Shown here: one piece after another, positions 1 through 64,000 of the stretch | Layout: the number at the start of each line of letters is the position of its first letter | Numbering within the stretch: position 1 is the stretch's first letter | NCBI GenBank assembly: GCA_020850835.1 | Contig: JADZDX010000033.1 | Coordinates: forward strand, 1-64,000 | Origin: Fimbriimonadaceae bacterium | GTDB taxonomy: Bacteria; Armatimonadota; Fimbriimonadia; Fimbriimonadales; Fimbriimonadaceae | Direction: 5' to 3' | DNA: 64,000 bases | Made by a program: the position numbers and the translations under genes | The notes under the pieces: generated by a model | What the model was told of the DNA's origin: nothing | Database searches by the model: none | The model's input: the letters and a program-made list of their open reading frames with translations, nothing else

Positions 1-35
1 TCTCACCCCAAGATACCCGGCAGGAATAGGTAACC

Positions 36-689
36 TTGCGCGAACTAGCGATGGACAAAGAACTGATCATCCGGCTCATTGTTGTGTTTCTGTCGTTAGC
101 GATTCATGAGTACGCGCATGCGAAGCTGGCCGATGCAGCCGGCGACCCCACTCCCGGCATCCACGGTCGCGTTACCCTCAACCCTTTCGCCCATTTTGAT
201 CCGCTAGGTTCAGTTTTCATCATTATGAGTTCCATTGCTGGGTTTGGAATTGGCTGGGGAAAGCCGGTGCCCATGGACCCCCGAAAGATGCACAACCCAA
301 GGTGGGATCACTTTTGGGCGGTGATTGGCGGGCCCCTCAGTAACTTGATTCAAGCAGTGATTTGGGCCATCTTGCTCAAGATCTTCATGATCACCCAAAG
401 CGGAGGCAGCATTGACGGCTCGTCTTCGATCCTGCTTACCTTCACGGTGTATGGCATTCTGGTCAATATCAGCTTGTTTGTTTTCAACTTGATCCCCCTT
501 GGCCCATTAGACGGAATGTGGATCGTGGGAACTTTTCTTTCCGAACAGCACCGCTATCGCTGGACTCGCTGGAATCTCACTATTGGTCAGTTCATTTTCA
601 TCGCCCTTGTGCTGATCCCTGGACTTCTTCTGAAGATCATGGGACCGCCACTGACCTTCTTGGCCCGTTTCCTCGGCTTGCCTTTATGA
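36..689 (+). CDS. Site-2 protease / M50 family metallopeptidase
   Basis: HEYAHAKLAD zinc motif (HExxH) near N-terminus, multiple TM segments, NLIPLGPLDG motif typical of M50 peptidases. Confidence 0.9.
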   Translation: MRELAMDKELIIRLIVVFLSLAIHEYAHAKLADAAGDPTPGIHGRVTLNPFAHFDPLGSVFIIMSSIAGFGIGWGKPVPMDPRKMHNPRWDHFWAVIGGPLSNLIQAVIWAILLKIFMITQSGGSIDGSSSILLTFTVYGILVNISLFVFNLIPLGPLDGMWIVGTFLSEQHRYRWTRWNLTIGQFIFIALVLIPGLLLKIMGPPLTFLARFLGLPL

Positions 690-707
690 GCTAAACTCGT
701 TCCTTCC

Positions 708-1703
708 ATGAGCGCAAAGCCACGCATCTTAAGCGGCATGCGCTCCACCAGCGATCGGTTACACCTCGGAAACTACGAGGGAGCTCTCCGCAATTGGGTG
801 GAGATGCAAGACAACGTAGACATGTTCTGCATGGTCGCAGATTGGCACGTGCTGACGACCGCGGCGGACGCCGAAATTCACCCCGATATTGCCGCCAACT
901 CGCTGGGCGTCGCAAAAGATTTCATCGCCGCGGGACTTGATCCCAAAAGGTGCACGATTTTTCGGCAGAGCGACGTCAAAGAACACGCGGAGCTAGCCCT
1001 CCTACTGGGCATGGTGGTCGGCGTCGGAAAGTTAGAAGCCGCTCCCACCTTTAAGGAGAAGGCGGCAGAAGTAACCGGCGATCACATCGTCAGCTACGGA
1101 CTTCTTGGATATCCCGTCTTACAGGCGGCCGATATTCTCCTTTACAAACCAGAAGGCGTCCCAGTCGGGCGCGATCAAGCCCCTCATCTTGAGCTCAGCC
1201 GCGAGATAGCCCGGTCATTCAACCACCTTTTTGGCGAGGTGTTTCCAATGTTTAAAGATATCATTCCGGAGGATGAGAGCCGGAGCAAGCTACCGGGACT
1301 CGATATGCGGAAAATGAGTAAGAGCTACGATAATTGCATCTACCTCTCAGACTCCCCGGAAGAAACTTCCAAACGGATCAAAAGCGCATTCACAACGCCG
1401 ACCAAAATCGCCAAGAGTGACCCCGGTATCCCTGAAGGTTGCGCCGTCTGCCAATATCTCAAACTCTACTCGCCCGCCTGGGAGCGTCAATGGGCCGAGG
1501 ACCGAGCCGGCGAACGAGGATGCATGCAGTCCAAGCAGGAACTGACGGAGATTCTAAACGAATACCTACGACCCATGCGAGAGCGCCGAAGTTCCCTCAC
1601 CGACGCGGACGTGGAAGCAGTTTTACAAGACGGCGCTCGGCGCGCCCGGGAGGTGGCTTCCGAGACCATGAACGAAGTCCGTCGTGCTATGCGATTAGCA
1701 TGA
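708..1703 (+). CDS. trpS: Tryptophanyl-tRNA synthetase
   Basis: Class I aaRS: SGMRSTSDRLHLGNYEGAL and KMSKS loop (DMRKMSKSYDN); overall match to TrpS family. Confidence 0.95.
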   Translation: MSAKPRILSGMRSTSDRLHLGNYEGALRNWVEMQDNVDMFCMVADWHVLTTAADAEIHPDIAANSLGVAKDFIAAGLDPKRCTIFRQSDVKEHAELALLLGMVVGVGKLEAAPTFKEKAAEVTGDHIVSYGLLGYPVLQAADILLYKPEGVPVGRDQAPHLELSREIARSFNHLFGEVFPMFKDIIPEDESRSKLPGLDMRKMSKSYDNCIYLSDSPEETSKRIKSAFTTPTKIAKSDPGIPEGCAVCQYLKLYSPAWERQWAEDRAGERGCMQSKQELTEILNEYLRPMRERRSSLTDADVEAVLQDGARRAREVASETMNEVRRAMRLA

Positions 1704-1741
1704 TGTCCAGCTGGAACTAACCTCCAGATTTCTTTGTTTAT

Positions 1742-2704
1742 TTGACTATGCAATCAAATATTATCGGACTTCACCACGTGACCGCGATGAGTGGTCACCC
1801 ACAACGTAACGTGGACTTCTACCACGGGGTTCTAGGACTTCGTTTGGTCAAAGTATCCGTGAACCAAGATGACCCGGACACCTACCACCTCTTCTATGGA
1901 GATGGCAAAGGCTCGCCGGGGTCGGCCATGACGTTCTTTCCTTGGATGAATATGCGCGCTGGCTATGTCGGGGCGAGACAGGTGGGTGTTACCGCGTTCA
2001 GCGTTCCCAAGACAGGTATCCCGTATTGGCAGCTCCGGTTGGAGGAGGCAGGATTCCACCCCAGTTTGGAAGAGAGATTCGGGGAGCCCACGCTAATGTT
2101 TGCCGACCCGGACGGCATTCTCCTTGAGATTGTGGGTACGCCTGATGACCCCCGTCCGGCATGGGCTGATAGCCCGGTTCCTCAAGAGTTCGGTATTCAT
2201 GGCTTCCACCACGTTGAGCTTTGGACCAAGGATCCTGCCCCAACGGGTGATTTTCTGACTCAAGTCTTTCGCACCTCTGTTGCAAGCCATGAAGGCGACC
2301 GCACTCGCCATTTCTTTGGCACCGGAGCGCCCGGTCAAATCGTGGACATTGTGCATCTTCCCGAGCGCCCGAATGGGCTCATGGGTGTCGGCACCGTTCA
2401 CCACGTTGCCTTCCGGACTCCCACGCCAGAGAATGAGCTAATCGTCCGAGAGGCGGTTGAGGCGAACGGTCTTCGGCCAACGGAAGTGATCGACCGCTTT
2501 TGGTTCAAGAGCGTGTATTTCCGTGAGCCGGGTGGAGTGCTGTTTGAACTAGCTACGGACGCCCCCGGGTTTGATGTGGACGAGCACGCAGAAAAGCTAG
2601 GTGAGAAGCTAATCCTACCTCCATGGCTGGAGGCGAGGCGTTCTCTCCTTGAGAAAAGCCTTGTGCACTTTGAATTGCCAAACGGAGTATCGTTCCCGAT
2701 ATGA
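1742..2704 (+). CDS. Ring-cleaving dioxygenase, glyoxalase/VOC superfamily (MhqO-like)
   Basis: GLHHVTAMSGHPQRNVDFYHGVLGLRLVKVSVNQDDP N-terminus and second VOC half HGFHHVELWTKD; stop overlaps next start (ATGA). Confidence 0.9.
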   Translation: MTMQSNIIGLHHVTAMSGHPQRNVDFYHGVLGLRLVKVSVNQDDPDTYHLFYGDGKGSPGSAMTFFPWMNMRAGYVGARQVGVTAFSVPKTGIPYWQLRLEEAGFHPSLEERFGEPTLMFADPDGILLEIVGTPDDPRPAWADSPVPQEFGIHGFHHVELWTKDPAPTGDFLTQVFRTSVASHEGDRTRHFFGTGAPGQIVDIVHLPERPNGLMGVGTVHHVAFRTPTPENELIVREAVEANGLRPTEVIDRFWFKSVYFREPGGVLFELATDAPGFDVDEHAEKLGEKLILPPWLEARRSLLEKSLVHFELPNGVSFPI

Positions 2705-3297
2705 GTTGGCAGTTTCTCGCCCAGGCAGGTGTCGGCCGGATGTTTGTCGCCTTCCACGGAACTGGTGGTGACGAACGCCAAATGCTCCGGATCGTCCAGG
2801 CGATCGATCCGGACGCCAGCTACTTTTCGCCTCGTGGCAAATCGCTGGAGGGCGGCGTCCACGCACGTTACTTCCGGCGATTTGGGGAAGGAGTCCTTGA
2901 CATTCCAGACCTCCTCGAAAAGGAGGAGGAATTAGCTCAGTGGCTACCGGGTGCCATCGCTGCCCAAGGATTGGACCTAAACGGGGCAACGGCCATTGGC
3001 TATTCCAATGGCGCAACGATTTCTTCCGCCCTGCTCCTCTTGCACCCTGCCCTGTTTAGCCAGGTGATCCTTCTCCGGCCCATGGTTCCGTTCGTGCCTG
3101 AACAAGCACCTGACCTTGCCGGCAAGCGAGTTCTAATTTGCGCCTCGCCCGAAGACACCGTTACGCCCTTCGCAGGGGCCCAGGAACTAGAGACTATGCT
3201 TCAAAGCTACGGGGCCGAAGTGACTTTCGCTACCGTCCCCGGCGGGCATACGATCGGGCCCGTCGATATTTCAGCTGCCCAAGCCTTTCTCTCCTAA
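2701..3297 (+). CDS. Alpha/beta hydrolase (phospholipase/carboxylesterase, MhqD-like)
   Basis: FHGTGGDERQ and GYSNGA nucleophile elbow; coupled to the ring-cleaving dioxygenase. Confidence 0.85.
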   Translation: MSWQFLAQAGVGRMFVAFHGTGGDERQMLRIVQAIDPDASYFSPRGKSLEGGVHARYFRRFGEGVLDIPDLLEKEEELAQWLPGAIAAQGLDLNGATAIGYSNGATISSALLLLHPALFSQVILLRPMVPFVPEQAPDLAGKRVLICASPEDTVTPFAGAQELETMLQSYGAEVTFATVPGGHTIGPVDISAAQAFLS

Positions 3298-3301
3298 GCC
3301 G

Positions 3302-4921
3302 TTATCCCGTTACGATCGGAGTTTTGCGTTCATAGACGGCGGCAGCGATACTCGCAACATCGACCTTGCTCCACTCGGGCAAGGTGACGCTTTCACCAAT
3401 AGCGATCTGGTAGGCACGGGCCGCCTTGCCGTTGGCCCAATTTGTGAAATGTGCTGCCAACTGACCGTTGATCCCGCCCGTCTGCTTAGCCCGCAGGCGG
3501 CAGGACTGCTCGGCATAATTCAAAGCCAAGAGGTCGCTTAGAGCACCTAGATGGATCTGCGCAACTTGCTTTCCGAACCCTTCCGTACCGTAGGTCTCAA
3601 CAAACGCGGCGAAGGCCTTTCCGCAGAGGTCCGAAATGAAGGAATCACTTCGCGCCGCGAGTGAGGTCTTCCCTTCTGTCGCCCGGCGGACATGTCGATC
3701 TGCCATGAAGATACGGTTGATTTCGTTCGTCCCCTCATAGATTCGGCTGATGCGGGCGTCCCGATAGATCCGAGCGACCGGAAACTCCTCGGTAAATCCA
3801 TAGCCGCCGTAAACTTGAAGGGCTTCGTCAACAATCCGAGCTTCAAGTTCAGTGGCCAGCACCTTGCAAGCTGAGCACTCAACGGCAAACTCTTCGGCGG
3901 CGAGACGGTTGCCTTCTGGCGATCCACCCAGGGTAAGGAATGCGCTATCAATGTCAGCTCCCGCTCGGTAGATCATGCTCTCGGCCGCATAGAACCACGC
4001 GGCCATGTCGGCGAATTTCTTTTCGATGAGCCCAAACGTTGAGATAGGCACGCCGAACTGCCTTCTGTCTTGGGCATATTCTGCGGCGACCCGAATGGCT
4101 TCGCGAGCGGGGCCGATACTCATCGCAGACAGTTTGAACCGACCAAGATTGAGCGCGTTAAGTGCGACTTTGTGGCCTTGCCCGATCTCGTGAAGGATGT
4201 TCTCGGCTGGAACCTCTGCGTTCTCAAGGAGCACACGCGCGGTGGAGGAGCCCTTCAGTCCCATCTTGTGCTCTTCACGGGCGATACTCACGCCGGGAAA
4301 GTCGCGCTCCACAATGAAGGCCGTAATCTTCTCGCCCCCAACTTTTGCCATAACGAGGAACTGATCGGCCCACTTGGCATTACTGATCCACATCTTGGTG
4401 CCATTCAGGATGTACCTATCGCCCTTTTCATCGGCCCTTGTCGTCAGGCTCAGGGCGTCGGACCCGCTATTGGGTTCGCTCAATGCGTAAGCGCCTATAT
4501 GTTCGCCGCTAGCCAGTTTGGGGAGGTATTTCTCTTTCTGTGCCTCATTACCAAAGAGGTTGAGGCCGACCTGACTAATCCCGCTACTCACCCCGATCGT
4601 CACGCTGAAACTTGCGTTAAAGCTCAGCATCTCCAACATTCGGGCACTCAGGTTCTTGGGCAGGCCGAGGCCGCCATACTTCTCGCTGGTGTCGGGCCCG
4701 CAAAAGCCGAGTTCGCCCGCCTTGGTCATTAAGCCTCTCATCAGGCCGTCCTCTTGGGTATCGAGGCGCTCTTGGATGGTCAGCACTTCCTTCCGGCTAA
4801 ACTCCTCCGCGGTACGGATCATGAGGGCATCATCACCGGTGAAATCCTCGGCGGTAAAAATTCGAACGGGGCTTTCGCTGAAGAACGCCCCTCCTCGGGT
4901 GACAAGAGCTTCGGTGCTCAT
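3302..4921 (-). CDS. Acyl-CoA dehydrogenase
   Basis: YALSEPNSGSDA, QVYGGYGFTEEFPVARIYRDARISRIYEGTNEI motifs; start trimmed from ORF start 5080 to ATG 4921 (MSTEALVTRG) because the upstream extension runs through a tRNA. Confidence 0.93.
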   Translation of the reverse strand: MSTEALVTRGGAFFSESPVRIFTAEDFTGDDALMIRTAEEFSRKEVLTIQERLDTQEDGLMRGLMTKAGELGFCGPDTSEKYGGLGLPKNLSARMLEMLSFNASFSVTIGVSSGISQVGLNLFGNEAQKEKYLPKLASGEHIGAYALSEPNSGSDALSLTTRADEKGDRYILNGTKMWISNAKWADQFLVMAKVGGEKITAFIVERDFPGVSIAREEHKMGLKGSSTARVLLENAEVPAENILHEIGQGHKVALNALNLGRFKLSAMSIGPAREAIRVAAEYAQDRRQFGVPISTFGLIEKKFADMAAWFYAAESMIYRAGADIDSAFLTLGGSPEGNRLAAEEFAVECSACKVLATELEARIVDEALQVYGGYGFTEEFPVARIYRDARISRIYEGTNEINRIFMADRHVRRATEGKTSLAARSDSFISDLCGKAFAAFVETYGTEGFGKQVAQIHLGALSDLLALNYAEQSCRLRAKQTGGINGQLAAHFTNWANGKAARAYQIAIGESVTLPEWSKVDVASIAAAVYERKTPIVTG

Positions 4922-4980
4922 CGCGTGGATGATACCGGAGGAGCCCCGTAGCGCAAAGTCGGTATCATCGGACTGCAAGT

Positions 4981-5056
4981 GGGGCTGTAGCTCAGTGGTC
5001 AGAGCTGTCGGCTCATAACCGATCGGTCGCGGGTTCAAGTCCCGCCGGCCCCACCA
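4981..5056 (+). tRNA. tRNA with CAT anticodon (Met or lysidine-type Ile), CCA encoded
   Basis: GGGGCTG ... CGGCCCC acceptor stem, TAGCTCAGTGGTCAGAGC D arm, GGCTCATAACC anticodon arm, GGGTTCAAGTCCC T arm, terminal CCA. Confidence 0.96.
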
Positions 5057-5066
5057 AAAACCAAAA

Positions 5067-5095
5067 AAATCCCCCTGCACATGGCAGAGGGATTT
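5067..5095. terminator. Bidirectional intrinsic terminator between tRNA and hppA
   Basis: AAATCCCCCTGC-ACATG-GCAGAGGGATTT hairpin with T-run on the minus strand. Confidence 0.8.
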
Positions 5096-5113
5096 CTTTC
5101 TTGGGACTTTGGG

Positions 5114-8100
5114 TTACTTGGCTTCGCCTTCAGCCGCCACACTCGCCATGCCGGTAGCAAGCGAACCCTTCTTGCTTACCATGAAGGCGAAATAGAGGGC
5201 AATGAGGGCAACGACCGCTCCAATGTAGCGCACCGTGTCATTCCCGGGGAAGATCACGTAAGGCGCGAGAAGCAGGGCGATGAGGTTCATCACCTTGATC
5301 AGCGGGTTGAGAGCCGGTCCGGCCGTATCCTTGAACGGATCGCCAACGGTGTCACAAACGACGCCAGCCTTGTGGGCCTCGGTTCCCTTGCCACCGTGCA
5401 TACCATCCTCAATGATCTTCTTGGCATTATCCCAAATGCCGCCCGAATTCGCGAGCAACACAGCCATGAGCTGGCCGGAGAGGATGGTTCCCGCAAGGAA
5501 TCCACCTAACGCCTGAGCGCCGGCTAAGTTGTAGTCATGTCCTCCAACATTGACGACTTCACCGCCAATGGCGAGACCGAACACCACCAAGAGGGGTAGA
5601 GCAATCGCGAGGATGCCCGGGCCGATGAGTTCACGCTGGGCCGCACGGGTTACGATTGCCACACAGGCGCCGTAGTCCGGCTTGCTTTCGCGCTTCATGA
5701 TTCCGGGATCATTGGCGAACTGCCGTCGAACTTCGCCAATCAACTCGAACGAAGCGCGACCTACGGCATTGATCAAGAATGCGCAGAACAAGAATGGTGC
5801 GGCTCCACCGATCAGCAGACCAATGAAGATGTGCGGCAGCTCAAGGGGCATTCCCGAGTTGGCCAGCATCGCGGCCTCGATGTAGCTGTGGAACAACGCC
5901 ACGGCGGCCACGACAGCCGTCGCGATTGCGAAGCCCTTAGTCAGCGCCTTGGTGGTATTGCCAGCCGCATCCAACCGTTGAACAGCCAATGCCGCCTCGG
6001 GGTGGCTGTGCCCTGCACCAGACATCTCAAAGACGCCCTGCGCATTGTCGCTGATCGGGCCAAAGGTGTCCATCGCGAGGATGTATCCGGTGGTCGTCAG
6101 CAAGCCTAGGCCCACAAGCGCGATGCCGTAGAAGCTCAGTACATATCCGCCGTATTCCGCTGGCGGGAAGATCCAAATGGGAACCATCAGCGAGATCACG
6201 ATCGCAAAGACAGAGAAAACGCTGGATTCGGCGCCCAAGGCAAAGCCCTGGATAATCATCGGAGCCGGACCGGCGGAAGCAACCTGCGCTACTTCTTGCG
6301 TTGGCTTACGGTGCGTACTGACGTAGTAGTCAGTGAGCTGCTCAAAGGCAAACGCCATGAGAATCCCGAAGAAAATACAGGCGAAGAACTTCCACCATTC
6401 GGCAACCTTGGTCTCGACGACCCCAAAGTCGGCGGACTGTGGTCGAACGGCTGATGCTGGGTTAGCCTGCGAAGCCTCAACAACTGCCTTGGACTCCTTG
6501 TAGAACTGGAGCCCTGAGAAGCCGCTAATGCGTTGCGGATTGGTCATGGCAATGCTGCCTTGCTCAACTACGCCGGCAACCTTAGCCTTCGATTTCGTCA
6601 TGACGCCAAGCGCCAACTTCCCATCCTTGTTGATCAAGAACTCGGTCGGGAAGACGGCGAGGCGCTCCACCTTGAGGTTAGCCCCCTGTTGCTTTACGGC
6701 TTGATCAATCTGGTCATCGGCCGCCTTCTTGGCAATCGGACCGTAGTAGATCGTTTGGCTCATCGCCTTGGGCTTTTCGGGGCCCGTCGCCGCTGGCGTT
6801 TGGGTGATCTTCAGCTTGTAAACAATAAACTCATCTTCCGGCTTGGGGTTCTTGTACTTAGCGACAAAGCTATCCATCGTCGGAGGAGCACCAAACCCAG
6901 ATTGGGCGGCTACCGTGTAGTCCTTGATACGCGGATCGTTCCAATCCAGCTTTGCGTAGCCATCCATCTTTGGTAGCTCGGGCTGCGGAGTGGAGGGATC
7001 AATGGAGACCGCACCAGAAACTACGCTCTCGCGGAACTGGTCAATCGCCATGTCTTGATCCTTCGCCATCTGAATGATGCGAGGATCTTCCGACACGAGT
7101 TCCTTCGTGACATCCTGAACATTGGCAATCGCCTTGTCGCCAGCCTTGACTTCCTTGCCCACCATGCCTGCGACAACGGCGGTCTTGAACTCTTCAGGTG
7201 TAAAGAATTGCTCCTTCTGCTCGGGAGTCTCCGTACCCTTGACCGCACTTGCGGCAAGGGTCTTGAAACCAAACTTGCCCATGAGGCCAGCGGTTCGACT
7301 GTCCTTCATAACATCGTCAGCCGTCACAAGCTTGGTATCGCCCTTGTAAGACTTCTTGGCGATGTCAACCATAATCGTGTTGATTTCGGTCTTGACATCA
7401 GCCAGCTTAGTAGCGAGTTCGCTCTGGACTGATCGAATCGGGCCCTGCTCAGCGCGCTGATACTTCTGAATCGAAGTCAGGCTGGTCGCATCAATTTCGG
7501 GGCTCATGGACGGCATTCCGCCCATCATCAAGAAGGCAAGAACGGCCGTCATTACGGCAGCGGCAAGCGCCGACGCCTTGAAGCCCTTTTGAATCGGCTT
7601 GAGTGGATCGGCATTGACATCGTCCGTTCCCTTAACCATGGCAATTCCGAAGATGGAGGCAATAACACCAACGCCTCGAGCCATCAGAGCGAAAAGGATG
7701 AGCTTCATCCAAATCGAAGTTGGGAAGATTGCCGCGGTCGCAGCGCCGAGTACGATGGCAGCCACGAGTGTGACTTCGTACGATTCAAATACGTCGGCGG
7801 CCATACCGGCACAGTCGCCAACATTGTCCCCTACATTGTCGGCGATGACGGCAGGATTACGCTCGTCGTCTTCGGGGATACCGGCTTCAACCTTACCCAC
7901 CAAGTCAGCACCAACGTCGGCCGCCTTCGTGTAGATCCCGCCACCAACGCGCATAAACAGCGCGGCAAGCGAACCACCGAAGCCGAAGCCTATCAGGAGC
8001 TTCATTGCGTCGGCCGGGAAGAAAAGGAAAATGAGGGTTGCGCCGATGAGGCCCATACCGACGGTCAGCATGCCGGCGACGGCACCAGCATGGAATGCAA

Positions 8101-8629
8101 CTTCGGTCGCCTTCTTATAGGAAGTCAGCGCAGAAGCGGCGGTTCGCATGTTGGCCTTGACCGCCATATCCATGCCCAAGTAGCCAGCGAAGTAACTCGC
8201 GGCAACTCCCAGGATGAAGCAGACGACCAAAAGACCAGCAATAGTGGCCTGGAACTTCGGCAGGTAGAGCGCGAACAGCCCAGCACCGAGAAGGGCAACG
8301 AACATGACGATCGTCTTGCCTTGAGTCTGCAAGTAAGCTAAGGCTCCATCACGGATGGCTTTGCCCACTTCTTGCATCTTCTCATCGCCGGGATCAACAG
8401 CCGTTACCTTGGCTCGGTAGTAGAAACCCGTGGCAATGGCAATCACGCCAAAAAGAAGCGACGCATACAGGAAGTACATGTCGCTTGGAGAAAACTGTAG
8501 GTGTACATTCTCGCCGCCTGAGGCCATGGCCATGGACGGCACAAGCAATGCGGCAAAGGCGAGAAGTACGCTGAACAGCCGCCCGAATCCTTGAGCTGGC
8601 TTCTTGTTGTTCTGTTGTTTCGAAATCAT
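5114..8629 (-). CDS. hppA: Membrane-bound proton-translocating pyrophosphatase with a large insertion
   Basis: KAADVGADLVGKVEAGIPEDDERNPAVIADNVGDNVGDCAGMAADVFES, GNTTKALTKGFAI, and DTVGDPFKDTAGPALNPLIK signatures; start MISKQQ at 8629 preferred (ORF opens at 8650). Confidence 0.95.
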   Translation of the reverse strand: MISKQQNNKKPAQGFGRLFSVLLAFAALLVPSMAMASGGENVHLQFSPSDMYFLYASLLFGVIAIATGFYYRAKVTAVDPGDEKMQEVGKAIRDGALAYLQTQGKTIVMFVALLGAGLFALYLPKFQATIAGLLVVCFILGVAASYFAGYLGMDMAVKANMRTAASALTSYKKATEVAFHAGAVAGMLTVGMGLIGATLIFLFFPADAMKLLIGFGFGGSLAALFMRVGGGIYTKAADVGADLVGKVEAGIPEDDERNPAVIADNVGDNVGDCAGMAADVFESYEVTLVAAIVLGAATAAIFPTSIWMKLILFALMARGVGVIASIFGIAMVKGTDDVNADPLKPIQKGFKASALAAAVMTAVLAFLMMGGMPSMSPEIDATSLTSIQKYQRAEQGPIRSVQSELATKLADVKTEINTIMVDIAKKSYKGDTKLVTADDVMKDSRTAGLMGKFGFKTLAASAVKGTETPEQKEQFFTPEEFKTAVVAGMVGKEVKAGDKAIANVQDVTKELVSEDPRIIQMAKDQDMAIDQFRESVVSGAVSIDPSTPQPELPKMDGYAKLDWNDPRIKDYTVAAQSGFGAPPTMDSFVAKYKNPKPEDEFIVYKLKITQTPAATGPEKPKAMSQTIYYGPIAKKAADDQIDQAVKQQGANLKVERLAVFPTEFLINKDGKLALGVMTKSKAKVAGVVEQGSIAMTNPQRISGFSGLQFYKESKAVVEASQANPASAVRPQSADFGVVETKVAEWWKFFACIFFGILMAFAFEQLTDYYVSTHRKPTQEVAQVASAGPAPMIIQGFALGAESSVFSVFAIVISLMVPIWIFPPAEYGGYVLSFYGIALVGLGLLTTTGYILAMDTFGPISDNAQGVFEMSGAGHSHPEAALAVQRLDAAGNTTKALTKGFAIATAVVAAVALFHSYIEAAMLANSGMPLELPHIFIGLLIGGAAPFLFCAFLINAVGRASFELIGEVRRQFANDPGIMKRESKPDYGACVAIVTRAAQRELIGPGILAIALPLLVVFGLAIGGEVVNVGGHDYNLAGAQALGGFLAGTILSGQLMAVLLANSGGIWDNAKKIIEDGMHGGKGTEAHKAGVVCDTVGDPFKDTAGPALNPLIKVMNLIALLLAPYVIFPGNDTVRYIGAVVALIALYFAFMVSKKGSLATGMASVAAEGEAK

Positions 8630-8751
8630 TCCGGTGTTAGGGACCCCCAAAAATGCTCACGCGCCAGTCGGCGCGATAACATCCGGAATAAGATACCAGA
8701 AGTGCAACCTTTCAATCCCGGGACCCGTATGTGTGCGATATTCCTAGCGCC

Positions 8752-9465
8752 ATGAAGCGCAACCCCATCTTCATGTGCTGGCACGACCTGTTGTTCGCAC
8801 ACTGGCCGATTGGAGAGGAGCAATTGCGCCCCCACATTCCGCCTCAATTGGACGTGGACACCTATGATGGAGACGCTTGGATCGGGATTGTCCCGTTCTG
8901 GATGTCGGGCGTTCGCCATCACCGTCTTCCGATCGGAATGACCTTCCCCGAGCTCAACGTCCGGACCTACGTTCGTCACCAAGACCATCGGGGAGTCTGG
9001 TTCTTCAGCCTTGATGCGGCAAGTTGGGTCACTGTTCGGGCGGCGAGAGCTTGGTTCGGCCTGCCCTACTTCGATGCCAAGATCAGTTGCATGCCAGATG
9101 GCGAGGCCATACATTACGACAGTCGCCGAACCCATCGTGGCGCCCCGGTAGCGGCGTTAAAGGCGAGTTACCGTCCGGTCGGCGAAGCGGCGAGGGCGAG
9201 CGCCGGAAGCCTTGAAGAGTTCCTTGTTGAGCGCTACTGCCTGTTCTCACAGCGGCGAGGAACGGTACTGAAGGGCGACATTTGCCACGAACCATGGGCC
9301 TTGCAGCATGCGGTAGCCGAATTTGAGATGAACACGATGCTTGATGGTTTGCGGATTGAGCTTCCAAAGCGCCCCCCGATCCTTCATTTTTCAAAGTTTC
9401 TGAAGGTTGAAACCGCAGGTCCCGCGCCTATACCCTTATACTTAGGCCATGGCCGACGCGAATGA
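8752..9465 (+). CDS. DUF2071 (YqjF-like) family protein
   Basis: MCWHDLLFAHWPIGEEQLRPHIPPQLDVDTYDGDAWIGIVPFWM typical of the DUF2071 N-terminus; ATG at 8752 or 8731. Confidence 0.85.
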   Translation: MKRNPIFMCWHDLLFAHWPIGEEQLRPHIPPQLDVDTYDGDAWIGIVPFWMSGVRHHRLPIGMTFPELNVRTYVRHQDHRGVWFFSLDAASWVTVRAARAWFGLPYFDAKISCMPDGEAIHYDSRRTHRGAPVAALKASYRPVGEAARASAGSLEEFLVERYCLFSQRRGTVLKGDICHEPWALQHAVAEFEMNTMLDGLRIELPKRPPILHFSKFLKVETAGPAPIPLYLGHGRRE

Positions 9466-9694
9466 TATTGCCGCAACAAAGCTTCTCCGCCGTGAGTTTG
9501 CCCGCCGACCGATAGACATTTCGGGAGCTGACCTTCGAGTGTCCCATGGCGTAGCGTATGTACGAGGAGTTCTGAAGCCAATGAAAAATGCGTCCGCACC
9601 GATGCAAGAGATGCTGGACCATATTTCCAAGGCTCTAAGAAGTCGCGGAGAGTTTCGCGACGTCGTCATTGATTGCGCGATTCGAGGTGAGTGA
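9449..9694 (+). CDS. Small hypothetical protein, possibly BON-like
   Basis: 81 aa ORF, ISGADLRVSHGVAYVRGVLKPM resembles a BON-type strand; overlaps the end of the upstream gene and the convergent folC end. Confidence 0.5.
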   Translation: MADANDIAATKLLRREFARRPIDISGADLRVSHGVAYVRGVLKPMKNASAPMQEMLDHISKALRSRGEFRDVVIDCAIRGE

Positions 9695-10937
9695 GCTGGT
9701 TGCCAGCTTCCCCGACCAAGTAGAAGCTTCCTGTGACAAGGACATCTGAGCCGGAACGTTGGGCACTCAAGAGTCCCGATTTCACCGATTGGTGAACCGT
9801 CACCGGTAGCCCAAGTTCGGTGATCTGTTCAGCGAGGACGTGGGGGGGCACCGCACGATGGAAGTCGATCGGGACGAGGTGCAATTCCGAGATGAGCGCC
9901 TTGAGCGGCTCGAAGAATGCGACCGGATCGTGGCCAGCCAACATCCCTGCAACGACCGGGATCTTATCAGCCGAATTGCTCAAGGTCAGGGCGAGCATGG
10001 CCGCCGCATCCTGGTTGTGAGCACCATCCAGAATGAATGTTGTGGTCCCTACCTTGCGCCTTTCCATCCGGCCAGGCAAGCGGACCGATTCAACCCCTTT
10101 GGATACGCACTCTGGACTAACGATAGCTCCGGCTGCATCGCATGCCGCGATGGCAACCGCCATATTCCCCACTTGGTGAGGCCCGGCTAACTTGGGCCAC
10201 CCCGCGAGAAATTCTGCCTGAGGAGTACGCACTCGGTAGCCTTCCTCCTGAACAGTCCAAGTCACCTCCTGACCCAAGCGCCAAAGTGGGGCGTTCAGCT
10301 GGCTTGCAACGTTTTCAATAATGGCCCTCGCCTCAGCAGGGATCGCTCCGATGACCACCGGCTTTCCTGGCTTAATGATTCCGGACTTCTCGAACGCGAT
10401 CTCTTCCAGGGTGTTCCCAAGGATTGCCGTGTGATCCAATCCAATACTGGTGATGACCGAAACCTCGCCGTTGATCACATTGGTGGCGTCAAATCGCCCT
10501 CCCAAACCAACTTCAAGAGCGACCCAGTCGCACCCGGCTTCCTCCCATGCCGCAAGCCCGATCGCCGTCTTCATCTCGAACTCGGTGATTTCCTCCCCCG
10601 ATTCCTCTCCAATCGCCAGCAATCGAGTTGCAAGACGAGCAAATGAATCTGGAGCTAGGTACCTGCGACCAATTTGGATCCTTTCCATCGGGTCGTGCAC
10701 AAATGGGCTGAAGAAGGCACCTGCCCGGTGACCCTGCTCAATCAAGATGCTTTGAACGGTCGCCGTGACGCTACCCTTGCCATTAGTTCCGGTAATGTGA
10801 ATGAACTTGACTGAGGGCTCGATCTGGGCGAGTTCGAGGAACCGAAACATGCGGTCCAGCCCCAAACGCCAGCCTCGCGGGGCAAGCGCCGATACCGCAA
10901 CAAGGGCCTCTTCGTAGTTCACGTGCCGATTATGCAA
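9666..10937 (-). CDS. folC: Bifunctional folylpolyglutamate synthase / dihydrofolate synthase
   Basis: FIHITGTNGKGSVTATVQSIL, FSPFVHDPMERIQI, GLDHTAILGNTLEEIAFEKSGIIKPG motifs. Confidence 0.93.
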   Translation of the reverse strand: MHNRHVNYEEALVAVSALAPRGWRLGLDRMFRFLELAQIEPSVKFIHITGTNGKGSVTATVQSILIEQGHRAGAFFSPFVHDPMERIQIGRRYLAPDSFARLATRLLAIGEESGEEITEFEMKTAIGLAAWEEAGCDWVALEVGLGGRFDATNVINGEVSVITSIGLDHTAILGNTLEEIAFEKSGIIKPGKPVVIGAIPAEARAIIENVASQLNAPLWRLGQEVTWTVQEEGYRVRTPQAEFLAGWPKLAGPHQVGNMAVAIAACDAAGAIVSPECVSKGVESVRLPGRMERRKVGTTTFILDGAHNQDAAAMLALTLSNSADKIPVVAGMLAGHDPVAFFEPLKALISELHLVPIDFHRAVPPHVLAEQITELGLPVTVHQSVKSGLLSAQRSGSDVLVTGSFYLVGEAGNQLTHLESRNQ

Positions 10938-10970
10938 CCCACTTAGGGGGGCCTGCGTCCATTTAGGTGA

Positions 10971-11120
10971 ATGCTGGTTATTGCAATCGTTCTCTTCGTC
11001 CTATTTATCCTCGGAATTGTCGTCTTCATTGCCGCCAACGCAGGCCGAGGTCAAGAGGATTGGAACTCCTTTATGCAGGATGAACCCAGCAAGGGCGAGA
11101 CCGATCCGGCAGATTCCTGA
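10971..11120 (+). CDS. Small single-pass membrane protein (49 aa)
   Basis: ATG at 10971 reads MLVIAIVLFVLFILGIVVFIAANAGRGQEDWNSFMQDEPSKGETDPADS then TGA; shorter than the supplied ORF cutoff. Confidence 0.5.
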   Translation: MLVIAIVLFVLFILGIVVFIAANAGRGQEDWNSFMQDEPSKGETDPADS

Positions 11121-11154
11121 ACCCGCGCCGCACGAGGTACAATCGCCAGCGGTT

Positions 11155-11231
11155 CGGGGTGTAGCTCAGCTTGGTAGAGCGCGTGCTTTGGGAGCATGAG
11201 GCCGCAGGTTCAAATCCTGTCGCCCCGACCA
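11155..11231 (+). tRNA. tRNA-Pro (TGG), CCA encoded
   Basis: CGGGGTG/CGCCCCG acceptor stem, TAGCTCAGCTTGGTAGAGC D arm, GCTTTGGGAGC anticodon loop, GGTTCAAATCC T arm, CCA end. Confidence 0.97.
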
Positions 11232-11278
11232 CCGGCTCGGAACGTCCTCGTTGTTCGGAACGTAATAGTAATAAAGCT

Positions 11279-11788
11279 ATGAAAGCACCCACCCTTGCCC
11301 TCGCTGCCCTCATCTTCACGCCTTTGATGGCTCAGGCCCCCAGTGCAACGTCGGAGTACGTCGGCAAGCCCATGCCCGCCTTCACAATGAAGGGTTTGGA
11401 TGGCAAAACGCTTACTAATGCCAGTCTCAAGGGCAAAGTGGTGCTCTTGGACTTCTGGGCGACCTGGTGCGGGCCGTGCAAGGCCATTTCTCCCATGATC
11501 GAGAAGCTTCACAAGGCCTATAAGGGTAAGGCCGTTGCCATCTATGGGGCCAATGTGTGGGAACGGGGGGACAAGAATGGTGCTAAAGCTCGAGCCTACG
11601 CGAAAGAGCACAAGTACACCTACCCCATGACCTTTGGCAACGAAACGCTGGCTACCAAGTTGAGGATCGAAGGTATTCCAACTTTGCTTGTCATGGATAA
11701 AAAGGGCGTCGTTCGAAATGTTTACGTTGGGTTTGACCCAAAGAACGAAGCCAAGCTCCGAGCGGTCATTGACGGCCTGTTGAAATAA
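11279..11788 (+). CDS. TlpA-like thiol-disulfide oxidoreductase with signal peptide
   Basis: WATWCGPCK active site, N-terminal hydrophobic leader MKAPTLALAALIFTPLMAQA; start trimmed to ATG 11279 to clear the tRNA. Confidence 0.9.
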   Translation: MKAPTLALAALIFTPLMAQAPSATSEYVGKPMPAFTMKGLDGKTLTNASLKGKVVLLDFWATWCGPCKAISPMIEKLHKAYKGKAVAIYGANVWERGDKNGAKARAYAKEHKYTYPMTFGNETLATKLRIEGIPTLLVMDKKGVVRNVYVGFDPKNEAKLRAVIDGLLK

Positions 11789-11832
11789 CGGATTTTCTTC
11801 GGCTTCTCCCGATCGTGCTGTAGAATCAATGC

Positions 11833-13710
11833 GTGTTGACCACGCGGACTGTTTGCGCTGCGACCCTTCTAGCCTTTGTTGGAGCTTGTTGGGCTGATTC
11901 CCTCTTTGTCTATAAGCAGGAACGACGTCTCGTCCCGATAAACGACCGTTACATCGTTGCCGGTGGGCAATTCTCGCTTGAAGGTGAGGCCCACCTTCCG
12001 GGCTACCGCCTTGTGCGAAGCCAAAATGCGCTCCAAGCCATTTCACTAGCCCGCCCTGCACGCGGTCAGTTCGTTACCAACGCTTATGTAAATGCGTCTG
12101 GCGGCATGATGTACCCGACACGGGACATCTATATCGCTTTCACGAGCGATGTTAGCCCGACCTCCGCGTTGGCAATCGTGAGGCGTGAAGTCGGGGGCGA
12201 GATCCTCGAAGTCAATGCATCGGGGCTCCCCAATACCCTCCTCCTCCGAACTCCTTGCCGTACCGGTGCCGAAGTCCTCAGGTTAGCAGCCCGAATGGCG
12301 AAGCGAAAGGACACCCGTTACGCCTTCCCAAACATGGTGATGTCGGTTGAGCCTGCCTTCATCCCAAATGACCCGCTCTTTGGCGACGAATGGCACCTTA
12401 GGAATACGGGACAATCTGGCGGAACCTCTGATGTTGATTTCGATGCCGACGATGCCTGGGACGTCACGACTTCCAATCCAAGTATCAAGACGCTGATCAT
12501 GGATAACGGCGTGGACGGGAACCATCCAGATCTGGTCCTCAGCGCGGGGGCAACGTTTACGGGTGAACCTGGGAATGGAACCCCCTTCACAAGCTCGGAT
12601 AACCACGGCACGCCGGTTGCCAGTTGCGTTGCCGCGACCATGAACAACTCCCTCGGCGTGGTGGGGGTGGCACCGGGATCGCTCGTGATCTCCGCAAAGC
12701 CATACTCGTTCATCTCGCCCGACTGGTACACCGAAACAAGTTGGCTCCTCGCCAGCCTTGACTTCGCATACAGTCAGGGTGCCCGGATTACCAATAACTC
12801 GTGGACGTACGATGATGTAATCCCGCCCTTTGACGACAAGCTCACCGCCATGTTCAATGCCGGGATGGTCCACTTTGCTGCGGCTGGCAATGCCAACACG
12901 GCCACAGTCTCCTATCCGGCTAGTGCACCGAATGTGGTTTCAGTGATGTCAATCAACCGAACTGGTGCCCGCTCAAGCTTTAGCTCCTACGGTCCTGGCA
13001 TTGACTTTGCTTCCCCGGGCTCCGCGATCGTCATGACTGATCGTGTTGGCAGTCCCGGCTATGCCACCGGCGACTACGTCACGGCGAACGGCACGTCATT
13101 CGCCTCGCCCAACCTTGCCGGACTAACCGCTCTTGTCCTTGGCGCCAATCCGCTTCTCAGTTCAGACGCTGCCATAACCTGTCTGACTGGCTCCGCCATT
13201 GACCTGGGGACAACGGGCTACGATACTACCTTTGGGAATGGTCTACCCAATGCACCCCAAGCGGTCCAGCTGGCCCTCGGCTTCCGATGGAACGGCACGA
13301 TTACCTTTGGAGACCTAAATGGCCCCGCCCCCACAAGCGCCTCCTTCTTCTTTGATCTCCCAGACGTGTTAAGAGACCGGACGACTTCGGTCACCCTTAG
13401 TGCCAGTGCGTTCGATCAGATTGCACCAGATGGTCAATTTGAAGTCTATGCGTCCTGTCGCCCGTGGCTACGCAAGAAACTAACCCTCAACAATGGTGGG
13501 ACCGTGGTCAGTCAATCCTTCTCCATGACCAATGGCGACGCCGATGGTTCTGGTGAGGTGGACGCCGCCGACATTGACTTTGTCATTCAATGGTTTGGCA
13601 CTGCGCCGACTCAGGGTGAGGAGATGTTCGCTGACCTAGACCGCTCTGGTGAGGTGGATGCAGCCGATATTGATGTCGCCATCAGTAACTTCGGCGCAGT
13701 TGGCGACTAG
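11833..13710 (+). CDS. Secreted S8 subtilisin-like serine protease with C-terminal dockerin-like tail
   Basis: Subtilase motifs LIMDNGVDGNHPDL, DNHGTPVAS, NGTSFASPNLAG; C-terminal GDADGSGEVDAADIDFVI and DRSGEVDAADIDVAI repeats; GTG start. Confidence 0.93.
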   Translation: MLTTRTVCAATLLAFVGACWADSLFVYKQERRLVPINDRYIVAGGQFSLEGEAHLPGYRLVRSQNALQAISLARPARGQFVTNAYVNASGGMMYPTRDIYIAFTSDVSPTSALAIVRREVGGEILEVNASGLPNTLLLRTPCRTGAEVLRLAARMAKRKDTRYAFPNMVMSVEPAFIPNDPLFGDEWHLRNTGQSGGTSDVDFDADDAWDVTTSNPSIKTLIMDNGVDGNHPDLVLSAGATFTGEPGNGTPFTSSDNHGTPVASCVAATMNNSLGVVGVAPGSLVISAKPYSFISPDWYTETSWLLASLDFAYSQGARITNNSWTYDDVIPPFDDKLTAMFNAGMVHFAAAGNANTATVSYPASAPNVVSVMSINRTGARSSFSSYGPGIDFASPGSAIVMTDRVGSPGYATGDYVTANGTSFASPNLAGLTALVLGANPLLSSDAAITCLTGSAIDLGTTGYDTTFGNGLPNAPQAVQLALGFRWNGTITFGDLNGPAPTSASFFFDLPDVLRDRTTSVTLSASAFDQIAPDGQFEVYASCRPWLRKKLTLNNGGTVVSQSFSMTNGDADGSGEVDAADIDFVIQWFGTAPTQGEEMFADLDRSGEVDAADIDVAISNFGAVGD

Positions 13711-13765
13711 CCCAGGTTACTTGTGGTAACGATCGGGCAATCCAAAAAGGTAGTCTTAGCTACTT

Positions 13766-15256
13766 ATGCCGACTGCTATAGATGCACTGAAATCCAGGCT
13801 CTTTGACGTTAATGCCCTCAATGCCGCCATGGCCATGCTGGACTGGGATCAGCAGACCTACATGCCCAAGGGGGGAGCGAATGCTCGGGCCGAGCACAGT
13901 AGCCTTCTGGCACGGATGGCGCACGAAGCATTTGTTAGCGAAGAAACCCAGCGGGCTCTCGAGGAAGCCGCCAAGGAAGTCGAACCCGGGACCGATGAGG
14001 CCGCGATAGTCAGGAACACCCAGCGCAACATGAAGCTGCGCACGAAGTTCCCCGCTGATCTCGTGGCGCGCAAGAGCAAGCTGAGCGCCGAGGGCCATGA
14101 GGCATGGGTAACCGCCAGGGCAAACAATGATTTCAAGACATTTGCTCCGATCCTAGATGAGCTTTTCGAGATTACTAAGGAGGAAGCGAATCTCCTCGGC
14201 TACGAGAACCATATCTACGACGCGCTCATTGACATGTACGAGGAAGGGGCAACCCACGCTCAATGTCAAGCCATTTTCGACGAAATCCGCGGGCCTATTG
14301 TCCAATTGGTTAAGGACATCAAGGAGTCACCAAATCAACCTGACGACAGCTTCCTTTATGGGGAATGGCCCAACGACAAACAGCGGGAGTTCACCGAATG
14401 GCTTCTCAAGCAAATCGGATTTGATATGGATCGGGGACGGCAGGATACAGCCCCTCACCCGTTCTGTACGGGTTGGTCAGTCGGAGACATCCGCCTAACC
14501 ACTCGGTTCAAGGATTACCTTCCGAGTGCCTTGTTTGGAACTCTTCACGAAGCCGGACACGGCATGTACGAGCAAGGAAGCCCAATGGCATGGGATCGCA
14601 CGCCTCTCGCCGGTGGAGTGAGCCTCGGCGTTCACGAAAGCCAAAGCCGACTTTGGGAGAACATCGTGGGGCGCAGCGAGGCCTTTATCACCTGGATGCT
14701 TCCCACGCTTGGGTCTTACTTCCCAGCCCTGTCCAACACGGATCCAACGAGCATGTACCGCGCAACCAACAAGGTTGAGCCTTCGTTTATCCGAGTCGAA
14801 GCCGATGAGGTGACCTACAACCTCCATATCATGGTTCGCTTCGAAGTCGAATGCGCCGTTCTGGAGGGCAAGCTCGCTGTCAATGACATGCCCGCTTACT
14901 GGAACAGCAAGTACGAGGAGTACCTCGGTATCACGCCGCGCACCGATAGCGAGGGTTGCCTCCAAGACGTGCACTGGAGCATGGGTAGCATCGGCTACTT
15001 CCCCACCTACACGATGGGCAACCTACTCAGCTATCAGTTCTGGAATTGCCTCGAGAAGGACCTCGGCGATACCGATGCCATGATCGCACGGGGCGACTTC
15101 CAGCCGATTCTTGAATGGCTCATCCAGAAGATCTATCGCCACGGAGCAAAGTACCCGCCACAGGAGCTTGTCCCGATGGTGACCGGTAAGCCCATGGGCG
15201 CGTCGGATTACCTAGCGCGACTCTCTCAAAAGTATCGCGCAGTTTACGGGCTCTAA
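13766..15256 (+). CDS. Carboxypeptidase M32 (Taq-type)
   Basis: HEAGH zinc motif (GTLHEAGHGMYEQG), HESQSRLWEN motif. Confidence 0.95.
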   Translation: MPTAIDALKSRLFDVNALNAAMAMLDWDQQTYMPKGGANARAEHSSLLARMAHEAFVSEETQRALEEAAKEVEPGTDEAAIVRNTQRNMKLRTKFPADLVARKSKLSAEGHEAWVTARANNDFKTFAPILDELFEITKEEANLLGYENHIYDALIDMYEEGATHAQCQAIFDEIRGPIVQLVKDIKESPNQPDDSFLYGEWPNDKQREFTEWLLKQIGFDMDRGRQDTAPHPFCTGWSVGDIRLTTRFKDYLPSALFGTLHEAGHGMYEQGSPMAWDRTPLAGGVSLGVHESQSRLWENIVGRSEAFITWMLPTLGSYFPALSNTDPTSMYRATNKVEPSFIRVEADEVTYNLHIMVRFEVECAVLEGKLAVNDMPAYWNSKYEEYLGITPRTDSEGCLQDVHWSMGSIGYFPTYTMGNLLSYQFWNCLEKDLGDTDAMIARGDFQPILEWLIQKIYRHGAKYPPQELVPMVTGKPMGASDYLARLSQKYRAVYGL

Positions 15257-16182
15257 CCCGCCGGAGTAGCTGTCTTGAACTTGTCAAGATACTTGCCGCA
15301 GCAAGCTCGAATCCGCCCACGGATTCGATTGATGTAGGCGGCGCGCTCAGTCACGCTGATCGCGCCCCTTGCATCCAACACATTGAAGATGTGCGAACAT
15401 TTCAACGCCAGGTCCAAGGCTGGATACACCAAAGCGCCTTTCCGCTCCGAAGCCTGCTTAGTGGTAAGGATGTCAAGTTCCTCATCCCAGTAAACGGGTG
15501 TTTCGATGACCCGCTTGCTTTCGGCCTCATAGAGGTCGAAAATCTGCAACAGCATCTCCGTGTTCGCCACCTCAAAGTTGTACACGTTGTGCTGCATCTC
15601 GAGGTCGTACTCCGTTTCCTTGTAGGTCATCGCCTCATTCCACTGGAGGTCCGTCCAGAACGAGTTTTGGTTGTTGAGCATGAGGCAAAGTCGCTCCGGT
15701 CCGTACGTAATCTCGGCGCAAACCGGATCGCAGTCGTAGCCGCCCATCTGTTGGAAGAACGTGAATTGCGTCACCTCGGTGCCGTCTACCCAGACCTCCC
15801 AGCCCACGCCGGCGGCACCCGCGGCCTGACTCTCCCAATCGTCCTCGACGAGGCGAATGTCGTTCTTCTGGGTGTCAAACCCGATCGCATTCAGGCTCCC
15901 CATGTAGAGGTCCACGATATTGTCCGGGCTCGGCTTCATCACCACTTGGTATTGGTAGTAGCGTTGGTTGCGCATCGGGTTGCGCGTGTAGCGGCCATCG
16001 GCGGGGCGGCGGCTGGGCTGCACGTAGGCGACATTCCAAGATTCCGGCCCGAGGCAGCGCAAGGTCGTCGCCGGGTGCATGGTTCCCGCCCCGACCTCGA
16101 CATCGTAGCCCTGCAAGATCGCGCAACCCTGCGCGGCCCAGTACTCGTTAAGTCGGCGGATGATTTCTTGGAAGGTGACCAT
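15253..16182 (-). CDS. glyQ: Glycyl-tRNA synthetase alpha subunit
   Basis: MVTFQEIIRRLNEYWAAQGCAILQGYDVEVGAGTMHPATTLRCLGPE...; start set to ATG 16182 because the ORF extension to 16242 is REP sequence. Confidence 0.95.
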   Translation of the reverse strand: MVTFQEIIRRLNEYWAAQGCAILQGYDVEVGAGTMHPATTLRCLGPESWNVAYVQPSRRPADGRYTRNPMRNQRYYQYQVVMKPSPDNIVDLYMGSLNAIGFDTQKNDIRLVEDDWESQAAGAAGVGWEVWVDGTEVTQFTFFQQMGGYDCDPVCAEITYGPERLCLMLNNQNSFWTDLQWNEAMTYKETEYDLEMQHNVYNFEVANTEMLLQIFDLYEAESKRVIETPVYWDEELDILTTKQASERKGALVYPALDLALKCSHIFNVLDARGAISVTERAAYINRIRGRIRACCGKYLDKFKTATPAG

Positions 16183-16186
16183 TTCT

Positions 16187-16243
16187 TTGGAGTGCGGTAT
16201 CTCCCGATACCGCTTTGGTTTTGCCGATCTCCTGATCGGCAAG
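16187..16243 (-). repeat. REP unit, left copy (inverted relative to right copies)
   Basis: GCGGTATC-TCCC-GATACCGC (16194-16213) and TGCCGATC-TCCT-GATCGGCA (16222-16241); shares TTTGGAGTGCGGTATCTCCCGATACCGCTTT with the reverse complement of the right copies. Confidence 0.85.
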
Positions 16244-16268
16244 CTTAGCTACGGATTATGACGCGTCC

Positions 16269-16290
16269 TTGGAGTGCGTTATCTCCAGAT
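16269..16290 (-). repeat. Degenerate REP remnant
   Basis: TTGGAGTGCGTTATCTCCAGAT resembles TTGGAGTGCGGTATCTCCCGAT of the intact unit. Confidence 0.5.
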
Positions 16291-16294
16291 CGAA

Positions 16295-16849
16295 CTACAG
16301 CCAGCTATTGGGTTCAACAGCGTATTCATCCACTTCAGCAATCGAATCATCCTTGAAAGACCTCACCGTCTCAACATAGCTTTTGGGCGCAAAGCGTTCG
16401 AACCAGAAAGCAGAACAAAACGGATACATCGCGGCATCGGAAACTACTCCATGCCGCACTGGATTGTAATGGACGTAGTGAAGCCGGACCATGAATGATT
16501 TTTCAAAGGTCAGTTGCTTATCGAAATAGTTGTGCCAAACCGTTCGCCCTGGAGTTTGGTCGGCGTTGTTCGCATGCCTCGCCGTGAACTTGTGCACAGC
16601 CTGAATTGTCCTCGAGATCGAACGATCTCCTTTCGAATTGGATACGACAACATGGTAGTGATTGGGGAACACAGCCCACGCCAATGCCTCAAATCCATCG
16701 CGCTCAAGAGTGTCGAGCAAGCTTGCTTGAAGGACCTCCAGTTTCTCCTTCCCCCGGAAGATGTGCTGGTGCTTGTAGGTCGCTGCAGTAACCATGACCA
16801 CCCCATCTTGGATGAGGCGATGAGTCGGTGCGTGCGGCCAAGGACGCAT
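16295..16849 (-). CDS. REP-associated tyrosine transposase (RAYT, Y1/IS200-like)
   Basis: AWAVFPNHYHVVV (HxH catalytic motif), LHYVHYNPVRHGVV C-terminal motif; ATG 16849 (MRPWPHAP) preferred over TTG 16873. Confidence 0.9.
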   Translation of the reverse strand: MRPWPHAPTHRLIQDGVVMVTAATYKHQHIFRGKEKLEVLQASLLDTLERDGFEALAWAVFPNHYHVVVSNSKGDRSISRTIQAVHKFTARHANNADQTPGRTVWHNYFDKQLTFEKSFMVRLHYVHYNPVRHGVVSDAAMYPFCSAFWFERFAPKSYVETVRSFKDDSIAEVDEYAVEPNSWL

Positions 16850-16869
16850 CTCCAAATCATAACACGTGT

Positions 16870-16929
16870 CCAACGCCGATCAGGAGATCGGCTGATCTAA
16901 AGCGGTATCGGGAGATACCGCACTCCAAA
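16870..16929 (+). repeat. REP unit, right copy A
   Basis: CCAACGCCGATCAGGAGATCGGCTGATCTAAAGCGGTATCGGGAGATACCGCACTCCAAA; two hairpins at 16875-16892 and 16902-16921. Confidence 0.9.
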
Positions 16930-16942
16930 GCATAACACGCAT

Positions 16943-17002
16943 CCAACGCCGATCGGGAGATCGGCTGATCTAAAGCGGTATCGGGAGATACCGCACTCCA
17001 AA
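16943..17002 (+). repeat. REP unit, right copy B
   Basis: 59 of 60 positions identical to copy A (A/G in the first loop), 73 bp downstream; hairpins 16948-16965 and 16975-16994. Confidence 0.9.
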
Positions 17003-17845
17003 TTACTTCTGCAAATCCGGAACCCAGGCCGTTGTCCGACCGCCCACTTGCTCCCGAATAATGTCGTGCCCATCAAACTGCGGAACGCCCTTCTTGCCGC
17101 CCCAGCGAACATGAAACAGCCAGTCCGCCGGGAACTGCGCCTTGTCTGCGCCCTTCTCGACCGCTAAATCAATCACGTCCTCGATCGCCTTCTTCAGGGC
17201 CCCGGCTTCCTTCTCCTTCAAAGAAGTCCCCAGCCGGTGAGGCGAGAGCCGCGCCATGAGCATCACCTCATCGGCGATCCAATTACCGACTCCGGCAAAC
17301 AGCGCCTGATCAAGCAGAATCGCCTTCAGCGGCGCCTTGCGCTTCTTCAGTAACGCATGTAACTCAGAAGAAGAAGGCAACCCCTGCCAGGAATCAAAGC
17401 CCAATGCCCCGACTCGCTTGTCCGTCTCCGGCGAATCGCTCAGCCACAAGCGCGAAAGCCGGCGGCCGTCGGTCATCGCGATGCGTCTTCCCTCCTCGGT
17501 GGTCACCATCAGCTTCAAGAAGCGCGGCCGGCCCTCTTCGTCGTCGAGGGGCATGTTGCCCATCTCGCGAATGCGGATTGTCGGCTCGCCCATCTCCCGA
17601 ATCCAGCCCGCCATCCCAAGGTGTCCGAAGAGCCAAGGCTTCTTATCGAGTTCGATCCACCAATACTTCCCTTTGCGCCCGACCCCGGTCACCTTCGCGC
17701 CCTTCAGGTGCTCCTCCATCGCCGTGTTCGGGAACCGCCCCAACACGATCTCATCGGGCGCGACCTCGACCTCTTGGATCGTGTGCCCCTTCAGCGCCCG
17801 CTCCATCACACGGCGGACGGTCTCGACTTCGGGCAATTCGGGCAT
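17003..17845 (-). CDS. mutM: Formamidopyrimidine-DNA glycosylase
   Basis: MPELPEVETVRR N-terminus, GVGNWIADEVML helix-two-turn-helix motif. Confidence 0.93.
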   Translation of the reverse strand: MPELPEVETVRRVMERALKGHTIQEVEVAPDEIVLGRFPNTAMEEHLKGAKVTGVGRKGKYWWIELDKKPWLFGHLGMAGWIREMGEPTIRIREMGNMPLDDEEGRPRFLKLMVTTEEGRRIAMTDGRRLSRLWLSDSPETDKRVGALGFDSWQGLPSSSELHALLKKRKAPLKAILLDQALFAGVGNWIADEVMLMARLSPHRLGTSLKEKEAGALKKAIEDVIDLAVEKGADKAQFPADWLFHVRWGGKKGVPQFDGHDIIREQVGGRTTAWVPDLQK

Positions 17846-17973
17846 GAGTGCATTATGAAAGCTTTGGACCAGCCCCCATTCGTTGTCGCGAAGGCTCGCG
17901 AGGACACTGCGAAGGAAGGGCTAACCCGACCTGCGGCATGCCGCCCCATTAACCCCGGCGCTACTCAGCCCGC

Positions 17974-18567
17974 CTATTTCTTGCGACGGTACGCCTTAAG
18001 CATGCCGAAGAGGCCAAGAAGGGCAAGCCCCGTCCCAGGCTCAGGGACAGCGCCAAACACAACATTGTCAACTGCAACATAGTCGTTCAGATCAACATCT
18101 AGACGAGCACTAGTAATATCGCTCGCCGTAGAGGTCACACCAAAGAAACGCCATAGCCCGGGCGAGTTGTTCTGGAGCGCAAAGGTTGTCGGCGTATTCC
18201 CCTGAGAAATCGTAACCGAGTTAGTGAATTGACTATCGTGATAGAAAAAGCCGAAAGCGCCCTTAGCCGAAGGCAAGGTCATGACGACGCCAATGCCGCC
18301 GGCCTCCGTATGCTCGTTGACATCTAGAACATTGGGGCCGGAAAGGGCAAAGCTGCGAGCAGTTGACCGAATGTTTGCATTGCCAATCCCCGTGAAAGTG
18401 ACGCCCGAAAGAACGGTGACCGGACCAGTCGCCGAATCAAAGTCGATGCTGGTGAGTGCCCCAGTTGCTGATGCGAAAGTAGCATAGTTCGTGTAAATCG
18501 TCAGCGCATTCGAAGCTGCCGCAAACCCGATACCAAGCGAAAGTAATCCAACTCTAAAAATATTCAT
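17974..18567 (-). CDS. PEP-CTERM sorting-domain protein
   Basis: N-terminal signal peptide; C-terminal VPEPGTGLALLGLFGMLKAYRRKK. Confidence 0.88.
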   Translation of the reverse strand: MNIFRVGLLSLGIGFAAASNALTIYTNYATFASATGALTSIDFDSATGPVTVLSGVTFTGIGNANIRSTARSFALSGPNVLDVNEHTEAGGIGVVMTLPSAKGAFGFFYHDSQFTNSVTISQGNTPTTFALQNNSPGLWRFFGVTSTASDITSARLDVDLNDYVAVDNVVFGAVPEPGTGLALLGLFGMLKAYRRKK

Positions 18568-18691
18568 TACTTAAAGCCTAAAGGATTTGCTGGCGTTCGA
18601 CCGCTGTTATTTTTACGGGGTTTCGTGGGCTGGGTAAGTTCCGCATAGCACCCCCTTGTGGGCGCAAGACCATTCACCCCGGCACCTTGCC

Positions 18692-19660
18692 CTAAGACGT
18701 CTTCTTACGCCGTCGCAACAAAGCCAGAACCCCGGCGCTGAGGGCAATCATCGTGCCCGGCTCGGGCGCCACGATGTTCGCAGCGCGCCATCGTCCGGTA
18801 GGCATCAGAACCCCGTTCAGGGTGTAAACGCTCGATACGCCTCCGTTCGGATTCACATACTCGCTGATATACGTGCCGGTGCCGGAGAGGTTAGTGCCAA
18901 CGACAAAAAACCCGGTATGGCCGGCGACGACCGTTGCGGTGGAACTGGTGGAGGTCGCATATCCCGTAACGATGGGGGCCGTCGTCGTGGAGGACGCGCC
19001 CATGTTGGCATCCAGATTGACACGGAGGAGTCTGGTCGAAGCGTCGCTTGCGCGATAGGCAAGCATCCCGCTACCGTTGACAAAACTCATACCATTGACA
19101 TTAGAGCCGGCAAGGTAATTCGCGGCCGCCACAAGCATGATGGTCGGGCCGACTTGCGTAAAGGACGTCGTATCGAAGTTTGCCGCCACGAGGTCTCCCG
19201 ATGAATTCAGACCAAGGGCGATAATGCGCGCGTTGCCATACTGTTGGACCGCCATCGTGTTGACAATTGGTCCCGCGGTGAAATTTCCAAGATAACCAAG
19301 ATTGGCATCGTAACGATAGACGAAACTGGATCCAATCGCCTCGAAAACGCGCGAACCGTCATGGTTGAGTGAGATTGCGCCATCGGGGAAAGTCACGGCG
19401 TTGAGCCGTTCCCCGGTGCTGTAATCGAACTTGACACCGCCCTGATTATTGGTCGAGTAGGCGAATTGGGAGCCGGACTTTGCCGCGACGGCCTTAGACG
19501 CCGAATGCACATTGAGCGACCCAAGCTGGACCTGGTTGATCGGATCGAACCGCAAAATGCGCCCCGTAGCTTGGTCGGGCAGAAGCATCAGGTCGAATGA
19601 AGCGTGAGCCACCCCACCCAGGACGATCGTGAAAGCAACAAGGCAAGAGCGCATAGCCAA
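18692..19660 (-). CDS. PEP-CTERM sorting-domain protein
   Basis: N-terminal signal peptide; C-terminal APEPGTMIALSAGVLALLRRRKKTS; WD/beta-propeller-like body. Confidence 0.88.
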   Translation of the reverse strand: MAMRSCLVAFTIVLGGVAHASFDLMLLPDQATGRILRFDPINQVQLGSLNVHSASKAVAAKSGSQFAYSTNNQGGVKFDYSTGERLNAVTFPDGAISLNHDGSRVFEAIGSSFVYRYDANLGYLGNFTAGPIVNTMAVQQYGNARIIALGLNSSGDLVAANFDTTSFTQVGPTIMLVAAANYLAGSNVNGMSFVNGSGMLAYRASDASTRLLRVNLDANMGASSTTTAPIVTGYATSTSSTATVVAGHTGFFVVGTNLSGTGTYISEYVNPNGGVSSVYTLNGVLMPTGRWRAANIVAPEPGTMIALSAGVLALLRRRKKTS

Positions 19661-19760
19661 ATGATATCGCAGATTCGCCCATTTGGTTCACCCAACCTGT
19701 TCGACCGGCACGCCGAGATCCACCCCCTGCCCCCTCTCCCCTTCTGGGCGAGGGGGTTCT

Positions 19761-20777
<1,017 letters not shown>

Positions 20778-20844
20778 AAGCAGAGTATGACGCTTCGGCT
20801 ACCAATTTTCGGTAATCGCATATATACTGAACTTGGTACACATC

Positions 20845-22122
20845 ATGAAAACTCTTACCCTGACATCGTTGGCGGTCAGTCTCGCTGGTATTGCCTCGGC
20901 GCAATCGGTCGTGCTCATGCCCGATAGCGCTTCCGCCAACAACCGAATCGTCACCTTCAGCCCTGTTGATGGAAGCTTGATCAACTCAAACCTCTTCGGC
21001 CTCGCTTCGGCGACAAACGCAACGCCAGTGTCGGCTATCGCGGTCGGCAGCGAGATTTGGGTCAGCGAGCAAGTGGGCGACAAAATCTCGCGCTATGACA
21101 GCACGGGTACTTTTCTAGGTGCGGTCGGCGTCGGTGTACTTGATAATTGCCGCGGAATAACGTTGATCAATGGAGTCGTCTATGCGGCGAATGATGGCAA
21201 CACTTTTGGTGCGGGCGACACACTCGCCCGTTTTGACACCAATGGCAATCACCTCGGAAATTACTCAACAGCCGGTTTGAATACGAGCCCGTTTTACGTG
21301 CTAGAGCACAATGGGACGCTCCTGACTTCGTCGGCTTCCCCCAACGATGATGTCCACCGTTTCAACACGGATGGCACTTCCGCCGGGACATTTTATAATG
21401 GGGCGAATAGTTTTGCCGAGCAGATGGCTATTGCACCCAACGGCAATGTCATGATTGGCTGGTTCACTACGGGGAAGGTGGCCTACCATGATCCCTCGAC
21501 CGGGGCCGAGTTGTCGTCGTTCCCGGCAAGCGGATGCCGCGGCGTTTACCAACTATCGAACGGAAACGTTCTCTGGTCCAACAGTTCGGGAGCCCATGTT
21601 TACGACGTGAACTCTGCAACCTCAACGACCGTGTACCCTACAACGGGAGGCCGCTTCTTTTCGCTCATGGGGTCGGCAGCAACGCAAAACCTCTCGGGCA
21701 ACATCATTCTTAACGATACCGTCGCGACCTTTGCCGCCACGCGCTCCATTTCATATGAAGTCAAGCAGGGGGCAACAACGGTAGCTTCTGGCACGATCTC
21801 TGCGAACAGCCCGCTGACCGCGTTCAATATCTCTCTTTCTCCAAGCTTGACGGGAGATGCTGAAGTAATTCTCGAAGGATCTTCATTCCTCGTTCGCAAG
21901 GTCCTGCTGACCTTGACGGGAAGCAACCAGACACTCGGCAATACGACCATGGTCAACGGCGACCCCGACGACTCTGGTGAGGTTGATGCTGCGGATATCG
22001 ACTTGGTGATTGCTGATTTCGGATCCTTTGCGGTTGGCGCGACCGACGCAGACGTCAGTGGCGAAGTTGATGCTGCGGATATTGACATTGTCATTGCGAA
22101 CTTCGGCGCCGTAGACAACTAA
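20845..22122 (+). CDS. Secreted beta-propeller-like protein with C-terminal dockerin-like tail
   Basis: Signal peptide MKTLTLTSLAVSLAGIASAQ; C-terminal GDPDDSGEVDAADIDLVIADFG...DVSGEVDAADIDIVIANFGAVDN. Confidence 0.82.
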   Translation: MKTLTLTSLAVSLAGIASAQSVVLMPDSASANNRIVTFSPVDGSLINSNLFGLASATNATPVSAIAVGSEIWVSEQVGDKISRYDSTGTFLGAVGVGVLDNCRGITLINGVVYAANDGNTFGAGDTLARFDTNGNHLGNYSTAGLNTSPFYVLEHNGTLLTSSASPNDDVHRFNTDGTSAGTFYNGANSFAEQMAIAPNGNVMIGWFTTGKVAYHDPSTGAELSSFPASGCRGVYQLSNGNVLWSNSSGAHVYDVNSATSTTVYPTTGGRFFSLMGSAATQNLSGNIILNDTVATFAATRSISYEVKQGATTVASGTISANSPLTAFNISLSPSLTGDAEVILEGSSFLVRKVLLTLTGSNQTLGNTTMVNGDPDDSGEVDAADIDLVIADFGSFAVGATDADVSGEVDAADIDIVIANFGAVDN

Positions 22123-22145
22123 ACCTATTCCAAGGCACTACTGTG

Positions 22146-22172
22146 GCCGCTGTTTGTGTATCAGACAGCGGC
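22146..22172 (+). terminator. Hairpin, probable terminator downstream of the dockerin-tail gene
   Basis: GCCGCTGT ... ACAGCGGC stem 3' of the stop at 22122; weak T tract. Confidence 0.5.
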
Positions 22173-22241
22173 TGCTTTGCGTATCAATAAGCAGCGATCA
22201 ACTTTCGTTGATCCGATTCGCGTCCAAGGCTTACTTCATCT

Positions 22242-23192
22242 ATGGAAACCTCCTCTGTTGCTCAATTTGCCCAAGCAATCATTTCACAATTAGATCAGGT
22301 AGTTAGCGGAAAACCTTTGGCGACCCGCGATGCTGTCCTTATCCTGCTTTGCGAGGGGCATTTGCTGATTGAAGATGTGCCAGGCGTTGGTAAAACGACC
22401 CTAGCCAAAGCTCTCGCCAAGTCCATCGGCGGTAGCTTCTCGCGTATCCAATTCACCCCCGACCTCCTGCCCGCCGACGTTACCGGGAGCCCGATCTACA
22501 ATCAGAAGGAGTTGACGTTTGAGTTTCGCCCTGGACCGGTTTTTGCCAATGTATTGCTCGCCGACGAAATCAACCGAGCCACCCCAAAGACACAAAGCGC
22601 CCTCTTGGAGGCCATGGAAGAGCGGACGGTTACAGCAGACGGCGAGGAACGCTCCTTGCCCCATCCCTTTATGGTGATCGCAACCCAGAACAATGTTGAA
22701 ATGAGCGGAACCTATCCCCTCCCGGAGGCCCAAATGGATCGGTTCTTCGGGCGGATTTCGTTGGGTTACCCCGATCGCGAGGCCGAAACCAAGATGCTTG
22801 AGCAACAGCGCGAGACTCGCCCGGTTGACCATCTGGAAGCCATCGTCCAGACTGCGGAACTTCTAGAAGCCCAGCGCGCCGTTCGCTCGGTTCACATAGA
22901 CAGCAAACTTCAAGACTACATCGTTTCCTTGATTCGGGCAACCCGTGAGCATAGCCACGTTGGTCTGGGGGCATCCCCGCGGGCTTCACTGCACCTCCAA
23001 CATGCGGCGCAGGCCCACGCCGCCTTGCAGGGGATGGACTTCGTAGTTCCCGATGACGTCAAGGCTGTTGCAACCATGATTCTCGCCCATCGCATCATTC
23101 CCCTTGGCGAAACGCGAAGTCGAGGCGATGCGGCGAACGATATCATCGCCAGCGTGCTCAATTCGGTACCCACTCCACTTCCCGTTCGCTAA
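22242..23192 (+). CDS. MoxR family AAA+ ATPase
   Basis: EDVPGVGKTTLAKALA Walker A, LLADEINRATPKTQSALLEAMEE Walker B/sensor. Confidence 0.95.
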   Translation: METSSVAQFAQAIISQLDQVVSGKPLATRDAVLILLCEGHLLIEDVPGVGKTTLAKALAKSIGGSFSRIQFTPDLLPADVTGSPIYNQKELTFEFRPGPVFANVLLADEINRATPKTQSALLEAMEERTVTADGEERSLPHPFMVIATQNNVEMSGTYPLPEAQMDRFFGRISLGYPDREAETKMLEQQRETRPVDHLEAIVQTAELLEAQRAVRSVHIDSKLQDYIVSLIRATREHSHVGLGASPRASLHLQHAAQAHAALQGMDFVVPDDVKAVATMILAHRIIPLGETRSRGDAANDIIASVLNSVPTPLPVR

Positions 23193-23201
23193 ACTGAAAT
23201 C

Positions 23202-24371
23202 GTGAGGAACACCGCCAGCCTAACGCTGATCTTCGCCAGCTTCTTTCTGGCGGTGGTGGCGGTGTTTGTCAATTCACCGGCCCTCTTCTACATGGCGACC
23301 GCCATGATCGGCACGATCGTTGCCGCTAAACTTCAAGCACGATTCGCGGTTCGGTCTCTCAAGTTCACCCGTACGGCGCCGGCGATGTCGGTCATTGGCG
23401 AACCCGTCACTGTCTCTCTGGCCGTTGAAAGCGAGAGTCGTTTTACTCGCCCTCTACTGCTCATCGAGGATCAGTTGCCTAACCGAATGGTTAAAGACTG
23501 GGTCCGCTTTCCCGTGCCGGTGGCCCCAAGCTACCGGCAACCAGTTCAGATTCAATACCAAATCCGCCCGCTACGACGCGGCTTATTTAAGTGGTCCGAT
23601 GTGAGCGTTCAGGGGACTGATGCGCTCGGCCTGAGCTCGGCAGAACTGCTTCACCCGGCGGGCCAGACTGAAATGAAAATCTTGCCCGCGCCTATCCCGT
23701 TCGAGCTCAATCTGACCCTGCTTCATGGCGCCGGCTACGAAGACACGACCACGCAGCGTAACTCTGCGAACAGTCTGGATGCGCGTGGAGTGCGGGAGTT
23801 TGCGTCGGGCGATCAGGTGCGCCACATCCATTGGCCCAGTACGGCAAGAACGAGCCGCCTCATGGTTCGAGACTTTGAGTCTCAAGCTGGCTCAAGAGCG
23901 ACCGTCCTGATCCAGCGGGCACCCGGGACTGACCTAGGCGAGCAACATTCCTCGCTTGATCAGATGTGCGGACATGCCGCCTTTTTGATTGAGCAACTCC
24001 TACCCAGGTGTAGCCACATCCGGCTCAATGTTCCCACCGACTTTGTCTCGCCCAACAACCCCTTATTGCCTTTCTTGGATGCCCTTGCCGAACTGCGAGC
24101 CGACGGCCCGTCGCTAGCGGCCGAGCTAAATCATGCCCTGACAGATCCGGACGGCCCCGGACGCCTCTATCTGTTCTTGAGCGTGCAGGATCCAGACCTG
24201 CCCAGTGCCCTACGTCAAACCGAAGCACACTCTGTGCAAGTCTTTGTATATCGCGCTGAGGCATTTGCTCAGACCGCACGGGCAACTAGCGCTGCCGACC
24301 CTACCTATATCCAGAGGCTTCGGGAGAATGGAGCGGCGATCCAGATTCTCGACAGCGGAGGTGTTCGATGA
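23202..24371 (+). CDS. DUF58 domain protein
   Basis: REFASGDQVRHIHWPSTARTSRLMVRDFE motif; adjacent to moxR-type gene. Confidence 0.9.
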   Translation: MRNTASLTLIFASFFLAVVAVFVNSPALFYMATAMIGTIVAAKLQARFAVRSLKFTRTAPAMSVIGEPVTVSLAVESESRFTRPLLLIEDQLPNRMVKDWVRFPVPVAPSYRQPVQIQYQIRPLRRGLFKWSDVSVQGTDALGLSSAELLHPAGQTEMKILPAPIPFELNLTLLHGAGYEDTTTQRNSANSLDARGVREFASGDQVRHIHWPSTARTSRLMVRDFESQAGSRATVLIQRAPGTDLGEQHSSLDQMCGHAAFLIEQLLPRCSHIRLNVPTDFVSPNNPLLPFLDALAELRADGPSLAAELNHALTDPDGPGRLYLFLSVQDPDLPSALRQTEAHSVQVFVYRAEAFAQTARATSAADPTYIQRLRENGAAIQILDSGGVR

Positions 24372-26407
24372 AACGAGATCCTCTCTCTCTCGGAGCTACG
24401 GACTATCTTCTGAGCCTCATCTCGGCCATCTCGGTTCTGCTGTCAGCCGGCTACAGCGTGCGAAACATTGAAGCTGGTTTCGTGTTCACGGGCCTTACAA
24501 TCCTCGGACACCTGGTCTCCGCCTTTGGCCCGAGGATTCAGAGGACTTGGCACCGAGTTTCGCCCGACAGCATTATCTTCGCGGTGGTCGCCGCCGGCTC
24601 CATTGCATTCGCCGGCCACCTCAACCAGTTCCTTCCTAACATGGGGTTCCCGCTCCAATTGATGTATACGGCCGGCCTATGTTGGGCGATTGCCTTAGGA
24701 AGTTTCTTCGCTTGGCGTGACTCCACCCTCCTCTTTCTGGGCGTCCCATCGATAGCCCTCTATGGCCTCGTCGGCGCATTTGATACCTTCCCCGGCGCGC
24801 CGTTCATGTTCTTTCTGTTCCTCGTGACAACCGGAATGATCTTTGCCCGGAGCCACTTGCGGCACATGCTGCGGCTGGCGTCCTCGGCTGGAGAACCGAA
24901 CCTGGAACGCCTACGCCGCTACGAATGGAAAAGCCTAGCGGGGCCCGAATGGGCGATGGTTTCGGCGGTCGGTATTGTGGTCTTTAGCGCCCTTGGCGCT
25001 CCCTTCATCCGAAATACTGTTCAAGGCGTCTCCGCCCCTCTGCGCATTCCTATTCGAGCCACCCCACCCACAACCGCCTCCAGTTCAGGGATCGGTTCGG
25101 GTGCCCCCAACCCTAATCGTGATAGCCTGCGGGTTGGATCCGGACCCTATGGTCGCCCCAGCCATAGCATCGTTGTTTACGCTCGGATGGATCGCCCTCA
25201 TTACCTTCGCGGCGAAGCCTTTTACCGTTTTGTGGGTAACAGGTGGTGGGCGGTCACCATGAATTCGGCTCCGATTCCCGCGAGTGATGGCGTAAGTGAT
25301 CTGCGAGGCCGGAATCCCGAGACGCTCCTTCCGAACCTGCGCCCCTTTCCTTACGAACTGAGTTCAGCAACCAATCACCTTCCCGGCCCCTATTTCCCAG
25401 GCATTCCGGCCCAGATTCAGTTTGGTAACTCGCGCCGTGTAAATCTTCGTGAAGACGGAATTATGACGACGGGCATTGACAGTTTGGGAGCCCTCATTCG
25501 AGGCGTCTCATTCGAACCAGACCTGTCAAACCCAGGCCGCGCCATCGAGCCTCCATATTGGCGCGATTCGTTCGACGAAGTCAGCCTTTCATTTCGGGCC
25601 AAAGAGTTGGTAGAGAGAACTCTGCGAGGGGCATCGACCGACTATGAGAGAGCCGAACGCCTTCGCTCCCTTGTCGCCAAGACGATCACCTACAACTTGC
25701 AAGCGGCGATGGTGCCCGAAGGTGCCAACGTTGTTGACAACGCCCTTTTCGAATCCCGTCAAGGCTATTGCGACGTCTTCGCCACGACTCTGGCGATCCT
25801 CGCCCGGCACGCAGGACTGCCCTCTCGCGTGGCCTCCGGTTATTTGGTCAGCGACGAATCCAGAGGCCGTGGCTTCTACCGAATTCGAGAGTCGGACTAC
25901 CATATCTGGACGGAAATCTATTTTGAGAAAGCAGGTTGGGTCACCTTCGACGCCACCGAGGGTGCCAATGAAGTTGAAGGGTACGGACGCGGAGAGGAAT
26001 GGCGCCCACCGCCTACGTGGTGGCAGTCCAGTTGGAACAACACGGCGGCCAACGTCCTTATCGGCGCGAGTGTGATCTGCATGGCCGGGGTCTTCCTGTG
26101 GGATCTCGTCCGTCGGCGCGCACCGAGACTTGGCAAGGTGCTGATTGTACGGGATGAGCGGCAGGCGGCCGCCGCTTCGGCTCTGGAAGCCCTCGAGCGG
26201 GCGACACGCACCCCACGCCGATTTGAAGAAACGTCCACCGAATATGCGTCAAGATTACACCGGATGTTCCCCCAAGCCCAGATTGACCAGGAAGGACTCG
26301 CTAGTGCCATTGATCGCCTCCTTTTTGCTCCCGCAGGAGTCCTTGACGCTGCAGCAACCAAGACTCTGGCGAAGGCAACCGCGAGCCTTAGGAAGGTCAA
26401 GAGTTGA
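24368..26407 (+). CDS. Transglutaminase-like (TgpA-type) membrane protein
   Basis: N-terminal TM helices; ESRQGYCDVFATTLAILARHAGLPSRVASGY and ESDYHIWTEIYFEKAGWVTFDAT (Cys-His-Asp triad). Confidence 0.92.
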   Translation: MKRDPLSLGATDYLLSLISAISVLLSAGYSVRNIEAGFVFTGLTILGHLVSAFGPRIQRTWHRVSPDSIIFAVVAAGSIAFAGHLNQFLPNMGFPLQLMYTAGLCWAIALGSFFAWRDSTLLFLGVPSIALYGLVGAFDTFPGAPFMFFLFLVTTGMIFARSHLRHMLRLASSAGEPNLERLRRYEWKSLAGPEWAMVSAVGIVVFSALGAPFIRNTVQGVSAPLRIPIRATPPTTASSSGIGSGAPNPNRDSLRVGSGPYGRPSHSIVVYARMDRPHYLRGEAFYRFVGNRWWAVTMNSAPIPASDGVSDLRGRNPETLLPNLRPFPYELSSATNHLPGPYFPGIPAQIQFGNSRRVNLREDGIMTTGIDSLGALIRGVSFEPDLSNPGRAIEPPYWRDSFDEVSLSFRAKELVERTLRGASTDYERAERLRSLVAKTITYNLQAAMVPEGANVVDNALFESRQGYCDVFATTLAILARHAGLPSRVASGYLVSDESRGRGFYRIRESDYHIWTEIYFEKAGWVTFDATEGANEVEGYGRGEEWRPPPTWWQSSWNNTAANVLIGASVICMAGVFLWDLVRRRAPRLGKVLIVRDERQAAAASALEALERATRTPRRFEETSTEYASRLHRMFPQAQIDQEGLASAIDRLLFAPAGVLDAAATKTLAKATASLRKVKS

Positions 26408-27459
26408 GACTCCACATTGAGGAAGCACTGAAGCACTCGGTCGTTCTCATTGAAGGGTCCGAAGATATGCTTCGCAGAAAGGCCCTGCATGAACTCTTGC
26501 ATGCCAGCGGAATTGGGGCCGATGACTTTGACTGCGAGTCTCTTAACGCTGATGAACAATCCATGATCGAATGGATCGGCGCCGCCTCAACGATTCCGTT
26601 CTTATCCGAGCGACGCACGGTAATCGTCCGCAATCTCCTTCGATATCTCCCGGATGACCTGACAAAGCTGAAAATGCTCAAGGACATTCCTGCCACGGGG
26701 CGCCTCATCTTGGTTACCGACGAGGATCCTCTCAACGCGGAACGCACGAAGAAGGCAAAGACGAGTTGGGCAAAGGCCGTAAAGGATGCCAACGGGCACA
26801 CGATTACCTGCGAGATTGAACAAGCAAAGCTCGCTGAAGAATTCATTGCCCATGCGAAAGGCCTGGGAAAGGGCATGAGCCGTCCTGCCGCGGCCCAATT
26901 AGCTGATATGGTGAGCGGAAGCTACTCGCGTGGAATCGGCGAAGTAGAAAAACTGAGTCTCTATATTGGCGATGCCGCAGAGATTCGAGAGGCCGATGTC
27001 AAGGCCAGCGTTGCCGCCACTCACGAATGGAACATTTGGGCCCTTCTTGATGCCGTAAGGGAGAAAAGAGTCGGCGAAGCCGTTCGCCAACTGCGTATCG
27101 TCAACGCCTCCAATAAAAAGATGGCGGATGTCGCAATCTCATCCGTACTACCGCAGTTCACGCGATACTTCCGACTCCTATGGCAAGCGAGGGTCGCGTT
27201 GAACGCTGGGGCCAACCCCGCTTCTGTACCCAAAGAAGTCGCAGCTCAATTCCCGAGCAAGCCAAACTGGACTGAAGAGAAACCCGGCACTACGAACCGC
27301 ATCATTCCGCAGGCAAGAAAGGTCAACCTTGACCAAATTGAACGTTGCTTTGCTGAGATTCGACTCGCGGACTCAAGACTAAAGGGTATTGAGCCGGCGG
27401 CCAGCGATGAGGATACGATGGAGCGCCTTGTCATGAGGCTCGCCGAGATCCTCACCTAA
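26404..27459 (+). CDS. holA: DNA polymerase III delta subunit
   Basis: HolA-like architecture (VVLIEGSEDMLRRKALHEL ... RTVIVRNLLRY ... LSLYIGD); TTG start overlapping upstream stop. Confidence 0.82.
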   Translation: MRLHIEEALKHSVVLIEGSEDMLRRKALHELLHASGIGADDFDCESLNADEQSMIEWIGAASTIPFLSERRTVIVRNLLRYLPDDLTKLKMLKDIPATGRLILVTDEDPLNAERTKKAKTSWAKAVKDANGHTITCEIEQAKLAEEFIAHAKGLGKGMSRPAAAQLADMVSGSYSRGIGEVEKLSLYIGDAAEIREADVKASVAATHEWNIWALLDAVREKRVGEAVRQLRIVNASNKKMADVAISSVLPQFTRYFRLLWQARVALNAGANPASVPKEVAAQFPSKPNWTEEKPGTTNRIIPQARKVNLDQIERCFAEIRLADSRLKGIEPAASDEDTMERLVMRLAEILT

Positions 27460-27498
27460 GGCGCACAGAGCACCGCGCAATCCCGCTAAACTCTAAGC

Positions 27499-28242
27499 AT
27501 GGAGACTGTAGTTTATGCCGAGCGAAAAGGCATCCCGCTTGAAGCGGACCTGTTCAGGTCCGCTTCCGCAGATCCTCTGATCGTGTTCTGCCATGGGGGC
27601 GGCTGGATAACAGGATTCCGCGATGATTATCACGACGAGGCGCGTTGGTGGCGCGAACAAGGAATCTCGTGTGCCTGCGTATCCTACCGGCTCGCGCCTC
27701 TCAATCCCTTTCCCGCCGCGGTTGCCGACCTCCAAGATTTTGTTCGGTATGCCCGCGCCAAAGGTCATGAGCGTATCGTGGCTTTTGGCAACAGCGCTGG
27801 CGGGCATATTGCCGCGATGCTGGCCCTGTCTGATGACTACTTTGGGCCCGATGATGATGCGACAGGCTTTAAGGCCGATGCCGCGATTGCGATTTGTCCA
27901 ATCACAGACATGACGAATCCGCGAGAATCTCAATTCCCGGTGGGGTGGCCGTTCGTTGAGCAGTTTGTCGGCTCACTGGACGCGGAGGATGCCCTTCTGA
28001 AAGCGGCTTCCCCCCTCTTCCATGCCTCTTGCGGGGATGGCCCCGTCCTCCTGATCCATGGCGAAGAGGATGAGATCGTGCCCGTGGATCAATCCCGAAG
28101 ACTGTTTGAGGCACTCAAGGGTTTCGGTACTCCCTCCGAACTCCACGTACTGCCGGGCGAAACACACGCCTTTAGTTGGCCAGCCTGGCAACGAATTCGC
28201 GAGCTAGCTCGAGCCTGGATTCATCAGTCGGTGGCTAGCTAA
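27499..28242 (+). CDS. Alpha/beta hydrolase (esterase/lipase)
   Basis: HGGGW oxyanion motif, GNSAGGHIA nucleophile elbow, HGEEDEIVP. Confidence 0.88.
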   Translation: METVVYAERKGIPLEADLFRSASADPLIVFCHGGGWITGFRDDYHDEARWWREQGISCACVSYRLAPLNPFPAAVADLQDFVRYARAKGHERIVAFGNSAGGHIAAMLALSDDYFGPDDDATGFKADAAIAICPITDMTNPRESQFPVGWPFVEQFVGSLDAEDALLKAASPLFHASCGDGPVLLIHGEEDEIVPVDQSRRLFEALKGFGTPSELHVLPGETHAFSWPAWQRIRELARAWIHQSVAS

Positions 28243-28664
28243 GTCCCTGGAATAAGGGTCACAATAACGCCCGCCGCAATGAGAGATGCCCCAACCCCGA
28301 GCTGCCAAGTAAGCCGCTCATGCAGGAAGAAAAGCCCCAAGACGATGGCGACCACAAAACTGAGCTTGTCAATGGGTGCCACAGCCGCGACCGGCCCCAG
28401 AGAAAGGGCTCGGAAGTAGCATAACCACGATAGGCCAGTTGCAATTCCGGATAGCACAAGGAACATCCACGCTCGCGACTCGATGGCCCCTACCTTCGTT
28501 TGTTTCGTGGCAATGGCAATCGCGATCGCAAAGGCACAAACAACGACAACCCGTACCGCAACGGCTAGATTGGGTGGAACGCTTTCGACACCCTTCTTGG
28601 CCAAAACAGCCGTGATTCCAGCGAATGCCGCAGACAAGACGGCCCAGAACTGAAACTCCTTCAC
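28239..28664 (-). CDS. EamA-domain (DMT superfamily) transporter, single-domain
   Basis: About five TM helices, 141 aa, VAPIDKLSFVVAIVLGLFFLHERLTW motif. Confidence 0.88.
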   Translation of the reverse strand: MKEFQFWAVLSAAFAGITAVLAKKGVESVPPNLAVAVRVVVVCAFAIAIAIATKQTKVGAIESRAWMFLVLSGIATGLSWLCYFRALSLGPVAAVAPIDKLSFVVAIVLGLFFLHERLTWQLGVGASLIAAGVIVTLIPGT

Positions 28665-30259
28665 AAAGATAGATTAGCAGAGCTACCGCCCTTGAGGCTA
28701 ACTTTATCGCTCAACATCGCCATCGTCCCCCTTCGATGCAAGCGTTCAACAATTGATGGCACGGCTTGCTTTTGGCGCCTTAGTTGAGCAGAATAGGACA
28801 GACTGCGTACCGCTGAATCAAATGCACCTAGGTGGCACTCTAACCGCGCCATCCGATCACTAACCATTGAGGCGGCTGCCTGCCCGCCAGCCTCGTAGCC
28901 GAGGTCTTTTGCAACAGCCAGCGTGCTTTGGGCTTGGCCGAAGTCCCCCGTTGCTTCATAGATTCTTGCTAGCGCAATCTGAGACCAAATCGTCATCCGC
29001 GTTGCCCCGAGAACATTGAAGATCCTCGTACTTCTCTCCCAGCGGCGATAGCCTTCTTCCACCTGACCGCGAGTAACTAAGGGCTCTACTGTCAGGAGAA
29101 GCTGCGACGCAATTTGCACGGGGCTACCATGTTCCTCGACTTCTACGGCCAAGGCATCATGCATCGCTACACTCCTGTCCCCTTCTCCAATATGCTCAAG
29201 GATAATAGCGACATGCTGACGGTTAGTGATGCTTGGTTGAATTGAATCAGCCTGCATCACAAGCTCCTTAGCCCGACGAAAACGCCCTCGGCTCAAATTA
29301 TTGTAGGCCAGGGCAATGGCCCACTGTGCCGCGGCCCTGGGTTCCACTTCTAATTTGCTCTGCATGACCGCACAGCTTTCAACCTCTAGATGGCAACAGG
29401 TTCCTGCAAGGACCTTCAAGTAGGCGAGGCGCGCGGTTACAAGTTCAAACCCCGATGCTCCTCTGGAGCAGAGGGCCAAAGCCCGTTCGTGTATCCCAAT
29501 TACCTGGTCTAACGGCAATGTGAGCCAAATCTGATCAATCGCCGCGAGCATTGCCAGCGCTTCCTGTGGATCGCAACTCAAGAGCCACTCCACGGTCCTA
29601 ATGAGCGGGTTCTGTACTGGGTTCAACTCCAGACCCTCCGAAGGTAAGCATCCCATTTCACGGACCATCCGCGAACTATAACGGCTCTGTTCAATCCAGG
29701 CCGTTTGGTGCCTGCCCGATGCGGAAAGGACTTCCACCAACAGTGTGGCTGCCGCTTGATCAAGCGGATCTAGTCTCGCGGCCTTTTCGGCCAACAAACG
29801 TGCCATAGGCCAATCCTCTTTTGCTATGCTGCCGCGCGCCTGACAAAGTAGAAGGTCAACCTGCTTGGCACGAAGGGACAGGCGAATATCGATCGCCCAG
29901 TCGTGATCGAAGTTGGGCATGAAAACCCCCTCTGGATCATCAATGAGGAAGTCGCATTCAACGCTGGCCGATAAGGTTACGGCTTGTCCATCAACCTCAA
30001 TGATTCCGGGTGCGATTTTCCTAATAGCAGCCAGAGCATTCCTCAAACTACTTCGCGCAGCCGGCAGGGAAGACGAGGGCCACAGAGTTCGAGCTAGAGT
30101 CACGCGATCCACTGTGCGGTGCGGGGCATTTGCCAAGACAGCTAGTGCCAAATAAGAGATCCGCGTCGGGAGGGGTATGGGCACTCCCTTAGCGTTAAGT
30201 AGAACGATCTGACCGCAGAGCAACAGGCGCCAAGATTGGCATGTTGGCAACTCCCGCAT
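28661..30259 (-). CDS. BTAD-domain transcriptional regulator (SARP-like)
   Basis: N-terminal winged-helix-like RISYLALAVLANAPHRTVDRVTLARTLWP...RSSLRNALAAIRK followed by TPR/BTAD region. Confidence 0.8.
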   Translation of the reverse strand: MRELPTCQSWRLLLCGQIVLLNAKGVPIPLPTRISYLALAVLANAPHRTVDRVTLARTLWPSSSLPAARSSLRNALAAIRKIAPGIIEVDGQAVTLSASVECDFLIDDPEGVFMPNFDHDWAIDIRLSLRAKQVDLLLCQARGSIAKEDWPMARLLAEKAARLDPLDQAAATLLVEVLSASGRHQTAWIEQSRYSSRMVREMGCLPSEGLELNPVQNPLIRTVEWLLSCDPQEALAMLAAIDQIWLTLPLDQVIGIHERALALCSRGASGFELVTARLAYLKVLAGTCCHLEVESCAVMQSKLEVEPRAAAQWAIALAYNNLSRGRFRRAKELVMQADSIQPSITNRQHVAIILEHIGEGDRSVAMHDALAVEVEEHGSPVQIASQLLLTVEPLVTRGQVEEGYRRWERSTRIFNVLGATRMTIWSQIALARIYEATGDFGQAQSTLAVAKDLGYEAGGQAAASMVSDRMARLECHLGAFDSAVRSLSYSAQLRRQKQAVPSIVERLHRRGTMAMLSDKVSLKGGSSANLSL

Positions 30260-30353
30260 ACCACCATTATATGTCACATCCCTTTGACCTTTTGCACTTT
30301 TTTTGCGGTACCCGATGGAGACTGGGGATGTACCTACTGTTTGAGGTCAAATT

Positions 30354-31226
30354 ATGAAAATCAAATCTACAATTGTCTCCATTTCTCTCGGAGTTGGTGT
30401 GTTAGCTCATGGGCAAACCCTTTGGGATATGTCCCTCGTGGGCGTTAGTAACTCGACCGCGGTTGGACAGGGTATCTACGCCCTGGATAGTGATTCTTCG
30501 AACACTGGAGCCCCCACATCAGCCGCCTACATCACCACCTTCTCGGGGATGGATCGTAATGGCCAGTCGCAAACCCTCAACTACAGCGCGACAAATAACA
30601 ATAGCGCCCAGTACGGTCACCTGCAGAGTTACTCTCACCTTGAACTCCAGAACACGTACTATAACGCGGCAAATCCAGCGTACGAACTTCCTGATGGCAG
30701 CATCAACCCAGCGGGGTCGCCTGATAATTGGGTGAGCCTTGGCTTCGCAACATTCACCGATGTCTTGCATTTCGGCGGTGCAATGCAGGCAGGCTACCGT
30801 GCCCGCTATCACTTTGAATACGATGGGAACAATACCGGTGATGGTGCCCTCGCCGACCTCTCCGTGAATGTTGATTCATTAAATGATTCCTTCTTCGCGC
30901 TGGCGAGCGGGCCGAACCACGGAATCTGGACAACCCAAAGTCGCGAGATCATCGGACTCAGCCAGTCCATTAGTGCCCAGTTCTCTACGCAGGCAAACTT
31001 GAATGCGTATGACGTGCCGGATGGGCAGAATTACACCATCACCAGCGATTTCATCGTGAATTTGGCTGGGATTGAGGTCTTGGACGCCAACGATAATCCT
31101 GTGTCAGGTTGGACCATTACATCGGATTCAGGAACTATTTACCCGGTACCTGAACCTTGTTCAGCGATTGGCCTTGGGCTCGGTGCAGTAGCTTCCCTAC
31201 GTCGCAAACGAAGAATGGGATCGTAA
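30354..31226 (+). CDS. PEP-CTERM sorting-domain protein
   Basis: Signal peptide; C-terminal VPEPCSAIGLGLGAVASLRRKRR. Confidence 0.85.
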   Translation: MKIKSTIVSISLGVGVLAHGQTLWDMSLVGVSNSTAVGQGIYALDSDSSNTGAPTSAAYITTFSGMDRNGQSQTLNYSATNNNSAQYGHLQSYSHLELQNTYYNAANPAYELPDGSINPAGSPDNWVSLGFATFTDVLHFGGAMQAGYRARYHFEYDGNNTGDGALADLSVNVDSLNDSFFALASGPNHGIWTTQSREIIGLSQSISAQFSTQANLNAYDVPDGQNYTITSDFIVNLAGIEVLDANDNPVSGWTITSDSGTIYPVPEPCSAIGLGLGAVASLRRKRRMGS

Positions 31227-31228
31227 GA

Positions 31229-31258
31229 AATGGGGGCGTGGTTTGAACCGCCCCCATT
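31229..31258. terminator. Intergenic hairpin between convergent genes
   Basis: AATGGGGGCG ... CGCCCCCATT 10 bp stem. Confidence 0.6.
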
Positions 31259-31271
31259 CAGCTGCTTGCTC

Positions 31272-31550
31272 CTAATTGACTGGTGGTAGCTTTTCGGCCA
31301 GTTCGTCATAGCTTGGGGCGTACCCGAACAAAATCTTATCATTGAGCACAATAGTCGGTGCCGCCCGAAGACCAAGGGCTTGCGCGCGAGGGCCGTCTAT
31401 CTTGTCTTCCTTGATGCTGTACCCTCTCTCCTCGGCGAGCTTAAGGGAGTCAATCAAGGCTTGGGCACAAAGGCCACACCCGCCTGTAAACACTTCAAGG
31501 ACGGGTGCATCCCCGCGAATGACTGGATCAATGGTTTCACTGCTCATCAC
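31272..31550 (-). CDS. Thioredoxin/glutaredoxin-like small protein
   Basis: LEVFTGGCGLCAQALIDSL CxxC motif, RAAPTIVLND cis-Pro. Confidence 0.75.
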   Translation of the reverse strand: MMSSETIDPVIRGDAPVLEVFTGGCGLCAQALIDSLKLAEERGYSIKEDKIDGPRAQALGLRAAPTIVLNDKILFGYAPSYDELAEKLPPVN

Positions 31551-31584
31551 CCATTCTACGAGCCGAGTGTGAAACTATCTCCCC

Positions 31585-31902
31585 TCAGACATCGACCGCC
31601 AGGCATACATGGGCGCTATCCCCTACCTTTATTCCCTCTGCGCGCTGGACGGAAACCCGGATGGGAACGAGGTAGGTGCCATCCTTCGGGAATAGAGCGG
31701 TCGCCACCTCGGTTCGGCCGAGCGTTACCTTGCACGGAATGCAACCCCAACCGTAGGACAGTCTCGAAGACATTTCTCGAATCTCCGCCGCGACATCGGG
31801 CGGGGCGGGGATGAACACATAGGGCGCTGGCCCCCGCCATTCAATTGCCTCTCCCAAAAACTGCCACTCCATCTTGTCTGTAGTCCCCTTGCGACTCAGC
31901 AC
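31585..31902 (-). CDS. DUF1905 domain protein
   Basis: WRGPAPYVFIPAPPDVAAEI ... GWGCIPCKVTLGRTEVATALFPKDGTYLVPIRVSVQRAEGIKVGD pattern. Confidence 0.78.
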   Translation of the reverse strand: MLSRKGTTDKMEWQFLGEAIEWRGPAPYVFIPAPPDVAAEIREMSSRLSYGWGCIPCKVTLGRTEVATALFPKDGTYLVPIRVSVQRAEGIKVGDSAHVCLAVDV

Positions 31903-31929
31903 GATACCCAGAACCTACGGCCGCCTCGG

Positions 31930-32403
31930 TTACATCTGCTTATCGCCGTAAAGCGTTTGAATGTACGAAATCTGTCCCTGATGATAGTTGAAGTTCCAAC
32001 GTGGATAATCCATCATTTCGGGCATCTTGAATTCTCGCCCCCCATCATAAGGAAGCCAGCGGCATTCTTCTAATCGCGCGTCAGGCATGTTCCGGTAGAG
32101 CTCGTAGAGTTCCGCCAACCGACGGTTACACTCCGCTTCACAATCATCCACCGACTTCCATTGAGCTTGCTCTTCTTTGATCTTCTCCATCGTGGCCTCG
32201 TTCCACTCTGGCTGCGGCTCATTGTTGATAATTGACTTTGCCCAGGTTGGGCACATCGCCAATTCACGGCATTGATTGAGAACGGATCTCCCTTCGTCCA
32301 GAGGCGACCAATCAACTTTGTCCGCCGGTACCTTCCGGGCGGCCTGGAACGCTTCTTTCTTGGCTTGCTCCGTCACTTCAATCATGTAGTCCTGTAGTCT
32401 CAT
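31930..32403 (-). CDS. DinB-superfamily protein
   Basis: DUF664/DinB-like four-helix pattern, WNFNYHQGQISYIQTLYGD C-terminal His motif; start at MRLQDYM. Confidence 0.75.
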   Translation of the reverse strand: MRLQDYMIEVTEQAKKEAFQAARKVPADKVDWSPLDEGRSVLNQCRELAMCPTWAKSIINNEPQPEWNEATMEKIKEEQAQWKSVDDCEAECNRRLAELYELYRNMPDARLEECRWLPYDGGREFKMPEMMDYPRWNFNYHQGQISYIQTLYGDKQM

Positions 32404-32467
32404 CGTTTTACTCCCTGCGCCAATAAAAGTAGACGCTTGACTACTATACACAATTTTCTCTACGAAG

Positions 32468-34327
32468 TCAATCGTTCGTCAGCCCGAAGCTACTGATCAC
32501 CGCGTCTATATCGCCGGCATCCACTTCCCCGCTTCCATCCGCATCGGAGAGAAAGTTCCCTACGAACCCAAAATCGGTGATGACTCGATCAATATCGGCG
32601 GCATCAACTTCGCCGGAACCATCAATATCGCCACCCGGCAACGTGAAAGTGCCTAGATCTTGCTGACCCGCAATAATGTTAACTTGCTGGTCTCGCCGTA
32701 GGTACGATGGTCCGGTCCAAGTCAGGATGGCGGGCCCCACATTGGCAGGGGACAGAGGAATGTTAAAGGGGGCTTCAGCCCCAGTGGCCAGAATCGTCCC
32801 CGATGCCAGTTTCGATGCTCCACGTCGAAGTTCATAGGAAATGCTCCTGGGAAAGCCGAACACCTCCGTGCCGCCACCGAGAACGAGGGTGCCGTTCAGG
32901 CTCGCCTGTGGCATGGGTGCTGAGGAGTACAAGGAGACGGTGATACCCGACATGAGGGCCTCAACCGCCCCTGGCTCAAGGTTTGCTACCTCGTCTGACA
33001 TCTCAAATCGATACAGGCTAGAGGCTGGAATCGTGGAGCCGATCAATGATCCGATGAGCGGACGCATGCCCACAGCCTGAAGTGTGGCCACATTCTGAAT
33101 CCCAGGAAATGGCTGAAGATAAGCGACCTTTCCCGGATGAGCAGAGTTGGTGATGGCGATCAAGGCGTCGGCCGCCCAGGAATCAGGAGCAACCCTCTCA
33201 TAGGAAGCGCTAATGGTGGCGAAGCTAGCAATGCACGAATTGAGCTGGGCAACTTCAGAATAGGCCGTGTTGTCGGGGTCTGGATATGGGTCAGCGAGGT
33301 TGGCCACGCCCGGAATGGTAAACGCTTGAACGGGGAAGGACGGCGATCCAGCCATGATTTCAAATGTGATGCCGGTGCCAATCGCATCCGCTCCAGGTGC
33401 ATCGTCATACGCTTCGAAAGTTTCGACTTGCCAAGTTGATCCGCTCGGTAGGGCCACTCCAGTTCCAGCTTTTGATATCCATGGTCTGAACTCTCCGGCC
33501 GGGACCGAAATGAGGGTGAAACTACTGTTCTGATGCGACAGTTGAAAATCAAAGCTTAAGCCCGGCAGGGCACTATTGACCAAGTGAATGCGAGCCTCAC
33601 TAGCCCAACTTCCAGCGATCTGCGCCGATAACTGTCCGCTCAACAGTCGAACTCCGGAACCCATATACTTGGGTTGGTCAAGGGGCGACAGCCCAGCAAT
33701 CAGCGAATTGTCGGCAGAACCTCGCTCACCGCCGAAGTTGACCGGGCCAGCTAGGCTGATGGTGGACACGGCCGTTCCCGCTGATGATCCCGGCATATCA
33801 AACCGAATCCCCTGCCCGAATGCATCGATTTCAGTCGAACTATTGTCGTCATTGTCGTAGCACTCAATCATCCAAGTCGAACCTTCAGGAACAACCATCC
33901 CCGTCTCCAGAGTCGTCATGTTGCTCCACGGAGCCGAACCGCTATTCCCAAACGAGCGAACGACTAACGTAGATACCGATACCTCGGTCTTCGTTGAGTT
34001 TAGTCCCGCGGTCACGAAAGCCACGAGCCCTGGCCAAGCATCATTGGTCAACTTGAACCCTAAGTCGGCAAGGCTCGTTTGCGGCAAGTCCGGATTCTCC
34101 CAAAAGTCGCCCGCGACCAGATTAATCGTGTTGGACAAGGCATAGCCGGTCGGCACCGTAACCTGAACAGTGGTGTTAAACGTTGCCGCTGGACTAATAC
34201 CGTCGTTTCGCAAGTTCCCCGGGCGCGCGCCAAAGCTTGCCATCGGAATGACGACAGATTGACCATGGCAAACTGACGAAAGGGCCAGCACCAAAAAAAG
34301 CAGGCTCCCGGGGGATCGGATTACCAT
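32468..34327 (-). CDS. Secreted repeat protein with C-terminal dockerin-like tail
   Basis: Signal peptide, about three ~140 aa repeats, C-terminal GGDIDGSGEVDAADIDRVITDFG...DADGSGEVDAGDIDAVISSFG. Confidence 0.8.
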   Translation of the reverse strand: MVIRSPGSLLFLVLALSSVCHGQSVVIPMASFGARPGNLRNDGISPAATFNTTVQVTVPTGYALSNTINLVAGDFWENPDLPQTSLADLGFKLTNDAWPGLVAFVTAGLNSTKTEVSVSTLVVRSFGNSGSAPWSNMTTLETGMVVPEGSTWMIECYDNDDNSSTEIDAFGQGIRFDMPGSSAGTAVSTISLAGPVNFGGERGSADNSLIAGLSPLDQPKYMGSGVRLLSGQLSAQIAGSWASEARIHLVNSALPGLSFDFQLSHQNSSFTLISVPAGEFRPWISKAGTGVALPSGSTWQVETFEAYDDAPGADAIGTGITFEIMAGSPSFPVQAFTIPGVANLADPYPDPDNTAYSEVAQLNSCIASFATISASYERVAPDSWAADALIAITNSAHPGKVAYLQPFPGIQNVATLQAVGMRPLIGSLIGSTIPASSLYRFEMSDEVANLEPGAVEALMSGITVSLYSSAPMPQASLNGTLVLGGGTEVFGFPRSISYELRRGASKLASGTILATGAEAPFNIPLSPANVGPAILTWTGPSYLRRDQQVNIIAGQQDLGTFTLPGGDIDGSGEVDAADIDRVITDFGFVGNFLSDADGSGEVDAGDIDAVISSFGLTND

Positions 34328-34632
34328 GCGCCATTAGCGTAACCGAAAGGTGCTCCGTGCTCCAAGCGTGCGCGTAGGGTTTACATGCACAATTTCGGGG
34401 CGGTTTCTTGTCGATTACTCCGATGTAGACGTACCATCTTCGCCAAAAGGAACCTACCAAAACTTGTACTAGCAAAGTTTTGCACCACATGCACAAATCG
34501 TCGGATATCATTGACCAAGTTGGTCGAAATAGGCCCTTTTCGAAGGCATTGGAACTAGCTACCTAATTTCATTGTCTGAGTTCCCGGCGTCCTCACGGCA
34601 TTAACGCGGGGACGCCGTCAAACGAGAGTTGG

Positions 34633-35895
34633 ATGAATATTGTTGATACTTTGAAGGATATGGCTGGCCCTGCGATTGCGCAGCAAGCGGCGACCGTGCT
34701 TGGCGAGTCCGAAGATGGCGTAAGTAGCGCTCTTGGGACGGCGATCCCCACCGCATTAGGGGCCCTGCTAGGCAAAGTCAATGACCCGGGAGCCCTTGGA
34801 GGAATACTAGAAGCGTTCCGGAGCGGCACCGGGGGTAACCTCGGCGACCAATTGGGAGGCATCCTTGGTGGCGCTGACGACAGTGATGAGGTTAAGGCCT
34901 CCAAGAGTGTTCTGGACAATCTCTTTGGCGAGAACCTCAATGGCGTCATCGAAATGCTGAGCAAGGCCACGGGGCTTAAGGTCAACTCGGCGGGAGGCAT
35001 CCTCGCCCTTGTGGGAAGCCTTCTCGGCAAGTTCTTTGGGGGTAAAGCCACCAGCGAGGGCTTGGATACCTCCGGACTCGCTGACTTACTCAATAGCCAG
35101 AAGGCGAATATTCTGAGTGCCCTCCCTGCTGAGGCAGGTTCGATGCTCGGCCTCGACCTACCCAAGATCGCCATGCCCAAGGTAGATGTGCCAAAGGTTG
35201 CCGCCCCGGCAGTCCCGGTGAGCGAAACCAGCATCCAACCAACCCAAGGATCGAACTGGCTCGTTCCGGCATTCGGCGCGATTGTCGTCGCTGGCGTCAT
35301 TTGGTGGTTCACGCGTCCCACACCCGTTAGTCCTACCGAAGTGAAGCCTGCCTCTTCGAGTTCAACTCAATCGGAGGATTCTGCCAAACCTGGCAAGGCC
35401 GATTCGAACGGCCCGACAAAGGCAGGAGAGCCCGCTCAAGCCATTGTTACCAAGGTTCTCCCAGATGGCAAGAAGTTGACCTACAAGGGAGGCGGTATTG
35501 AATCCCAGCTAGTAGGTTTCATTGAGGATGCAGGCCGGCCTGTGGATACGGACACATGGTTCAACTTTCATGGATTGAACTTCGGCTCCTCATCGGCCAC
35601 CCTGAAACCCGGCACTTACGATGAGATCAACAACCTTGCTTCGATCCTGAAAGCCTTCCCAAAGGTTAGACTGAAAGTAGGCGGATATACTGACGATACG
35701 GGTGACGCAAATGTCAATCTTCAACTTTCGCAATTACGGGCTGATGCGGTGATGACCGCGCTCGTAGAAGCAGGAGTGCAACCCGAGCGGCTGGAATCAG
35801 AAGGCTACGGATCCGATTATCCGGTCGCCGACAACAACTCCGAAGAAGGTCGAGCACAGAATCGAAGAATTGCCGTCCGCGTGACCGCCAAATAG
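34633..35895 (+). CDS. DUF937 + TM + OmpA-like peptidoglycan-binding protein
   Basis: N-terminal DUF937-like glycine-rich helices; C-terminal LKVGGYTDDTGDANVNLQLSQLRADAVMTALVEAGVQPERLESEGYGSDYPVADN...EGRAQNRRIAVRV. Confidence 0.9.
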   Translation: MNIVDTLKDMAGPAIAQQAATVLGESEDGVSSALGTAIPTALGALLGKVNDPGALGGILEAFRSGTGGNLGDQLGGILGGADDSDEVKASKSVLDNLFGENLNGVIEMLSKATGLKVNSAGGILALVGSLLGKFFGGKATSEGLDTSGLADLLNSQKANILSALPAEAGSMLGLDLPKIAMPKVDVPKVAAPAVPVSETSIQPTQGSNWLVPAFGAIVVAGVIWWFTRPTPVSPTEVKPASSSSTQSEDSAKPGKADSNGPTKAGEPAQAIVTKVLPDGKKLTYKGGGIESQLVGFIEDAGRPVDTDTWFNFHGLNFGSSSATLKPGTYDEINNLASILKAFPKVRLKVGGYTDDTGDANVNLQLSQLRADAVMTALVEAGVQPERLESEGYGSDYPVADNNSEEGRAQNRRIAVRVTAK

Positions 35896-35944
35896 TCACG
35901 CCTCAACCGATTGGCGAGCGGTTCATACTCTCCGCAATAAGAAC

Positions 35945-36349
35945 ATGGCAAATATCAAAGACATCGAAGGTATCGGCGCCTCATTCGCCGAAAAGCTAGC
36001 AACTGTTGGGATTACCACGTCCGATCACTTACTCGAGCAAGGCGCAAGTAAGGCGGGTCGCGTGAAAATCGCGACTGATTCAGACGTATCAGAAACGCTC
36101 GTCCTCAAGTGGGTCAACCGGGCTGATCTTGCCCGTATCCATGGCATCGGCTCCGAGTACGCCGATCTCCTTGAGGCTTCAGGCGTAGATTCCGTGCCGG
36201 AACTCGCTCAGCGGAATGCCGACAACCTTCATGCCAAGATGGAAGAGGTGAATGGTGCGAAGAATCTCGTTCGTGCTCTTCCATCCCTCACGTCGGTTGA
36301 AAAATGGGTTGCCGAAGCCAAGACTCTAGATCGCTTGGTCACCCACTGA
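35945..36349 (+). CDS. DUF4332 helix-hairpin-helix protein
   Basis: IEGIGASFAEKLATVGITTSDHLL and IHGIGSEYADLLEASGVDSVPELAQRN tandem HhH pattern. Confidence 0.85.
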   Translation: MANIKDIEGIGASFAEKLATVGITTSDHLLEQGASKAGRVKIATDSDVSETLVLKWVNRADLARIHGIGSEYADLLEASGVDSVPELAQRNADNLHAKMEEVNGAKNLVRALPSLTSVEKWVAEAKTLDRLVTH

Positions 36350-36368
36350 TTCGGAGGCCCAAGCGTTT

Positions 36369-36404
36369 CGCCCGAGCAGTCAATGCTCGGGCGATTTTCT
36401 TTTT
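36369..36404 (+). terminator. Intrinsic terminator
   Basis: CGCCCGAGCA-GTCAA-TGCTCGGGCG followed by ATTTTCTTTTT. Confidence 0.85.
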
Positions 36405-36419
36405 GGTAGCATAGGCACG

Positions 36420-36887
36420 ATGGACTTGGTTAAGACGGCGAATCAAAACTTGGAACAGGTGTGCACCATGTTCAGGCAAGACTTAGATGCTCTTCCCGAG
36501 GAGGCGTTCACACAGGGCTTTGGCGGAACGACCAGAACGGTCGCGGATATCGTGACGGAGGTCAATGACGTTAATGACTACTTTGGCGCAAAACTACGCG
36601 GCGAAGAACCCCCGACATGGAACCTTGATGACGGCTGGGTGAGGGCCCCGGAAGGCTTCAATAAGAAGACCGACGTAATCGCCGCCTTTGTGCAATCCAC
36701 CGACCGCTTAAAGAGTACGGTGGCTGGCTTCTCTGCCGAGGTGCTGGACTCACCAATTCCAGGTGACTCAAATGGTCGGACCTACTACAGCCGAATTAGC
36801 TTTCTCGTTTCGCACCTCATGTACCATAGCGGTCAGTTGAATTACATTCAGACCTTGCTTGGGGATAGTGAATGGCATTGGAAGTAG
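36420..36887 (+). CDS. DinB-superfamily protein
   Basis: DinB-like fold pattern, HLMYHSGQLNYIQTLLGD C-terminal His motif. Confidence 0.78.
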   Translation: MDLVKTANQNLEQVCTMFRQDLDALPEEAFTQGFGGTTRTVADIVTEVNDVNDYFGAKLRGEEPPTWNLDDGWVRAPEGFNKKTDVIAAFVQSTDRLKSTVAGFSAEVLDSPIPGDSNGRTYYSRISFLVSHLMYHSGQLNYIQTLLGDSEWHWK

Positions 36888-36888
36888 C

Positions 36889-37656
36889 CTAACCCGCGAC
36901 CCCAACAATCAGCCGTAGCGCAGCGGGCAAGTTAGCCAGAAGGATCGTCCATGCCGAACCCGTCCGAGACTCCAGTAAGGTGAACATCCGGGGCGGGAAG
37001 TAGATGAGCAGGGCCATAAAAAAGACGAGCCCAGTGCGGGCGATCAACTCGCCAAAGCTATGGACTCGCGGCAGGCCAATGGCGACGAGTAGGTTCCAAA
37101 AGAGCTGAAAAATGAACATGTTGAGCCACAGGGCAATGTCGCCGAGCTTGCCTGAAAGGGGATTCCGTAGAAAGCTTGACTTCGGAGGGCCGTCCGGGCG
37201 AGAGAAGAACCGAACCACGAGCCAAGTGTGAACAATCGCCAGACCAATCCCGCCGCAAATTGAACCTAGGAAGATGCCTCCTGGCGGCTCGCCCTGCTCG
37301 CCATACATTTGTTGGAAGATAAGTGCCAATACGGTCGCCAAGATAACCAAGACAACGCAAAGGTACACGACCGGATTGAAGAGACATCCGTCTGTCGGGT
37401 CATTGGCCTTGCCCGAGATCGCTTGGTGTGCATGCCACCGCTTCAGAGTGGCCCCAATGGGGGCCAAGAAGAGCAATGCTGCAAACATGCTGAACAGAAC
37501 GAAGTTAGCGGTTGGGTCGCCCGCGGCTACTCCCCGCACAACCTCTCTGAACTGTGTCGAAAGCCAAGGCATCAGACCCAGATTCAGCAGGAACACGAAG
37601 ATATCCAGCTTCATGCCTTGGCCCCCGGCAACGAGGAAGTTCTTCGCGTTTTGCAC
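36889..37656 (-). CDS. Polytopic membrane protein of unknown function
   Basis: Multiple TM segments; start uncertain (GTG 37656 or ATG 37614), longer ORF would overlap the divergent gene. Confidence 0.6.
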   Translation of the reverse strand: MQNAKNFLVAGGQGMKLDIFVFLLNLGLMPWLSTQFREVVRGVAAGDPTANFVLFSMFAALLFLAPIGATLKRWHAHQAISGKANDPTDGCLFNPVVYLCVVLVILATVLALIFQQMYGEQGEPPGGIFLGSICGGIGLAIVHTWLVVRFFSRPDGPPKSSFLRNPLSGKLGDIALWLNMFIFQLFWNLLVAIGLPRVHSFGELIARTGLVFFMALLIYFPPRMFTLLESRTGSAWTILLANLPAALRLIVGVAG

Positions 37657-37750
37657 CCCGTCTATTGTAGGCAATCCAATCGGCGAAATGGTCCTAGTTT
37701 GAGTTTCAACCCTCTGGTAACCTAGCGTAAATTCGTCTACAGAGTAAGAG

Positions 37751-38551
37751 ATGCGCTTCCAATACCGTGCGGTCTTCATCTCCGATCTCCATCTGGGGTC
37801 GATAACTTGCAACGCCGAAGCTATCCAGACCTTCCTCGTCAATACGGATTGCGAAACCCTCTATCTGGTGGGCGACATCATGGATATGTGGGTCAGCCGA
37901 AAGAAAGGCAAGTGGCGTCAAGAGCACACCGATATCGTCAGTAGCATTCTAAGCAAAGCACGCCAGGGTACCGATGTGTTCCTAACTCCGGGGAATCACG
38001 ATAGTGAGTTCCGGCGGCTCAACGGAATTGGGTTTGGCAATATCCATGTTGATCATGAGTTTTGCCATACGACCCTAGAGGGCAAGCGCCTCTGGGTCAT
38101 TCATGGTGACTATCTCGACCGAAGTGTCACCACCCTGAAATGGTTGGCCTATCTCGGAGCGTGGGTGCACGAGGGTCTCGGCGGTTTCAACGTCTTTTGG
38201 AACCGCTGGGCCAAGCGGCTCGGACGGCCTCCGAGCGACTTCAGCGGCCTCGCCAAGAAACGGGTGAAGGACTTCGTCCAGTACTTCACAAACTTTGATG
38301 ACCGCATCACCGTGGATGCCAAGAATGCTGGATACGACGGAGTCGTCTGCGGGCATATCCACAAGCCAGCATTCGTCGAGCACGAGACGGGGGCGCTTTA
38401 CATTAATACGGGAGACTGGATGAAGCACTGCACCGCCCTCGTTGAGCACTTGGATGGTCGGCTTGAGCTGGTGCATTGGGCGGACTTGCGCGCGACATTT
38501 GAGGGTGCAATGACGTCTAAACCAGAGCCAAGCCTTCCCTTCCCGTCCTGA
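37751..38551 (+). CDS. UDP-2,3-diacylglucosamine diphosphatase-like metallophosphoesterase
   Basis: FISDLHLGS, LVGDIMDMW, TPGNHD, VCGHIHKPAF metallophosphoesterase motifs of the COG2908 type. Confidence 0.85.
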   Translation: MRFQYRAVFISDLHLGSITCNAEAIQTFLVNTDCETLYLVGDIMDMWVSRKKGKWRQEHTDIVSSILSKARQGTDVFLTPGNHDSEFRRLNGIGFGNIHVDHEFCHTTLEGKRLWVIHGDYLDRSVTTLKWLAYLGAWVHEGLGGFNVFWNRWAKRLGRPPSDFSGLAKKRVKDFVQYFTNFDDRITVDAKNAGYDGVVCGHIHKPAFVEHETGALYINTGDWMKHCTALVEHLDGRLELVHWADLRATFEGAMTSKPEPSLPFPS

Positions 38552-39408
38552 TGCGCGGCCTCTTCCCTACATTTATCCGATGGTACTTGCGCCTCTTTCC
38601 TTGGGAGGCTAGCGGGCGCATTTATGAATACATCGGTATCCGATGGATTGATCGGCAACTCGCGGGTGTATTTCATGAACCACCCATCGAACGTTATGGA
38701 GCAGGCGACACCCTTCCACGGGCATATGTCCTCAAGCGACTCCTACGGGGACAGTACAGCGAGGTCGTGAATGCGATGTGCGGCCTAATCTACTTTGGCC
38801 TCGTGATCACTTGCTGGAGCGGCAACTTCCCTGGCTTGGGTTTCTTTGCCCTCCTCATCACGGCGCACCACTTCCTGATCGTACCGATCGAGCGGTACAA
38901 ACGCGCCCTGCTAACCGAATGGTTGAACCACCCCCAAGCCCTCACGGACGGCGCTGCCGACTTGGAATCGCCTTATCTTCGCACACGCCAAGAACTCACC
39001 CATTGGTACTTCCGCCCTTTGCCTTTCGAGAGCGAGCGCTTCTATGCGCGCATCGGTGTGCAAAGCTATCGAATCTTTGTCTACTGGCTGACGGGACTTA
39101 TCGAGTCGGGGGCCAGTGAGGAGGCCAAAGCCCAAGCACCAAACTATCTGAAGAATCCCAGTATTGAACAACTGGATGAATTTGAAAAGGGTACTCGAAC
39201 AAGCGAGACGGTTCACCTTCTAGGCATCGTGGAGCATCTCCCCTTTGCCGTCGCGTTCTTGGCCAAGCCGTATTGGCCTGGCGTTGCCGTGATGATCGGG
39301 ATCGGATACCTCAATGTGTACGCGATCTTTCTTCAGCGCCAACATCGCGCCCGACTCTTCAAACTCTTATTGCGCCGAGCCGATAAAATGGAGACCAAGC
39401 GAGCATGA
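38551..39408 (+). CDS. Membrane protein of unknown function
   Basis: Hydrophobic segments; start overlaps upstream stop (TGATG), stop overlaps downstream start (ATGA). Confidence 0.65.
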   Translation: MRGLFPTFIRWYLRLFPWEASGRIYEYIGIRWIDRQLAGVFHEPPIERYGAGDTLPRAYVLKRLLRGQYSEVVNAMCGLIYFGLVITCWSGNFPGLGFFALLITAHHFLIVPIERYKRALLTEWLNHPQALTDGAADLESPYLRTRQELTHWYFRPLPFESERFYARIGVQSYRIFVYWLTGLIESGASEEAKAQAPNYLKNPSIEQLDEFEKGTRTSETVHLLGIVEHLPFAVAFLAKPYWPGVAVMIGIGYLNVYAIFLQRQHRARLFKLLLRRADKMETKRA

Positions 39409-40568
39409 GGATTCTGATTCTATCGGCGAGCACCGGCAATGGTCATATTTCGGCGGCCAAGGCCATTGAGGCCGTGTGCCGCGAACGAGGGATACATGGT
39501 CGCTACGTTGATGCGCTCAAGTACGCCCCCAAGGCCTTTCAGATGTGGTACGGCGGGGGTTACGAAATGGTCGTCCGTCGCGCCCCAAGCTCTTGGGGTC
39601 ATCTGTACAAAGTCAGTGATGAACCCAATATTTCATACAAAGTCCAGACCCAAATGGACTTCGGGTTCCTCTTCAAGTTGAGGAAGCTCCTCGTAGAAGA
39701 GCGCCCAGATTGGGTCGTTTGCACCCATTCCCTTCCTCAGCCGCGCCTTGCCGAGCTTAGGAAGGAGTTTGGGTTTCGCATGGCCATAGTTGTCACCGAC
39801 CTCTACCCCCATCTCATGTGGCTCAGGGGCGAGCCTGACCACTTTTTCGTTCCCAGTGCATGGTCCAAGCAGATTCTCGAAGAACGCCATGCCGGCGCCG
39901 GCAGCATGACCACAATCACCGGGATTCCTATTCATCCGATATTCGCGAAGTCATTTTCGCGCGAAGAGATTGAACGCAGTACCGGATGCAAGCCCCGAGC
40001 CCGAATCATTACGATCACAAGCGGCGGAATCGGCGGGGGACCCTTTGCCTCAGCCCTTAAAGCGCTCTTGGCGTTGGACCGAGATGTTCACCTAGAGGTC
40101 ATTTGTGGGCGAAATGAAGCGCGGAGGCGCGACATCGAACGCCGTGCGCTCAAGATGCCTTTTAATAGTAAGGTCGTCGTCAAAGTCCGGGGCCACATTA
40201 GCCAAGAAGAAATGGCGCTGCGAATGCATGCAAGCGAGTTTCTGATCAGCAAACCCGGCGGCCTGACCACCAGCGAGTGCCTCGCTGTGGGTTGCCCGAT
40301 GCTTGTCTTTCATCCTTTCCTCATTCCGGGGCAAGAAGAGGGCAATGCCGAGTTCTTGGTGAAGGAAGGTGCAGGTGCCGAGGCTTCAACAGTTGATGAA
40401 CTTCTGCAGGTTGCCCGCGACTTGCTCGACCACCCCGAAAGTCTGGCCGCCATGCGGGCCAAGGCCCGTTCGTTCGGGCTACCGAATGCCGCCCAAGACA
40501 TTGTCAGCACTCTTCTGGAACTGGGCACGAGTCAAGAGAGGGCGAATACTGCCGCGCCAAGACCCTAG
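39405..40568 (+). CDS. MGDG synthase-like / GT28-type glycosyltransferase
   Basis: ILILSASTGNGHISAAKAIEA N-terminus, ISKPGGLTTSECLAVGCPMLVFHPFLIPGQEEGNAEFLV nucleotide-sugar-binding motif. Confidence 0.88.
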   Translation: MRILILSASTGNGHISAAKAIEAVCRERGIHGRYVDALKYAPKAFQMWYGGGYEMVVRRAPSSWGHLYKVSDEPNISYKVQTQMDFGFLFKLRKLLVEERPDWVVCTHSLPQPRLAELRKEFGFRMAIVVTDLYPHLMWLRGEPDHFFVPSAWSKQILEERHAGAGSMTTITGIPIHPIFAKSFSREEIERSTGCKPRARIITITSGGIGGGPFASALKALLALDRDVHLEVICGRNEARRRDIERRALKMPFNSKVVVKVRGHISQEEMALRMHASEFLISKPGGLTTSECLAVGCPMLVFHPFLIPGQEEGNAEFLVKEGAGAEASTVDELLQVARDLLDHPESLAAMRAKARSFGLPNAAQDIVSTLLELGTSQERANTAAPRP

Positions 40569-41211
40569 AATGCCGCTCAAACAGGTCCCCCAATAGTCGC
40601 AAAGTTGTCGTCTGGATAAAGACGGCCTCAGCCGCACTCAGAAGGAAGCCGATGGGGATGAAACGCAACCCGTTGGGGAAAGCCAAATGAAGAAGCGCGG
40701 TAACTACCCAAGCCAGAGGCAAGAGAAAAATGTTCATGAAGAGGGCGATCCGGATGGATTTCCATTGCATGGGCCACAAGTCATGGAACAGCGCCGCCCA
40801 TCGGTGGCTCCAGCCCCCGTAACGCTTCTCGTAGAACGCTCGGTTCGTTGATCCCCAAATGATCTGAAAGGCGATCAATCCCAGAATATTGGCGAGCAAG
40901 ACACCGCACACGACACCCAGCATCGGATCGTTCGACCAAATTTGGATTGCGTAACCTGCGGGTGATCCGATTCCAGCGATCGGGGTACCCGCCAAGAAGG
41001 TCGCAAACAACTTGCCTCGAATGGCCCCCCGGAGTTCCGCCTCCGACTTGGCATTATCCAATTGCCACATTTTCAGCCCCGCCTTGGCGGACTTGATGTC
41101 CTCAAGCAGCTTGCGCCAGTGATACTTGGGGTTGGCATACCGTGCGATCCGAGCGAACCGGATATGGTTACGCTTCCGCCGGTGTCGCTCAGTGCGGAGG
41201 TGGTGGGGCAT
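40504..41211 (-). CDS. Membrane protein of unknown function downstream of hutI
   Basis: Several TM segments; ATG 41211 adjacent to hutI stop; 3' end overlaps the convergent glycosyltransferase by 65 bp. Confidence 0.6.
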   Translation of the reverse strand: MPHHLRTERHRRKRNHIRFARIARYANPKYHWRKLLEDIKSAKAGLKMWQLDNAKSEAELRGAIRGKLFATFLAGTPIAGIGSPAGYAIQIWSNDPMLGVVCGVLLANILGLIAFQIIWGSTNRAFYEKRYGGWSHRWAALFHDLWPMQWKSIRIALFMNIFLLPLAWVVTALLHLAFPNGLRFIPIGFLLSAAEAVFIQTTTLRLLGDLFERHSRVLARQYSPSLDSCPVPEEC

Positions 41212-41213
41212 AG

Positions 41214-42380
41214 CTAAACAAACTTTCCAGCGATGGCAACCCGTTCTGGAAGGACGTCGCCGATCCAATAGGCAATCTCGCGGTAATCCTTATACGGCCA
41301 GATCACGAAGTCGGCGTCAAATCCAACTTCAATTGATCCCTTTTGCTCCTGTAGCCCGAGAACAGCACTCGGAATCATCGTGCAGGCGACGAGCGCCTGA
41401 GCCGGAGACATCCCCATATATCGGCACGCTAGGCCCATGACGAAAGGCAGGCTCGATGTCGGAGAACTACCTGGGTTGTAATCCGTCGCCAAACAAAAGG
41501 CCATGCCCGCCTTCATCATCGCTTTCGCGTCCGGATACTTCTCCTTGCCGAGGCCATAAACGGACGCAGGAAGGAGGACGGGAGTCACTCCCGCCCTCAT
41601 CAGGGCTCGAATTCCTGATTCATCCGTGAACTCCAGATGGTCAGCCGTCGTAGCCTGCATTTCGGCGGCGAACTGAGCCCCCTGATGAGGGCCAAGTTGG
41701 TCCACGTGCAAGTGAATGCCCAGTCCTAAACTCCTTGCCGCTTCCAAGTAAGGGCGGATAGCATCTGGCGTGAAGTAGCCGGGCTCGATGAAGGCGTCAA
41801 CCGCACTGGCCCCTTTGGCTTTTGCCTCCGGCAGGACTTGGATAAGGGCGGAAATATAGCCATTAACGTCGCCTTCAAACTCGGGTGGAAGGGCATGGGC
41901 ACCCAGAAAAGTCTTCCGGACCGTAGCCACGCCAGCGTCAGCGAGGTCCAGGTGCTGCAATTCCAATTTGGGTGATAAACCGTAGCCGGTCTTCGTCTCA
42001 AAGGTCGTCGTACCATTTCGAACGAGTCTGAGCTGATGAGCCCGGACCTGTTCCTCCAAATCGGTAGCTTGCCGGGTTGCCTCCATCGTGGATCGAATCC
42101 CACCGCCATTTTCGGCGATCTCTTGATAGGTCGCCCCGCGGGATCGAAATTCAAACTCCTCGACCCGGTTGGCAGCGAAAACAGTATGGGTGTGCGCGTC
42201 AACGAGCCCCGGGGTCACGACCTTCCCTTCTCCGTCCACTGTTGGCAGATCGGCGGGAACGGCATCGGTGGGCCCGACCCAGTCTATCTTGCCATCCTTC
42301 ACTATGAAGGCCCCATCGTTCACGATAGGCCCCTTGATGGGGACCAATTGGCCGCAATGAACAACGGCGTAATGGTTCAT
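41214..42380 (-). CDS. hutI: Imidazolonepropionase
   Basis: VTPGLVDAHTHTVFAANRVEEFEFRSRGATYQEIAENGGGI; start at MNHYAVVHCG. Confidence 0.94.
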   Translation of the reverse strand: MNHYAVVHCGQLVPIKGPIVNDGAFIVKDGKIDWVGPTDAVPADLPTVDGEGKVVTPGLVDAHTHTVFAANRVEEFEFRSRGATYQEIAENGGGIRSTMEATRQATDLEEQVRAHQLRLVRNGTTTFETKTGYGLSPKLELQHLDLADAGVATVRKTFLGAHALPPEFEGDVNGYISALIQVLPEAKAKGASAVDAFIEPGYFTPDAIRPYLEAARSLGLGIHLHVDQLGPHQGAQFAAEMQATTADHLEFTDESGIRALMRAGVTPVLLPASVYGLGKEKYPDAKAMMKAGMAFCLATDYNPGSSPTSSLPFVMGLACRYMGMSPAQALVACTMIPSAVLGLQEQKGSIEVGFDADFVIWPYKDYREIAYWIGDVLPERVAIAGKFV

Positions 42381-43213
42381 GAGCGAGACATCACTCCCGA
42401 AATGAAATGCAGCATTGCGCTCGCACAGGACATTGCAGTCACCATGTTGATATCTCGGTGTGGATCGAATTCTACGATATCCATGGCCCGAACCTTGTCC
42501 ATTGAACCTACGGCAAAGGCGAAGTCCTGCACCTGCCAGGGCGCCAACCCTCCCGGACGTGCGCCAGGCGCCCCGGGGCAATACGCACGATCCAACGCAT
42601 CAATGTCAAGGTCTACGTAGATGGAATCCACGTCCCAATCCGGAACGACGCCATCGAGGGCTGCCTGCACTCCGGCCTCGTGCACCTCTCGAGCCGTGAT
42701 AACGTGAATTCCTGCATCGGAGGCAACCATCGCGTAGTCGCTGGAGTTCGCAAAGCTCTGAATACCGATTTGCAGAATATTCGGGCCAGGCAATCCATCC
42801 CTCAAGAGCGCACGAATTGGATTTCCATTGTTCAATCCATTTTCAAGGTGCCTAAGATCAAAATGTGCGTCTAGCGTTATCAACCCAACCCGGCCTAGGG
42901 GGATGCCCAACGCATGAACACCGTGGTAAGTCACGCCATTATCACCCCCAAGCAGAACCGTGGGGCTCAGGTAGGGGGCAATCTGCAGGCTGTCACCTTG
43001 ATCTAGGACGCCGACCTGATCCAAGGCCGTGAAGTGTTGCACGTCACCGAGGCCGAAATAGTTTAGGGCCCCTCGAATTGCCGCGGGAGCTTCGTCGCAA
43101 CGTCCGGGCGTAATGCTGTTGTTCAGCGGCACCCCTTGAATGGCAACGATGGGATCGACCGAGCCCTTGGCGAGCCACTCGCCCGCTCGCGGCCAATACG
43201 GATCGTGGTGCAT
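42377..43213 (-). CDS. hutG: Formimidoylglutamase / arginase-agmatinase family
   Basis: LGGDNGVTY, ITLDAHFDLR, YVDLDIDALDRAYCPG ureohydrolase metal motifs; within hut cluster. Confidence 0.88.
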   Translation of the reverse strand: MHHDPYWPRAGEWLAKGSVDPIVAIQGVPLNNSITPGRCDEAPAAIRGALNYFGLGDVQHFTALDQVGVLDQGDSLQIAPYLSPTVLLGGDNGVTYHGVHALGIPLGRVGLITLDAHFDLRHLENGLNNGNPIRALLRDGLPGPNILQIGIQSFANSSDYAMVASDAGIHVITAREVHEAGVQAALDGVVPDWDVDSIYVDLDIDALDRAYCPGAPGARPGGLAPWQVQDFAFAVGSMDKVRAMDIVEFDPHRDINMVTAMSCASAMLHFISGVMSRS

Positions 43214-44850
43214 CAGCCCTCTTGCATGGGCACCCGGACCCCTTTCCCCTTTGCCGTTGCCAGGGCTTCTGGATAGCCCGCATCAACATGCCGAATGACA
43301 CCCATTCCTGGGTCGCATGTCAGCACTCGTTCGAGGCGGCGGTCCATCATTTCCGTGCCATCGGCCACGATGACCATGCCGGCATGCTGCGAATAGCCGA
43401 TGCCGACGCCGCCCCCATTGTGAATACTTACCCAGCTGGCACCTGCGGCAGTGTTTAGCATTGCATTGAGGAGGGCCCAGTCGGCGACCGCATCGGTGCC
43501 GTCCTTCATGCCTTCTGTCTCCCGGTTTGGCGAGGCGACCGACCCGCAATCAAGGTGGTCTCGGCCAATTACGATCGGAGCCTTCAATTCTCCCTTCTTT
43601 ACCAACTGGTTAATCGCAACTCCGAATTCCGCGCGCTCACCATAACCCAACCAACAAATTCTGGCGGGCAATCCCTGGAAGTGAATCCGGGACTTAGCGA
43701 GGCTGAACCAGCGCTGTAAGGCTTCGTTCTTCGGGAACATCTCCATGGCAAGGCGATCGGTACGGTCAATGTCTTCAGGATCGCCGCTCAATGCAACCCA
43801 ACGGAAAGGCCCCTTCCCTTCGCAGAACAATGGGCGGATATATTCAGGTACGAAACCAGGAATATTGAAAGCGTCGGCAACCCCGGCCTCCACCGCATTT
43901 GCCCGGATATTGTTGCCGTAATCAAAGGTGATCGCTCCAGCCCTTTGAAGGTCAAGCATGGCGTGCACGTGAACCCCCATGCTAGCCACGCTACGCCGAA
44001 CATACTCCTCGGGATCACTCTCGCGTAGAGTTGCCGCGGCGGGAAGATCAAGGCCAGCCGGTACGTACCCAACCAAGGGATCATGGGCGCTGGTCTGATC
44101 AGTTAGGACGTCTGGCACGATTCCGCGCCGAACCATCTCTGGTAAAACGTCGGCGCAATTCCCAACCAATCCCACGCTCTCCGCGGGGCGGTCCTTCAGT
44201 ATCTGCAAGGCTTCGTCGAGCGACCAAGCTATATGGTCACAGTAGCCGGTTTCAAGTCGCTTCTCAATTCGCCTTGGATCAACGTCTATGCCGATGAAAC
44301 TGGCCCCATTGAGAACCGCGGCGAGGGGCTGGGCGCCCCCCATGCCTCCCATGCCGCCAGACACGACGAGCTTCCCTTGGAGCGAACCGCCAAAGTGCTG
44401 ATCAGCGCAAGCAGCAAACGTCTCGAAGGTTCCCTGAACGATGCCCTGTGAGCCAATGTAGATCCACGATCCAGCCGTCATTTGGCCGTACATCATCAGC
44501 CCCTTCTGCTCAAGGTCCCGGAACACCTCCCAGTTCGACCATCGTCCGACGAGATTTGAATTGGCGAGCAGTACCCGAGGCGCCTCGTCGTGGGTGCGAA
44601 AAACGCCAACCGGTTTACCGCTCTGGATCAACAGGGTCTCGTCATTCTTGAGGCCTTGGAGCGTTCGGACCGTTGCATCAAAGGCTTCCCATGATCGGAT
44701 AGCCTTGCCAGTACCGCCATACACGACCAAATCACCCGGCCTCTCTGCAACCTCAGGATCAAGGTTGTTCATGAGCATGCGCATGGCGGCTTCTTGGTGC
44801 CAGCCTTGGCAACTTAAAGTGGTTCCGCGCGGGGCGCGAATCGCGGTCAT
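43213..44850 (-). CDS. hutU: Urocanate hydratase
   Basis: [40 protein letters not shown]; start near MTAIRAPRG. Confidence 0.95.
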
Positions 44851-44864
44851 CGGCATAGCTTCCA

Positions 44865-46367
44865 TTATACGATTGAAGGGAGGCCGTCGCTCTCCAGTAA
44901 GGCGTTGGCTACCTTACTGATCGGTTCACCGAGTGGCTCATCGCGCTGAGTCGCCGGCACCATGCTCCTGACCCACTCATAGGCTGCCAGTACCTTCGCC
45001 CCTGGGCGAAGGGGTTTGCGATACTCTAACCCCTGGGCCGCGGCAACCAACTCGGTTGCCACTATGTGAGCGCACAGGGCCACGATCTGTTTGAATTTCA
45101 AGGCGCTCGTCATCCCCATGGACACATGATCCTCCTTGGCGGCTGAGGTCGTGCAATTATCTATGCAAGCGGGGTGCGACAGGACCCTTGCCTCATTCAA
45201 AGCGGCGACCGCCGCAACATGAGCGATCATAAAGCCGCTCTCCAGACCCGGCCGATGAGCGAGGAAGGGCGGCAACCCGTCGCTAAGGTCAGGATTCTGC
45301 ATTCGATCAATGCGCCTTTCTTCGATGCTAGCCAACATGGTCATGGCAATGCTGGCGTGGTCAAGAGCCATAGCCAAAGGCGCACCGTGGAAATTGCCCC
45401 CGCTCAAAATGTCACCTCCTTCGGCGAACACAAGCGGGTTGTCCGTGGCCGCCCCGGATTCGATCTCAAAGATATTGATCGCCCCATTCAAGCACTCCAA
45501 GGTTGGACCATGCACTTGTGGCATACAACGAAGGCAATACGCGTCCTGTACACGTGGGTCGTTCTCCCGGTGCGACTCGCGAATCTCGCTCCCCGCCAGC
45601 AAGTCCCGCAACATTTTTGCGATTTGCACCTGTCCAGCCTGGCCTCTGGCTTCATGGATTCGAGCGTCGAAGGCGACCGGGGTGCCGGTGAGCGCCTCCA
45701 ACGACATGGCTCCCGCGATCGTAGCCCATTGCACCAAGCGCGATGCCCGAACTAACGCGAGGCTTCCGACCGCTCCAATTGCCTGCGTTCCATTTAGAAG
45801 GGCCAAGCCTTCTTTGGCTTCCAGCCTTAGTGGGGCAAGACCAACCGCTTCCAGCGCGTGGCCACCACTAACCCAATCCCCTCCCACCTTGGCTTTTCCT
45901 TCACCCATCAGGACGAGCGCCAGATGAGCGAGCGGAGCGAGATCACCGCTGGCCCCTACCGAGCCGCGCGCCGGCACCCACGGCACGATGCCGGAGTTAA
46001 TCATCGCGCACAAGAGCTCAACCACCTCCCGGCGCGCCCCGCTGTGACCCTTCGCGATCACATTGGCTCGCAGGAGCATCAACACTCGAGCTTCATCATC
46101 GGCGAGGGGCTCGCCGAACCCACAAGCGTGGCTACGGACCAAGTTCTCCTGCAACAATTGAACTTGATCCGTAGGAATTTGGACGTCGGAGAGCTTCCCG
46201 AATCCGGTATTGATTCCGTACACCACCCTCCCTGTAGTTAGAACGTCATCCACCACTCTTCGTGCCGCTTCAATCGGAGCAGCAGGTAAGACAGCTACCG
46301 TCTCCTGCATCCGCGCAACGGAGACGATCTGCGCTAGGGAAAGCGGCTGGCCGGAGAGTTCAAGCAT
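44865..46367 (-). CDS. hutH: Histidine ammonia-lyase
   Basis: [28 protein letters not shown]-forming ASG motif, [10 protein letters not shown]. Confidence 0.96.
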
Positions 46368-46409
46368 GACGCGGAGGGTACCGCGATCTGGCTTCCTCAG
46401 GCAAAGAAG

Positions 46410-46439
46410 AGTGGCCCCAAGATTTCTCTTGGAGCCACT
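46410..46439. terminator. Intergenic hairpin downstream of 46463 gene
   Basis: AGTGGCCCCAAGA-TTTC-TCTTGGAGCCACT, one mismatch, weak T tract. Confidence 0.5.
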
Positions 46440-46462
46440 GTATGGGCTAGGGCCCAGGTGGA

Positions 46463-48337
46463 TTATTGGTCGTCCGAGTTGCCGAAGTTCGCGATGACAG
46501 CATCAATGTCTGCTGCATCAACTTCACCCGATACATCAACGTCCGCCAATGGATTGCCGACGCCGCCCGGCCAATTCTGACCGAAGTTGGCAATGACATT
46601 GTCAATGTCAGCAGCATCGACTTCGCCCGAATCATCAACGTCACCGTTAAACATCAACGTATCTGGAACCGTCTGAGCGCTACCCGTCAACGTCAAGCTA
46701 ACGATCTTTGTCAGGAACGAAGCACCGCTGAACGTGATCGTCGCTGGACCAACCGCGTTGCTTGTGTTGATGCTATAGGGCATCGAACTCGCATTCGCAT
46801 TGATCGTGCCCGATGCAATCGTCGCCAAGCCCTGCTTGACTTCGTAGTTGATCGAACGAGTCAGGCTGTTGGCAAAGATCGTGTCGCCCAGCAACAAGTT
46901 GCCGGAAAGACCCGAACCGCCGCCACTACCGATTGACGTCGTAATGTGAAGGCCCATTGAGCTAGTTGTAGCCGTACCCGTCGAGGTGAAGCCAAAGCCT
47001 CCGTTGAACTGGCTGTTATACTTGCCTATTGCAAGGTAGTAAGTACCCGGCGACAAGGTAAAGGGATCCGGCGTACCGCCGTCGTAGCCCGGACCAGCCG
47101 GATCGCCGCCCGTTCCGATCAGAATATATGACTGGAGACCCGTGTTGGAGTCGTCGTCATCATCGGTAACGACATCCCCGGTATCCGTGTACATGCCGAT
47201 CTCTGTATCGTCGGTCGTCTCACCCGTCCAGATACTCAACCAATCGCCCAGGTTTCCGTCCACATTACCGACGGTGAACTTGTACCACTTCGCCTTGCCG
47301 GCTGCGATGGAGTTAATCGTGGCCAACAGAGGATTGCTGTTCGTCACGGTTCCCAAATCAATCGCCAAGGTCGGCGTGTCGCCAGGACCGGGACCCGGAG
47401 GTGCGGTCGTGGTCAAAAAGTCAAAGCTGATTCCATAACCGACAGAGTCCGCGCCGGGATCGTCGTCATACGACTCCGAACACTCAACCGTAAAAGTTGA
47501 ACCTACTGGAAGGATTGCCGCGACGCCTGGATTCGTAGTCCAATCCAAGGTTGTGCCAGGCACCAAGGTAATGGACGAATAGGTCCCGCCAGTGGCCGGG
47601 CTGAGGACATAGATGCCAGGAACAGCGCTGTTCTCAACATTGAGCCTAATCTCGCCGGCGTAAGTTAAATTTGCATTCGACTCAAGGAGGCCACCATTCA
47701 AGGTGACATTATCCCTGTAGTACTTTGCTGTGACCACCGGATTGATCCCAGTGAGGACCGTATTATCAAGGCTACCCACCGCGCCGCCAAAATTCACCGG
47801 ACCATCAAACGAGATATCTCCCGGCGGGGCCGTTGGCGGGGGAGGAGGCGGGGTATCCGAGAGGAAATTGAGGTCAATGTCAAAACCCTGCGAGTCGGCC
47901 GCCCCTGCCGTATCATCGTAAGACTCGTAGCATTCAACCGTCCATGTCGAGCCCGCGGGCAGGATCGCCGCGACATGCCCGTTGGTCTTCCATGTTCGAA
48001 TCTCGCCGACCGTAAAGTTAAAGGTCGTGTAGCCACCGGTGGTGTTGGTGAAATTAGTCACGTAAGCACCCGGTACTGCGCTGTTCTCAATTCGGAAACA
48101 AGCTTCACTTGGATACGTGATGCCACCCATAGAAACGAGATAACCACTGTTAATGGTCACATCGGGACCGAAGTACTTCGCCGCCGCGAGGGGGTTGAGC
48201 CCCGTAAGCGTGGTGTTTTCGGGAACCCCCACTGCGCCACCAAAGTCCACCGGGCCCGCGACCGTGATGTCGCCAGCCAAGGCAAAGGACGACAACGCCG
48301 TGAGCCCCATGGCAAAAAGACAAGATTTAATTTTCAT
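46463..48337 (-). CDS. Secreted repeat protein with pre-peptidase-like region and C-terminal dockerin-like tail
   Basis: Signal peptide, two ~140 aa repeats (aa 23-162 and 174-311), polyproline linker, PPC-like IAAGKAKWYKFTV segment, tail GDVDDSGEVDAADIDNVI...DVDVSGEVDAADIDAVIANFG. Confidence 0.82.
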   Translation of the reverse strand: MKIKSCLFAMGLTALSSFALAGDITVAGPVDFGGAVGVPENTTLTGLNPLAAAKYFGPDVTINSGYLVSMGGITYPSEACFRIENSAVPGAYVTNFTNTTGGYTTFNFTVGEIRTWKTNGHVAAILPAGSTWTVECYESYDDTAGAADSQGFDIDLNFLSDTPPPPPPTAPPGDISFDGPVNFGGAVGSLDNTVLTGINPVVTAKYYRDNVTLNGGLLESNANLTYAGEIRLNVENSAVPGIYVLSPATGGTYSSITLVPGTTLDWTTNPGVAAILPVGSTFTVECSESYDDDPGADSVGYGISFDFLTTTAPPGPGPGDTPTLAIDLGTVTNSNPLLATINSIAAGKAKWYKFTVGNVDGNLGDWLSIWTGETTDDTEIGMYTDTGDVVTDDDDDSNTGLQSYILIGTGGDPAGPGYDGGTPDPFTLSPGTYYLAIGKYNSQFNGGFGFTSTGTATTSSMGLHITTSIGSGGGSGLSGNLLLGDTIFANSLTRSINYEVKQGLATIASGTINANASSMPYSINTSNAVGPATITFSGASFLTKIVSLTLTGSAQTVPDTLMFNGDVDDSGEVDAADIDNVIANFGQNWPGGVGNPLADVDVSGEVDAADIDAVIANFGNSDDQ

Positions 48338-48494
48338 GATGAATCACCGCCCTTCACGAAATCGCGCCGGGCAACGTGATATCTTAATGCATTCTTGATC
48401 ATTAGCCAAGACTAACCAACACTTTATTCACTCATACAAGTATTTTTACCAGTCCCTACGGACGCATCGCCCATTTGCGTAAACTATCAATAGT

Positions 48495-49133
48495 ATGGGC
48501 TACGCAGAACCAGTCAAGGGAAAGAACACCTTGCTGTGGATCATTCTGGGGCTGGCAGGTTTCTGTATCCTGCTCTGTGCCTTAGGGGGCTTTTTCGGAT
48601 TCCGCTTCTTCCAAGGAGTTGCCGGGAAGGCCGTCAACATGGTGGCCTGCGGCGTTGACCTGCAAGCCGCCCGAGCTGCCATCAAGAAGTATGCCGAAGC
48701 CCACGACGGCAAGCTCCCCCCCGCCGGGGCTTGGCAAGACTCCGTTAAGCAGTATTTCAAGGCAGAGCGCGACAAGCTTGAGGAGAGCGACATCGAAGAA
48801 GCCCGCGGCATGGGCATTGACGTCAAACTCAGCGACCCGGACGGAGTGTGGGGCTGTAGGTTAGATGGCGGCAAGATCCAAGCCTTTGTGTTCAACGAGG
48901 AACTCGGGGGCAAAAAGATCAGTGATATCAAGGATGTCAGCTCGAAAATCTTGCTTTGGGAGGACACCTCGTCTGGTCGTAACCTTAAGGGTAAGTACAT
49001 TGCCAAAAAGCCGAACGCCGACATGGCCATCATGGGCGAAAAGCGTGAGTTCTTGAAGATATATTTGGAAGGTGAGTTCCACATGCAGGGAACGGGACGG
49101 AAGCGGCGAGTCAAGGTTGAAGTCGGCGAATGA
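48495..49133 (+). CDS. Membrane-anchored hypothetical protein, paralogue of the next gene
   Basis: N-terminal TM; DPDGVWGCRLDGGKIQAFVFNEELGGKKISDIKDVSSKILLWED. Confidence 0.7.
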   Translation: MGYAEPVKGKNTLLWIILGLAGFCILLCALGGFFGFRFFQGVAGKAVNMVACGVDLQAARAAIKKYAEAHDGKLPPAGAWQDSVKQYFKAERDKLEESDIEEARGMGIDVKLSDPDGVWGCRLDGGKIQAFVFNEELGGKKISDIKDVSSKILLWEDTSSGRNLKGKYIAKKPNADMAIMGEKREFLKIYLEGEFHMQGTGRKRRVKVEVGE

Positions 49134-49720
49134 GCGTTCTTGGCAAGGCGCTCGTCTTCATCGGAGTTGGCTTCGCTCTCTTGTGCTTGCTCGGGGTTTT
49201 CTTTTCCGTAAAGCAACTCCAAAACGGGGTGGAGGAAATGAGGCCGGTATCCGCGTGCATGGTCGAAGGCACCGCATTGCGCGATGCCCTCATTAAATTT
49301 GCCAATCGGAATGGCGGTCGCTTGCCTTCGGCAACGACATGGACTCAAGATGCAAGAGAGGAGTTTCTGCGCCGACGCAAAGAGCTCATCGCGCTGGATG
49401 TTTCACTTCGCGGCAAAGAAGGTGTGCCATGGTCCGATGTAGATGGGCCCTGGGGTTGTCATAACGGATCGCGCATACAGGCTTTTCAGTACAACGCTGA
49501 CCTAGCGGGCACTGAGCTAACAGCCATCAAGAACCCACAGAAGACTGTGCTGATCTTTGAAACACCCGACGCCACAAATGGAGCTAAGAGATACGAGCGC
49601 CGGGGTGACCGTACGCAGCCCCAGGTCCTCGGTCAGCTTCGTGATTGGCTCGTCATGCCGGTTTCCGGAAAGATGCAAGACCTAGTGGGTACGGGGCAAG
49701 GGTCACCCGCGAGCCGCTAA
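49130..49720 (+). CDS. Membrane-anchored hypothetical protein, paralogue of the previous gene
   Basis: N-terminal TM; DVDGPWGCHNGSRIQAFQYNADLAGTELTAIKNPQKTVLIFETP; overlaps upstream stop. Confidence 0.7.
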   Translation: MSVLGKALVFIGVGFALLCLLGVFFSVKQLQNGVEEMRPVSACMVEGTALRDALIKFANRNGGRLPSATTWTQDAREEFLRRRKELIALDVSLRGKEGVPWSDVDGPWGCHNGSRIQAFQYNADLAGTELTAIKNPQKTVLIFETPDATNGAKRYERRGDRTQPQVLGQLRDWLVMPVSGKMQDLVGTGQGSPASR

Positions 49721-49748
49721 ATGGTGCCCTGGCGCGTATAATGAATTG

Positions 49749-49982
49749 ATGCTAAACACAATTGCCTTCTTTGGCCTGCCGGGCGGATCAGAATGGTTCC
49801 TGGTCTTCTTGGTCATCCTGCTCCTGTTTGGCGGAGCGAAGATCCCCCAACTCATGCGGGGCGTCGGGCGCGGCATGGGCGAGCTACAAAAGGGTTTGGA
49901 AGAGGGCAAACGAGCCCTGAACACTTCGATGGCGGATGTAGAAGAAGAGGCCAAGAAAGAAGCGTCCGGCCCTACGCATTAA
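49749..49982 (+). CDS. tatA: Sec-independent translocase TatA/E-like protein
   Basis: WFLVFLVILLLFGGAKIPQLMRGVGRGMGELQKGLEEGK. Confidence 0.92.
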   Translation: MLNTIAFFGLPGGSEWFLVFLVILLLFGGAKIPQLMRGVGRGMGELQKGLEEGKRALNTSMADVEEEAKKEASGPTH

Positions 49983-50748
49983 AGTCCGCGTACACGACGG
50001 TATGGTCACTTGGGCGCACGCCGGCCCTTGGACCACGATCAATTTCACACGCGACGCAAAGGTCTGCCAATGGCTGAGTCGCATAAATGTGATCTATGCG
50101 CCACCCAAGGTTGCGTTCAAAAATCTGAGGGCGGAACATCTCCCAGAACGTAAACTGCCCTTCATCCTGATTGAACTTTCGGAAACAGTCCGTTAGCCCA
50201 AGCCCTTCTACAATCGCTTTGAGGCGCTTGAACTCCTCCGGGTGATGGCCCACACTACCCATCAGCCGCTTGCTGTCGTGGACGTCTTCTGGCTTTGGCG
50301 CAATATTGATATCCCCTAGCCAGACCGTGTTCGCATGGCCCCGAATCTCCTTATCAAGCCGATCTCCAAATCGCTCTAGCCAGCGCAGTTTGTAGTCGAA
50401 CTTCTCCGAGCCAACCTTGGTTCCGTTTGGGACGTAAGTGTTGACCACCCTGACCCCATCGTAGGTTGCGGCGACAATCCGCTTGTCATCCGGCCAGGCC
50501 GGATCGCCCATCCCAAAGGTCACATCCGTAGGGGGCATCCGGCTAATTGTAGCTACGCCGTAATGCGTTTTCTGGCCGTGATAGACGACGTGGTAACCAA
50601 GCTCCTCGATCGCAAGTCGGGGAAAATTGTCATCATCAACTTTGGTCTCTTGAATCGCAATCACATCGGCATGGTTCTCGGCCATCCATTCCAAAATCGT
50701 CTCTAGTCGAAGCCGGATGGAATTAGCGTTGAACGTCGCGATGCGCAT
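49972..50748 (-). CDS. xth: Exodeoxyribonuclease III family
   Basis: MRIATFNANSIRLRL, AIQETKVDD, WLGDINIAP, RIDHIYAT motifs. Confidence 0.92.
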   Translation of the reverse strand: MRIATFNANSIRLRLETILEWMAENHADVIAIQETKVDDDNFPRLAIEELGYHVVYHGQKTHYGVATISRMPPTDVTFGMGDPAWPDDKRIVAATYDGVRVVNTYVPNGTKVGSEKFDYKLRWLERFGDRLDKEIRGHANTVWLGDINIAPKPEDVHDSKRLMGSVGHHPEEFKRLKAIVEGLGLTDCFRKFNQDEGQFTFWEMFRPQIFERNLGWRIDHIYATQPLADLCVACEIDRGPRAGVRPSDHTVVYADFNA

Positions 50749-50773
50749 GCGGGAAGTGTACACTCACAGCTGA

Positions 50774-50989
50774 ATGGACCGGGTCAACTCAGAAGGGATC
50801 AGACGAGAGAGCCTCGCGTGGGTACTGACACGGCGCGATCTCGTTTTGCGGGCCCGCCGAACTGGATCCTGTCTACTTTGTTGCCAAGGGCCGGTCCACG
50901 AAGCCGGGCTATGCGAAGTCTGCACGGTCATGCTGACCGAAGCGGAGTTGAAGTTAGTAGAACGTTGGATGGCAGGAGTCGGCCCTTAA
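50774..50989 (+). CDS. Small putative zinc-ribbon protein
   Basis: CLLCCQGPVHEAGLCEVC paired cysteines; 71 aa. Confidence 0.5.
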   Translation: MDRVNSEGIRRESLAWVLTRRDLVLRARRTGSCLLCCQGPVHEAGLCEVCTVMLTEAELKLVERWMAGVGP

Positions 50990-50990
50990 C

Positions 50991-51815
50991 GTGGCCTGGC
51001 TCATCCCGGCATGCTTTCTCCTTGCCATTGCCGCCCTTCTCATCTTACGCCACCGTAGGCCGAAGCCCAGCCCCTTGACCGCCTCGGAATATTGGGTCTA
51101 CCTGCCAGAGGCCACGATGCCCACGATGGAACGCATCATGGATGCCATGCTTGCGGGCAATCCTCACAACCGCCCAGGGCAGCCCTGCATCACAAAGCGC
51201 GAGGGCATCTTGTTCACAGATATTAGGCTGCATTTGGCGATGCTTCTGCGTGAGAAAAACGCCCACGCTTTCCGACCTGATTTACTATTTGACTGTTGCC
51301 GATTTGATGCTACTTCGCTCTCATTACTCGGTAAGGCCCAAGGGATCGCAAAACTCAGCTATATCTCGGAGACACCGCTATCCGACCGGCGGCACCTCCA
51401 ATTCATGCCCCACCTGGCAAGTGCCGTCTCTCGCCTCGCGGGTGGTCTGGCCGTATTCGAAGTTCAAGACGAAACTCTATGGACCTCAACCGAGTTTGAG
51501 AGATTCTTGCGAGAAACTCCGTCCCAAGAAAACAAGAATCCGGTGAGAATAGCCTGGGTGCCTTCTGAGGGCGGGTCGTTCGCGAGGTCGCTGGGACTCA
51601 AGAAGATTGGATTCTATGAGCTTCGCTCTGACACAATCCCCTCCGACGAGATCACGGCCATTGAACCCGTCCTAGAAGAGGTCGCCCAGCGCATGTGGTC
51701 TGGCGATCTCGCTCCCGAGTACGAGGTTGAGCGATTCGGCCAGCGGTTTCTGGTCACTGTATCACCCCTCCGGGGTGAGGCCAAAGTCACGGTCGCGCGC
51801 ATTACATCACGATAA
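50991..51815 (+). CDS. Hypothetical protein with N-terminal TM
   Basis: GTG start immediately after the upstream stop; hydrophobic N-terminus LIPACFLLAIAALLIL. Confidence 0.6.
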   Translation: MAWLIPACFLLAIAALLILRHRRPKPSPLTASEYWVYLPEATMPTMERIMDAMLAGNPHNRPGQPCITKREGILFTDIRLHLAMLLREKNAHAFRPDLLFDCCRFDATSLSLLGKAQGIAKLSYISETPLSDRRHLQFMPHLASAVSRLAGGLAVFEVQDETLWTSTEFERFLRETPSQENKNPVRIAWVPSEGGSFARSLGLKKIGFYELRSDTIPSDEITAIEPVLEEVAQRMWSGDLAPEYEVERFGQRFLVTVSPLRGEAKVTVARITSR

Positions 51816-51930
51816 GAATGCGGGATATTGCCCAATCCTTCGGCACTGGCCCAGGGCTTGACTGTCCAATCTTTGGGTGATGGCCACGACTGGCTTCTAC
51901 CCTAAAAAGAGAGGCCACATTCCTTGCAAT

Positions 51931-51960
51931 TGCCCCGAGTTCCAACGGGGCAGTTTTTTT
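51931..51960 (+). terminator. Intrinsic terminator
   Basis: TGCCCCG-AGTTCCAA-CGGGGCA followed by GTTTTTTT. Confidence 0.8.
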
Positions 51961-51961
51961 G

Positions 51962-52423
51962 TCAAAGCCCGGGAAGGCCGAGAAGCGTTTCCCATTCCCT
52001 TTCTGTAACCGGCATCACACTGAGGCGCTGCCCTTTTCGGCAGACCCACATATCCTTGAGGACTGGATGCTCCCTCAATTCAGCCAGCGACACGATTCGA
52101 TCGAATTTTCGAACAAACTCCATGTCTACGACTAACCATCGAGGTTTACCTTCTCGCGGAGCTTTGGGATCGTAATAGTGCGACTCTGGATCAAACTGAG
52201 TTGGGTCTGCGTAAGGTTCGCTCACGCATTTCATCACCCCAATGACCCCGGATGGTTTCGAGTTTGAATGGTGAAAGAGCGCCAAATCACCGATCTGAAA
52301 GTCATCACGAAAGAAGTTCCGAACCGTATAGTTCCGGCACCCTTCCCACATCCCTCGGCCCTGTTTTATCAGGTCATCAATCCCGTAGGTATCGGGTTCT
52401 GACTTCATCAGCCAGTACGCCAT
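51962..52423 (-). CDS. EVE domain protein
   Basis: MAYWLMKSEPDTYGIDDL ... VRNFFRDDFQIGDLALFHHSNSKPSGVIGVMKCVSEPY. Confidence 0.93.
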   Translation of the reverse strand: MAYWLMKSEPDTYGIDDLIKQGRGMWEGCRNYTVRNFFRDDFQIGDLALFHHSNSKPSGVIGVMKCVSEPYADPTQFDPESHYYDPKAPREGKPRWLVVDMEFVRKFDRIVSLAELREHPVLKDMWVCRKGQRLSVMPVTEREWETLLGLPGL

Positions 52424-53604
52424 CAGGCTTCACCCAAGCGAACATGAATATCGCCATTGACGGTACTCACATCTACCGAGCCAGAACCGGAACCCATGCG
52501 CCCAGTGACCCGCCGATCTTCTCGCACCTCATCTTCTAAAGGTAGGTTGCAAACAACCTCTCCGCGCAATGCCGATACTTGTAGGCGAAAATCACTGTTG
52601 CCCGGCACCTCCAGGGAAATCAGACCGTTCACGGTTCGTAGATTGGCAGCGCCCGTGACGGGTTCGTCCAAGTTCACTTGAATATCCCCGCTCACCCCGT
52701 CAATCGAAAGGCTAGGACCTCCGCAGCGCTCCAATTTTACGTCACCACTTGCCGTTTGAACAGCAACTGCCGCATGGACGTTATGCAACTTCACATCACC
52801 ACTCTTGTTCTCGAGACTCAACAGGGAAAGTTTGGCGTCAGTGATCGTGATATCCCCGCTGGCGGCCTCTACCTTTAGCGAGCCCTCTAGATTTGAAGCT
52901 CGGATATCCCCACTCGTGGATTTGATTTGATTGGCTCCCTTTGCACCGTTGATTTCGGTATCGCCGCTTGCTGATCGGATTTCAACCGCGACCGACTCGG
53001 GTAGGTGGACCTCAAAATCAACGGACAAGCCAGCTTGATCGGGCTGCCGAATCAACACAAAGTGATCGCTTTCTTCAACAACAAGACTAAACTCCTCCGC
53101 CTTCTCTCGAAGAACTTCACGATTGTCACCGCGGAAGTACGCCGTTGCGATAACGGTGCCCGCTTCCGCCTGACCGCAAACCACCTTGATGTCGCCGCTA
53201 CTGGTCTCTACGCGCAAGGTCTTACTGGCGGGGACGGTGAGCGGTTGCTCCAATCTCCGCGATTCAGTCTCAAAGAAATTAAACTTCCCTGCCTTCAAGT
53301 CCAGTGCCGCCTTCTTTACAGCCTCGGCCCCTTGATGAACGCCCTTCCGCAACTGGTCACCGACCTCATTCCAATTGATTCCCTTCGTTACATCTTTGCC
53401 AATCTTCTCGATGGCGTCAAAGAAACCACCGAAGTTAGCGCCCCCGGGAGGCGGAGGAGGGGGGGGAACGCTCCCAGCCCCCACGGATTCTTCAACTCGC
53501 TCTTCATGCGGCGATTGCATGGCATCCAGCAACTCTGCCGCATCATCGGGGCTCAACTTACCCTCCTTTACAAGGCGCATGATTCGCGCAATATCTTCTC
53601 TCAT
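52423..53604 (-). CDS. DUF4097 beta-solenoid (adhesin-like/LiaX-YvlB-like) protein
   Basis: N-terminal IMRLVKEGKLSPDDAAELLDAM; repeated SGDIKV / ASGDTEI / SGDIRAS / SGDITI / SGDVKL motifs. Confidence 0.88.
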   Translation of the reverse strand: MREDIARIMRLVKEGKLSPDDAAELLDAMQSPHEERVEESVGAGSVPPPPPPPGGANFGGFFDAIEKIGKDVTKGINWNEVGDQLRKGVHQGAEAVKKAALDLKAGKFNFFETESRRLEQPLTVPASKTLRVETSSGDIKVVCGQAEAGTVIATAYFRGDNREVLREKAEEFSLVVEESDHFVLIRQPDQAGLSVDFEVHLPESVAVEIRSASGDTEINGAKGANQIKSTSGDIRASNLEGSLKVEAASGDITITDAKLSLLSLENKSGDVKLHNVHAAVAVQTASGDVKLERCGGPSLSIDGVSGDIQVNLDEPVTGAANLRTVNGLISLEVPGNSDFRLQVSALRGEVVCNLPLEDEVREDRRVTGRMGSGSGSVDVSTVNGDIHVRLGEA

Positions 53605-53990
53605 CGTGTTTCTCGGATTCTCACTTTTGCTTCATCAACAGAAATCTCGCCGCTCTCTAATTGGTCGAGGATTCGCCGCTTGCCTTCCAAATCTTCCTTG
53701 GGTTCGGGCGCCGATGGTAAATCCAGGGCAACCAGAAGTTGATCCAACCGATTTCGAACCGTCGGGTAACTCAAGCCCATCTCCTTTTCAACGGAGCTAA
53801 GAATGCCCCGACAGCGCAGGAATGTCTCTAGGAAATGACTTTGCTCGTCGGTGAGCCTGGCAAAACGGGGAACGGCAAATCGGCCCCGAAGGCTGATGCC
53901 GCTCTCTTCCGAGGTCAGTTCCGTTACGATCATGGGCTGCCCCGTAATCGGATCAAAGGCGGGTAGCCGGTGCATCGGCTGAGACTTCAT
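53601..53990 (-). CDS. DUF2089 domain HTH protein
   Basis: RFARLTDEQSHFLETFLRCRGILSSVEKEMGLSYPTVRNRLDQLL. Confidence 0.9.
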   Translation of the reverse strand: MKSQPMHRLPAFDPITGQPMIVTELTSEESGISLRGRFAVPRFARLTDEQSHFLETFLRCRGILSSVEKEMGLSYPTVRNRLDQLLVALDLPSAPEPKEDLEGKRRILDQLESGEISVDEAKVRIRETR

Positions 53991-54063
53991 ACCCTTGAAT
54001 TACGGAGAGGCCCGGCGCGGGGTTGCTCCCATTTTCGACTCGGTGACCAGCTAGAATATTCCC

Positions 54064-54750
54064 ATGGAACTCTATCTCCTCAGCAACAGCCGGATGAAGA
54101 ACGAGCTACCCTTTGCTTGGGCTAAGGATCAGTTACTATCGGAGTGGGGTGGACGGATCAAGACCGTTGCTCTTGTCCCCTTCGCGGGTGTGGGCTTGGG
54201 GTGGGATGAGTATGTGGATTGGGTCGCCGAAGCCTTTGCTCCCCAAAATATCAAAATCACGGGCGTCCATCAGGACGACACTGTCGTGGACACCGCCGAT
54301 GCCATCTTCGTAGGTGGTGGCAACACATTTCACCTTACCTATCACCTGCACAAGACCGGTCTCATGGATCGCATCCGAACCTTGGTCCGCAGTGGGAAGC
54401 CCTACATGGGCTGGAGTGCCGGGGCTAATGTGGCCGCCCCAACTTTGCGGACCACGAACGATATGCCAATCGTTGAGCCCGCTTCGTTCAATACCTTTGG
54501 GTTCGTCCCATTCCAGCTAAATCCGCACTACACGAACTACGTCAGCCCAGACCACGGGGGCGAGACTCGAGACCAACGTCTAAATGAGTTCATCCTCGCT
54601 AATCCTGATCAAAAAGTCGTGGGACTGCCCGAAGGATCCATGCTGATCGCCCGAGATACACGAGTTCAATCATGGGGCAAGGGGCCATTTCGCATTTTTG
54701 ACTCGCAATCACCCGAAGGTCGGGATGAACCTACGTTCTCGCAAGGCTGA
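54064..54750 (+). CDS. pepE: Dipeptidase E (peptidase S51)
   Basis: MELYLLSNSRMKN, FVGGGNTFHLTYHL, YMGWSAGANVAAPTL. Confidence 0.94.
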   Translation: MELYLLSNSRMKNELPFAWAKDQLLSEWGGRIKTVALVPFAGVGLGWDEYVDWVAEAFAPQNIKITGVHQDDTVVDTADAIFVGGGNTFHLTYHLHKTGLMDRIRTLVRSGKPYMGWSAGANVAAPTLRTTNDMPIVEPASFNTFGFVPFQLNPHYTNYVSPDHGGETRDQRLNEFILANPDQKVVGLPEGSMLIARDTRVQSWGKGPFRIFDSQSPEGRDEPTFSQG

Positions 54751-55888
54751 GCGTTTGACAAGCCGCGACCGTCTTTTCAATTTCTTCAGGCGTTGTCAGC
54801 AGGTCAGGCCCGAACCGCACAATCCCTTGGCGAGCGTCCACATTGATACCCCGCTCCTTCAGCGCCGCCACAATGTTAGCTGAGTCAGGGGAAGGAACCA
54901 AGCAGAATCCTCCCCACTCTGCCTCATCCTGCGGGTCAAACCCGCCTAGAGAAGCAAGCCCGTCACGCAAGGCCCGGAGCCGTTCCAGTGTGAGGCGCCG
55001 AATCTCAGAAACACCTACTTCAAGGGTGAACTCAAGTCCACTCCTCGCCTGGAATAGCGGCAGAGGTGAAGGAGTACTTTCCCACCAACCCTTGCCGCCC
55101 TCCGCTCGCTGGTCGTCCCTCAGGAAGTCAAAAGTTCTCGCCTTCGCAAACCATCCCGTGTCCAAAGTCTGCATACTCAGATTTCGCGGGTGGACCACCA
55201 ACCAACAAGCGCCCGGACCACCCCGTAAGTACTTGTAGGAACCGCCCGCGACAAAATCCGCGTCCGGGTAGGACCACGGGAAAACCCCCGCAGCGTGGTA
55301 CGAATCAAGGAACACCTTCGCGCCAACCTCGTGAGCCTTCTTGATAATCTCGTCTACTCCGGGCATGACCTGACCCGTGGTGAAAATGACCAAGCTGACG
55401 ATCACCAGCCCTACCCCGGGGATGATCCGGTTAAGGAAGTCCTCAGCTACAAACTTGGAAATGCCCGACTCTGCCCCCGACGGCTCCACCCAGTCCACCG
55501 CCACAAGGCTCCGGCGTTCGTACTCCCGTAAGATAAAGTCCACGCTGTCAAACTCGCTCGCGCTGGTCACCACTCGTACCGGGGCCGGAAGAGCATTCAA
55601 TACAGCTCGGAGCCCTTGCCCGACGCTACTCTTGTGCACCACAGCCCCGCTCATTCCGGTTAGAGCGAGAATATTGCGCTCAAATCGTTCAAACTCCGCC
55701 ATCCACAATTGCCACGCGGAATCCATCCCATGGACCCAAGCATCCAGCCCTTCTTGGACATCGCGAGACATCTGATCAAGGGGCCTCCCCAGAGAGTGAT
55801 TGGCGAGATAGACCTCGGGCCGAGAAAGAACCCGTGAGAACCGACTTCTAAAGTCGGTCAAGAGCCGATCTCCGTTCTCACATCCCAT
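54731..55888 (-). CDS. kynU: Kynureninase-like PLP enzyme (aminotransferase class V fold)
   Basis: [51 protein letters not shown]; start uncertain. Confidence 0.8.
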
Positions 55889-56694
55889 AACTCGGGGAAG
55901 AGACGAGTATCCAAGGCAGCCCGCAAGAACTTTACGCCACTCGACCCCCCGGTGCCGGTCTTGAATCCTATGATTCGCTCCACCGTCTTCATGTGCCGGA
56001 AGCGCCAAAGCAGGAATTGCTCCTCAACGTCCACGAGCTTTTCGCACATCTCATAGGGGCTCCAGTGCTCCGTAGGATTGTCGTAGATCATCTTGAATAC
56101 CCGCGTAACCTCGCTATTGACTTCGTACGGCCTTGACCAATCACGATCCAACGATGAATTGGGAATGGCAAAGCCTTGCCGATGCAAGTGAGCCAAGAAC
56201 TCATCATATAGAGAAGGTGAGTTGAGGGCGTTCGAAAGGATCGCTTGGATTTCCGGGCGATGGCTAAAGACCCCGATCGCCTGTGCATCCTTGTTGCCCA
56301 ACAGGAACTCGATCAAGCGGTAATGGGCACTCTGAAACCCGCTTGAGCGACCCAAAACCGCTCGGAACTGAGCATATTCTGAAGGGGTCAATGTCTCCAG
56401 CACCGCCCACTGTTCAAACAGCATGCGCTGGATATGCTTCACTCGCGCGAGGATCTTGAAGCAGGGCTCAAGCTCGTCATGCTGGACGTGGTGGAGGGCC
56501 GCCCGCAGTTCGTGAACGCATAGCTTCATCCACAGCTCAGATGTCTGATGCTGAATGATGAACAGCATTTCATCGTGGTGTTCGCTCAGGGGTTTCTGGG
56601 CCGCAAAGATCAAGTCCAATTGCAGATACCCGCCATAGTCCATCCCCTCTTTGAAGTCGGTATGGATCGTCGTCTCGTACGGCCTCGTTGCCAT
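55858..56694 (-). CDS. kynA: Tryptophan 2,3-dioxygenase
   Basis: [70 protein letters not shown]. Confidence 0.96.
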
Positions 56695-56809
56695 GAGGCT
56701 ATTGTACTGGCCCAACGACCCACCTGCATAAAGTTCGATAACAATAATGTTTCCCAGGATTCCCTAACAAAATCAGTCGTTTTACTTCGTCTTCGTTTAC
56801 AATACGGTC

Positions 56810-57649
56810 ATGAAGCGAGCCTTTACGCTCATTGAACTCTTGGTGGTTATCGCGATCATCGCCATCTTGGCAGCGATCCTTTTCCCGGTCTTTGCCCAAG
56901 CGCGCGAAGCGGCCAAGAAAACCCAATGCCTCAGCAACGCCAAGCAAATTGGATTGGCGACCATGATGTATGTGAACGACAATGAAGACTGCTACCCCGC
57001 ATGGGCAGCAAGGCAACCGCCGGTCAACGGAGGCAACACGAACTTCACCGCTCCCGACGCGCAGATCATGCCGTATGTGAAGAACAACCACATCTTCACC
57101 TGCCCGATCGACAACACCCCGCGCATGAGCCCAAACTCTGTTCTGTTCCAAGACGGTAAGTACAGAACGATGGCGATCAAGAGGTCCTATCAGTACACAG
57201 GAAACATCAATACCGTTGAAAAAAATGGCTTTGATCGAAATACTGGCGTCAATGAGTGGGTCGGCGTTACCCCCGGCGACTGGATTTACCGCGGCCGAAA
57301 CGGAAGCGAATTGGATGAGCCGGCAAGCACGATCCCTTGGCTTGAAGTTTGGCCGATCACCCAAAACGACCCCTACGTCGGGGGAATCTGGGGATCAGGC
57401 TTCATTGACTGCGACGTTTACAAACTTGCCGGAAGGAAATACCCTTCGACCAGTCCAGCCGATAGCCTTCCGCCGGGTTGCACGTCCACGAATCTCCTAA
57501 GCGCCAAAGTGACCATCGGGCACATGCGAACTCAGACCGTGACGATCTTCTCTGACGGTCACGCCAAAGCCCTTCTTTGGGGCGAGCTACGAAAGAACGA
57601 CTTCTTCCTGTTCAAATCCAAGAAGCCGACCCAAGTGTTTAATCCCTGA
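56810..57649 (+). CDS. Prepilin-type N-terminal methylation domain protein (DUF1559-like pseudopilin)
   Basis: [60 protein letters not shown]. Confidence 0.93.
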
Positions 57650-57656
57650 GGGGCGG

Positions 57657-58334
57657 CTACTTCAGTAGCTTGGCAAACCGTTCACGGAACTTGGCGATTT
57701 TGGGTGACACGACGTAGCTACAATAGCCGGCGTTCATCTTCGCCCGCTCGGCCTCGGTCGCCTTCTCGAACTTCGCATAGTAGTTCTGGTGGTATTCCTC
57801 GGCGCGAGTGAATGGCCCCAACGGTTCTATGGTCGTCACCACCTTGCCCGGAAAGAGCTTTTCGCTGATAATCTCGTCCTTTATCCGTTGGGCAAGCTTT
57901 TTCTCCTCATCGCTCCGATAGAAGATGGCCGAGCGGTACTGAGTTCCCACATCCGGCCCTTGACGGTTAAGCTGGGTGGGATCATGGGACACAAAGAAGA
58001 TCCGTATAAGATCCGCCTTTTGGATTACGCCTGGATCAAAGGTCACCTCCACCACTTCCGCATGCCCCGTCGTGCCCGAACTCACCTGCTCGTAGGTAGG
58101 GTTGGTCGTTTTACCGCCTGCATACCCGCTGACCACCTCGCTCACGCCCTTCAGCATTTCCATCTGGCCCTCGATGCACCAGAAGCATCCCGCAGCAACA
58201 TAAAGCTTTTCGGTCCTGCCAGTTGGCTGGCCTGGTTGAGTCGGGAGATTTGTTGGCATCTTGTGATCTTGTTCGTGGGCGCAGGCGAACAGGCTAAGGC
58301 CCACCAAGCCAATCAAAACAGTCGGCATCCGCAT
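57657..58334 (-). CDS. msrA: Peptide-methionine (S)-S-oxide reductase with lipoprotein-like leader
   Basis: VAAGCFWCIEGQMEMLKGVSEVVSGYAGG; leader MRMPTVLIGLVGLSLFACAHE. Confidence 0.95.
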   Translation of the reverse strand: MRMPTVLIGLVGLSLFACAHEQDHKMPTNLPTQPGQPTGRTEKLYVAAGCFWCIEGQMEMLKGVSEVVSGYAGGKTTNPTYEQVSSGTTGHAEVVEVTFDPGVIQKADLIRIFFVSHDPTQLNRQGPDVGTQYRSAIFYRSDEEKKLAQRIKDEIISEKLFPGKVVTTIEPLGPFTRAEEYHQNYYAKFEKATEAERAKMNAGYCSYVVSPKIAKFRERFAKLLK

Positions 58335-58411
58335 ACAATGAACTATACGAATCCTAGGCGAATCCGGCGCCATGTTCGGGCGTAGTCACCGCCTTGGTTA
58401 TACTTCACAGT

Positions 58412-59314
58412 ATGCCGCGCCGATTTGCTGCCACGGATATTGGGAGCAACACCGTTCATCTCCTCATCGGCGAAGTGACAAACCGTGGCTCAATCCGTCG
58501 CATCGTCAATATCAGCGAATGGCTTTCGCTGGGCGAGATCGTGGGCAAAACAGGAAAGATCCCCAGCGTTGACAGTGCGCATCTCATCGAGACCCTTCGG
58601 CGCTACAAGCGAATCTGCGATGACGCGGGTGTTGAGCGCTTCTATGCATTTGCAACCGAAGCGATGCGCGTCGCCGAGAATCACAGCAAGCTGATCGCCG
58701 AAATCAAGAAGGACCTAGGAATCAAGGTTGATCTGATCACGGCGCGACGCGAGACAGAGCTGAGTTTGCGAGGTGCGAGTCTGGATACCCCGTTACAAGG
58801 GGCAACGATCTTTGTTGAGGTGGGCGGCGGCAGTGTCCAAATCGCTCTATGCCGCGAGCAGGAAATTACCTATCAAGCATCGCTACCCATCGGCACGGGC
58901 CGGCTCCTAGCCAGCACGGGCCTCTTCCAACCCGCAACTGGCGCCCACCTCAACCAGCTCATTGCGGCAACCAGAGCGCAATGGGAAGCCTGCCCGCAAC
59001 CTAGTGGCAAGGCTACCGTCGTAGCCAGCGGCGGCATTGCGCGAGGAATTATGCGAGCTCTCCATCCAGATGGAGAACGATTGATCCAACTCTTTGAATT
59101 GGAATACCTAATGAAGTCAGTAGCCGGGCTGGAAGTCAGTGAGATCGTTCGCCGTTACCGAGTGAAGGAAAAGCGCGCCGGGAGCCTATTGCCGGGCACG
59201 ATTGTCTTTCATGAAATGATGCGCCACTACGGGCAGAGCCAGTTTCTCGTCAGCGAATACGGTGTTCGCGAAGGTGCCATCCTTGAAATGGCCCAGGGCG
59301 GAGTCACGAAATGA
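58412..59314 (+). CDS. Ppx/GppA family phosphatase
   Basis: AATDIGSNTVHLLIGEV, FVEVGGGSVQIALC motifs; start MPRRF. Confidence 0.9.
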   Translation: MPRRFAATDIGSNTVHLLIGEVTNRGSIRRIVNISEWLSLGEIVGKTGKIPSVDSAHLIETLRRYKRICDDAGVERFYAFATEAMRVAENHSKLIAEIKKDLGIKVDLITARRETELSLRGASLDTPLQGATIFVEVGGGSVQIALCREQEITYQASLPIGTGRLLASTGLFQPATGAHLNQLIAATRAQWEACPQPSGKATVVASGGIARGIMRALHPDGERLIQLFELEYLMKSVAGLEVSEIVRRYRVKEKRAGSLLPGTIVFHEMMRHYGQSQFLVSEYGVREGAILEMAQGGVTK

Positions 59315-61362
59315 GCCTGCCTAAGCGCATGGCCACTGATCAAACCAGTGACCGGTACGTCAACCGAGAGTTCAGTTGGATTCAGTTCAACCGCCGAGTC
59401 TTGGCGGAAGCCGCAAACACGAAGAATCCCCTTCTGGAACGGCTCAAATTCCTCGCCATCTTTGAGTCGAACTTGGACGAGTTCTACATGGTCAGGGTCT
59501 CTGGCCTGATTGAACAATACGAGGGCGGCGTCATCACCCTCACCCCCGACGGCCTCACTCCCGGCGAGCAACTCACCATGATCGCCGAAGCCGTGCGTCC
59601 CCTCCGAAGGGAAGCCGCTGACCTGTGGAACCACACCTTACGCCCTGAGCTAGAAAGAGCCGGCATCGAGCTAAAGAGTTGGCGTGAACTTTCTGACCGT
59701 CAGCAAACGGACATGGCGGAATACTTCCGCACGGACATCTTCCCGGTCAGCACCCCTATCTTGGTGTATCCCGTCCAGGGCGTTCCATTCATTTCAAACC
59801 TTTCGCTCAATCTCGCCGTGCTCCTCAAGGACGGAACCGAAGGCATCAAGCTCGCCCGGGTGAAGGTGCCAACAGGAACTCCCCGCGCGATCCGCTTGAA
59901 TCCCAAGGGACACCAATATCTCCTCCTGGAGGACTTGATCCAAGCCAACCTTCAGGCTTTCTTTCCGGGTGTCGAGATCGTGGGATCCTATCGCTTCCGG
60001 GTCATCCGAGATGCCGACTTTGAGATCAAGGAGTTAGAGGCGTCCGATCTGCGGAGCGCGATTGAGCAGTCGCTCTTTGAACGACGCATGGGGGCTCCCG
60101 TCATGATGGAGGTAGAAAGAGGCACACCTACCGAGATCCTTGAGATTCTTAAGAAACTTCTGAGCCTTGATCAAAGCGACGTATTTGAAGTGGATGGCTT
60201 GCTCGGGATGGATGTTCTACATCAATTCGCCCGGATTGACAAACCAGCCCTGCGTTACCCCGCCCACACTCCTTTCAACGCAGAAGTCCTCAGCCACAGC
60301 ACTTCCCTTTTCGAGGCAATCAGGGAGCGAGACATTTTGGTTCACCTCCCGTTTGATAGCTTTCACAGCATCGAAACCTTTGTTTCATCTGCGGCCACCG
60401 ATCCCGCTGTAGTCGGTATCAAGCAGACCCTGTATCGTGTAGGTGCTCAATCACCGATTATTGAATCCCTTTTGGCCGCCGCGGAAGCGGGCAAGCAGGT
60501 GGCTGTTCTTGTCGAACTCAAAGCCCGCTTTGATGAAATCAATAATCTCGCCTGGGCCCGCGAATTGGAGCGCAAGGGCGTGCACGTCAGTTACGGCTTT
60601 CCCGATATGAAGGTGCATTGTAAGCTCTGCTCCGTCGTCCGCCGAGAATCCGGCAAGCTACGGACCTACGCTCACATTAGTACCGGTAACTACAACCCGG
60701 CCACGGCTCGCTCCTACACAGACCTTGGCCTCCTTACCGCCGACACAGAAATCACTCAGGATGTCAACGAAGTCTTCAACTACCTGACGGGGTTCTCGCG
60801 CCAAACCGAGTACCGCAAGCTCCTAGTGGCGCCGCATTCCCTTCGTGACCAGATCATTGAGCGAATAGAGCGTGAGGTGACTTTCCAAGAACAAGGTCGA
60901 ATCATTATCAAACTCAACGCCCTCGTTGACCCCGAATCAATTGATGCGTTGTACGCGGCTTCGCAAGCCGGAGTCGAGATTGACTTGATCGTAAGAGGTG
61001 CGTGCTGCTTACGCCCCGGGGTTCCCGGCATGAGCGAGCGTATCCGTGTCAAGAGCATTGTTGGCCGCTTCCTTGAACATTCGCGTATCTACTACTTTGG
61101 CAATGGCGGCAAGCCGGAGGCCTTTATCGGCTCAAGTGATCTGATGCGGCGGAATTTGGACCGTCGCATCGAAGTTCTCGTGCCCATCAAGAGCCCTGCC
61201 CTCGTTGCAATGCTCCACGACCGTCTCCTGGAGACCTACATGCGCGACAACACAAACTCGTGGCTAGAGCTATCAGATGGTGAGTATGAGCGAGTGCCCG
61301 ACGCAGGATTCTCCGCCCAAGAAGCGCTGATGAAGATCCCCTTTACCGAACTACAATTTTAG
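59311..61362 (+). CDS. ppk1: Polyphosphate kinase 1
   Basis: YVNREFSWIQFNRRVLAEA, KQTLYRVG, YAHISTGNYNPATARSYTDLGLLT. Confidence 0.96.
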   Translation: MSLPKRMATDQTSDRYVNREFSWIQFNRRVLAEAANTKNPLLERLKFLAIFESNLDEFYMVRVSGLIEQYEGGVITLTPDGLTPGEQLTMIAEAVRPLRREAADLWNHTLRPELERAGIELKSWRELSDRQQTDMAEYFRTDIFPVSTPILVYPVQGVPFISNLSLNLAVLLKDGTEGIKLARVKVPTGTPRAIRLNPKGHQYLLLEDLIQANLQAFFPGVEIVGSYRFRVIRDADFEIKELEASDLRSAIEQSLFERRMGAPVMMEVERGTPTEILEILKKLLSLDQSDVFEVDGLLGMDVLHQFARIDKPALRYPAHTPFNAEVLSHSTSLFEAIRERDILVHLPFDSFHSIETFVSSAATDPAVVGIKQTLYRVGAQSPIIESLLAAAEAGKQVAVLVELKARFDEINNLAWARELERKGVHVSYGFPDMKVHCKLCSVVRRESGKLRTYAHISTGNYNPATARSYTDLGLLTADTEITQDVNEVFNYLTGFSRQTEYRKLLVAPHSLRDQIIERIEREVTFQEQGRIIIKLNALVDPESIDALYAASQAGVEIDLIVRGACCLRPGVPGMSERIRVKSIVGRFLEHSRIYYFGNGGKPEAFIGSSDLMRRNLDRRIEVLVPIKSPALVAMLHDRLLETYMRDNTNSWLELSDGEYERVPDAGFSAQEALMKIPFTELQF

Positions 61363-61368
61363 GCTAGG

Positions 61369-62706
61369 TCACGCTTGGATAGCCGCTCGACCTGCGGCGG
61401 CGAGACAGGTGGCCAACCGATCAATTTGGGACTTCGTTCTTACTTCGGTTACCGCGATCAAGAGACAATTCTTTAACTCGTGAGCCACCTCACCCAGCGG
61501 TAACCCGGCCATGATTCCTTCTTGAAGCAAAGCATCCCGGACTTCATCCGCATCACGCCCCAAGTCCACCACAAATTCGCCAAACACCCGCCCTGAAAAC
61601 TTCAGCTTGAATCCCGACTCCGTTATTCGCTGGATGGCGTATTGCGTGTTGCGCACGGTCGTCTCCGCTACTGACTGCAAGCCGGTTTTCCCCATCGCGG
61701 ACAGGTAAACCGTTGCCGCCAAGGCCATGAGCGCTTGATTTGTGCAGATATTCGAGGTCGCCTTTTCGCGTCGAATGTCCTGCTCTCTGGTACGGAGGGT
61801 CATCGTGAAGCCGGGCCGACCTTGGTGGTCCACCGTTCGCCCTACGATACGGCCCGGAATCCTCCTGACATACTCTGCCTTCGTGGCGAAAAGCCCAAGC
61901 ATCGGCCCCCCGAAGCCCATGGCAATCCCAAGAGGCTGCCCTTCACCCACAACGATGTCCGCTCCAAACTCTCCGGGCGGGGTGAGCAATGCGCACGCGA
62001 ATGGGTCGGACACCACGACCAGTTCCACGCCCCCCGTGGCGGCACTTCGAGCCGCAGCTAAATCTTCAATCACGCCGTAAAAATTGGGATATTGGACGAT
62101 GAGACACGCCGCATCGGAGGCATCCGGCCACTGAGTTGCGCCATCCGCCGTGGGTGCCTCCACGACCTCGAAACTACTGGCCCAACAATACGATCGCAAA
62201 ACTTCACGATAGTGAGGATGCACCGCGCTACTCACGATGACCTTGGACCGCCCTGTCATGTGGCACGACATTAAAGCGGCCTCCGCCATGGCCGTGGCAC
62301 CGTCATACATGCTCGCATTCGCTAGGTCCATGCCGTACAGCTCGGCGACCATGCTCTGAAACTCGTAGATCGTCTGGAGATAACCCTGACTCATCTCCGG
62401 TTGATAGGGCGTGTAGGCGGTCAGGAACTCCCCACGACTGATCACCGCGCCTACGCTGGCGGGAATATAGCGATCATAAAGCCCGGCACCCAAGAACCAA
62501 TCGAGCTTTGTGCTATCCAGATTTTTCCCGGCAAGGCCCGCCATGTAGCGACCTAAGGAATACTCGTCCATGCCGTCCGGCACGTTCAAAGGTTCCTTCA
62601 GCTTCAAACCGTCGGGAATTTCTACGAAGAGCTCATCAATGCTACTCACCCCGATCGTGGCGAGCATTTGCTTAATGTCTTCGTCGGTGTGAGGGATGTA
62701 AGGCAA
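61369..62706 (-). CDS. gcvPA: Glycine dehydrogenase (aminomethyl-transferring) subunit 1
   Basis: MPYIPHTDEDIKQMLATIG, TAYTPYQPEMSQGYLQTIYEFQSMVAELYGMDLANASMYDG. Confidence 0.96.
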   Translation of the reverse strand: MPYIPHTDEDIKQMLATIGVSSIDELFVEIPDGLKLKEPLNVPDGMDEYSLGRYMAGLAGKNLDSTKLDWFLGAGLYDRYIPASVGAVISRGEFLTAYTPYQPEMSQGYLQTIYEFQSMVAELYGMDLANASMYDGATAMAEAALMSCHMTGRSKVIVSSAVHPHYREVLRSYCWASSFEVVEAPTADGATQWPDASDAACLIVQYPNFYGVIEDLAAARSAATGGVELVVVSDPFACALLTPPGEFGADIVVGEGQPLGIAMGFGGPMLGLFATKAEYVRRIPGRIVGRTVDHQGRPGFTMTLRTREQDIRREKATSNICTNQALMALAATVYLSAMGKTGLQSVAETTVRNTQYAIQRITESGFKLKFSGRVFGEFVVDLGRDADEVRDALLQEGIMAGLPLGEVAHELKNCLLIAVTEVRTKSQIDRLATCLAAAGRAAIQA

Positions 62707-62707
62707 C

Positions 62708-63085
62708 TTAGTGGCTGGTCTCCTGCTCGTACGAAGCAGCGTCCATTAGGTCCCCAGACAGCGATCCCGAAACTTTCAACTTGAGCAACCATCCATCGCC
62801 GTACGGGTCGGAGTTCACGGTCTCCGGTGCGATCTTAGTCATTGGATTCGTCTCCACCACTTCGCCCGATACCGGGGCATATACATCGCTGACGGTCTTT
62901 ACGCTCTCAATGGAGCCGAGGATCTCACCCGATTGAAGGGCTCGTCCCACCTCGGGAAGGTCAATAAAGACAATGTCACCTAGTTCGCTCTGAGCGTGAT
63001 CAGAAATGCCAATGGTAGCGATATCGCCATCCATCTTTACCCACTCATGGGATTTCGAATATAAGAGGTCAACCGGAACGTTCAC
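62708..63085 (-). CDS. gcvH: Glycine cleavage system H protein
   Basis: YSKSHEWVKMDGDIATIGISDHAQSELGDIVFIDLPEVG, lipoyl-lysine ESVKTVSDVYAPVSGEV. Confidence 0.96.
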   Translation of the reverse strand: MNVPVDLLYSKSHEWVKMDGDIATIGISDHAQSELGDIVFIDLPEVGRALQSGEILGSIESVKTVSDVYAPVSGEVVETNPMTKIAPETVNSDPYGDGWLLKLKVSGSLSGDLMDAASYEQETSH

Positions 63086-63121
63086 TGCGCGAAAGAGTGT
63101 ACCTTTGCTACAATCCCGCCC

Positions 63122-63862
63122 ATGGATTTCTCATGGGTAAATGACGGGAATGCCTGGGCCGGCCTAGTTGCGCTGCTCCTCCTTGAAGTTGTCCTCGGCA
63201 TAGACAACATCGTCTTCTTGTCCATCCTGACCGGGCGCCTGCCCGAAGCAGATCGCCCTCGGGCGCGCTTCACGGGGTTGGGGTTGGCCTTTGTCATGCG
63301 CCTTGCATTGTTGTTCAGCATCGCATGGATCATGGGGCTCAAGGAGACTGTTCTACCCATCGGAGACTTCATCAAGCTGAGTTGGAAGGATATCATCCTC
63401 ATCGCAGGCGGCCTGTTCCTGATCTACAAGGCCGTTCACGAGATCCATAACAAGCTTGAGGGCGTAGAACATGAAGCGCAGCCGGCCGCCAAATCTCACT
63501 TCGCCGGAGTAATCGCGCAGATTGTCGTTATTGACCTAGTCTTCAGCCTGGACAGCGTGATCACAGCGGTCGGGATGGTCAAGCATCTTTCCATCATGAT
63601 CATCTCGGTGATCGCGGCCATCGCCTTCATGCTGGCCTTTGCCGGCAAGGTCAGTGATTTTATCGAAAAGCATCCCACCGTCAAGATGCTAGCCCTCGCG
63701 TTCTTGGTCCTGATCGGCGTTAATCTTCTCGCCGAGGGATTCCATCAGCACATCGAGAAGGGCTTCACCTACTTCGCGATGGCGTTCAGCATCGGAGTCG
63801 AGATGCTGAACTTGAAGATGAATGCCGGCAAGGCGATCAAGCTACATAGCGGCGAGCCCTAA
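63122..63862 (+). CDS. TerC family integral membrane protein
   Basis: LLLEVVLGIDNIVFLSIL, IVVIDLVFSLDSVITAVGM motifs. Confidence 0.94.
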   Translation: MDFSWVNDGNAWAGLVALLLLEVVLGIDNIVFLSILTGRLPEADRPRARFTGLGLAFVMRLALLFSIAWIMGLKETVLPIGDFIKLSWKDIILIAGGLFLIYKAVHEIHNKLEGVEHEAQPAAKSHFAGVIAQIVVIDLVFSLDSVITAVGMVKHLSIMIISVIAAIAFMLAFAGKVSDFIEKHPTVKMLALAFLVLIGVNLLAEGFHQHIEKGFTYFAMAFSIGVEMLNLKMNAGKAIKLHSGEP

Positions 63863-63863
63863 A

Positions 63864-63900
63864 TTGTTGAGGCAGGCGGAACATCCGCCTGCCTCAACAA
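63864..63900 (+). terminator. Hairpin terminator downstream of terC
   Basis: Perfect 16 bp inverted repeat TTGTTGAGGCAGGCGG-AACAT-CCGCCTGCCTCAACAA directly after the stop. Confidence 0.8.
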
Positions 63901-64000
63901 ATGGGTCTTGATGGCCTATTTTCCGTTTGGCAAGCTAGGGTCGCCGCCTGCGGCGTTTGGCGATGGCGGATTCAGGGGTAATCCCGTCTCGTGATTGATC

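Follow-up and report, generated by a model that had tools for sequence, protein, structure and literature searches.

C-terminal X-module-dockerin tails of Fimbriimonadaceae secreted proteins carry a genome-specific code

In this study, we closely examined a 64,000-nucleotide stretch of DNA (here called the window) from the draft genome of a Fimbriimonadaceae bacterium (Armatimonadota, Fimbriimonadales). A preliminary description had proposed that four proteins encoded there share one C-terminal architecture, namely a beta-rich segment followed by two copies of GDxDxSGEVDAADIDxVIxxFG close to the C terminus. Translation placed all four tails in frame, each with an Ig-like segment, both repeats and four to five residues after the second repeat (Table 1). 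The strands, which had not been given before, are plus for P0001 and P0002 and minus for P0003 and P0004.

Table 1. Features of the four tail proteins in the window
Feature	Position	Strand	Evidence
P0001, secreted subtilase with C-terminal X-module-dockerin (XDoc) tail	11833..13710	+	Peptidase_S8 E 6.7e-41; Dockerin_1 26.7 bits, above cut-off; signal peptide
P0001 Ig-like X-type module	13288..13530	+	A1 profile match 13285-13707; AF2 pLDDT 90.0, pTM 0.82, strands; XDoc fold matches
P0001 dockerin repeat 1, DADGSGEVDAADIDFVIQWFG	13537..13599	+	sequence; Pfam Dockerin_1
P0001 dockerin repeat 2, DLDRSGEVDAADIDVAISNFG	13633..13695	+	sequence; Pfam Dockerin_1
P0002, secreted, body propeller-like by eye, XDoc tail	20845..22122	+	signal peptide; body without significant Pfam match
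P0002 Ig-like X-type module	21679..21954	+	A1 profile match 21679-22119, E 2.2e-52
P0002 dockerin repeat 1	21961..22023	+	sequence
P0002 dockerin repeat 2	22045..22107	+	sequence
P0003, secreted repeat protein, XDoc tail; body homologous to P0004	32468..34327	-	translation, signal-peptide rule, body comparison
P0003 Ig-like X-type module	32633..32911	-	A1 profile match 32471-32911
P0003 dockerin repeat 1	32567..32629	-	sequence
P0003 dockerin repeat 2	32483..32545	-	sequence
P0004, secreted repeat protein, XDoc tail	46463..48337	-	translation, signal-peptide rule, body comparison
P0004 Ig-like X-type module	46646..46912	-	AF2 pLDDT 92.9, pTM 0.86; profile match 46469-46912
P0004 dockerin repeat 1	46580..46642	-	sequence; AF2 helix 111-119
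P0004 dockerin repeat 2	46481..46543	-	sequence; AF2 helix 144-152

The bodies had been described as unrelated. The tail is the sole common part of P0001 and P0002, but the bodies of P0003 and P0004 are homologous and have repeats in common (33% identity over 245 amino acids, E 9e-33), which makes three body types instead of four. A Pfam search of the P0002 body, described as beta-propeller-like, gave nothing significant. A gene for a PEP-CTERM protein adjoins that of P0002 (window 18692-19660, minus strand), and genes for a MoxR-type ATPase, a DUF58 protein and a transglutaminase-core protein lie in a row at 22242-26407 on the plus strand, a common arrangement.

The tail comprises about 150 residues, with a seven-strand Ig/transthyretin-like module followed by two dockerin F-hand repeats. 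In the AF2 model of the P0004 tail (pLDDT 92.9, pTM 0.86), seven strands precede two loop-helix units, and the Ig-like module packs on the N-terminal side of the dockerin both here and in the P0001 model (pLDDT 90.0, pTM 0.82). Foldseek searches against the PDB returned type II XDoc chains of C. thermocellum or A. cellulolyticus as the ten best matches of each model, with alignments of about 155 to 163 columns and TM scores of 0.66 to 0.77 against single dyads. The two models, built separately, matched the same XDoc structures first, in agreement with the earlier claim that the upstream segments are alike. Clostridial type II XDoc chains were also the only strong PDB or fold matches across the whole tail.

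At the sequence level, a profile of the tails matched 2b59_B with an E value of 4.5e-5, and a wider profile (A2) did so with 1.6e-15 over positions 39-150, that is, from inside the Ig module to the end of the dockerin. The crystallized X-module is seven-stranded and resembles the Ig-like module of carboxypeptidase D (PMC5141474), and the Pfam family CarboxypepD_reg matches six Ig modules of the tails. Pfam Dockerin_1 was found in 37 of 40 tails at E<0.1, some of which, including those of P0002 to P0004, fall under the curated cut-off. The F-hand of about 22 residues is duplicated and bears calcium-ligand residues, with invariant Asp at loop positions 1 and 12, Asp or Asn at position 3 and Ser or Asp at position 5 in most copies. 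Since fold matches and profile homology extend across both modules, the tail is an XDoc dyad by fold and homology.

Analysis of the genome (a 2.15-Mb draft in 119 contigs, 88% complete) revealed about 49 tail proteins by open reading frames and about 48 separate loci by tblastn with the double repeat as query. A codon-degenerate pattern hit 58 sites and its reversed control none. Two motifs are present in 45 of 48 tails, compared with one motif match among 9600 shuffled tails, so the motif pair is not due to chance. Nearly all of these tails end four to five residues beyond repeat 2, and a simple signal-peptide rule detected an export signal in 33 of the 38 tail proteins whose 5' end is intact. 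Recognized bodies include subtilases, matrixins, reprolysin, trypsin, GDSL lipase, GSDH, NHL, laminin-B and Ig domains; the majority have no Pfam match, and no glycoside hydrolase family was found by Pfam among 45 bodies. The preliminary description was prepared to give up its sorting-module idea if only a few proteins in the genome carried the tail or if the upstream segment differed among the four. With about 49 copies and one upstream fold, neither is the case.

Dockerin and cohesin form a lock-and-key pair, and the XDoc shape anchors cellulosomes. The earlier observation of dockerin-like repeats without a visible cohesin holds beyond the window: profile searches with cohesin PF00963 found no match in the own genome or in 41 relatives. 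Relatives with a name are metagenome-assembled genomes (MAGs) of Fimbriimonadaceae SJ46 and 'Chthonomonas' MAG-280. Across 291 Armatimonadota genomes, PF00963 was found in 33, which indicates that the search works in this phylum, and 48 genomes were XDoc rich, defined as at least 10 scored tail matches out of a maximum of 13 scored in each. None of these 48 contained PF00963 (expected overlap, 5.4; naive P of 0.0018, with kinship ignored). Cohesin and XDoc-rich groups were likewise disjoint at the family level, but there they are few. We therefore rejected a canonical cohesin as the partner; absence by HMM leaves room for a cohesin fold too diverged to match. Among the cohesin-bearing genomes, none of them XDoc rich, one encodes several cohesin matches in a single open frame of 2197 amino acids (G044:C218), reminiscent of a scaffoldin.

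The tails resemble the type II XDoc dyads of clostridial scaffoldins (CipA/ScaA, CipB; PDB 2b59, 5g5d, 5k39, 5m0y, 4u3s) in that a seven-strand Ig-like X-module directly precedes a C-terminal two-F-hand dockerin and the profile match is collinear, although identity is about 18 to 21%. Clostridial XDoc dyads occur on few scaffoldins, whereas here they occur in another phylum on about 50 proteins (proteases, hydrolases and repeat proteins), with neither a recognizable cohesin nor a cellulosome. A cellulosome has a cohesin-bearing scaffoldin, while PF00963 is missing from the own genome, the 41 relatives and the XDoc-rich genomes, and its dockerins sit mainly on plant-wall-degrading enzymes, unlike the recognized bodies among the 45 analyzed here. 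With type I dockerins (PF00404), the tails share a duplicated F-hand and near-identical repeats; they differ by the Ig module in front and the lack of a detectable cohesin. The hypothetical planctosome of freshwater Planctomycetes comprises dockerin- and cohesin-type modules on secreted peptidases and is not directed at cellulose degradation (PMC6461901). The tails examined here likewise join a dockerin-type module to secreted peptidases in a setting other than cellulose degradation, but the planctosome has identifiable cohesins and the system described here has none.

In type IX secretion, C-terminal domains are read by a secretion machine. By analogy, the tail could be an export signal that an outer-membrane machine reads, and perhaps cleaves, with no permanent anchor. 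Its strict C-terminal place on about 50 different bodies fits such a role, and a single machine would likewise impose one code. However, no such machine was found. In regions around tail clusters of six genomes, the one common secreted non-tail neighbor was a protein of 1151 amino acids, which lies between tail genes in two species (L375:10690-14145, minus strand; orthologue at L369:7935-11417, plus strand). It is exported, resembles an outer-membrane barrel, ends in LRLDYQLRF and matched nothing significantly in Pfam, NCBIfam or the PDB; we regard it as an undescribed conserved envelope protein. As all 41 relatives searched, members of the same order, encode it whether they have tails or not, it was dismissed as a tail-specific partner. 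PEP-CTERM/exosortase systems also mark many secreted proteins of a genome at the C terminus, but their signal is a short motif with a transmembrane helix and basic residues, whereas the tail is a folded dyad of 150 amino acids that ends in FG plus about four mostly acidic or polar residues. PEP-CTERM proteins occur in 41 of 41 relatives, tailed or not, which argues for their independence from the tails, against mutual exclusion of the two and against the export reading, which we consider unlikely. In the own genome, about 30 PEP-CTERM matches stand beside the roughly 49 XDoc proteins, and two C-terminal systems thus coexist.

In clostridial dockerins, calcium ligands occupy loop positions 1, 3, 5, 9 and 12, and recognition residues occupy positions 10, 11, 17, 18 and 22 (PMC4582956). 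We carried the recognition positions over from this clostridial numbering and not from a complex of a Fimbriimonadaceae tail. Comparison of the repeats revealed that each sampled genome is homogeneous and that the code switches between related species. Within the own genus, the code is DAADIDxVIA in the own genome (G000) and two congeners, GSSDFDxVVA in G002, and GPxDFSxLA or GPxDFAxLA in G003. Within the own family, G018 has xIGDYAxLS, and G156, of the same genus as G018, has xSDDFDxLV. Other genera add more codes, with NIxDFLxLR and close variants in g45, TLFDFGxLV or the close TLLDFG and SLLDFG forms in the sampled g92 genomes, and DDADLLxVLF in f2 genomes.

Divergence between genomes peaks at position 17 (1.58 and 1.90 bits in repeats 1 and 2) and position 10 (1.70 and 1.76 bits), followed by positions 9, 13, 14 and 11, with positions 1 and 12 invariant. 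Of the clostridial recognition positions compared, 10, 11 and 17 agree with the code and 18 departs from it. Positions 9 and 13 follow the code as well, the former being a listed calcium ligand and the latter possibly a core residue. Nearly every copy in G002 and in G003 has Gly at position 9, and calcium coordination may thus differ there. Overall, residues at positions 10, 11, 13, 14 and 17 hardly vary among the tails of a genome and are exchanged as a set from one species to another within a genus. In mesophilic clostridia, dockerin recognition residues are reported to have stayed largely unchanged through speciation (PMC5748583), which makes the turnover in these tails unusual. The calcium-loop residues are the most conserved of the loop, as expected of a plain calcium-binding cap that stabilizes the protein and has no specific partner; such a cap, however, leaves unexplained why non-ligand positions are near-identical in all copies of one species but change in its neighbor, and we regard it as highly improbable.

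To separate gene from genome, orthologues were assigned as reciprocal best matches on bodies alone; these bodies are partial for many loci, which were cut 1.5 kb upstream, and the genomes are incomplete (88% for the own genome, 70% for G003). In 14 orthologous pairs of G000 and G002, identity was 45% for bodies, 35% for Ig modules and 26% at the recognition positions. Paralogues within these genomes reached 26% for Ig modules and 84% at the recognition positions, where they exceeded orthologues in 14 of 14 pairs (with the Ig module, the order is reversed, at 35 versus 26%); this contrast is somewhat optimistic, as the five positions used (10, 11, 13, 14 and 17) were picked after the divergence profile of the same genomes. 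Comparison of orthologues with random cross-genome pairs is independent of that choice and gave 26 versus 26, 5 versus 6, 21 versus 21 and 0 versus 0% at the recognition positions, with 93 versus 92% in the same-code control, G000 and G004. For the Ig module, the corresponding values were 35 versus 26, 32 versus 25 and 31 versus 25%; in the distant G018 pairs, this orthologue advantage was gone as well. Bodies and Ig modules of orthologues thus keep gene-level similarity. Independent expansion of one founder tail in each genome was ruled out, since orthologous bodies and Ig modules carry swapped codes.

Uniformity within genomes might also arise if gene conversion homogenized the 3' ends of the genes, with no functional partner involved. 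Similarity is indeed higher within than between genomes, and identical residues use the same codon slightly more often than expected from body codon usage (0.446 versus 0.391 in G000; 0.539 versus 0.454 in G018). Apart from this small excess, which remains, most of the synonymous signal has been lost, which makes recent conversion unlikely as the main cause. Nearly saturated synonymous sites, an adjoining Ig module that was not homogenized, and divergence focused on certain positions, with calcium ligands 1 and 12 invariant, all argue against conversion, which makes a purely conversional origin very doubtful.

A code that is the same in about 50 dispersed genes and changes in all of them together is the pattern predicted for tails that answer to a single partner. 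Were the partner common to all copies, any shift in it would oblige every tail to follow, which would yield a genome-wide code. Judging from these sequence patterns, we moderately favor the explanation that one shared, separate, genome-specific partner, different from any recognizable cohesin, captures the whole tail set. The tail proteins would first be exported by Sec, and the calcium-loaded dockerin helices would then attach to a single shared partner, located on the outer surface or in an extracellular scaffold, bringing together proteases, GDSL hydrolases, repeat proteins and adhesin-like proteins. With two nearly identical repeats, either helix may dock (dual mode); the Ig module may stiffen the dockerin, as X-modules do. 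Given that these genomes encode no recognizable cohesin, such a partner would be a highly diverged cohesin or have a different fold. The surface location is suggested by the export signals and, by analogy, by the behavior of clostridial XDoc dyads. More tentatively, a receptor of non-cohesin fold might capture this secretome of about 50 proteins, with receptor and all tails switching specificity together between congeneric species.

Alternatively, the tails could bind each other, through dockerin-dockerin or dockerin-X-module contacts, and form an extracellular network in which no separate receptor takes part. Self-recognition would account for the absence of cohesin, and it predicts the same code pattern because all copies are forced to match. 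Solved XDoc dyads work otherwise, however, and bind cohesin (PMC5141474), and we think homotypic assembly improbable. The preferred reading of a separate common partner is in line with the sorting, anchoring or assembly role first suggested for the tail. A common attachment or sorting tail is well supported by the roughly 49 copies, their extreme C-terminal place, the signal peptides and the genome-wide code, and the data point to an attachment partner that is undescribed and common to the set. Missed at first were the nature of the beta-rich segment and dockerin as one known dyad and the species specificity of the code.

The evolutionary pattern of the code is a new result of this analysis. 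Among the papers searched, none joined dockerins with Fimbriimonas, and the few combining dockerin with Armatimonadetes or Armatimonadota have, by title and abstract, topics other than the dockerins of this phylum. Here, a phylum carries a dockerin key at about 50 copies per genome, all re-toothed between close species, while the known lock is missing. Both the identity of the lock and the way in which a single receptor and its dozens of unlinked ligands alter their specificity together thereby become directly testable. Protein assembly could also profit from a new orthogonal plug-and-socket set that offers many natural specificities.

Two departures from the code were observed. One orthologue group (L053 on G000:C32, L233 in G002 and L251 in G003) has a divergent dockerin that is off-code in all three congeners; it serves as a natural control and either stands outside the system or has another partner. 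Furthermore, locus L134, at a contig edge of the G003 draft (G003:C94), carries the G000-type code SGEVDAADIDAVI, probably due to contamination of this draft by a close relative of the own species.
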